Below, piece after piece: positions 1-36,489 of a stretch of DNA of 36,489 nt (position 1 is the first letter of the stretch; the number at the start of each line of letters is the position of its first letter). Source of the stretch: an uncultured bacterium (lineage in GTDB: Bacteria; Patescibacteriota; Minisyncoccia; Phycocordibacterales; UBA6065); assembly GCA_903842365.1 (NCBI GenBank), contig CAIMLU010000029.1, positions 1 through 36,489 on the forward strand, read 5' to 3'. Both the position numbers and the translations under genes were made by a program. Under the pieces are notes generated by a model, which searched no databases, was not told the origin of the DNA, and saw nothing but the letters and a program-made list of their open reading frames with translations.

Positions 1-122
1 CTGTATATGGTTTTCTCGTGTACCCCATGATCAAGCGATGCTTGGGCAACGGTGACACCATCGATTTTGATACGGTTAATGATTTGCTCCTTGAGGTCAG
101 GAGCTACCCGTGGTTTTTTCAT
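1..122 (-). CDS. Partial transposase/HTH protein (IS3/IS481-like N-terminus), truncated by window edge
   Basis: Reverse strand reads MKKPRVAPDLKEQIINRIKIDGVTVAQASLDHGVHEKTIY..., a transposase OrfA-type helix-turn-helix; continues past position 1. Confidence 0.55.
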   Translation of the reverse strand, partial: MKKPRVAPDLKEQIINRIKIDGVTVAQASLDHGVHEKTIY

Positions 123-154
123 ATGCGTGTATATTATGTGATTAAGTATACAGA

Positions 155-529
155 ATGGGTGTCAAAAATTTGGGGTCCGGGCCACTCTGTGGCGTGAAGG
201 CATCGAACAAGGGCCCAGGTCTTCAGTTTCGGCGTTTTGCGAAAGCAATCAGTGAGAAGGGGTATGGCTACGAGGTTAATAACCTTTTGGCACACTACTT
301 CGATTACTGGTCTCAGTTTGTAACTCCTGTTGTTGATCGTGACAACGCGGTGCAAACAGCTTGTCTCGAGATTGATAGGTTTGTTAACCTTATGGTGAGT
401 GAGAAGCTTAACCTTCCACCTCCACGGGGTGAACTTACTGAGGCATATTTACATCGCCTGGTGTATACTTGTAATGCAGATATTTACGAGATACGTAAGG
501 TGATACAAGCATGCAAAACACAACCATAG
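155..529 (+). CDS. Hypothetical protein; N-terminus may be derived from an IS end
   Basis: 124-aa ORF, no recognised family; its first ~10 codons lie in TGTCAAAAATTTGGGGTCC, which resembles an IS terminal repeat. A GTG start at 194 is possible. Confidence 0.4.
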   Translation: MGVKNLGSGPLCGVKASNKGPGLQFRRFAKAISEKGYGYEVNNLLAHYFDYWSQFVTPVVDRDNAVQTACLEIDRFVNLMVSEKLNLPPPRGELTEAYLHRLVYTCNADIYEIRKVIQACKTQP

Positions 530-1206
530 AAAAGAGAATATATTTGTCGGGGGGAGGCAGCGAAAAGCAGTCTTTTTCCCTCGACAAATTTTTTTTTGAC
601 GCCATACCTAAAAATGGAAAATTTCTCTACGTACCAATAGCATTACGTGGGCATAAACTTTATCCTACGGCACATATTTGGATGAGAAGTGTTGTTGACC
701 TCCACGATAGAAAGGATGTTACGTTTGAAACGATGGATGATCCTTCAAAATATTCACATGCTGATTTAAGTGCCTTTAGTGGTATTTACATAGGTGGGGG
801 AAATACATGGGGTCTCATCAAGGAATTCAAGGAATCTGGTTTTTCTAAAGTACTTATCGACTATCACAATAATGGTGGGGTTGTGTATGGTGGTAGTGCG
901 GGTGCGATCATTCTTGGTAAAAGAATTGATACCCACGATGATCAAAATAAGGTTGGTGTAACCGATATGTCTGGGTTTGATGTTTTGAATGGGTATTCAA
1001 TCGCATGTCATTTTAAAGGTGAACAGGAAGAGCGATTTAAGCTGTGGTCAAAAGAGAAAGCATTGCCAATTATTTGTCTTGCTGAAGAAACGGGGATCAT
1101 GATAAGTGGGTCAACGTTGTGTTGTAAGGGTGCTCTCCCTTGTGTTGTGTATTATCCTGACAGTTCAATAAAACACATTGCTCCTGATGAGAGCATGTCT
1201 CTGTAG
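511..1206 (+). CDS. Peptidase E-like (S51 family, class I glutamine amidotransferase-like)
   Basis: 231 aa; IYLSGGGS...., GIYIGGGNTWGLI, VVYGGSAGAIILG nucleophile-Ser motif, ACHFKGEQ. Confidence 0.75.
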   Translation: MQNTTIEKRIYLSGGGSEKQSFSLDKFFFDAIPKNGKFLYVPIALRGHKLYPTAHIWMRSVVDLHDRKDVTFETMDDPSKYSHADLSAFSGIYIGGGNTWGLIKEFKESGFSKVLIDYHNNGGVVYGGSAGAIILGKRIDTHDDQNKVGVTDMSGFDVLNGYSIACHFKGEQEERFKLWSKEKALPIICLAEETGIMISGSTLCCKGALPCVVYYPDSSIKHIAPDESMSL

Positions 1207-1239
1207 GATAGATTTTTTTTCACTGCATCTAATTAAAAA

Positions 1240-1269
1240 GCACCCGCGATCATTTCTGATTGTGGGTGC
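1240..1269 (-). terminator. Intrinsic terminator after SAM synthetase (possibly bidirectional)
   Basis: GCACCCGCGATCA-tttc-TGATTGTGGGTGC 13-bp stem (two G-T pairs); on the minus strand followed by CTTTTTAATTA. Confidence 0.7.
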
Positions 1270-1276
1270 GTTCGTA

Positions 1277-2536
1277 TTAATACAGGTTAAGCTCTCCGCT
1301 CACTATCTTGCGGGTTACTTCACCGGCATTGGCAAGATTCTTCTCGAGTATCACCTCGATCATCTGTTTTTGAGTCGGCGAGGGTAATACCCCACACACC
1401 TCAATACATGCTGACCATGGATCCGTTAAGCTTCTCCCCATTTGAGAGGTGAGGTACACATATGTTTCGAGTCCGGTGAGATCAAAGATCTCTTTGGAAA
1501 CAAGAGCGCATATTGCCGTGTATACCTTTCCAACATGGTAGACGGGATTCTTACCGCAACAAGCCTCCATTGTCATTCGCCGAGTGAACGGTATGACTCC
1601 GTTGTACCTGTTACCTCTGCCCACAACACCTTCGTCGCCACTTTCGATTGCGCTTCCAGTGAGTGTGAGGTAGTAGTCTGACTTACTCGGATTATCTCTC
1701 GTATTGAGTGAAACGCTTACCTCAAACATTGGGTAATTTGATAGTATGAGTTTCTCCACGGTCTCCTTAAGGAATTCAAGTTTCTCAGCATAGAATTCCT
1801 TGGTCGATGTATGTGCAGCAACAAACGGGATGCAAACAGTGACATCGAGCTTCTTTCCGAGCCTTCTCGCCATCACCTTAATGTCGGTGCCGACGTACGG
1901 GTAAAGTTTTTTGAATTCTTTACCGTTCAGGGTCGTCTCGATGAGTATCACTATTTTCTCAGTATTGCTGAGCGGGCTATACCCAACCGCCGTTGATGTA
2001 TCGTTTGATCTCAAACTGTTGTCATGGAAGACGCCAAACTCTTTCTTTGGTATTTCGAAGAAGAATTGGCGTTCATTTTGTGTCGAGCCGTCAGCGTCAT
2101 ACACGACGCCGGGGCCGGGTGCAAAATGAGTGTTGTCGATGATTGTGAGCCATTCATCAACATTGAGGAGGGGTAGTACATTTCCGAAATGTTCACGTAC
2201 GACCTCCTTGACGATATCGAGGTAGGGGATGGATTCTTTCTGGAACGTCCTAGTGAATCGGCAGTTGAGATACAGTCTGATTGGCTTCTGCATCTCACCG
2301 CCACCAAACATAACCTTTGACGACCCTCCCGAGAGAGCGATTTTATCAACCATGTGCCGCAGGATTGTTCCGTAGTGCTTAAGGCAATACAGGGAATAAG
2401 CTTGAGACACTTTCTCTGCAATTGTGTCGCAGAAGGTATCGGGATGACCGATGCCTTTACGCTCAACTACTTCGAATTCAGTTTCATCAATACGTGGAAG
2501 ACCTGAGGAATAGATGAGTAGATTTTCCTTCTTCAT
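1277..2536 (-). CDS. mat: S-adenosylmethionine synthetase, archaeal type
   Basis: 419 aa; ERKGIGHPDTFCDTIAE, DKIALSGGSSKVMFGGGEMQKPI, VGRGNRYNGVIPFTRRMTMEACCGKNPVYHVGKVY typical of the archaeal-type AdoMet synthetase family (PF01941). Confidence 0.88.
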   Translation of the reverse strand: MKKENLLIYSSGLPRIDETEFEVVERKGIGHPDTFCDTIAEKVSQAYSLYCLKHYGTILRHMVDKIALSGGSSKVMFGGGEMQKPIRLYLNCRFTRTFQKESIPYLDIVKEVVREHFGNVLPLLNVDEWLTIIDNTHFAPGPGVVYDADGSTQNERQFFFEIPKKEFGVFHDNSLRSNDTSTAVGYSPLSNTEKIVILIETTLNGKEFKKLYPYVGTDIKVMARRLGKKLDVTVCIPFVAAHTSTKEFYAEKLEFLKETVEKLILSNYPMFEVSVSLNTRDNPSKSDYYLTLTGSAIESGDEGVVGRGNRYNGVIPFTRRMTMEACCGKNPVYHVGKVYTAICALVSKEIFDLTGLETYVYLTSQMGRSLTDPWSACIEVCGVLPSPTQKQMIEVILEKNLANAGEVTRKIVSGELNLY

Positions 2537-2601
2537 GCGTTTATTTCTCCTTGAAATGGGTTGTTTTGTGAATGTGCGTTTTTTGTACCTGTCATGAAAC
2601 T

Positions 2602-2620
2602 ATAATGCGTTTTGCATTAT
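2602..2620. promoter_or_regulatory. Perfect inverted repeat in the presumed mat promoter region
   Basis: ATAATGC-gtttt-GCATTAT; on the minus strand TTGACA-N15-TATAGT flanks/overlaps the palindrome. Confidence 0.4.
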
Positions 2621-2647
2621 GTCAATGTTTGTTGGTGGAATGTAAAA

Positions 2648-2675
2648 TCTCACGCAAACATAGTGTTGCGTGAGA
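2648..2675 (+). terminator. Hairpin/terminator
   Basis: TCTCACGCAA...TTGCGTGAGA perfect 10-bp stem, then tcgttaagttttttt. Confidence 0.5.
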
Positions 2676-2694
2676 TCGTTAAGTTTTTTTGTTG

Positions 2695-2847
2695 TTATTT
2701 GAAAATAAGAATAGCGATGAGTATTGCCACGACTATTCCTACGATAATGATTTGTCGCTTGCTGAAGGTTACTGAATCGGGGTCGATTCCAATTTTCCTC
2801 AACTCGCGACGTTCTTCTGTAGCCTTGTCGTCGGGATCAAATTGCAT
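2695..2847 (-). CDS. Small single-TM protein (50 aa), hypothetical
   Basis: Not in the supplied track (too short): MQFDPDDKATEERRELRKIGIDPDSVTFSKRQIIIVGIVVAILIAILIFK*; charged N-terminus plus one hydrophobic helix. Confidence 0.5.
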   Translation of the reverse strand: MQFDPDDKATEERRELRKIGIDPDSVTFSKRQIIIVGIVVAILIAILIFK

Positions 2848-3025
2848 TTGATGAGAAAGAAATGCAGGTGAAAGACTTTATGACACCTTCATAAATACCA
2901 ATCTTACACTTTGGTATAAAAATAGTCTTTTTATTGAATTGTTGCAATTGATTTTGAGTTATTTTTTAGGTTGATGAGAAGGGGATAACCCCTCTACACA
3001 TCACCCCCTAACGAAGCTACAGTAC

Positions 3026-3051
3026 CGACACGTCCCCATAAGGACGTGTCG
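3026..3051. repeat. Perfect 10-bp hairpin
   Basis: CGACACGTCC-ccataa-GGACGTGTCG. Confidence 0.6.
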
Positions 3052-3124
3052 TATGTGTATATATACCCTCATATCACTCACCATCTCTCGAATATTCCTC
3101 TTCTCCACAGAGTCTCTCTTTCCG

Positions 3125-3406
3125 CTATTTCGCTTTACCGTACATATGATCATAGAAGAGCTTGGTCATCTTTGGGTTTCCCTTTGCCACCTCTATAACA
3201 AGCCTCTCCCATATAAGCTCTTCATACGTTCTCATCTTACCCCCAATCTTAACCTTCTGCTTCAGTACCTCCCTAATCATAGTATTAAAATCCTGCTGAC
3301 CCTTAGGGCGTCCTTTGGTGTTACGCCTCGGGTCATGACCTGACTTGAATGGCTTGAGTGTTTGGAGATTAGACATACGTGGTGGGGTAGTAAACCATGC
3401 TCTCAT
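3125..3406 (-). CDS. DUF5681-like protein (often phage/mobile-element associated)
   Basis: 93 aa; KPFKSGHDPRRNTKGRPKGQQDF...; alternative start at 3376 (MSNLQTL). Confidence 0.6.
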   Translation of the reverse strand: MRAWFTTPPRMSNLQTLKPFKSGHDPRRNTKGRPKGQQDFNTMIREVLKQKVKIGGKMRTYEELIWERLVIEVAKGNPKMTKLFYDHMYGKAK

Positions 3407-3457
3407 ATAAGGAGGGTGTGGTTCTCTGTAGTATAGTCCTTTTCCCTTATACCGAAA

Positions 3458-3495
3458 ACCTGTTTTTTCACAGTAAAATCACAGTAAAAACAGGT
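3458..3495. repeat. Inverted repeat containing a tandem TCACAGTAAAA
   Basis: ACCTGTTTTT (3458-3467) / AAAAACAGGT (3486-3495). Confidence 0.55.
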
Positions 3496-3554
3496 GAAGC
3501 CCGAGACACTTTTTACCCACAAACACGGTGTATTGCATACGGGTGAAGTGCCTG

Positions 3555-3582
3555 TTTTTCACCTGATTATTCAGGTGAAAAA
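3555..3582. repeat. Perfect 12-bp hairpin with 4-nt loop
   Basis: TTTTTCACCTGA-ttat-TCAGGTGAAAAA. Confidence 0.65.
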
Positions 3583-3735
3583 TCGCTACCAAAAAAAGCG
3601 AGGTCTATATTCTCACTAGTTTCTTTCTAGTGAAAACCCACATATTCTAGGTTAGACCAAGAGGGGTGGAACAGGTGGGTGATTAGGTTATGAAATATGG
3701 CTCAACGGTCTTGCTCGGGCATTACGAGACCAGAC

Positions 3736-3871
3736 ATTGCAGCCAAGTCGAGTGATAGTGTATCGCTCGAGAAGGGTACAAACAAAAGCATCAGCCTAGT
3801 GTGGCTGATGCTTTTGTTTAATTAAGGTTTTACGAGCGTCTTGCGGGTATCTCTCCAAGTTTGGCTGCAAT
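3736..3871. other. Nested structured non-coding element (multibranch inverted repeats)
   Basis: Outer ATTGCAGCCAA (3736-3746)/TTGGCTGCAAT (3861-3871); inner CGAGTGATA-gtg-TATCGCTCG (3749-3769); inner 17-bp hairpin 3780-3819. Confidence 0.5.
3780..3819. terminator. Long hairpin, probable bidirectional terminator
   Basis: AAACAAAAGCATCAGCC-tagtgt-GGCTGATGCTTTTGTTT, 17-bp perfect stem. Confidence 0.65.
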
Positions 3872-4000
3872 CCCGGACGTCTCTGAAACCAACAACCCTT
3901 TCGGTGAGTTTGTTTAAGTTTGATATAAATCATATTTGAGCATTTCTTTTAATGTTAGATATGGGGGTATAATGAATATTATTGGCTAAATAAAACCCCC

Positions 4001-4219
4001 ATGGCAGACGATAAGAAAAATGTAGGGAAAGAGGATGATAATCTAATTAGCTTCAAACAGAGATATGAAGTGGATTATGCTGTGAATCAGCTTAAGAAGC
4101 AGTTTCCTGATGAGTCGAAGAAAGACATAAAGGAAGCTCTTTTCGATGCGGCAAAAAAGATTCGTCCAAGTGAAGGGAGGAAAAAGATTATGCAGCAAGC
4201 ACGTAAAAACTTAATTTAA
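4001..4219 (+). CDS. Hypothetical protein (72 aa), first gene of a Shedu-type operon
   Basis: TATAAT at 3970-3975 upstream; stop overlaps the start of the next ORF. Confidence 0.55.
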   Translation: MADDKKNVGKEDDNLISFKQRYEVDYAVNQLKKQFPDESKKDIKEALFDAAKKIRPSEGRKKIMQQARKNLI

Positions 4220-4641
4220 TGGTGCAATTTTTTTCTGATAATTTCGCATCTTTTCTAAATATAGGTCTTTTGATTGGTTGGCTTGCCACAACCATCAGTT
4301 GGTATATGGATGGGGTTCGTCAACAAAAACAAGCGTTAATTGATGTGAGGCGTAATACATATGGGAGACTTGTTGCTGCGTTAAAAGAACGAGGTAATTA
4401 TCCCGGTTTTGATTTTAATCGTCCTCTAGATGAGGTTGTTGAGAAGAAAAAAGAAGAAGAACGCAGAGTGTGGTCTGAAAAAAATAAAGTAGTGAAAGGG
4501 ATTGCTTCAGAGGCTCTGTTATTAGCGTCTGATAATGATTTGATTCAAAAACTCGAAGTTATTTCCGCAGATTTTTCTCTTCTTGACCATGCGGTGAAAT
4601 GTGAAGATTTATTAAGTTTACTGAAGAAGGATTTAAAATAA
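4219..4641 (+). CDS. Hypothetical membrane-anchored protein (140 aa)
   Basis: N-terminal hydrophobic segment ASFLNIGLLIGWLATTISWYM, then a charged helical region; translationally coupled (TAATG) to the upstream ORF. Confidence 0.55.
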   Translation: MVQFFSDNFASFLNIGLLIGWLATTISWYMDGVRQQKQALIDVRRNTYGRLVAALKERGNYPGFDFNRPLDEVVEKKKEEERRVWSEKNKVVKGIASEALLLASDNDLIQKLEVISADFSLLDHAVKCEDLLSLLKKDLK

Positions 4642-4662
4642 AAACTCAATCATCAGGTTTAT

Positions 4663-5217
4663 ATGGAGATAACAAAATTCCAGGCAGCGGAGTTTCAATT
4701 GATTACTGCGATTGATCTCTATTTTAAGGATAAGGACCCTGTTTCTGTTCATACCCTGGTACGATCAGCTCATGAAATTTTCAATTGTCTCTGTGAACAT
4801 AGTGGTCTGGAGAGGAGTGTTGTCGAACAAAGTGCTGCTGAATTCGTTAAACCAGAACTCAAGAAAGATTTTTTTAAGAAAATAAATGAAGCCAGGAACT
4901 TTTTTAAACATGCGGAAAATGACCCTGAGGCAACTCTGAGTTGGAACCCATATCTTTCAACCTTTTTTATCTGGGACGCCACTTGTCTTTATAGGCGACT
5001 TTGTCCTGGGGAGATGCCCTGTGAAATTCTTATTTTTTCAGCGTTCTTTAGAGTCCAGCACAGTGAGCTTTGGAAAGACAAATCACCCCTTGATTGCGAG
5101 ATACCAGGTGCAAAAGAAGAATTAAAAAACATAAGCAAAAGAGATGCTTATGATATTTTATTGAGTCAGTGTAAACACGGAGGCAAAGCATTACCTAATT
5201 TAACCTTTTTGTTATGA
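4663..5217 (+). CDS. HEPN-like protein (candidate ribonuclease/partner)
   Basis: 184 aa, helical; INEARNFFKHAENDP contains an R-N-x3-H (Rx4H) HEPN-type motif; 7 nt upstream of the Shedu-like gene. Confidence 0.5.
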   Translation: MEITKFQAAEFQLITAIDLYFKDKDPVSVHTLVRSAHEIFNCLCEHSGLERSVVEQSAAEFVKPELKKDFFKKINEARNFFKHAENDPEATLSWNPYLSTFFIWDATCLYRRLCPGEMPCEILIFSAFFRVQHSELWKDKSPLDCEIPGAKEELKNISKRDAYDILLSQCKHGGKALPNLTFLL

Positions 5218-5224
5218 TATTGAT

Positions 5225-6394
5225 ATGATTGATATATTGGTTATTGATAATAACCTCGTTTTAAGATACTCAACAGAAAATCCATGGGTTATTGATAGGT
5301 CGCAGATCACAGACATAATTCCTATCAAAAAAAACCTGTTCGTGTTCTCAAAACACGATATTTTGAGGAGTGATAATACTTACGGTGAAGAAGTTGATTT
5401 CATTTTAGGAAAACTAAATGACGCAGGGTACTTTTATATTGAAGGAAAAAAACTTGAAATTGAACACGATGTATATTTATATAAAGATATTAATATCTCA
5501 GACCGTTTTTTTATAGGGGTACGAAATACTAGTATTTTTAGAGAAATTAGTAGTGTGGTTACACAGGATATTTATATTGGAGGACATCACCCTGAAGCGA
5601 TACCTGGTGACGATTTTTTGTTAATGCTGAAAGATTTTCCAAACCCATATGAAGTTGATAAGTATATTAAAGATAGATTGTCTTCTGTTTTGGAGAACTA
5701 TTTTGATTCAGCTTCTCATGTTCGTGGAAAATATGAAGCCTACATGAATAAAAGGAAAAGTATCCAAGGTGAAAATCTGACGAATTTATTTAGAGAAAAT
5801 GAGGTTGTTAAATATGAGTCAATCTTGGAGAAACTTAGATTCATGCTTGCGAATGAGAAAAAGTACAATGAAAAGCAATGGCAGGTTGAAATACTTCAAA
5901 TTATTTTGTTGTTATATCCAAAATATATTTACTCTTTTAAGGAGGCACCTGTTTATGATTCTTATAGAAAGACAGAGCGCAAAATCGATTTTTTGTTAGT
6001 AGATCCCAATGGAAATGTTGACATTATTGAGATTAAAAGACCAATGGGTGAGAAAATAATAACAAAAACACAATATAGGGATAATTTTATACCACTGAGG
6101 GAATTGTCTGGAACTGTAATGCAAGTCGAGAAGTATGTGTATCATCTAAGCAAGTCAGGCCAAGATGGAGAAAATAAATTGACAAAAAAGTACAAAAATA
6201 AAATTCCTCCCGGTTTTAAAATTAAAATAACCAATCCAAGTGGAATAATTATTATGGGTAGGGATAATCTGCTTTCCAGTGAGCAGAAGGATGATTTTGA
6301 GGTCGTGAAGAGAAAATATCGTAATGTAATTGATATTATAACTTATGATGATCTTTTGAGGAGGTTGGGATCTATCATTGTTGCCTTGAAATAG
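5225..6394 (+). CDS. Shedu-like anti-phage nuclease (SduA, DUF4263 C-terminal domain)
   Basis: 389 aa; NEKQWQVEILQIILLLYPKY ... RKIDFLLVDPNGNVDIIEIKRPMGE ... RDNFIPLRELSGTVMQVEKYVYHL, a PD-(D/E)xK nuclease core (D...ExK) with the Shedu-type ELSG.xxQVEKY segment. Confidence 0.75.
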   Translation: MIDILVIDNNLVLRYSTENPWVIDRSQITDIIPIKKNLFVFSKHDILRSDNTYGEEVDFILGKLNDAGYFYIEGKKLEIEHDVYLYKDINISDRFFIGVRNTSIFREISSVVTQDIYIGGHHPEAIPGDDFLLMLKDFPNPYEVDKYIKDRLSSVLENYFDSASHVRGKYEAYMNKRKSIQGENLTNLFRENEVVKYESILEKLRFMLANEKKYNEKQWQVEILQIILLLYPKYIYSFKEAPVYDSYRKTERKIDFLLVDPNGNVDIIEIKRPMGEKIITKTQYRDNFIPLRELSGTVMQVEKYVYHLSKSGQDGENKLTKKYKNKIPPGFKIKITNPSGIIIMGRDNLLSSEQKDDFEVVKRKYRNVIDIITYDDLLRRLGSIIVALK

Positions 6395-6436
6395 AATAAT
6401 AGATTACATATCAGGTCGAATAGGAAATGCTTATTG

Positions 6437-7699
6437 TTAACTCAACTTAATTTCTTTATTACTTAAGACCAGCTTACTTTTTAAACAAACCAACAAATCT
6501 CTTTTCTCAAAAATACTTCCTTCTTTAAGTAAGTATTTTGCGTAATTGCGAATATCGATGTCTTTCACGGAATAGTCACGTTCCGTGTTTCCAAGAATTC
6601 CAACACTAAATCTCTTATGTCTCTCAATCTCAGCACTAAGTTTTTTCCTCAGTCCTGATTGGTTGAGGTCTATTTTATCCATCATTTCAGTAAGCTGGCT
6701 GATTAAGTCTTCTTCTTGGAGAAATACTTTCTTACAGTTCCTATCTTTAATTGCGGTACAAGAATAGTAAATATATTTCCTCACGGAACCATCCGCAAGT
6801 TTTTTGTACTTTTCCTGTGCTGTTATTCCTGATCCGCATAAACCACATGTCATCATTTTAGTGAAAGCGAACTCTTTCGGAGTTGCTTTTGCGGTTCTTC
6901 GATATACTAATAACCCTTGGACTTCATCAAATAATTCTTTGGAAATAATAGGGGTGTGTTTACCTTGATACCATTTGCCACTTTTCTTTGGATATTCAAA
7001 TACACCGTAATAGAAATGATTGTGAAGTATGCAGAATATGTTACTCATCGTGAGCGGTTTTCCACTACGTGCCGTCATCTTTAGTTCGTTATGAATCCAT
7101 AGGGAGACTTTCTTTCCGCTCCATCCTTCATAAGCAATCTTTTCGAACATTTGTTTGACTATCGGGGCTCGTATAGGGTCAGTGTGAACCACGCAGAGTT
7201 CATTAACATTTGGACTGTTTAAGTATCCTGTGGGCGCCTGTGCGGGCCACAGACCCATTTCACAGCGCGTTCGCAATCCTCGCTTCACATTCACGCTTTT
7301 GTTGTCATTCTCGAGTTTTGCTTGGGAACAGAGGATCATGAGGAGAAACTTATCACTTGGGTTATTCGTAAACTTTTGCCCGTACGTTCTAATCTCAACA
7401 AGTGCTTTTTGATCCATTAAATCTACTACTGAACCAAGGTCGCCGGCGTTGCGAGAGAGGCGATCAGGATTCCACGAAATGATGCCGTTAAACTTTCCTG
7501 AGCGTATATCTTCCAGTAGCTTTTTAAATACAGGTCGCTGTCCAGAATCTTTTGCTGAATGGGCTTCTCGGTAGATATCGGCGACTTCAATGTTGTCGCG
7601 TTTTGCGAGAGCGAGCATTTCATTTACCTGAGAATCAATCGACAGAATTTGTTTTTCTTCTTGCTCGGTACTCTTACGAGCATAGATGCAATACTTCAT
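6437..7699 (-). CDS. Large serine recombinase (resolvase N-terminus, recombinase domain, zinc ribbon)
   Basis: MKYCIYARKSTEQEEKQILSIDSQ...; SWNPDRLSRNAGDLGSVVDLMD; CGLCGSGITAQEK...YYSCTAIKDRNC. Track start 7795 is possible, but MKYCIYARKS is the usual N-terminus. Confidence 0.88.
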   Translation of the reverse strand: MKYCIYARKSTEQEEKQILSIDSQVNEMLALAKRDNIEVADIYREAHSAKDSGQRPVFKKLLEDIRSGKFNGIISWNPDRLSRNAGDLGSVVDLMDQKALVEIRTYGQKFTNNPSDKFLLMILCSQAKLENDNKSVNVKRGLRTRCEMGLWPAQAPTGYLNSPNVNELCVVHTDPIRAPIVKQMFEKIAYEGWSGKKVSLWIHNELKMTARSGKPLTMSNIFCILHNHFYYGVFEYPKKSGKWYQGKHTPIISKELFDEVQGLLVYRRTAKATPKEFAFTKMMTCGLCGSGITAQEKYKKLADGSVRKYIYYSCTAIKDRNCKKVFLQEEDLISQLTEMMDKIDLNQSGLRKKLSAEIERHKRFSVGILGNTERDYSVKDIDIRNYAKYLLKEGSIFEKRDLLVCLKSKLVLSNKEIKLS

Positions 7700-7889
7700 C
7701 TTTATTGCCGGTGCAATGGTTGATTGGGCCATCAAGGCGCTTGTTTGTATTTCCATGCATCCATTGATGACAGACCAACCAGGGGAGTAAAGCAAGGGAA
7801 GTTGGCAACGTGTTGGCAGCTGCTCTTAGCAAGACTAATGGTCTGCGTTAAGGTTGGACTGGTAGTGCATTTGGCGCTATCATGTTCCC

Positions 7890-8045
7890 TGACAGTAAAA
7901 AAGTAGCCTAAACCATCGAGAGATCGGTGGCATGGTGAAAGAAGTCGATCAAGAATAAAGAACCCATCATGGGGTTTGCTTGATCGCCGTGTCAGGAAAC
8001 TGGCACGTGGGGCTTCGGCTCCAACCCGTGGTGGGCTTTTTGTTT
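7890..8045 (+). ncRNA. Candidate structured RNA / 5' leader with consecutive hairpins
   Basis: TTGGAC (7854)-N18-TATCAT (7878); stems 7913-7930 (CCATCG/CGGTGG), 7946-7986 (CGATCAAG/CTTGATCG), 7988-8007 (CGTGTCAG-GAAA-CTGGCACG), 8008-8023 (TGGGGC-TTCG-GCTCCA), then gggcttttt. Confidence 0.45.
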
Positions 8046-8078
8046 ACCGCGATTTATAAGACGATCAAGCAAATAATT

Positions 8079-8738
8079 ATGAACACACCAGTTCAGCCTT
8101 CAGAGAGTAAGGCTAAAAAGATAACTCTCGGCGGTATTTTTAGTTGGATGTTTTTTCTCTTTTTCGCTTTAGCTGGTCTCATCGCTCTTGTTGGAAAACC
8201 ATCTGTGGGCGTGTTGTTTTTGTTGGCATCGGTAATTTGTTTACCAGCCACAAATTCACTTCTTAAGAAGCATGCTAACTTTTCATTCTCAGGGGGTGTA
8301 AAAGTCCTCCTTGTTCTTGTTCTCATTGCTATATCAATCGGTATTTCTGCTCCAGGAAGTTATAACGTAGATAGTGGTAAGCAAGCAGACACACCGCAAG
8401 CACCATCTGCACCTCGTGAGACAATCAAGGTAACTGCAACTCAACTTGCTGATGATTATAAGAACAATGAAATTGCTGCAGACGCAAAATACAAAGGCAA
8501 TTTTGTAGAGGTGTCGGGTGTTATCGATACCATTGGAAAAGATATTATGGATACACCTTATGTATCACTAACGGCTTCTCAGTATTCCATTGTTGGTGTT
8601 CAGTGTATGTTCAGCAGGGAAGACGCTTCTCGCCTTGCTGGCTTATCAAAAGGCCAATCAGTAACCCTTCGTGGCGAGGTTTCATCAAAGATGATGAATG
8701 TAATTGTAAGGGGTTGTTCAGTTGTGGGGACAAAATAA
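8079..8738 (+). CDS. Membrane protein with C-terminal tRNA_anti-like OB-fold domain
   Basis: Hydrophobic N-terminus, then VTATQLADDYKNNEIAADAKYKGNFVEVSGVIDTIGKDIM...YVSLTASQY.....CMFSREDASRLAGLSKGQSVTLRGEVSS (OB_tRNA-anti pattern). Start at 8079 preferred over 7980. Confidence 0.7.
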   Translation: MNTPVQPSESKAKKITLGGIFSWMFFLFFALAGLIALVGKPSVGVLFLLASVICLPATNSLLKKHANFSFSGGVKVLLVLVLIAISIGISAPGSYNVDSGKQADTPQAPSAPRETIKVTATQLADDYKNNEIAADAKYKGNFVEVSGVIDTIGKDIMDTPYVSLTASQYSIVGVQCMFSREDASRLAGLSKGQSVTLRGEVSSKMMNVIVRGCSVVGTK

Positions 8739-8755
8739 GATTTAAACAAATAGCG

Positions 8756-8792
8756 AAACCCAGACGTACTTTATTCAAGTACGTCTGGGTTT
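8756..8792. terminator. Bidirectional terminator between convergent genes
   Basis: AAACCCAGACGTACT-ttattca-AGTACGTCTGGGTTT, 15-bp perfect stem, then tcgttttg; overlaps the last codons of the minus-strand ORF. Confidence 0.8.
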
Positions 8793-9208
8793 TCGTTTTG
8801 TTTTTCTTTGTTTTGCTTCTCAATCTGAGCCTGTATTTGTTCTTCAGTTGGATCCGGGTCACCGTGTTGCATAAATACAACTGTTTCAATACGCCTTGGT
8901 TTCATAAATTCTGGTGGTGTTTGCTCCCTCGGCTTCCTATACGCCTTCTTGTTGTTTTCAAGTATGATTTTTGCAGCCTGGATGTTTCCCTCACGTGCCT
9001 TTTTTACAAGTGTATTCTCTGCAATATCACATATGTGATCTGTGCCCATTTGTAAGGCCTCTTCCACTTCGTACCTAAATCTAGGGTCTTTAGCTTCCCA
9101 TCGGTATACACTCTGTCGAGATATTCCAATCTTTTCACAGCAGAGTGATTTATTGCAGGTCTTCGTCAAACACTCGAGGAAAGGTTTTTCCTTCTTATAG
9201 CGTTTCAT
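8771..9208 (-). CDS. Phage terminase small subunit-like / HTH protein
   Basis: 145 aa; LECLTKTCNKSLCCEKIGISRQSVYRWEAKDPRFRYEVEEALQMGTDHICDIAENTLVKKAREGNIQAAKIILENNKKAYRKP. Confidence 0.6.
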   Translation of the reverse strand: MKRYKKEKPFLECLTKTCNKSLCCEKIGISRQSVYRWEAKDPRFRYEVEEALQMGTDHICDIAENTLVKKAREGNIQAAKIILENNKKAYRKPREQTPPEFMKPRRIETVVFMQHGDPDPTEEQIQAQIEKQNKEKQNENPDVLE

Positions 9209-10466
9209 AGGCTTTCTTCACTAAAGCTTTCTTTCCGGTAAGTTTCTCGTATCGACGCATCGCGAGTTCGCAGAAGACAGGTTCAATCTCTACGGCGAAT
9301 ACACGACGTTTGAGTTTCTCTCCAGCCATGATGGTGCTACCAGACCCAGAGAAGCTGTCGAGAATAATGTCACCCATCTTTGTGCAACGGCGAATTGCTT
9401 TTTCATACACATCAGGTGGTTTCATGGTGCTGTGTTCGTATTCGTTTCCTGGAAGCCTCTTTGCGAGCCATAAATCAATCTCATCGAGCATGTCGTTGCC
9501 TGTTGTTCCGTTTACATTCATAACCTCGTTGAGTTTAGTAATCCCTTTAACTATGTACGGCTTTCCACGGACACCATATGTGCAAGGTTCATAGCATTTA
9601 TTGAATGCGATTCCAGGTGTGGGGTTTTGTCCGTTTTTGACCCAGAGGCATACTCGCTTGTTGGTGATACCAAGAGAGCGGTAGAGGATTTGTATGAGCC
9701 AGATATAGGTTTGATCAGACCAATAGAAGACATGAGCATCTTCTTTGGTGACGGATAGGGCAGCGACCATGCTCTTTCGTATGAATTCCTCATATTCCTG
9801 GTCGCTCTTGTTATCGTCCACTGTTCCACCGTATGCCTGCTTTCCCCCAATACCTCCGTTGTAGTCCACAGAGATGTTGTAGATAGGGTCAGACATGATT
9901 ATAGATGCCCGTTCGTTTCCGAAGAGTTTTTCGAGCGTTTCTTTCTTGGTTGAGTCGCCGCAGATTAATCGGTGTTCTCCAAGTTCAATAATGTCTCCTT
10001 GAACGATAGAGGTTTCTTTTATTTTCTTTAGTTCTTCCTCTTCGTCGAAGGGTTTTTCTTCGGCCTCAAAGTTCCACATCGAGTCGAGTTCATTTTGATT
10101 GAACCCAATATCGAGAAGGAGATCGAGGTCGAAGTCTTTCAATTTATCGAAGTCGAATTCACCAGTGTTTTTATTGAGGCGGATATTGAGTTCTTTTTCT
10201 TTTTCAATATCTGTGATGTGTAGATAAACGATAGGTACCACATCCATACCAATTTTCTTGGCCACTTTGAGCCTGAAATGCCCACCTATGACGATGTTTT
10301 CTCGTCCAGGTGCGTTATTGCATATGATAGGGTCGACTAAGCCGAACTTGGTTAGGCTATCTGAGAGTTGTTGCTCCTGCTCCTTTGTATGCTTACGGGG
10401 ATTGTATTCCGCTGCTTTAAGGGTGGTTGCTAATACGTACTCGATTGCGATGTTTTTTGAGGACAT
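9195..10466 (-). CDS. ParB-like N-terminal domain + site-specific DNA methyltransferase (N6-A/N4-C type)
   Basis: 423 aa; ParB-like YNPRKHTKEQEQQLSDSLTKFGLVDPIICN...VIGGHFRLKVAKKIG; catalytic SDPIYNISVDYNG; SAM-binding DSFSGSGSTIMAGEKLKRRVFAVEIEP. Confidence 0.88.
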   Translation of the reverse strand: MSSKNIAIEYVLATTLKAAEYNPRKHTKEQEQQLSDSLTKFGLVDPIICNNAPGRENIVIGGHFRLKVAKKIGMDVVPIVYLHITDIEKEKELNIRLNKNTGEFDFDKLKDFDLDLLLDIGFNQNELDSMWNFEAEEKPFDEEEELKKIKETSIVQGDIIELGEHRLICGDSTKKETLEKLFGNERASIIMSDPIYNISVDYNGGIGGKQAYGGTVDDNKSDQEYEEFIRKSMVAALSVTKEDAHVFYWSDQTYIWLIQILYRSLGITNKRVCLWVKNGQNPTPGIAFNKCYEPCTYGVRGKPYIVKGITKLNEVMNVNGTTGNDMLDEIDLWLAKRLPGNEYEHSTMKPPDVYEKAIRRCTKMGDIILDSFSGSGSTIMAGEKLKRRVFAVEIEPVFCELAMRRYEKLTGKKALVKKAYETL

Positions 10467-10930
10467 GGTTATTGTTTTTAATTGTTAATCTTTGTCTTTG
10501 CATAAATTTATTATTAGAAATTTGTAAGCTTATTTTTTGGCGTGTTTATTGAAGTGCTGATTCGTAGGGAGGGCCCACTTCTCTTCGGATCCGCATTTAC
10601 CATTTTACCACTTGGGTATTAAATCCATTTTCCTCCACTCTAAAAAAAGCTTATTTTAAGCCAAAAAAAGCCTAGCAGACGTTTGCTTCCGTCTTTAAAA
10701 ACCCTTGATTTATATAGGTAATTTAAAATCAGCAAAAAAAATTCTATTTGCTATACAAAATACTTTTTATTCTATGTCAATACTTATTTAGTGCGTACTT
10801 CGACGTATAAATGGTCATAGGAGGAGGTGGGTTTGGTAAGGTTTTTTTGATGGTAAATATAGAAAGATTTTGAGGAAGATAGGAGTGGTGATTGGTCGGT
10901 TTTACTATAGAAATTTATATAATTAAGGCA

Positions 10931-11695
10931 ATGCAAATATCTCAAGAAAAAATCCAAGAAATGAAAGACTTGCTCGAAAAAGAGCATGGTCGCGAATTTA
11001 CGTGGGAAGAAGCATCAGATGCTGCGTATCGACTCGCAGGACTTGCTGAGATTATGTTTGATTCATGGAAAGAAGAATGTCGGAGAAAAGCGAAGCTTGA
11101 AGAGAATCCGAATGGGTTTAAGCTCGATGGTGTTGGGTATACCTGTGCAATCTGCGGACAAGGTACTCAAGCTGGTGAGAATTGGTTTGATAAATGGGGT
11201 ATCAAGTGCACCATCTGTCAGAATGCAATAAATAAAAAAGAGATACCTGCGTCACTCGCAAAACATAAGGATGGTTGGTACACAAAATATGATCTTGAAT
11301 CCGCTTTCAATTTAAAAACCCCTGCGTTGAAAAGCTGGGTTAAAGATGGGGTTATAAAATCGAGGATTGTTACCCATAACGGTAGGGGTGTACACACTGA
11401 ACTTTTTCTTATCAAAGACAACGAAGGGTTTCTGCCTCCTAAGAAGATGGTGAAGTCTCAATTGGTGAGTGAGAAGCACGAGGATGGGTCTATCTGGCAT
11501 CATTCTGAACCATGGTATCGATTTGTTGATCCATTTGAACATCTCAAGGGATACAAGATAATGGAACATGTGCGAGTTATTCCACCTGAAGAAATGAAAA
11601 CTCGTGAGGAAGAGAAGAAAAAGAAAGAGGAAGTGAGAGGGGCTAAGTTACGAGCACAGCGAGAGGCAAGACTTAAAAATAGAAAATTTAAATAG
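10931..11695 (+). CDS. Zinc-ribbon / HTH-containing hypothetical protein
   Basis: CAICGQ...CTICQN zinc ribbon and a WYTKYDLESAFNLKTPALKSWVKDGVI HTH-like stretch; Lys/Arg-rich tail. Start MQISQEK at 10931. Confidence 0.5.
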   Translation: MQISQEKIQEMKDLLEKEHGREFTWEEASDAAYRLAGLAEIMFDSWKEECRRKAKLEENPNGFKLDGVGYTCAICGQGTQAGENWFDKWGIKCTICQNAINKKEIPASLAKHKDGWYTKYDLESAFNLKTPALKSWVKDGVIKSRIVTHNGRGVHTELFLIKDNEGFLPPKKMVKSQLVSEKHEDGSIWHHSEPWYRFVDPFEHLKGYKIMEHVRVIPPEEMKTREEEKKKKEEVRGAKLRAQREARLKNRKFK

Positions 11696-11726
11696 CGTCT
11701 TTTGATGGAAGGCATATAATACCGGT

Positions 11727-12239
11727 ATGAGCTGGTATAGAAACACTCTCACAAAATACGGTAAAGAAATAAAGCAATCAGCGGTTGCTTCTTTTGTGTT
11801 GTCATTGGTATTTCTTATTTACACCTACTCAGTTGGACACACGTTTTCATGGCAAGAAATCAACCCGATAGAACAACCGAGTATTTTTGCTCGTGCATTT
11901 TATAGCGCACTCGCTTTCGTGATTCCTGGCTCATTCCTCTATCACAAACTCAAGTTTTGGAAATTTCTGTATGCACCATATCGCGGTGGTGGACGGAAGG
12001 CTTATCGTGAGTACACAAAGACGAAGAGGGGTGTCTGGGCCCTACTCATTCTGTTGACTTATTCTGTTATCGTACCGTTTATTGTTGATATTTTAAACGC
12101 CATTGTTTCGTTTTTTTATAATATTTTCAATTTGATTTTATATCTGTCACCAACGCTTGGTGTGTTTCTTATTCTCTTAATTGTTGGGGTTTACCTTATA
12201 AAACGGTTCAAATTATCGCCAATGATTATTAAAAATTAG
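11727..12239 (+). CDS. Hypothetical integral membrane protein (170 aa)
   Basis: Several hydrophobic segments (VASFVLSLVFLIYTYSVG, FYSALAFVIPGSFLY, WALLILLTYSVIVPFIVDIL). Confidence 0.55.
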   Translation: MSWYRNTLTKYGKEIKQSAVASFVLSLVFLIYTYSVGHTFSWQEINPIEQPSIFARAFYSALAFVIPGSFLYHKLKFWKFLYAPYRGGGRKAYREYTKTKRGVWALLILLTYSVIVPFIVDILNAIVSFFYNIFNLILYLSPTLGVFLILLIVGVYLIKRFKLSPMIIKN

Positions 12240-12255
12240 ACATCAAAATAGTATT

Positions 12256-12663
12256 ATGAACAAAATATTTAAAACCAAACCAGAAGAAACCGAGGTTGCT
12301 GAATATGAGGAGCGTTTAAATAAGTATCTTCAGTATTTAAAAGGTACTGTAAAAATAAATTTATTTACACATCCTTTGATAATGTTTTCTAGTTTGAATA
12401 ATGAGAAAGAAGAGTTGTGTTATTGGGTAGAGTCTGTTGTGTTCACTTCTACCACCGGCGATATTGTGTTACTCAATTCTTTGCTTTCTGAAGATGCTGA
12501 TGGAAAAGAAAAATATTTTGATTTAAAATTTGCGTGGCAAGATGCGGTGGATATTCAAAATTCTGTATACAGTAAGCTTGGAAAATTTACTAAAAATTTC
12601 TCACGCTCAAACGGAGATCCTTATTGGAAGCTGTGGGATTTCCTTGACCCTAATCTGAAATGA
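12256..12663 (+). CDS. Hypothetical protein (135 aa)
   Basis: Intact ORF directly upstream of and co-directional with the HEPN-like gene. Confidence 0.5.
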   Translation: MNKIFKTKPEETEVAEYEERLNKYLQYLKGTVKINLFTHPLIMFSSLNNEKEELCYWVESVVFTSTTGDIVLLNSLLSEDADGKEKYFDLKFAWQDAVDIQNSVYSKLGKFTKNFSRSNGDPYWKLWDFLDPNLK

Positions 12664-12685
12664 GACAATTGATGATTCAAGGGAA

Positions 12686-13330
12686 ATGGTTTTAGATTAT
12701 ATAAAAGGTATTAAGGTTGATATAAACAATTTACCTATTGATAACCTTCAAGCTCTGGAATACTTGAGGGATGGTATCTTTCATTTGGCTGGAATAATCG
12801 AAACGAAAGAAGAAAGTCATAAAAAAGAGAGTGAGGTTGGTGTTAATGGTTTTGTTCCAGGAAAGAGTACGGTTTTTTATTGGAGTAATTCAAATCCAGG
12901 GCACAATCTCATTCTGAATCAATTTAATTGGTTTGCTGTTTCGTGTGTAAATTACATAAGAGTGGTTGGTTTGGTTGATATTATGAATAAAAATGGCTGG
13001 AAAAGTGCAGATATTAAAGACCATATCAAAGAGATTAAAGATCATTGTGATCAATATATTTCTGAAGTTGCATCGGAGTTGGTTTGGTGGAGGAATAAGA
13101 TATCAGCTCATCCAAGCGCTACAGACCCACGAAAGAAAGATAACCTTAGTTTGCTAGAGTTCTCTTTAATGAATCAACTGACTTTTGAATCACCTCACTA
13201 TTTTGTTGGTAGCCTCAATTGGTCTAATGGAGAGGGGTCATCTGATTCTAAAAGATGGTCGTTGGTGAAGGTTTTTAAGGAGAAACTAATTCCAAGATAT
13301 TGGCCAGATGTAAGGGTGGATAAAGCCTAG
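12686..13330 (+). CDS. Putative HEPN-like protein (214 aa)
   Basis: Helical; SELVWWRNKISAHPSATDP carries R-N-x4-H (Rx5H) in a HEPN-like context. Confidence 0.45.
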   Translation: MVLDYIKGIKVDINNLPIDNLQALEYLRDGIFHLAGIIETKEESHKKESEVGVNGFVPGKSTVFYWSNSNPGHNLILNQFNWFAVSCVNYIRVVGLVDIMNKNGWKSADIKDHIKEIKDHCDQYISEVASELVWWRNKISAHPSATDPRKKDNLSLLEFSLMNQLTFESPHYFVGSLNWSNGEGSSDSKRWSLVKVFKEKLIPRYWPDVRVDKA

Positions 13331-13356
13331 TTTGTTTATTTTACGGGAACATTTTA

Positions 13357-13386
13357 TTGACGTGAATTGTATGGGTATGGTATAAT
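13357..13386 (+). promoter_or_regulatory. Strong sigma70-type promoter
   Basis: TTGACG (13357-13362), 18-nt spacer, TGG-TATAAT extended -10 (13381-13386). Confidence 0.65.
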
Positions 13387-13391
13387 GGTAT

Positions 13392-13550
13392 TGTTCCTCA
13401 TAAATCTAAATACGAAACCAAGTCATCGGGGGTTCAACAACACATAGCATTTGAACCACATTAATTTATCACCCTCGATCCCGCATTTATCATCCAAGAT
13501 ATATCTATTTTTGGCATAAAAAGGCGAGATCGAAAGGTCTCGTCTTTTTG
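13392..13550 (+). ncRNA. Candidate small RNA or attenuator leader of the HEPN-TIR genes
   Basis: No ORF between promoter and terminator; nested stems ATCGGGGG (13425-13432)/CCCTCGAT (13472-13479) and GGTTCAA (13431-13437)/TTGAACC (13451-13457). Confidence 0.5.
13518..13550 (+). terminator. Intrinsic terminator with GAAA tetraloop
   Basis: AAAAAGGCGAGATC-gaaa-GGTCTCGTCTTTTT then gtttttg. Confidence 0.8.
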
Positions 13551-13592
13551 TTTTTGTACGAACATTATTCATTAGTTAAATAAGGTATAAAA

Positions 13593-14303
13593 ATGATTGA
13601 TTATTTAAAGAAGTTTAAAGACTCATTAGGAGATATTGATAAACTTGAACAAACACCCCAGATAGTGAGAGATATGGCTGTTGGTGTTTTGGAAGATATT
13701 TGCAAAGATGAAGCCGTTCAACGTACGGTTCGAATGAAGCTTGAGGGGCGTATTCAGGCTTTGAAGTCAATACACGAGAGTTCTATTGAAGATAATTTTA
13801 AAGTTATCTATTCCCAGATGTGTGTTTTGGCAGTTTCTAGCCTCGAGGCAATTCTTGAAGAGTATTTTGAGTATGCTCTAAATAGTTCTGCGAAGACTGA
13901 GGGTAAGTTGGTTAAAAAAATGGATGATTTAAAAATTACTCTCAAAGAGTTGGTTGAAAATGATTTAAATCTTGCTGGAAAATTTGGCTCTATTTTTCTA
14001 GAGAAGGCTAAGCTGAACTTTCAGGATTTAAAATCTATTAAAGATTCATTTTCGGATTATTTAGGGAAGAAAATTGATCTTGATGAGGATACAGAAAAAC
14101 TTATTTGTTTCTATCTTTTAGCGCGACATGTTTTGGTGCACAAAGGGGGTGTTGTTGATGATAAATTCATTTCAGCATCAACTCGTTATCTTAACGCAAA
14201 CACCAAAGGATATAAAAAGGGTAGTAAGATTATTTTTAATCCAGAAGACTGGATGAATATAAAAAAAGTATTTGTTAAGTTGGTTAACGAGGTTGTTAAA
14301 TAA
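13593..14303 (+). CDS. HEPN-domain protein (236 aa)
   Basis: FYLLARHVLVHKGGVVDDKFI fits the R-H-x3-H (Rx4H) + GGxVDxxF consensus of MAE_28990/RiboL-PSP-like HEPN proteins; helical throughout. Confidence 0.6.
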   Translation: MIDYLKKFKDSLGDIDKLEQTPQIVRDMAVGVLEDICKDEAVQRTVRMKLEGRIQALKSIHESSIEDNFKVIYSQMCVLAVSSLEAILEEYFEYALNSSAKTEGKLVKKMDDLKITLKELVENDLNLAGKFGSIFLEKAKLNFQDLKSIKDSFSDYLGKKIDLDEDTEKLICFYLLARHVLVHKGGVVDDKFISASTRYLNANTKGYKKGSKIIFNPEDWMNIKKVFVKLVNEVVK

Positions 14304-14321
14304 AAAAAAGAGAAATTAATT

Positions 14322-15236
14322 ATGAATCAAGATTTATTTATCTCCTATGCGTGGACTTCACCTGAACACCGTGAGTGGGTTAGGTTGTTTGCGAGTCAGC
14401 TTCATTTGCTTGGCTACAATATAAAGATTGACGAAACCGTTGATTATGGATCAAGCCTCAGTGGCTTCATGCGGGAAATTACCGATGCTAATCACGTTTT
14501 ATTGATTATCGACGAGAATTATACGGAACGCGTCAATACTAAACCAGAGTCAGGGGTGGGTATAGAGAACAAGTGGATTCGTGGTGTATTCAATGACAAA
14601 CCAGCTGGGTGGTTATCCGTTATTTTTGTCCGAAATCCTAAGTGTAAGATGCCTGATTGGTTAACTAATCACAATCCGAAAGGTTTTAACTTTAATTCCA
14701 ACCCTGATAAGAATGAGTTCCCTGGCACTACACAAATTGATGATGTTTGGCGATGGGTTGAGGGTTTACCGGCTGATAAAATAAATGCGGTGCCATTAGC
14801 TGAGGTTTGTAAGCGTGCTGCACGAGTTGAACGTGTTGATGCGCAGCGTGATCCTGCTAATTATACAAATCCAACTCTTAAAAATAGAGTTACGTTTCGG
14901 TATCGAGACCATCAATATTTTACGGTTGGTAATGGAGAGTACAAGTTTCAGATCAGTTTTAGTGGGGCAAACACTAATTGTGTTCATGTCTACACTGATG
15001 GTGGTCTTAAAGCACTAGGTCTTATTACTTCATCAAATTATAATCCAGAGACTGCTGAGTCTTTTCTTAGACCTGGGCGTGTTGTTACACCAGTTGTGGG
15101 TCAACGGGTAGTGCTTTTAAATCAGCATGGCACACTATGTATTATTACGATTGATGAAGTACAGTACGAGGTTAACACTGCTGAGGAATATATTCCTGGG
15201 CATGTAACATTTTCTTATGAGGTGTTAATGAATTAG
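14322..15236 (+). CDS. TIR/SEFIR-domain protein with C-terminal beta-rich domain
   Basis: 304 aa; N-terminal DLFISYAWTSPEHREWVRLFASQLHLLGYNIKIDETVDYGSSLSGFMREITDANHVLLIIDENYTERV; C-terminal ~120 aa of unknown family. Confidence 0.75.
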   Translation: MNQDLFISYAWTSPEHREWVRLFASQLHLLGYNIKIDETVDYGSSLSGFMREITDANHVLLIIDENYTERVNTKPESGVGIENKWIRGVFNDKPAGWLSVIFVRNPKCKMPDWLTNHNPKGFNFNSNPDKNEFPGTTQIDDVWRWVEGLPADKINAVPLAEVCKRAARVERVDAQRDPANYTNPTLKNRVTFRYRDHQYFTVGNGEYKFQISFSGANTNCVHVYTDGGLKALGLITSSNYNPETAESFLRPGRVVTPVVGQRVVLLNQHGTLCIITIDEVQYEVNTAEEYIPGHVTFSYEVLMN

Positions 15237-15311
15237 TCCAACTAACACTAGTTTATATAAGCACTTGCCAGATATTTTTCTTGATTTATTCCTAGTTGCT
15301 ATACTACACAC

Positions 15312-15779
15312 ATGAAACGAAACCGCTCTGCTGGCATAGTTATCAAGGATGGCAAAGTCCTCGTTATGCATCGCATTAATAAAGGTGATGAATATTGGGT
15401 ATTTCCAGGTGGTGGGCAGGAAGAGGGTGAGACTCCGGATCAAACCGCAGTTCGTGAGATTGAAGAGGAAACTACTGTAAAAGTGAAGGCGGATAAACTT
15501 GTGTATCACATTACATGGGACACAGGTGAGGAAAACTTTTTCTATCTTTGTGATTATGTGTCAGGTGAGCCAAAATTGAATGAGGATTCTGAAGAATTTG
15601 AAGAAAGTAAAAACGCTACACAGTTATACGAACCAATGTGGATTGAGATAGATAAACTCTCGAGTTTAAAGTTGTATCAACTTGAAATCAGGGATTTATT
15701 CTTGAATGATTACAAAAATGGGTTTCCTGATATTGTACAGGAATTGTATATTAAGCTCGCTGAGAGGCGACACGTATAA
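15312..15779 (+). CDS. Nudix hydrolase
   Basis: Nudix box GGGQEEGETPDQTAVREIEEETTV. Confidence 0.9.
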   Translation: MKRNRSAGIVIKDGKVLVMHRINKGDEYWVFPGGGQEEGETPDQTAVREIEEETTVKVKADKLVYHITWDTGEENFFYLCDYVSGEPKLNEDSEEFEESKNATQLYEPMWIEIDKLSSLKLYQLEIRDLFLNDYKNGFPDIVQELYIKLAERRHV

Positions 15780-15788
15780 GTATAAAAA

Positions 15789-16283
15789 ATGAAAAAGATA
15801 CTCTTTATTATTGGCGCCTCTGGTGCTGGAAAAACAACGGTAGCTCGATTGGTTGAAAAGGCGCACATTCCAAATCTTGTTGTTTACTATGCAGACGCTG
15901 TTAAGGTTCCTCTACTTACAGGCAGTGCTCCAGAAGAGATGCAAAAAGAGAGCACTTTGTGGTGGGTAAAAGATGTAAGAGATACGCATCTCAATAACCA
16001 CAATATTCTACTTGATATTCAATCTCGACCTCAGTTTATACAGGAAGCATGTAGTTTGTTTGGTATTACTGATTATGAAGTAATCCTGTTCGATTGTTCT
16101 GATGAGGAGAGAAAACGAAGACTTATTGAACGTAAACAACCTGAACTTGCGAATGATGACATGGCGAATTGGGCACGATATTTAAGGAAGGTCTCGGTGG
16201 AGAGTGGTTATCAGATTGTTGATACAACAAAGGGCACGCCAGAAGAAAACTTTGTACAGCTGTTGGGTGTCATGGGTAAATAA
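15789..16283 (+). CDS. P-loop (adenylate/shikimate kinase-like) NTPase
   Basis: Walker A GASGAGKTT; VILFDCSDEERKRRLIERKQP LID-like region. Confidence 0.75.
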   Translation: MKKILFIIGASGAGKTTVARLVEKAHIPNLVVYYADAVKVPLLTGSAPEEMQKESTLWWVKDVRDTHLNNHNILLDIQSRPQFIQEACSLFGITDYEVILFDCSDEERKRRLIERKQPELANDDMANWARYLRKVSVESGYQIVDTTKGTPEENFVQLLGVMGK

Positions 16284-16304
16284 TTCACCTTTCTAAATTA
16301 CTGT

Positions 16305-16331
16305 AAAAAGTGTCACTTTTGTCACTTTTTT
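16305..16331 (+). terminator. Terminator after kinase gene
   Basis: AAAAAGTG-tcacttttgt-CACTTTTT then T run. Confidence 0.5.
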
Positions 16332-16642
16332 AGGTCGCTCGAGACCCGTCGTTTGGGCTACTTGGGAAGTCTTTGAAAACCATTACAGGGCTTGGTTGAG
16401 GTTGGTTCCATTACGACTCGGTCAGCAGTCTAGTTAAAGTATCGATGGACCAGAAATGGTTAAGTAAAATAAGGGTTTTTCAGGAAGCTCTCAAAAGCGT
16501 CCTAGACGGGTCAAAATCGGTTTCTATATTTTAAGCCGTGGTTTCAGTTCGAGACCAAGAGGGGTCACCCTCAATAGCTAGCACGAAGAGCAAATACATG
16601 TAGTAAAAACACTGTTATTTTATAACAGTGTTTTTACTACAT
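16332..16642. other. ~300-nt structured non-coding region at right island border
   Basis: No credible ORF; long-range GACCCGTC (16343-16350)/GACGGGTC (16505-16512); ends in a 21-bp perfect hairpin. Confidence 0.35.
16598..16642. terminator. 21-bp perfect hairpin, probable bidirectional terminator
   Basis: ATGTAGTAAAAACACTGTTAT-ttt-ATAACAGTGTTTTTACTACAT. Confidence 0.7.
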
Positions 16643-16789
16643 TGCTGACTTATTTCTATAAGTACCCAACAGAAGGACCTTTTAGGTATAAATTCTGCGG
16701 AGTTTTTCTGATTTGGAGGTTGAAGAGAATAGGGATCGATGTGGATAAGGTGTATTCCAACTAAAAATGCGTCTTCTGTGTATAATTAG

Positions 16790-19700
16790 ATGGTTATGAT
16801 TTTTTCCAAGGAAAACACGCTTTCTGACGCTTTAATTCATCGTGCTGATGAACTGGGTAAGATCACCTCACTGTCTATGGATGAATCGGTTGCACAAAAC
16901 TGCGTTGTTGGACATCGCACTGCTTCGTCCGTGGTAATAGATCGTTTTCGTACGCTTGCAAAACAAGTTTCTCATTCTCGTTACATAAACCACGAAGTTG
17001 AGTCAATCCTCGATAATTTTTTTATCATCGAGACGACTGTTTTTGATATAAACACCGCATTCAAGAAGCGTGATTTCAAAAAATTTCCACTTATCACAAA
17101 AGCAAAAGGTGAACGATTTTTGCGTCTCTATTCGGTGCTTCGTGAGTTTGTTCAAGATACAAAGGGTAGGGTAGAAAAGACAGACCTCCTCACTTTTATA
17201 AACACGTATCAGCAGTGGAGCCCTTTTTCTATTCGTGAACTCAATGCGGTGCCGGTGATGCTTAAACTTATTCTTGTGGAGGATTTTGGCGAGCTCGTCT
17301 CAAATGCATGTTCTGTTATTGATGAATACAAGAAAGCTGAAGATGACTATGTTGCTATTACAAAAGCTTCTAAGCGTTCATCGTGGGACCCATCAAAAAT
17401 CACATTATCACTCGCAAAGAAATATGGTACGGTTCCTATTAATTTCGGACTTCATCTCATCGGCCGTCTGAATCAAGATGGCTCAAAAATGAGGCCTATT
17501 ATTAAATGGATTCGTCTCAATCTTGAAAAACAAGGGTTCGCAACTGATTCATTGTCATGGGTGGAAGAGGGGGTTCGTACAGAGCAGACGACCTTGATTT
17601 CTAATATCACTGAATCTCTTCACTGGCTAAATCAGGTACGGTGGGATGCTGTGGCGGAAAAGGTGAATATAGTTGATGGGGTGTTGTCAGGTGATCCATC
17701 TGGGGTTTTCAGCTCTCTCAACCTCGAAACAAAAAATGAATATCGAAACGTGGTTGTACGCTTGGCCGAACAGGTTTCAATTCATGAGGCGGAAATTGCT
17801 AGGGTTGCGGTTCAACTTGCCTCACACAACAAACAATCAAATGACCCATTGTCCTCAGTAAAACGACACGTTGGTTACTATTTAGTTGATGTCGCAGGGC
17901 GACAAATGCTTGAACGGGAGGTACATTACCGTCCCACTAATAGTGAGCGACTCTACCGGCTCATTCTTAATCATCCATCAAGGTCGTATTTTGGATTGCT
18001 ATTAAGTATTTCTCTGGGACTCTCTGCCGGCACACTCTCTTTACTGGGCTTTCCAACCCAGATGTCTTTAGTGTGGGTGGTGTGGGTACTTGCCACTTTT
18101 TTGATTAATCTCGAGATTGCTATTCATGTTTCAAATATACTCGTCACACGGGTATTACCTGTTCGCAAACTTCCTCGATTGAATCTTGAGCATGATTTAG
18201 GTGAAAATCACAGGACATTTGTGGTGGTTCCTTCAATGCTCAGATCTGAAAAATCAATACGTGACCTTGTATCTAAACTTGAGACTCGTTATGTAGGTAA
18301 TCAACAACAAGGTCTCTATTACGCTCTACTTCTCGATTTTCCCGAAGCACACAGTGAGACGTTGGATACTGATGCGTCCCTTATACAGATAACCAAAGAG
18401 GCAATTGCTTCACTCAACGCAAAGTATGCACAAGGTCTGGAAAAACGATTTTTCGCTCTTATTAGGAAGAGGATTTGGAATGAATCTGAACAAGTCTTTA
18501 TGGCTTGGGAGAGAAAGAGGGGAAAGCTCCGTGAGTTTAATGAATTAATGAGAGGGAAGGATACTACATACATTATCACGGACGATGTTGAGAGTCTTTC
18601 ACGTATACGTTATGTAATCACGCTTGATGAGGACACCGAGCTCCCACATGATGCTGCGCGTAGGTTGGTTGGTGCAATTGCTCATCCTTTGAATGCGCCC
18701 GTAATAAATACAAATGGAAAAGTTATTCGTGGTTACGGTATTATACAGCCCCGTGTAAGTGTCAGGCTTTCAACTGCAACCCGATCTGTTTTTTCACGTC
18801 TCTATTCAGTTGTTTCGGGTATTGATTCATACTCGGGACCCGTATCAGACGTGTACCAGGATTTGTTTGACAATGCTCTCTTTTTTGGAAAAGGGGTGTA
18901 TGACATTGATGCGGTTGAATCGTCGATGAAAGGCAAGATTCCAGATAATACAGTCCTTTCCCATGATCTCCTTGAAGGTTTATATACTCGAGTTGGCTTT
19001 GCGAGTGATATTGTATTGTTTGATGGTTTCCCAAAGTTTTACCACGAGTTTATTGTTAGACATGAGCGTTGGGTTCGTGGCGATTGGCAAATAATTGGGT
19101 GGCTCTCGGGTAAATTTAGACAAGGTAAATACGGTGTGCCTGTTGAACGGCTTGCTTTTGTTGATCGTTTTAAAATATTTGATAATTTAAGACGAAGTTT
19201 GGTGCCTGTTGCTGCGCTCTGTTCCCTTGCGATTGGTTATTTAACAGATATTTCCCTTGAAGTAACAACGGGTTTTATCGTACTTGCCCTTATTGCACCA
19301 TACGCATTACCGTTCATTGTTTCAATGGCTCATAAAGGTAGCGCGCCATTTCGCCTACGTATTCGCAAATGGGTTGATGATGTATTTGTTCTCGTTATTC
19401 ACAGTGCGTTGAGGATTTTCTTTTTACTTGAACAAGCACTTGTTTCTGTTATTGCGATTACTAAAACATTATGGCGTCTCTATGTTACTCGCAAGAAACT
19501 ACTTCAGTGGAAGATATCCGAAGATGTGGGCGCTAAACTTGTCGGTCGTTTTTACGAATACTACAAAGTTATGCGATTGAGTGTTTTGTTAGCCATTACC
19601 ACTTTCGTAGTTGTCTTAATACGAGATGGAAATGGTGTTATGGTTGCGTGGTCACTCGTGTGGCTTGTTGCACCTTTTATTGCATACAGTATTAGTATCC

Positions 19701-22700
19701 AGACAGATATAAAGGCTAAACTTGGCAAGCAAGGCATTTCGTTCGTGCGTGGAATGGCGTACAGAAATGCTCTCTTCTTTTTAGACAACGCAAAAAGGGA
19801 AACTAACTGGCTCATACCCGATCACGTACAGGAACGCCCTCGCGTTATTGGTGAAGATCGCAAGATGACTTCACCGACCAATATGGGAATGCATATCTCA
19901 AGCCTCATTGCGGCTCATGAGTTGGGTTACCTTTCGACTAATCGCTATGCCGATAGGATTGATAGTATGTTCAAAAGTCTTTCTAGGCTTGAACGTTGTA
20001 AGGGGCATTTTCTTAATTGGTACGATGTTGAAAAACTTGAGGCAATTCAACCAAAGTATGTTTCGAGTGTTGATAGTGCAAATTTGCTCCTAGCATTCAT
20101 TGCCGCGGAGCAATCATATCTTCGTATGGGCTCAAAGCCACTTGTAAGCCATGAAATGGGCAGGGGTGTTGCTGATGCTTTGCGTGAATTTTCACGCGAT
20201 ATCAGTATGTTCAAAAACGTCGTTCCAAAGACAGTTGCAAAAGATGTGGTGTCTTTGCAGAAAGTGTTGAAAGATATTCTTAAAGAAACGGCGACGCTGT
20301 CACAGCTTATGCCTCAAGATTACGTGAACAAGCTCACCATACTTCACAAGCGAATGAGTCGCATTGTGCATATAACGAAAGAGATTGTTGCGAATGACCC
20401 AGGACCTGCTCTTGTCTTTCATCTGAGCTCTGCTCAATCTGCAATGAGTGTGATCGAAGACCAAATGCTCTCACTTCAGTCACTTTTGCCTTATATACAT
20501 CACTCAGATCATTCCGCTGCACTCTATGCGACACATGATTCTGCGGTCCTTAATCTGGTCCACTTGATTGAAAAGGAAGCTGTCTCGGGCTTCACGTTAG
20601 ACTTGATTGCAGATTCAATACCCACTTCAATTGCGAGACTGAGTTTCCTTGAGACTCTCGATGTTTCGAGTCTTTCACGGGAGTCAAAACGTTTTCTTGC
20701 TGAGTGGTATAGGCGTATTGTTTCGGATGTTGATTCAGGTGCTGAAAACGCAAGACGTATACGCAATGTGTTTGCTCGAGTTGCTCGTGAATCTAATGCT
20801 TATGTTAAAGAGGCCGATTTTGGTTTTCTCTATAACAAAGAGAAGGAATTGTTCCATATAGGATTCAACGCCTCGTTCAACCGCATGGATGCCGCTTGCT
20901 ACAACTTCATGGCTTCTGAATCGAATGCTGTCAGTTTTGTCGCTATTTTAAAAAATCAGGCCCCTCAAAAGCACTGGTTCTATTTGAGCAGAAAATTGGT
21001 TCGTTCTGGTGGTGACGTATCTTTGGTTTCATGGGGAGGATCTCTCTTTGAGTATCTCACATCACTCATTTTTTTCTCGACTCACAAAGAAAGCCTTCTA
21101 GGTGCAACTGCGCGGGCTGCTATCAATGTGCACAGAAAGCATGCGCGCAAGCATAGAATGCTCTGGGGTATGGGTGAGTCAGCATATGCAAGCTTTGACA
21201 ATGCAAAGAGGTATCAATATCAAGTGTTCGGTAGTAATGAAATAGGTCTCAAGAGAAACCTCGGTGATTTCCTGGTTGTTGCTCCATATGTGAGCGCCCT
21301 GGCGTTGCCTATTGTGCCGAAATTAGCTTATCGCAATCTATGCCGGTTTGTTAACAATAAAATGTGTGGAAAGTATGGTTTCTTTGATGCACTTGATTAT
21401 TCTGATGGACAAGGAGGACGCGCTAAACAACCTGTTCCTGTTGAAATTTATTATGCACATCACCAGGGTTTTGCGTTGTGTTCAATGTACAACTCGATTG
21501 CTAATAATTCGATGCATCGGCTGTTTCATCTAAATCCTGCCGTTCGCTCACTCGACACCTTATTTGAGGAGAGGATGCCTGACACACCCGCAGCAGAGAC
21601 GTTGTCATTTCCTGTGTCGCTCACGCCATCGCAGCTCTCACCAGTGCGTGATACGGGCATGGAGAGCAAGAGGCTTATCATAGTGAAATCAGCATTTCCT
21701 CAATATTCATTTATTGCGAACCGGGATTGTGCTGTACGTATTTCTGAGCAAGGCTCTTGCACGAGCTCATATCGGGGAATAGCTCTCACTCGACCAAAAG
21801 CAGATGCACATAGCGGCAGTGAAGGTACTTCGATGTATATACGCACCCACAACAGTTCTGAGTTCTTTTCGGTATTACCCCATTCATCATTGTCGGATAG
21901 TAGGCGTCGGGTGACCTTCCAGGAAAATAAAGTTGAGTTTTTCGAAGACCATAAACAATTTGAAACATCTCTATCAATTTCCGTTGATGATAAAGCTCCT
22001 GTGATTATCCGTGAATTGTATGTCACAAATAAAAGCCAAGAGACGCTCTCCTTTGATGTGGTTACTTATGGTGAAGTATCTCTTGCATATGAAAACCAGG
22101 AACTCCACCATCCGCATTACCAACATATACTCGTAGAGTCAGAGGATAATCAAGCGGGGACAGGGGTTATATTCTCTCGACCCCACCCACAAGATAGATC
22201 AAAGAAGATTTATTTTACACACTACCTTGCACAATCAAGTTTCTCTCGTAGGAAAGTTTCATTTACCTGTGCCCGGAATGATGCATTTTCACAATATGGC
22301 GTCTTTAATCCGTTTCTTGTGTTTGATGCCAACAGGAAACCTAATCCAAAAGTACCACTTGATCCTGCATTTGTTGTTGGGGCCAAAATCTCGCTCAAGC
22401 CAGGAGAACATTCACACCTCTTTTTCGTTGAGATAGTTTCAGAATCAAGAAATGAACTTGAAAAATTACTGCAAAAATATGCATCACCACGTCTCGCTCG
22501 TCGTATTTCATCGCGTGCAATTGAACACAGCGTTCGCCTGACAGGCGATCTGGGTGTATCTCAAGACACGGCGGTTGTATTCCAAAACATAGCCTCCATT
22601 GTCATCTCGGGAATCAGAAAAAGTTTCGAGAGTAGTGTTCACGGAGTAAAACCGGTTGTTCACTCATTGTGGAACCTTGGTGTATCGGGCGATCACCCCA

Positions 22701-25528
22701 TTGCGCTGTTTATCGTATATGACATTGGTGATATTCCAACGGTTCGCCAAATAATTCAGTGTTTTTCTTATTGGAAGACAAAAGGTATTGAAATTGATGT
22801 GGTTATCCTCAACAATCAGCCAACCAGTTATATGAAAGTGTTTGATGATGAAATCGATTTCTTGGTGAGACAAGCAAAACAAAATAGTGCAGGCTGGACA
22901 AAATCTACGCTCTACCAAGTAAAAGGTGATTTGGCGTCCGAGGAAGATAAAAAAGTTCTCATAGGTTCTGCGCGCTTTGTTGTGGATATAAAAAAAGGAA
23001 CACTTACCGACGCGGTTCGTCTGTGCTGTAAAAATATGCCAGGTGCAGAGGCGGGTAAGCGTCTTAAGCTAAAAAGCAAAACAGTAAATGCATCACATGC
23101 CGAGGTTGAGGTGATTGAAGTACAAAAAAATCTCGACCACCATAACTCATGGGGTGGTTTTGATAGGGTAACAGGTCAATATGTTATGTCCGTTTCTTCT
23201 CACAATATGCCTCCAAAGCCATGGAATCATATTATTGCTAACGAGCACTATGGTGCGATATTAGGCATATCAGGAGCCACTTATTCGTGGTCAGAAGATA
23301 GTTATGACAACCGAATGACCTCGTTCTCGAATGATTCATTGCAATACACAAGCGGGGAGACTGTGTATATTCGTGACCGTGCATGTGGTACGGCATGGAA
23401 CCCGACGCCGTTCCCGATAAAAACAGGTGCCCCATTTTCTGTGATTTATGGATTTGGGTATGCGGAATACTGCTCTGAATATAATGGTGTTAAATCAAAA
23501 TTTACAACCTTTATACCTGAAAATGCTTCGGTAAAAATTTCTCTACTCGAACTTTCCAACACCACAAAAGAAAGACAAGACTTAACCATTTTCTCGCATT
23601 CAGTTCCAGTGATGGGTATGCTTCGTAGTCATCTTGTTGACCACATTCAATTTGATTTTGACGAGTATGCTCGTGCGCTCTTTTTCAGAAATGGTTTCAG
23701 AAATCAATTTGAGGGTTCTGTGGGATTTGTATCCTTTGGTGATGCACCAGGGGTTATATCATATACCACTGATACAAAAGAATTCTTCGGTAATCACGGT
23801 TCTTATGAAAACCCAATAGCAATGAGACTTGCATCGCTCTCAAATTCTACCAAGTCGCATGGGGATAGTTCTATTGTTCTCGCTCTCGAAGTTCATCTTG
23901 AACCAGGTGAATCGAAGACAATTCCCGTAATCATTGGTGAAGCAAAAAATCGAAGTGAAGCAGAACGCATTGCGACACACTGGTCCACACCCCACGTCTC
24001 TATTGCTGCCCTTGATCCAGTTATTAACTCATGGAAAAAGAAGTTGGGTGCCGTAAAAGTCTCTACGGGCGATACATCGGTTGATTACCTTATGAATGGG
24101 TGGCTCCTCTATCAAGCTCAAACTTCAAGGATTTTGGCGAAGACAGGATATTACCAACCCTCGGGTGCTTATGGATTCAGAGATCAACTACAAGACTCAT
24201 TGTCTCTACTCTGGTCGAACCCTCAGTTTGTGAAATCGTTCATTATGAAGGCCTGTTCAAAACAGTTCGTTGAGGGAGATCCTCTTACTTGGTGGCATGA
24301 ACACAATATGTTTGGATTGAGAACAGTGCTCTCGGACCATCAGTTGTGGCTCGCCTATGTTGCTGGTGAATATGTTCGACACACTGGAGATACTGGTATC
24401 TTTGATATTCAGGCACCGTTCCTTTCTGGTCCCACTTTGGACTTTAGCGGGCACGGTGAATGGGCGGGAATACCACATGTCGCATCCGAGGGCGCTTCTG
24501 TGTACGAACATATTATGCGTGCTATTGAGAAGAGTCTTGTGTTTGGTGAACATGATTTACCTCTCATAGGTTATTCTGATTGGAATGATGGTTTGAGTTC
24601 GGTTGGACGCAATGGTAAAGGTGAGAGTGTTTGGTCTGCGTGGTTTATACTCTCTATCATTGATTCAATACTCCCTTATGTTATTGCGCGTGGCGATACT
24701 GATAGAGCGACCTCTTTACGTAGTGCACAAAAAACGATTGAAAAAGGCCTAGAGCAGTTTGCTTGGGATGGTCGATGGTATCGTCGAGCGTTCTTTGATA
24801 ACGGAACGCCACTCGGTTCACGAAAACTGAAAGAGTTTAGGATTGATTCAATTGCACAATCGTGGTCCGTGATCAGCAGATGTGGTGACAAAGAACATAC
24901 CCTCACTGCGCAAAAATCAATGGTAAAACACCTTCTCAAGAAGGATTATTTTGCCTTGATTGACCCGGCGCTTTCTTCGGGTGCTGTACGTCCTGGATAC
25001 ATTCAGGATTATCCTCCAGGTATTCGTGAAAACGGAGCGCAATACAACCATGCGGCACTCTGGGCTATTCAATCACTTGCGATAATTGGTGATATTGAGA
25101 ACGCTTCAAAGATTCTTGATTTAGTTAACCCTATCAAACGATCCGAAGGCCGTGAGAAAGCACAGTGGTATGGCGTTGAGCCATATGTTGTTGCCTCGGA
25201 TATTTATGGGGGTGAACGGGCGGGTCAAGGTGGATGGACGTGGTACACCGGATCTGCGGGCGTTATGTATCGCACTGTTATTGATAACTTGTTTGGTGTC
25301 ACACGTCGTGGAAACATTATTGAACTCTCACCTCATTTACCACTCTCGTGGAATAATCCAAAAATAACAATCCTATGCGGGTCATCTGTCTACGATATTA
25401 TCTTTCAAACTGATAAGGGCAGAACGACGATTGAACACTGTGAACTTGATGGTGTGGCGATTGATTATCTCTCGATTCCTTTTGTTGACGATGGTTGTAA
25501 GCACATAATAAAAGCCGCGCTCATCTAG
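16790..25528 (+). CDS. ndvB: Giant cyclic beta-1,2-glucan synthase-like protein (NdvB/ChvB-like; GT84 + GH94 modules)
   Basis: 2912 aa; RVWNESEQVFMAWERKRGKLREFN-type region, RYVITLDEDTELP, SDVYQDLFDNALFFGKGVYDIDA, LSHDLLEGLYTR, RHERWVRGDWQIIGWLSG; C-terminal GH94-like SGAYGFRDQLQDSLSLLW, HEHNMFGLRTVLSDHQLWLAY, GYSDWNDGLSSVGRNGKGESVW. Confidence 0.88.
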   Translation: MVMIFSKENTLSDALIHRADELGKITSLSMDESVAQNCVVGHRTASSVVIDRFRTLAKQVSHSRYINHEVESILDNFFIIETTVFDINTAFKKRDFKKFPLITKAKGERFLRLYSVLREFVQDTKGRVEKTDLLTFINTYQQWSPFSIRELNAVPVMLKLILVEDFGELVSNACSVIDEYKKAEDDYVAITKASKRSSWDPSKITLSLAKKYGTVPINFGLHLIGRLNQDGSKMRPIIKWIRLNLEKQGFATDSLSWVEEGVRTEQTTLISNITESLHWLNQVRWDAVAEKVNIVDGVLSGDPSGVFSSLNLETKNEYRNVVVRLAEQVSIHEAEIARVAVQLASHNKQSNDPLSSVKRHVGYYLVDVAGRQMLEREVHYRPTNSERLYRLILNHPSRSYFGLLLSISLGLSAGTLSLLGFPTQMSLVWVVWVLATFLINLEIAIHVSNILVTRVLPVRKLPRLNLEHDLGENHRTFVVVPSMLRSEKSIRDLVSKLETRYVGNQQQGLYYALLLDFPEAHSETLDTDASLIQITKEAIASLNAKYAQGLEKRFFALIRKRIWNESEQVFMAWERKRGKLREFNELMRGKDTTYIITDDVESLSRIRYVITLDEDTELPHDAARRLVGAIAHPLNAPVINTNGKVIRGYGIIQPRVSVRLSTATRSVFSRLYSVVSGIDSYSGPVSDVYQDLFDNALFFGKGVYDIDAVESSMKGKIPDNTVLSHDLLEGLYTRVGFASDIVLFDGFPKFYHEFIVRHERWVRGDWQIIGWLSGKFRQGKYGVPVERLAFVDRFKIFDNLRRSLVPVAALCSLAIGYLTDISLEVTTGFIVLALIAPYALPFIVSMAHKGSAPFRLRIRKWVDDVFVLVIHSALRIFFLLEQALVSVIAITKTLWRLYVTRKKLLQWKISEDVGAKLVGRFYEYYKVMRLSVLLAITTFVVVLIRDGNGVMVAWSLVWLVAPFIAYSISIQTDIKAKLGKQGISFVRGMAYRNALFFLDNAKRETNWLIPDHVQERPRVIGEDRKMTSPTNMGMHISSLIAAHELGYLSTNRYADRIDSMFKSLSRLERCKGHFLNWYDVEKLEAIQPKYVSSVDSANLLLAFIAAEQSYLRMGSKPLVSHEMGRGVADALREFSRDISMFKNVVPKTVAKDVVSLQKVLKDILKETATLSQLMPQDYVNKLTILHKRMSRIVHITKEIVANDPGPALVFHLSSAQSAMSVIEDQMLSLQSLLPYIHHSDHSAALYATHDSAVLNLVHLIEKEAVSGFTLDLIADSIPTSIARLSFLETLDVSSLSRESKRFLAEWYRRIVSDVDSGAENARRIRNVFARVARESNAYVKEADFGFLYNKEKELFHIGFNASFNRMDAACYNFMASESNAVSFVAILKNQAPQKHWFYLSRKLVRSGGDVSLVSWGGSLFEYLTSLIFFSTHKESLLGATARAAINVHRKHARKHRMLWGMGESAYASFDNAKRYQYQVFGSNEIGLKRNLGDFLVVAPYVSALALPIVPKLAYRNLCRFVNNKMCGKYGFFDALDYSDGQGGRAKQPVPVEIYYAHHQGFALCSMYNSIANNSMHRLFHLNPAVRSLDTLFEERMPDTPAAETLSFPVSLTPSQLSPVRDTGMESKRLIIVKSAFPQYSFIANRDCAVRISEQGSCTSSYRGIALTRPKADAHSGSEGTSMYIRTHNSSEFFSVLPHSSLSDSRRRVTFQENKVEFFEDHKQFETSLSISVDDKAPVIIRELYVTNKSQETLSFDVVTYGEVSLAYENQELHHPHYQHILVESEDNQAGTGVIFSRPHPQDRSKKIYFTHYLAQSSFSRRKVSFTCARNDAFSQYGVFNPFLVFDANRKPNPKVPLDPAFVVGAKISLKPGEHSHLFFVEIVSESRNELEKLLQKYASPRLARRISSRAIEHSVRLTGDLGVSQDTAVVFQNIASIVISGIRKSFESSVHGVKPVVHSLWNLGVSGDHPIALFIVYDIGDIPTVRQIIQCFSYWKTKGIEIDVVILNNQPTSYMKVFDDEIDFLVRQAKQNSAGWTKSTLYQVKGDLASEEDKKVLIGSARFVVDIKKGTLTDAVRLCCKNMPGAEAGKRLKLKSKTVNASHAEVEVIEVQKNLDHHNSWGGFDRVTGQYVMSVSSHNMPPKPWNHIIANEHYGAILGISGATYSWSEDSYDNRMTSFSNDSLQYTSGETVYIRDRACGTAWNPTPFPIKTGAPFSVIYGFGYAEYCSEYNGVKSKFTTFIPENASVKISLLELSNTTKERQDLTIFSHSVPVMGMLRSHLVDHIQFDFDEYARALFFRNGFRNQFEGSVGFVSFGDAPGVISYTTDTKEFFGNHGSYENPIAMRLASLSNSTKSHGDSSIVLALEVHLEPGESKTIPVIIGEAKNRSEAERIATHWSTPHVSIAALDPVINSWKKKLGAVKVSTGDTSVDYLMNGWLLYQAQTSRILAKTGYYQPSGAYGFRDQLQDSLSLLWSNPQFVKSFIMKACSKQFVEGDPLTWWHEHNMFGLRTVLSDHQLWLAYVAGEYVRHTGDTGIFDIQAPFLSGPTLDFSGHGEWAGIPHVASEGASVYEHIMRAIEKSLVFGEHDLPLIGYSDWNDGLSSVGRNGKGESVWSAWFILSIIDSILPYVIARGDTDRATSLRSAQKTIEKGLEQFAWDGRWYRRAFFDNGTPLGSRKLKEFRIDSIAQSWSVISRCGDKEHTLTAQKSMVKHLLKKDYFALIDPALSSGAVRPGYIQDYPPGIRENGAQYNHAALWAIQSLAIIGDIENASKILDLVNPIKRSEGREKAQWYGVEPYVVASDIYGGERAGQGGWTWYTGSAGVMYRTVIDNLFGVTRRGNIIELSPHLPLSWNNPKITILCGSSVYDIIFQTDKGRTTIEHCELDGVAIDYLSIPFVDDGCKHIIKAALI

Positions 25529-25540
25529 AGCGCGGCTTTT
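25510..25540 (+). terminator. Terminator containing the ndvB-like stop codon in its loop/stem
   Basis: AAAAGCCGCGCTC-atcta-GAGCGCGGCTTTT; stop TAG is 25526-25528. Confidence 0.85.
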
Positions 25541-25590
25541 GGTATCAGTCTGGTCATATATTAGGCACTAATAGCTTAATTACCAGGAAA

Positions 25591-25660
25591 CCCCGGGCCC
25601 TTTGCCGCACCTGCGATAGCAGGCGGTTAAGGCGGCGAGGTGCCCCCCCCCGGGGGGGGT
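25591..25660. repeat. GC-rich palindromic block including C9G8
   Basis: ccccgggccc; CCTGC-gata-GCAGG within GCCGC...GCGGC; CCCCCCCCC-GGGGGGGG (25643-25659). Confidence 0.6.
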
Positions 25661-25673
25661 GAATGGATCCGTA

Positions 25674-25703
25674 TACGTATCACAAGTACTCTTGTGATAC
25701 GTA
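25674..25703. repeat. 13-bp perfect hairpin immediately upstream of tnpA remnant
   Basis: TACGTATCACAAG-tact-CTTGTGATACGTA. Confidence 0.7.
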
Positions 25704-25880
25704 GTGATTGAGCCCAAACGTTCTTTCTACGCCACAATCAAGAAATATCCAACGCTCTGGATCGAGGCATTAAACACGGATGATGACCATGTACACCTTC
25801 AAATCGAGGTACCACCAAACATCGCCCTATCAGATGCCGTGGGAATCTTTAAGACAGAGTCGGGTAAACACGTTTCGTAG
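25704..25880 (+). pseudogene. tnpA: IS200/IS605-family TnpA (Y1 HUH transposase) fragment
   Basis: Not in the supplied track: VIEPKRSFYATIKKYPTLWIEALNTDDDHVHLQIEVPPNIALSDAVGIFKTESGKHVS*; HVH HUH motif, PPN/S-VGxxKxxS context; lacks N-terminus and the usual C-terminal Tyr helix. Confidence 0.65.
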
Positions 25881-26077
25881 ATGTTTCTCCTTTGGTGTGG
25901 CCTTTGGGAAACATGTTGAGCCTCTCAAGTTCTTCAGGTAAAAGTTTTTCTGATTCGGTTCTATTCTGAGTGCTATCAAAAATTACATAAATAATATATT
26001 CAGAAAATACGCTCTTAAACAAGCATGTTTTTGAATCTGTATTAGTTCTCTTCCAAGAGGGGTTAATTTTTCTATTA

Positions 26078-26124
26078 TTGACATATAGTTTTTATGGTAT
26101 ATCATTCAAACATGCATTTGAATG
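26078..26124 (+). promoter_or_regulatory. Promoter and operator-like palindrome of the ArsR gene
   Basis: TTGACA (26078)-N16-TATCAT (26100); CATTCAAA-catgca-TTTGAATG (26103-26124) overlapping the ATG at 26112. Confidence 0.5.
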
Positions 26125-26429
26125 TATGTGTAAAAGAGGATGTAAAACAAAACAAAGTAGAAGCTCTTGCAAAGAGACTTCTTGTTGTTGGGGATCAAAA
26201 TAGACTTAAAATACTCTGTATTATATTTGACGAAAAAAAAGTGTGCGTGTCATATATTGCCAACAAGCTTGGTATGAGCGTAGCGATAGTGTCCCACCAC
26301 TTAAAATCACTCGCGGCGGCGGGGATCCTGGGTCCCGAGCGTGAGGGAAAACAAGTGTGTTATATGCTCTTGAAATCAACGTTTAACACCGATCTCAAAA
26401 ACTTCATATGTCGAAATAAGGAAATATAA
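26112..26429 (+). CDS. ArsR-family HTH transcriptional regulator
   Basis: LLVVGDQNRLKILCIIFDEKKVCVSYIANKLGMSVAIVSHHLKSLAAAGILGPEREGKQVCYML; alternative start at 26094. Confidence 0.85.
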   Translation: MHLNVCVKEDVKQNKVEALAKRLLVVGDQNRLKILCIIFDEKKVCVSYIANKLGMSVAIVSHHLKSLAAAGILGPEREGKQVCYMLLKSTFNTDLKNFICRNKEI

Positions 26430-26465
26430 ACAATCACAAATTAATTCAATTAAACACTTAAAACC

Positions 26466-26795
26466 ATGTCAAAAATACTAAACATTAACGCAGATCATTT
26501 TGAGGCAGAGGTGATGAAATCAAATACACCAGTCCTTGTTGACTTCTGGGCTCCTTGGTGCGGCCCGTGCCAGATGATGGGTCCTGTTTTGGATGAGGTT
26601 TCAAAGGAGATTGGTCTTGATGCAAAGGTTGTTAAAGTTGATGTTAATAATGAGGCAAACATCGCACTCGCAAGGCAGTTTAGGATCATGAGTATACCAA
26701 GCATAAAAGTATTTAAAGGTGGAAAAGTTGTAGAGGAGTTTGTTGGTATGCAGTCAAAAGCAGAGCTTATAAAAACACTTAGAAATCATCTCTAA
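26466..26795 (+). CDS. trxA: Thioredoxin
   Basis: 109 aa; PVLVDFWAPWCGPCQMMGPVLDEV, IMSIPSIKVFKGGK. Confidence 0.95.
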   Translation: MSKILNINADHFEAEVMKSNTPVLVDFWAPWCGPCQMMGPVLDEVSKEIGLDAKVVKVDVNNEANIALARQFRIMSIPSIKVFKGGKVVEEFVGMQSKAELIKTLRNHL

Positions 26796-26800
26796 TTAAT

Positions 26801-27703
26801 ATGAAGATCATAAAAAATGAGGGGGTGGTGGATAGGTTGGCTAGGGTGTTGGTTGCCGAGATACTTTTTGTCTTCGCATTCTTTTGGCTTGCTGGAGTAT
26901 GGGCTATCATTGTGTATGTGCTGAGCGCTGTAATGCTTTTCACCTCGATAATTGGTTTCTGTGCCCTGTATACATTATTCCATTTGAACACAAAAAAGAA
27001 TACTGAAAAGGTGACTTCAAAATGGATGATTTTGTCTTTTGTATTCATCTTTATTGTAGTTGCTGTTGCTGGTGGTTATGCAAGCAATTTCTTTACAAAA
27101 AAGATATTCATCGAAGATTACAATCAGATGAATCAACACTATAAACAAACGCTCTTTTTCACTGGGCAGGAAAAGCGTGCTGAAGCGGTTGATAACTATG
27201 TGAAATTGGTTTCGGGTTATGGTGTTTTTGAAGAAAAGTATCAAACATATCGTCCGTATGCTGTCTCGTGGGATATGCAATTCACATCTGATATTAAAAA
27301 TGCACGAGAAATTATTTCTAATCTTGGCGAAACGGTACGTTCTGGTGATTTGAAATCTGCCCACCTTGAATTAGAAAAAGTGCGACCAATATTCCAAGAA
27401 TTATTAAAGAGGAACGGGTTCTCGATGCTTGCAATATCACTCGTCGATTTCCATGATGTAATGGAGAAGATAATTACGATGGCTGATGCAAAAAACCCTG
27501 CTGGTTTGATTGCTGTATATCCTGAGGTGGATGGAAAATTGAATGAAGTCGAAATTCTTGCAAATGACTCCGAAATCCAAGCCATCAGACAGAAACTCGA
27601 AGAAGTTTTAACCTTGGCAAAAGAAGGTAAATCCGACGCTTTATCTGCAAAGGCAGTAGAACTCAAGAGTGCTTTTGTGAAGGTATATCTTAAAAGAGGA
27701 TAA
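26801..27703 (+). CDS. DUF2892/YgaP-like membrane protein with extended helical C-terminal domain
   Basis: N-terminal NEGVVDRLARVLVAEILFVFAFFWLAG...SIIGFCALYTLF; second TM at ~76-95; soluble C-terminus. Confidence 0.6.
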   Translation: MKIIKNEGVVDRLARVLVAEILFVFAFFWLAGVWAIIVYVLSAVMLFTSIIGFCALYTLFHLNTKKNTEKVTSKWMILSFVFIFIVVAVAGGYASNFFTKKIFIEDYNQMNQHYKQTLFFTGQEKRAEAVDNYVKLVSGYGVFEEKYQTYRPYAVSWDMQFTSDIKNAREIISNLGETVRSGDLKSAHLELEKVRPIFQELLKRNGFSMLAISLVDFHDVMEKIITMADAKNPAGLIAVYPEVDGKLNEVEILANDSEIQAIRQKLEEVLTLAKEGKSDALSAKAVELKSAFVKVYLKRG

Positions 27704-27799
27704 GGAAAGAAAAAGAACTCTCGTATTGTATTAGAGGTAGAAAGGTTGAAAGAGGTAAAAATCAATCTTTCTTCATTAATTTAATTAATCTAAAACAAT

Positions 27800-28192
27800 A
27801 TGAAAAAAACAACATTAGGTTTAGGGGCTTTGGCGCTTGTCTTAGGGGTAACAGCTATTTCTGCTGGTTCAGCCCTTGCATACAGAGGGGATCCTGTAGT
27901 AAAAGGCCCAAACTATTCACCAGAACGCCACACAGCAATGCTTAAGGCATTTGAAAATAAAGACTATGTTGCATGGAAAAATCTCATGCAAAATCGAGGC
28001 AGAGCGTCTCAGGTTATTACCGAGGCAAATTTTGCAAAATTTGTAGAAGCACATAATCTTGCCTTGCAAGGTAAGACGGTTGAGGTACAAAAGATTCGTC
28101 AAGAACTTGGACTAGGTTTACAAAATGGTTCAGGTAGAAATGGTGGCGGAATGATGGGTGGTATGGGAATGGGTAGAAATTTCAGTCGCTAA
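27800..28192 (+). CDS. Secreted/periplasmic small protein, Gly/Met-rich C-terminus
   Basis: Signal peptide MKKTTLGLGALALVLGVTAISAGSALA; tail GGGMMGGMGMGRNFSR. Confidence 0.6.
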   Translation: MKKTTLGLGALALVLGVTAISAGSALAYRGDPVVKGPNYSPERHTAMLKAFENKDYVAWKNLMQNRGRASQVITEANFAKFVEAHNLALQGKTVEVQKIRQELGLGLQNGSGRNGGGMMGGMGMGRNFSR

Positions 28193-28207
28193 TAATATAC
28201 GTTGAAA

Positions 28208-28237
28208 ATCAAACTCCGGCACTTGTCGGAGTTTGAT
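28208..28237 (+). terminator. Hairpin after the secreted protein gene
   Basis: ATCAAACTCCG-gcacttgt-CGGAGTTTGAT; weak T tract. Confidence 0.5.
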
Positions 28238-28270
28238 GTATATACAAGGGATATAGGATAAAATACAAGT

Positions 28271-28813
28271 ATGAGCGAAACTCTAAAATTAACCGATGAA
28301 GAAATAGTAGAAAAAGTTCGCTCAAACGATCGTGACCTTTACGCTGTTATAATCGAGAGATATAAAAATAAACTACTTCGATATGTTACAAACATTGTGC
28401 ATGATAATGATAAAGCAAGTCATATTGTGCAGGATTCACTCGTAAAAGCATATATAAATCTCAATGGTTTTAATACCAAAAAGAAATTCTCGAGTTGGAT
28501 GTATCGTATCGTTCACAATGAAGCGATGAATGTAGTTAAGAAATATAAAAGTGAAGTGCCAACGCTAGATGACTTTGATTTTGAGAGTGAAGAAGATATC
28601 ACTAAAGATTTTGAACAGAAGGAGACAGTTGCACGTGTAGAAAAATGTTTGAAATCAATACCCATTATATATTCCGAACCGCTCAGCTTGTACTATTTAA
28701 ATGAGAAGTCGTACGAAGAGATAAGTGATATTTTGAGGATTCCGATGGGTACGGTAGCAATACGAATGAGTCGAGCGAAGAAATTAATGAAACATATATG
28801 TCAAAAAAGCTAA
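28271..28813 (+). CDS. ECF-type RNA polymerase sigma factor
   Basis: 180 aa; NKLLRYVTNIVHDNDKASHIVQDSLVKAYINLNGF...FSSWMYRIVHNEAMNVVKK; SLYYLNEKSYEEISDILRIPMGTVAIRMSRAKKLMK. Confidence 0.88.
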   Translation: MSETLKLTDEEIVEKVRSNDRDLYAVIIERYKNKLLRYVTNIVHDNDKASHIVQDSLVKAYINLNGFNTKKKFSSWMYRIVHNEAMNVVKKYKSEVPTLDDFDFESEEDITKDFEQKETVARVEKCLKSIPIIYSEPLSLYYLNEKSYEEISDILRIPMGTVAIRMSRAKKLMKHICQKS

Positions 28814-29304
28814 AAAACATCACCAACAATATTATGGATCAAATCCATGAGGATAAAATCAAGATGCGACCAAAAGCGTATTTTATTGTTGGGTCCATAC
28901 TTACTTTTGTAGGCCTCGTCTCTTCAGTGGTAATTTCTGTATTTCTAGTTGGGCTTATACGATTTTCTTTGCGAACACATGGTCCTATGGGAGGTTACAG
29001 GCTAGATCAAATGCTCTCTAGTTTTCCTTGGTGGGCGTCAGTGCTCGCTATTGTCGGGCTAGTTGCAGGCATCTGTTTGCTTCGTAAATATGATTTTTCT
29101 TTTAAAGTAGATTTCAAAGTAGTTATTATAGGTTTTGTTTTAGTGGTTATTGTTGGCGGTTGGGTTATTGATAGTGTTGGTTTGAATGATGTTCTTACTC
29201 GTCAAGGTCCGATGCGGGGCATGATGCGTCAATATATGCAGGATAATAATTTACAGGGTGGGCAAAGTAGTGGTCAGGGTTGGGGTAGAAATAAGGGGAA
29301 TTAA
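28798..29304 (+). CDS. Membrane protein, putative anti-sigma partner, Met/Gly-rich tail
   Basis: Start overlaps sigma 3' end by 16 nt; three hydrophobic segments; tail RQGPMRGMMRQYMQDNNLQGGQ. Confidence 0.5.
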   Translation: MSKKLKNITNNIMDQIHEDKIKMRPKAYFIVGSILTFVGLVSSVVISVFLVGLIRFSLRTHGPMGGYRLDQMLSSFPWWASVLAIVGLVAGICLLRKYDFSFKVDFKVVIIGFVLVVIVGGWVIDSVGLNDVLTRQGPMRGMMRQYMQDNNLQGGQSSGQGWGRNKGN

Positions 29305-29785
29305 ATTTGATCAATTATTCAACTAACTAATCTGCTATATATTATGTGCCTGTGGGGGTGATGGGGTGTTCTCGGAAACAATATTAAGTTCGCTAGATCT
29401 TGTGTTGGGTAAGTTAAAAAAATGATATAGCACATGTAAAATAAACTCAGGCGTGATGTTTATTACTCGAAAAATATCCATATTTTGTAATATGTTTTGG
29501 AAAAAGCCGGATTTATTCTAGGTGTGGTCGAAAAACAAACAAAACAGTTTTTTAACTCGATACTTTTGATGTTCATTGGTGTTAACTAAGGTGAAGGGAC
29601 AGGTGGCCTGCTGCTGGTCTGAGCAGGGGGTCGGTCCATCGGAGAAAAGAAAGGTTGCAAGGTTCAGCTTTAGTGGTGTGCAGTTTGGGTCGGGTTTGGT
29701 ATGTGAGTCTAGAGTATTTCATTTATTGGTGGTAACAATATTTTAAAGCGGTACCTTGATTATTAGAGTAATTAGAGTGCTCGTT

Positions 29786-30295
29786 ATGGATACAGATATC
29801 AAGAAAGGCGAGCGTTCGATTATTTCTTCGAGGAAGCGAGACGATTTCTTGAACCCACTGTCGGTTGTTGATCGATTCTTTGGCGATTCGCCCGTCAGTA
29901 TGTTTGACTCGTTGGTTCCAAGTTTGTTTCGGGGTAGTGGCCTTGGGGGAGTAAGTGGTATGGTGTTTCCAAAGGTAGATATTGAGGAGATGGATAGAGA
30001 GATTCGAGTGGTGGCAAATGTTCCGGGGGTGGATCCTCATACTCTCAATGTAGAGGTTGGTGATGATTATCTCTCGATTTCAGGAAAGGTTGAGAAGGAG
30101 TCAAAAAGTGATGGCGCTAAAGGGAGGGTGTATCGTTATGAGCGTGAGTTCGGTGAGTTCAGGAGAGAGTTTTCGCTTCCTGCGAGGGTTGAAAAGGAGG
30201 GTATCGTTGCTAAGTCAAAGGATGGTGTCCTTACGATTACCTTACCTAAATCAAAGGATGAGATAAAGAAGAAAGTAAAAGTTGAGGTACATTAA
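29786..30295 (+). CDS. Hsp20/alpha-crystallin small heat shock protein
   Basis: FPKVDIEEMDREIRVVANVPGVDPHTLNVEVGDDYLSISGKVEKE...YEREFGEFRREFSLPARVEKEGIVAKSKDGVLTITLPK; ATG at 29786 preferred. Confidence 0.9.
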   Translation: MDTDIKKGERSIISSRKRDDFLNPLSVVDRFFGDSPVSMFDSLVPSLFRGSGLGGVSGMVFPKVDIEEMDREIRVVANVPGVDPHTLNVEVGDDYLSISGKVEKESKSDGAKGRVYRYEREFGEFRREFSLPARVEKEGIVAKSKDGVLTITLPKSKDEIKKKVKVEVH

Positions 30296-30306
30296 AAAAA
30301 ACGGAC

Positions 30307-30363
30307 GCACGCACAACACGAAAGGCCCCTTTTCGCCAAAGGAGCCTTTCGTGTTGTGCGTGC
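30307..30363 (+). terminator. Long terminator hairpin
   Basis: GCACGCACAACACGAAAGGC / GCCTTTCGTGTTGTGCGTGC, 20-bp perfect arms. Confidence 0.7.
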
Positions 30364-30421
30364 TGTAAAAAGTTGTCTCAACAGGTTATGATGTTATCAT
30401 CTATTTACAGCCTTCTGAACT

Positions 30422-31186
30422 ATGAAAATAATTACCCTTAACGCCTGGGGAGGTCGAATGAGTAATACGTTTGAATCATTTTTTAAAAAATATTCAGGGA
30501 TTGATATCTGGTGTTTTCAAGAGGTTTTTAAACTACTCCCAACCGGCCCAGTTCATGGAAGTGTGATTCATGTTGAGGGTTTTCAGGTTAACCCTGATCT
30601 ATTTAATGCTCTTGAAAAATACTTACCTTCTCATGCTGGTGAGTTTTGCCAATCTTTTAGAAGTACGTATGGAATAGCGTCTTTTTTAAATCAAACTATT
30701 TCAGTTATCGAGAAAGGGGAAATACTGGTTGCAAAAGGTGACTGGGATGGTGCAGAAAGTGATGATGATAAGGATCACCACCGCAAGATTCAATGGATCG
30801 AGATGAAAATACAGGGGAAAATGGTGCTTATTGTTAATGCTCACCTGACTCATCGACCCGCAGGAAAACAAGACAGTGAAAAGCGGTTAAAGCAATCAAA
30901 GATTATTATAGATTTTTTAGCGATGTTTGATTGCCCTAAAATACTTGTTGGAGATTTTAACCTCTTGCCAGATACCGAGAGCGTGCAAATGATTGAGAGA
31001 TCTGGAATGAGAAATCTCGTCAAGGAGTACGGTGTGACATCTACTCGTACCGAATTGTATACAAAACCACTTCGTTTTGCTGATTATGTTTTCATATCAC
31101 CGGGGATCAAAGTAAATACGTTTGAGGTACTTCCTGATATTGTTGCAGACCATTCACCGCTTATGCTCGATTTTGATATCCAATAA
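30422..31186 (+). CDS. Endonuclease/exonuclease/phosphatase family protein
   Basis: MKIITLNAWGG...DIWCFQEVF...LIVNAHLTHRP...KILVGDFNLLPDTES...YVFISPGI...VADHSPLMLDFD. Confidence 0.85.
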   Translation: MKIITLNAWGGRMSNTFESFFKKYSGIDIWCFQEVFKLLPTGPVHGSVIHVEGFQVNPDLFNALEKYLPSHAGEFCQSFRSTYGIASFLNQTISVIEKGEILVAKGDWDGAESDDDKDHHRKIQWIEMKIQGKMVLIVNAHLTHRPAGKQDSEKRLKQSKIIIDFLAMFDCPKILVGDFNLLPDTESVQMIERSGMRNLVKEYGVTSTRTELYTKPLRFADYVFISPGIKVNTFEVLPDIVADHSPLMLDFDIQ

Positions 31187-31432
31187 ATGTTTTATTACGT
31201 GTATATTGTGCGGTGTGCTGATGAGACTTTGTATACAGGGTACACAAATGATATTGAAAAGAGAGTTGAGGCTCATAACGGCGGAAAAGCAGGGGCGAAA
31301 TATACTAAAAGTCGTCGCCCAGTTACGTTGGTATACTTTGAAAAGTTTAGTACAAAGAGCGAGGCTATGAGAAGGGAAGCTGCAATTAAAAAATGTTCTC
31401 GTGTTCAGAAAATGGCTCTTATGAAGGGGTAA
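31187..31432 (+). CDS. GIY-YIG nuclease family protein
   Basis: MFYYVYIVRCADETLYTGYTNDIEKRVEAHNGGKAGAKYTKSRRPVTLVYFE; starts directly after the upstream stop codon. Confidence 0.9.
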   Translation: MFYYVYIVRCADETLYTGYTNDIEKRVEAHNGGKAGAKYTKSRRPVTLVYFEKFSTKSEAMRREAAIKKCSRVQKMALMKG

Positions 31433-31452
31433 AACAATATTTCGTTTTTATG

Positions 31453-31518
31453 TTGACACATCCTCTGTTGGGTATATTATTAGCACCATATCACATACCC
31501 CCAGTGGGGGGTGGGGAT
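31453..31518 (+). promoter_or_regulatory. csoR promoter and CsoR-type operator
   Basis: TTGACA (31453)-N16-TATTAT (31475); TACCCCC-AGT-GGGGGGTGGGGAT (31496-31518), a CsoR-type GC palindrome. Confidence 0.65.
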
Positions 31519-31535
31519 GCCTATAAAACAACACC

Positions 31536-31802
31536 ATGAATCACGTTCATAAAAACAAAGAAGACGTTCTCAAGAGGCTCAAAATTATTGAAGGACATTT
31601 GAAAAAAATTATCTCAATGGTTGAAAGTGATAGTTATTGTGTTGATGTACTGCAACAATCATCTGCGGTGAGGAGTGCTCTCAAAAAGACCCAGGATATT
31701 ATTTTAACGAATCATATGGAGACATGCGTCATGGCATCTCTCAAAGAAGAAGGTAAAGAAAAAGTTATTTCAGAACTTGTGAGTATCTATAACACGAAAT
31801 AA
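31536..31802 (+). CDS. csoR: CsoR-family copper-sensing repressor
   Basis: 88 aa; RLKIIEGHLKKIISMVESDSYCVDVLQQSSAVRSALKKTQDIILTNHMETCV (Cys-His-Cys sensing residues). Confidence 0.88.
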   Translation: MNHVHKNKEDVLKRLKIIEGHLKKIISMVESDSYCVDVLQQSSAVRSALKKTQDIILTNHMETCVMASLKEEGKEKVISELVSIYNTK

Positions 31803-31818
31803 GCAACGTCTTTTATTT

Positions 31819-32256
31819 ATGCGATTATTCTATAACAAGAAGAAAATACTCGCAGGGATCACACTTGTCTCAAGCGTGATGGGTTTTGTTGTTTCTTGTC
31901 ATTTGTTAATGAGTCCCACACTGGTTAATGCTGCATCAGACGCTTCTGTTGTGATTGATGAGTCTGGTCAAAGTTGTGAAGACCACGTGGGTGCACAGGA
32001 AAAAAGAGCATCAATTGCTCTCGCTTTTTCCGGTGGTGAAAAAGACGCGGGTACGCTGTTGCCATGTTGCTATGAAAAACAGACACTTGGTCAGACTATT
32101 CAAGGGGACTTTGCACCTGATCGTAGTACGTACTTACATTCAATAGAGCCCATCGATTTATCTCGACAGTTTCTAAAGGTACCTACTGTTATTATTTTAA
32201 ATGATCCACCGCTTTCGGTTACAGATACATTGTTGACAGTGATGAAGAGAGAATAA
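31819..32256 (+). CDS. Exported Cys-containing hypothetical protein of the copper module
   Basis: Signal-peptide-like N-terminus; SCEDHVG and LPCCYE motifs; lies between csoR and the copper transport genes. Confidence 0.5.
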   Translation: MRLFYNKKKILAGITLVSSVMGFVVSCHLLMSPTLVNAASDASVVIDESGQSCEDHVGAQEKRASIALAFSGGEKDAGTLLPCCYEKQTLGQTIQGDFAPDRSTYLHSIEPIDLSRQFLKVPTVIILNDPPLSVTDTLLTVMKRE

Positions 32257-32352
32257 AAAGATATCGTTGCGTTTAAATCAGGACGTGTCTTTTGTCTTGC
32301 TCGGGATTAATGGAGGTTAGGCTTCTTTGCCTTCCTAAAACGATTATCTTAT

Positions 32353-34131
32353 ATGTCTCATACTACATCTCAAAAAATAATAGTGCCTATCAAGGGTATG
32401 CACTGCCGTTCTTGCGAAATTTTACTCGAAGAGCATCTCTCTCAAATTAAACACGTTGAACGAGTTGAGGTTAATTACCGCAAAGGTTATGCGGAAGTTT
32501 ACTATTACGAACATGAACCTCGATTACGTGACCTCGAAGAGGCTGTTCGAGTTGCAGGTTATCAAATTGGTGAAGCAGAAAAGAAAACACTTTTTAGTGG
32601 TAATCCAGCTGATTATAGAGAGTTTCTTTACTCTGTAACAATAGTTGCCATCGGTTATTTTCTCCTTAAGGTGTTTGGAATAACGGATCTTATAAATACA
32701 AGCGTCGGTGGTGGTAAGTTTGGTTTTGCAACCGCACTCACCGTTGGTCTTGTTGCAGGGTTCTCGTCTTGTATGGCGCTTGTTGGTGGCTTGGTTCTTG
32801 GCCTCTCTGCGAAACATGCAGAAGCGCGCCCAGAAGCAACAACTACTCAGAAATTCAGACCACATCTTTATTTCAATTTGGGGCGTATTGGTGGATATGT
32901 GGTTTTGGGAGGACTGCTTGGTTCATTGGGATCAGTGTTTCAATTATCTCCATCCCTTATGGGTTTTTTAACCCTGGTTGCGGGCGCCGTAATGCTTTTT
33001 GTTGGGCTTCAACTTGTGGATATCTTTCCTCGATTGAGTGCCATTAAGTTAACGTTACCAAAAGGCATATCGAAATTATTTGGTTTAAACAAACACAACT
33101 CGGAGTACAATCACAAAAATGCGATTGTCGTCGGCGCGCTCACTTTCTTTTTGCCTTGTGGTTTTACCCAGGCGATGCAGGTGTATGCAGTATCAACAGG
33201 TAGTTTTATGAGCGGCGCTATTATCATGGGCCTCTTTGCTCTTGGTACAGCTCCGGGACTCTTGTCGATTGGAGGTCTTACTTCTGCGCTCAAAAGTACC
33301 GCTGCACGTAAGTTCTTCAAAACAGCTGGTGTTGTAGTTATTATTTTCGCTCTGTTTAATATCTCAAACAGTCTCACTTTGGCCGGAATTAGAATTGGAA
33401 GCGATGCAAAGATTTCGAATGTGGCAGGTGCTGATTCGAACATTGAATTAGTAGATGGTGTGCAGATTGTTCGGATGGAAGAAAACTTCTCTGGATACTC
33501 GCCAAATGTATTTACCGTGAAGAAAGGTGTTCCTGTTAAGTGGATCATAGATGCAAAAGCTCCGTATTCCTGTGCGTCAAGTATCATCTCGCAAGGTCTT
33601 GGAATCAGAAAAAATCTTCTCGAGGGAATAAACACTATTGAGTTTACTCCTAATCAAATCGGAAACATTCCATTCTCATGCAGTATGGGAATGTACACTG
33701 GGTCGTTCAATGTAACTGATGGTGATGATACTATTTTGCTTCCTAATACTCCTACACAAACCCTTCCACCTCAGGGTACTGGATCATGTGGCGGTTCGGG
33801 TGGTGGTATCAAGCAGCAGAAGGATTCAGTCGACACAGCGGCGACTGTCACGAACGGCACACAGGTTCTCAATACAACTTACACCGCAACAGGTCTCCAA
33901 CCGAACTCATTCAGGGTCAAGGCAGGTACAAGTGTCAAACTTAATATCGATGTTCAGGCAACCGGACGGGGTTGTGGTTATGCAATTATGATTCCTGATC
34001 TCTACAATAACGTAGTTCCTCTTGTGGCGGGTAAACCCATTACTATGGAATTCACCCCAACGACTCCAGGAACGTACAGCATTACCTGCAGTATGGAGAT
34101 GATTCGTTTTGGCACTATTACTGTTGAATAA
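32353..34131 (+). CDS. HMA domain + TauE/SafE-DsbD-like membrane domain + two cupredoxin-like domains
   Basis: GMHCRSC HMA; repeated TM segments (TVGLVAGFSSCMALVGGLVLGL...); FTVKKGVPVKW...FSCSMGMYTGSF and FRVKAGTSVKL...YSITCSMEMIRFGTITVE. Confidence 0.78.
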   Translation: MSHTTSQKIIVPIKGMHCRSCEILLEEHLSQIKHVERVEVNYRKGYAEVYYYEHEPRLRDLEEAVRVAGYQIGEAEKKTLFSGNPADYREFLYSVTIVAIGYFLLKVFGITDLINTSVGGGKFGFATALTVGLVAGFSSCMALVGGLVLGLSAKHAEARPEATTTQKFRPHLYFNLGRIGGYVVLGGLLGSLGSVFQLSPSLMGFLTLVAGAVMLFVGLQLVDIFPRLSAIKLTLPKGISKLFGLNKHNSEYNHKNAIVVGALTFFLPCGFTQAMQVYAVSTGSFMSGAIIMGLFALGTAPGLLSIGGLTSALKSTAARKFFKTAGVVVIIFALFNISNSLTLAGIRIGSDAKISNVAGADSNIELVDGVQIVRMEENFSGYSPNVFTVKKGVPVKWIIDAKAPYSCASSIISQGLGIRKNLLEGINTIEFTPNQIGNIPFSCSMGMYTGSFNVTDGDDTILLPNTPTQTLPPQGTGSCGGSGGGIKQQKDSVDTAATVTNGTQVLNTTYTATGLQPNSFRVKAGTSVKLNIDVQATGRGCGYAIMIPDLYNNVVPLVAGKPITMEFTPTTPGTYSITCSMEMIRFGTITVE

Positions 34132-34144
34132 ACTCAAGACACAT

Positions 34145-34351
34145 ATGAAAATTGATTTCACCTTAAAAGGACTGCGCTGTATTGCGTGCGTGAAGCTCTC
34201 GCTTTTGAAGTTAAAGAAAATTTCTGGCGTGAAAAACGTAGAAATCGATTTAGCAACAGGAAAGGCTCATATTGATGCGGATCCTGTGGTTACGCTTCCA
34301 GAAATTGAACAAGCGTTGGTCGGGACAGATTATTCAGTTGTCGGCAAATAA
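34145..34351 (+). CDS. Small heavy-metal-associated (HMA) protein, copper chaperone-like
   Basis: [46 protein letters not shown]; CxxC. Start 34145 preferred over 34109. Confidence 0.75.
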
Positions 34352-34355
34352 ACAC

Positions 34356-36489
34356 ATGAAAATACTTGAATTAAAAATAGATGGAATGCACTGTGCTTCA
34401 TGTGAAAAAATCATCACAAGTGAGCTCTCGGAAATTTCTGGGGTCAGTGAAATACGAATCAATACAGAAACAGGGACGGGAAGTGTACACATTAACGAGG
34501 TCCTCGTCAGTGTTGATCAGGTTATTGCGACCATTAAACAAGCCGGTTATAAGGCGACTGTCTTAAACGAGACTTCTCTGTCGCAAGTTGCGATAGGTCA
34601 GGATGAAATTGTTATTAACAAACGTGAGTCTGAAGCTCATGAGCCATTCAAAATTAAACTCGAAACAAAAGCCGAGGCTAATGGAAAGGTAAAAGAGGGT
34701 AGTGATGGTAAACCTTTTTTCGAGGGTGCTATTACTAATCATAAAGTTGCAGAGATATCATTTCCTCAAAAAAACAGTGAGCTTAATAGTCTTGTTGATA
34801 GACTCGTCAGTGCGGGTAATATCTCGAAGCTGTTTGAACTTGTTCAAGGTGGAGGAGAACGAAATGATACAAATGTGTCTGCTGCCAACAAAGTAGTTCA
34901 GGCAAAAAACCTCCCCTCAAAGTCCGCTTTGGGTGGCAGGGTTAATCTCTCGCTCTCAGGAATGCACTGTTCATCGTGTGCCTTGCTCATTGAGCGTGCG
35001 GTAAAAAAAGTTCCCGGCGTAAAGCAGGTGAACGTTAACTTTGCGGCGGAAAAAACTCTCATTTCTTTCGATGAAAACACTACTGGTGTCGGTGACCTTG
35101 TAAAGGCAATTAAAAATGCAGGATACGGGGCGGAACTCGTTGATGCAAAAGATACGGAGTATGACGCTCGAAAGAGAGATGCTGAAATAAAGGGCTACAC
35201 ATGGAGGTTCTGGTTGAGCTTTGCTCTGAGCCTTCCAATGCTCTATTTCATGCTCCTTGATTTCTTCAATGTGCTCCCAGGTGCAATACGTTTTGCTCCT
35301 TATATTGGAATCATTTCGTTTATCCTCACTATTCCAGTCCAATTCATTGTTGGCGCTGGATTCTATAGGGGGTTCATTTCTGCGCTTCGTATGAAGACGT
35401 TCAACATGGATTCTCTTATTGCAATAGGAACATCAACTGCCTTCTTCTATAGCGCAGTTAACTTCATTCTCTATGTTGCAAAGACCGGATCGCTCATAGG
35501 AATAAGTGGAAAAATTCCAGAGCTCTATTTTGAAACTGCTGCATTCCTCATCACATTCGTTGTGCTGGGCAAGTGGCTCGAGATTCGAACAAAGGGCAAG
35601 ACATCAGAGGCAATTAAAAAACTTATGGGTCTTCAGGCAAAAACTGCCCGTATTATACGAAGTGGTGTGACGCTTGATATTCCTATCGATGAAGTTGCCC
35701 ATGGAGATATTGTTATTGTGCGTCCCGGGGAAAAAATTCCTGTTGATGGAAAAATTGTTCGAGGCTCATCTGCTGTTGATGAATCAATGCTCACTGGCGA
35801 ATCGCTCCCTGTGGAGAAAAAAGTAGGTGATATGGTCATTGGTGGAACAGTAAATAAGGTCGGTAGTTTTGAATTCGAGGCGACTCGGGTTGGTAGTGAA
35901 ACATCACTCGCTCAAATTATTCGCCTCATTGAAGAGGCTCAAGGGTCAAAGGCCCCTATTCAAGGATTTGCAGACAAGATTTCTGCTTGGTTCGTTCCCG
36001 CTGTTATTGGTATAGCAATTCTTACATTCCTCATCTGGTACTTTGTACTCGGCGCAACCTTGGGATTTGCTTTGATGGCATTCACGGCGGTTATTGTGAT
36101 TGCTTGTCCTTGTGCACTTGGTTTGGCAACTCCAACATCACTCATGGTTGGTACTGGTAAAGGTGCCGAGCACGGTATTCTCATTAAAGGTGGTGAACCC
36201 CTTGAAGCAGCGTGTTCTATAAACACTGTGGTGTTCGATAAAACAGGTACTCTTACAAAGGGTAAGCCTGAGGTAACTGATGTACTCTCTTTTGGATCAC
36301 TTGATGAAGAAGAGATTGTAAGTATTGCAGCAAATCTTGAAAAGCTTTCCGAGCATCCTTTGGCTGAAGCAATTTGTAATCATGCAACAGAAGAAGGTTT
36401 TGAAATCACGGAAGTTTCCAATTTCAAGGCGATTCCTGGGCATGGGGTTGAGGGCGACGTGCATGGTGCTAAATACTTTATTGGAAACA
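34356..36489 (+). CDS. copA: Copper-translocating P-type ATPase (3' truncated by window end)
   Basis: Absent from the track because it has no stop in the window. [18 protein letters not shown]..., second [88 protein letters not shown]. Confidence 0.95.

Follow-up and report, generated by a model that had tools for sequence, protein, structure and literature searches.

A compact bSEFIR-type TIR gene and a neighbouring probable HEPN gene beside a mobile element in a Patescibacterium

In a 36,489-nucleotide contig of an uncultured Patescibacterium, the whole of which is called the window here, a gene encoding a TIR/SEFIR protein lies directly downstream of a gene encoding a probable HEPN protein. 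Judging from its sequence, the TIR/SEFIR gene adds a compact new member to the bSEFIR kind already known and is most likely a single-gene NAD+-depleting system. The HEPN gene is probably a chance neighbour within the island, acting on its own as a metal-free RNase in toxicity or defence. Taking the locus as a whole, we consider it fairly probable that the TIR/SEFIR gene is cargo of a mobile element and by itself provides abortive-infection defence of the bSEFIR kind, with the HEPN gene independent of it. We found no evidence for a new two-gene HEPN-TIR system; the locus observation is real but mostly of known kind.

Layout of the locus and its surroundings

The features of the locus, and those of the window that bear on its context, are as follows.

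13357..13386, + strand: sigma-70-like extended -10 promoter (TTGACG, 18-nt spacer, TATAAT, TG before the -10), 11/12 consensus positions
13390..13558, + strand: non-coding leader or possible small RNA, promoter-bounded, ending in a strong terminator hairpin; fold z -3.5, 16-pair stem
13593..14303, + strand: probable HEPN-superfamily protein, 236 aa; motif R178-H-V-L-V-H183-K-G-G-V-V-D189, with R, H and D kept in distant relatives
14322..15236, + strand: TIR/SEFIR protein, 304 aa, compact bSEFIR-type subfamily; invariant E82 in SGVGxE, beta-rich C-terminal domain at about residues 185-302
5225-6394, + strand: Shedu SduA gene, C-terminal domain PF14082 (Pfam, 6.3e-36)
6437-7795, minus strand: serine recombinase
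7905-8023, + strand: LOOT RNA (RF03000)

The HEPN and TIR/SEFIR genes are two open reading frames on a common strand. Both were found where the initial annotation had placed them, and the gap from stop to start, given there as 19 nt, measured 18 nt. The strong extended -10 promoter and the leader ending in a terminator were likewise present as described. Between 12600 and 16400, the promoter at 13357-13386 scored highest of 9 promoter-like matches; shuffled sequences gave 13 +/- 3.5 matches of any quality. The number of matches is thus not above chance, and this promoter stands out by score only.

A likely defence context had also been proposed for the locus, and the Shedu gene and the serine recombinase within the window agree with it. 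The window further holds a TerS-like HTH gene and a ParB-methylase gene. Homologues of the recombinase, TerS-like and ParB-methylase genes lie close together in two other genomes (G001 and G007) and on a second contig of the home genome; stretches from G001, G006 and G007 also contain the LOOT RNA. None of the fetched stretches contained a HEPN or TIR homologue, and the simplest reading is therefore that the HEPN and TIR/SEFIR genes are accessory cargo next to a mobile element of this type.

Several further observations were made in these surroundings. The LOOT RNA occurs near serine-recombinase genes in the home genome and in three other genomes of the family (L080, 5627-5749; L082, 5859-5973; L083, 7238-7357), in two of these three also near TerS-like and ParB-methylase genes, and it may be a component of the recombinase/TerS-like/ParB-methylase elements. 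Directly upstream of the Shedu SduA gene, a small gene (4663-5217, + strand) carries an RNFFKH motif (Rx4H, HEPN-like). A 214-aa protein encoded just upstream of the promoter (12686-13330, + strand) contains WWRNKISAHPSATDPRKKDN, a HEPN-like R-x5-H motif, and has no credible family match. Downstream, the gene at 16790-25528 (+ strand) encodes a cyclic beta-glucan synthase-like protein in which glycosyl hydrolase 94 and putative glucoamylase domains were recognised; at 2912 aa it is very large for an 813-kb genome.

The TIR/SEFIR protein and its relatives

The 304-aa protein matched TIR_2 of Pfam (4.9e-8), with SEFIR just short of the cut-off, and bSEFIR of PADLOC (2.4e-39, 134 bits), residues 1-243 aligning with positions 35-256 of the 412-position model. 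Its best sequence relatives in the PDB were the prokaryotic SEFIR domain structures 5y8e and 5y8f (7.9e-9 for 5y8f). An AlphaFold model built with 19 relatives reached a mean pLDDT of 84, and a fold search with it against the PDB returned 5y8e at the top, followed by SPARTA TIR-APAZ and SARM1/TIR-1 chains. Residues 185-302 or so were modelled mostly as beta structure at a pLDDT of about 90. These results bear out both the TIR/SEFIR domain and the beta-rich C-terminal domain that had been recognised from the letters.

Among 19 aligned members, F6, S8, Y9, W11, D37, G78, V79, G80 and E82 are invariant in the N-terminal part, and P184, F192, G203, F209, D226, R253, L265, N267 and G270 in the C-terminal part. 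E82 of the SGVGxE stretch lines up by sequence with GVGxE of the SEFIR structures, and would be the TIR catalytic glutamate, equivalent to that of SARM1-type enzymes. The C-terminal domain, of about 120 residues, has no Pfam match; searched alone against plasmids, it turned up in no different architecture. It is plausible, and we think likely, that this domain is the sensor.

bSEFIR is a single-gene anti-phage system (PADLOC PDLC03957) and corresponds to the SEFIR that PMC12926258 cites from Millman et al. 2022. SEFIR is classed among the abortive systems that act by depleting NAD+, and its protection against phages was narrow when it was tried in Streptococcus thermophilus (PMC12322248). Like bSEFIR, the gene in the window encodes an N-terminal SEFIR/TIR_2 domain, with the conserved glutamate in 19/19 aligned members, and is mobile-element cargo; that it is a single gene with no conserved partner is drawn from genomic inference only. 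Unlike bSEFIR, the protein is only 304 aa long, its similarity stops before the C-terminal third of the model, and it bears the beta-rich C-terminal domain. L003, a canonical bSEFIR relative of about 480 aa, could be aligned with it over residues 2-86 only. Given this and the partial coverage of the bSEFIR model, the C-terminal half, and with it the thing sensed, may differ from those of canonical bSEFIR.

In the proposed mechanism, the C-terminal domain would sense infection or drive oligomerisation. The TIR domain would thereby be activated to hydrolyse NAD+, and the infected cell would cease to grow. The HEPN gene would be co-transcribed by its position within the island and would be no obligatory partner.

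As in Thoeris and SPARTA, the protein has a TIR NADase-type domain, and SPARTA TIR-APAZ chains were among its best fold matches; over the whole length the superposition was poor (TM about 0.33). According to Pfam scans of the neighbouring genes, neither a ThsA-like gene (Thoeris) nor an Argonaute gene (SPARTA) lies beside the TIR/SEFIR gene. Kinship with SPARTA or with NAD kinases, considered on the basis of the fold search, was rejected with whole-length TM values of about 0.2-0.37 and no Argonaute neighbour.

A first scan of genome contigs with the single TIR protein sequence gave no relative. Employing an alignment with three plasmid proteins (40-45% identity), we found 16 genome loci and 4 viral contigs, which with the 3 plasmid records make 23 full-length relatives of 40-71% identity; one of the viral contigs (L031) and one of the genome loci (L016) are near-identical. 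The genome loci belong to Alcanivorax, a Patescibacteria metagenome-assembled genome (L013), Mucilaginibacter, Pseudomonas fontis, Proteus cibi and eleven actinobacterial genomes. The subfamily of about 305 aa thus occurs in Patescibacteria, Gammaproteobacteria, Bacteroidota and Actinobacteria, and on plasmids and viral contigs, and all 19 aligned members match PADLOC bSEFIR. In the phylogenetic tree, the window protein joins L013 (about 70% identical) and Mucilaginibacter with support of 94/96, and the Actinomycetota form one group. The spread over several phyla fits horizontal transfer, of which the tree alone is no proof. In one viral contig (L029) the TIR gene lies between a terminase-small-like open reading frame and the terminase large-subunit gene, and in another (L028) near the Zot gene of a filamentous phage; a serine-recombinase-like gene adjoins the TIR gene in L013 and L014.

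Patescibacteria, which have small genomes, are thus shown to carry a compact bSEFIR subfamily that also travels on phages and plasmids. In the searched sample such genes are rare: of 384 genomes in the window's class, the bSEFIR model matched 4, the home genome included, and two of the others are marginal.

The leader RNA and the neighbourhood of the two families

The terminator at 13516-13551 consists of the 16-pair stem, a 4-nt loop and a T-tract, and ends 36-40 nt before the HEPN start codon. The leader unit of about 160 nt folds better than its shuffled versions (0/200 shuffles as good), an excess that is probably owed largely to the terminator. The leader matched no Rfam family at gathering score. 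Matches to STnc370 and STnc50 were below that score and covered the 3' part holding the terminator, and a search for a tRNA remnant found none. The home genome yielded no convincing second copy, and neither did seven family genomes or the records of phages and plasmids; other matches in the searched genomes were short fragments of 15-43 bases.

That a folded RNA, flanked by a promoter and a terminator of its own, immediately precedes a probable HEPN gene recalls the arrangement of AbiF and type III-like systems. In AbiF, a non-coding RNA associated with the toxin binds it directly and so neutralises it (PMC12373285). The promoter-leader-terminator unit could accordingly be read as encoding a small RNA antitoxin, which would bind the HEPN protein and keep it inactive, with the TIR/SEFIR gene merely downstream; the strength of the promoter, the folding of the RNA and the position of the terminator just before the HEPN start all speak for this. 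Against it, neither the RNA nor the HEPN protein showed detectable sequence relation to AbiF, the likeness being one of layout only. The HEPN protein has no credible Pfam match, Abi_2 (the AbiF family) included, no relative of the RNA was found upstream of HEPN or TIR relatives, and the unit may be nothing more than a terminator that serves the genes upstream or an unrelated sRNA. We regard an RNA antitoxin as unlikely; even so, the HEPN gene and the RNA unit form a testable candidate for an RNA-controlled toxin.

The initial annotation had proposed an undescribed two-effector or sensor-effector module, and had named beforehand a recurring neighbourhood of the two families as its test. The 18-nt spacing suggests co-expression, as expected of a functional pair, and so counts against the single-gene reading; the common strand and the common upstream promoter point the same way. 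Such a pair would be a genuine two-gene system in which the TIR product or the loss of NAD+ activates the HEPN RNase, or in which one protein restrains the other until infection. Using phmmer against all open reading frames of the fetched loci, however, we found no homologue of the window HEPN beside any of the 23 TIR relatives, and none anywhere in 11 TIR-bearing genomes at E<=0.001 (one match had an E of 0.2). Conversely, a TIR neighbour was seen beside 0 of 17 HEPN relatives. The patescibacterial L013, the TIR gene of which is so similar to that of the window, has no HEPN gene alongside. The genes flanking the TIR relatives vary between loci, with no shared neighbour seen.

Two loci have HEPN genes of other kinds nearby. 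In Pseudomonas fontis (L015), an AbiV-type HEPN gene (4337-4912, 1.5e-29) ends 88 nt before the TIR start, and HEPN-annotated genes lie a few kb from the TIR copy of a Rhodococcus plasmid; both cases could be cited for a two-gene system. AbiV is, however, a HEPN family distinct from that of the window, and the P. fontis case, one of more than 20 loci, fits the general clustering of defence genes. The neighbourhood test thus failed at every locus examined, and a joint system of HEPN and TIR proteins appears improbable to us. Nor can the TIR gene be called undescribed, as its product matches the known bSEFIR family and occurs elsewhere without the window HEPN. A single-gene bSEFIR-type defence beside an independent HEPN gene remains the preferred explanation.

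The probable HEPN protein

The 236-aa protein gave no credible match in Pfam, NCBIfam, PADLOC or PHROGs, and no close relative in 380 genomes of the phylum, viral contigs, phages or plasmids. Among viral contigs, a search for the codon pattern of RHxxxHxxGxVD returned 10 matches, 9 of them with a fitting open reading frame, and none was a HEPN relative. Distant matches came from four genomes, two belonging to the phylum of Mucilaginibacter and two to that of Pseudomonas. A profile was made of the window protein, three of these matches and a Sinorhizobium plasmid protein; run against 596 genomes from those two phyla, it gave 18 matches, three being the profile's own members. In 17 of the 18, these members included and L073 being the exception, R-[HND]-x3-H is followed six residues later by D or N at the same place, in a G-[VIL]-[VIA]-[DN]-type stretch.

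Anantharaman et al. described the HEPN active site as Rx4-6H in which the R is followed by N, D or H (PMC3710099). The window protein has this arrangement, with R-x4-H, a polar residue (H) after the R, and D six residues past the motif His. As in the HEPN superfamily, its relatives are fused to other domains: Zn ribbons, a CHC2 zinc finger and Schlafen AlbA_2. The nearest Pfam hint is RiboL-PSP-HEPN (PF18735): L069, a relative with an N-terminal AlbA_2 domain, weakly matched HEPN_RiboL-PSP over the motif region (E 0.0016). Unlike the established HEPN families, the window protein itself falls below every Pfam cut-off, and its prediction as HEPN is by motif. The Rx4H motif on which the label was based has thus been borne out by conservation, and the protein's own match to a HEPN family model is absent. 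Because the RHVLVH motif is present and is kept in 17 relatives, one of which weakly matches a HEPN family, we consider the protein a probable HEPN RNase.

It could instead be an unrelated helical protein with a motif that is HEPN-like by coincidence. The lack of family matches would agree with this, as would the uninformative structure model, which was computed from the single sequence, is all-helical and has a pLDDT of 43.5, too poor for fold assignment. The retention of the motif and the adjoining stretch in 17 relatives, the identity of the residue after the R and the HEPN_RiboL-PSP match of the AlbA_2-fused relative make such a coincidence quite doubtful. Least of all do we favour a three-part RNA-HEPN-TIR operon, in which a HEPN toxin with an upstream RNA antitoxin captured a bSEFIR NADase as second effector in this Patescibacterium; we hold it to be very improbable.

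One of the HEPN relatives (L066, 1483-2511) is fused to a DnaG-type CHC2 zinc finger (PF01807, 1.2e-29) and is encoded downstream of a trypsin-like protease gene.
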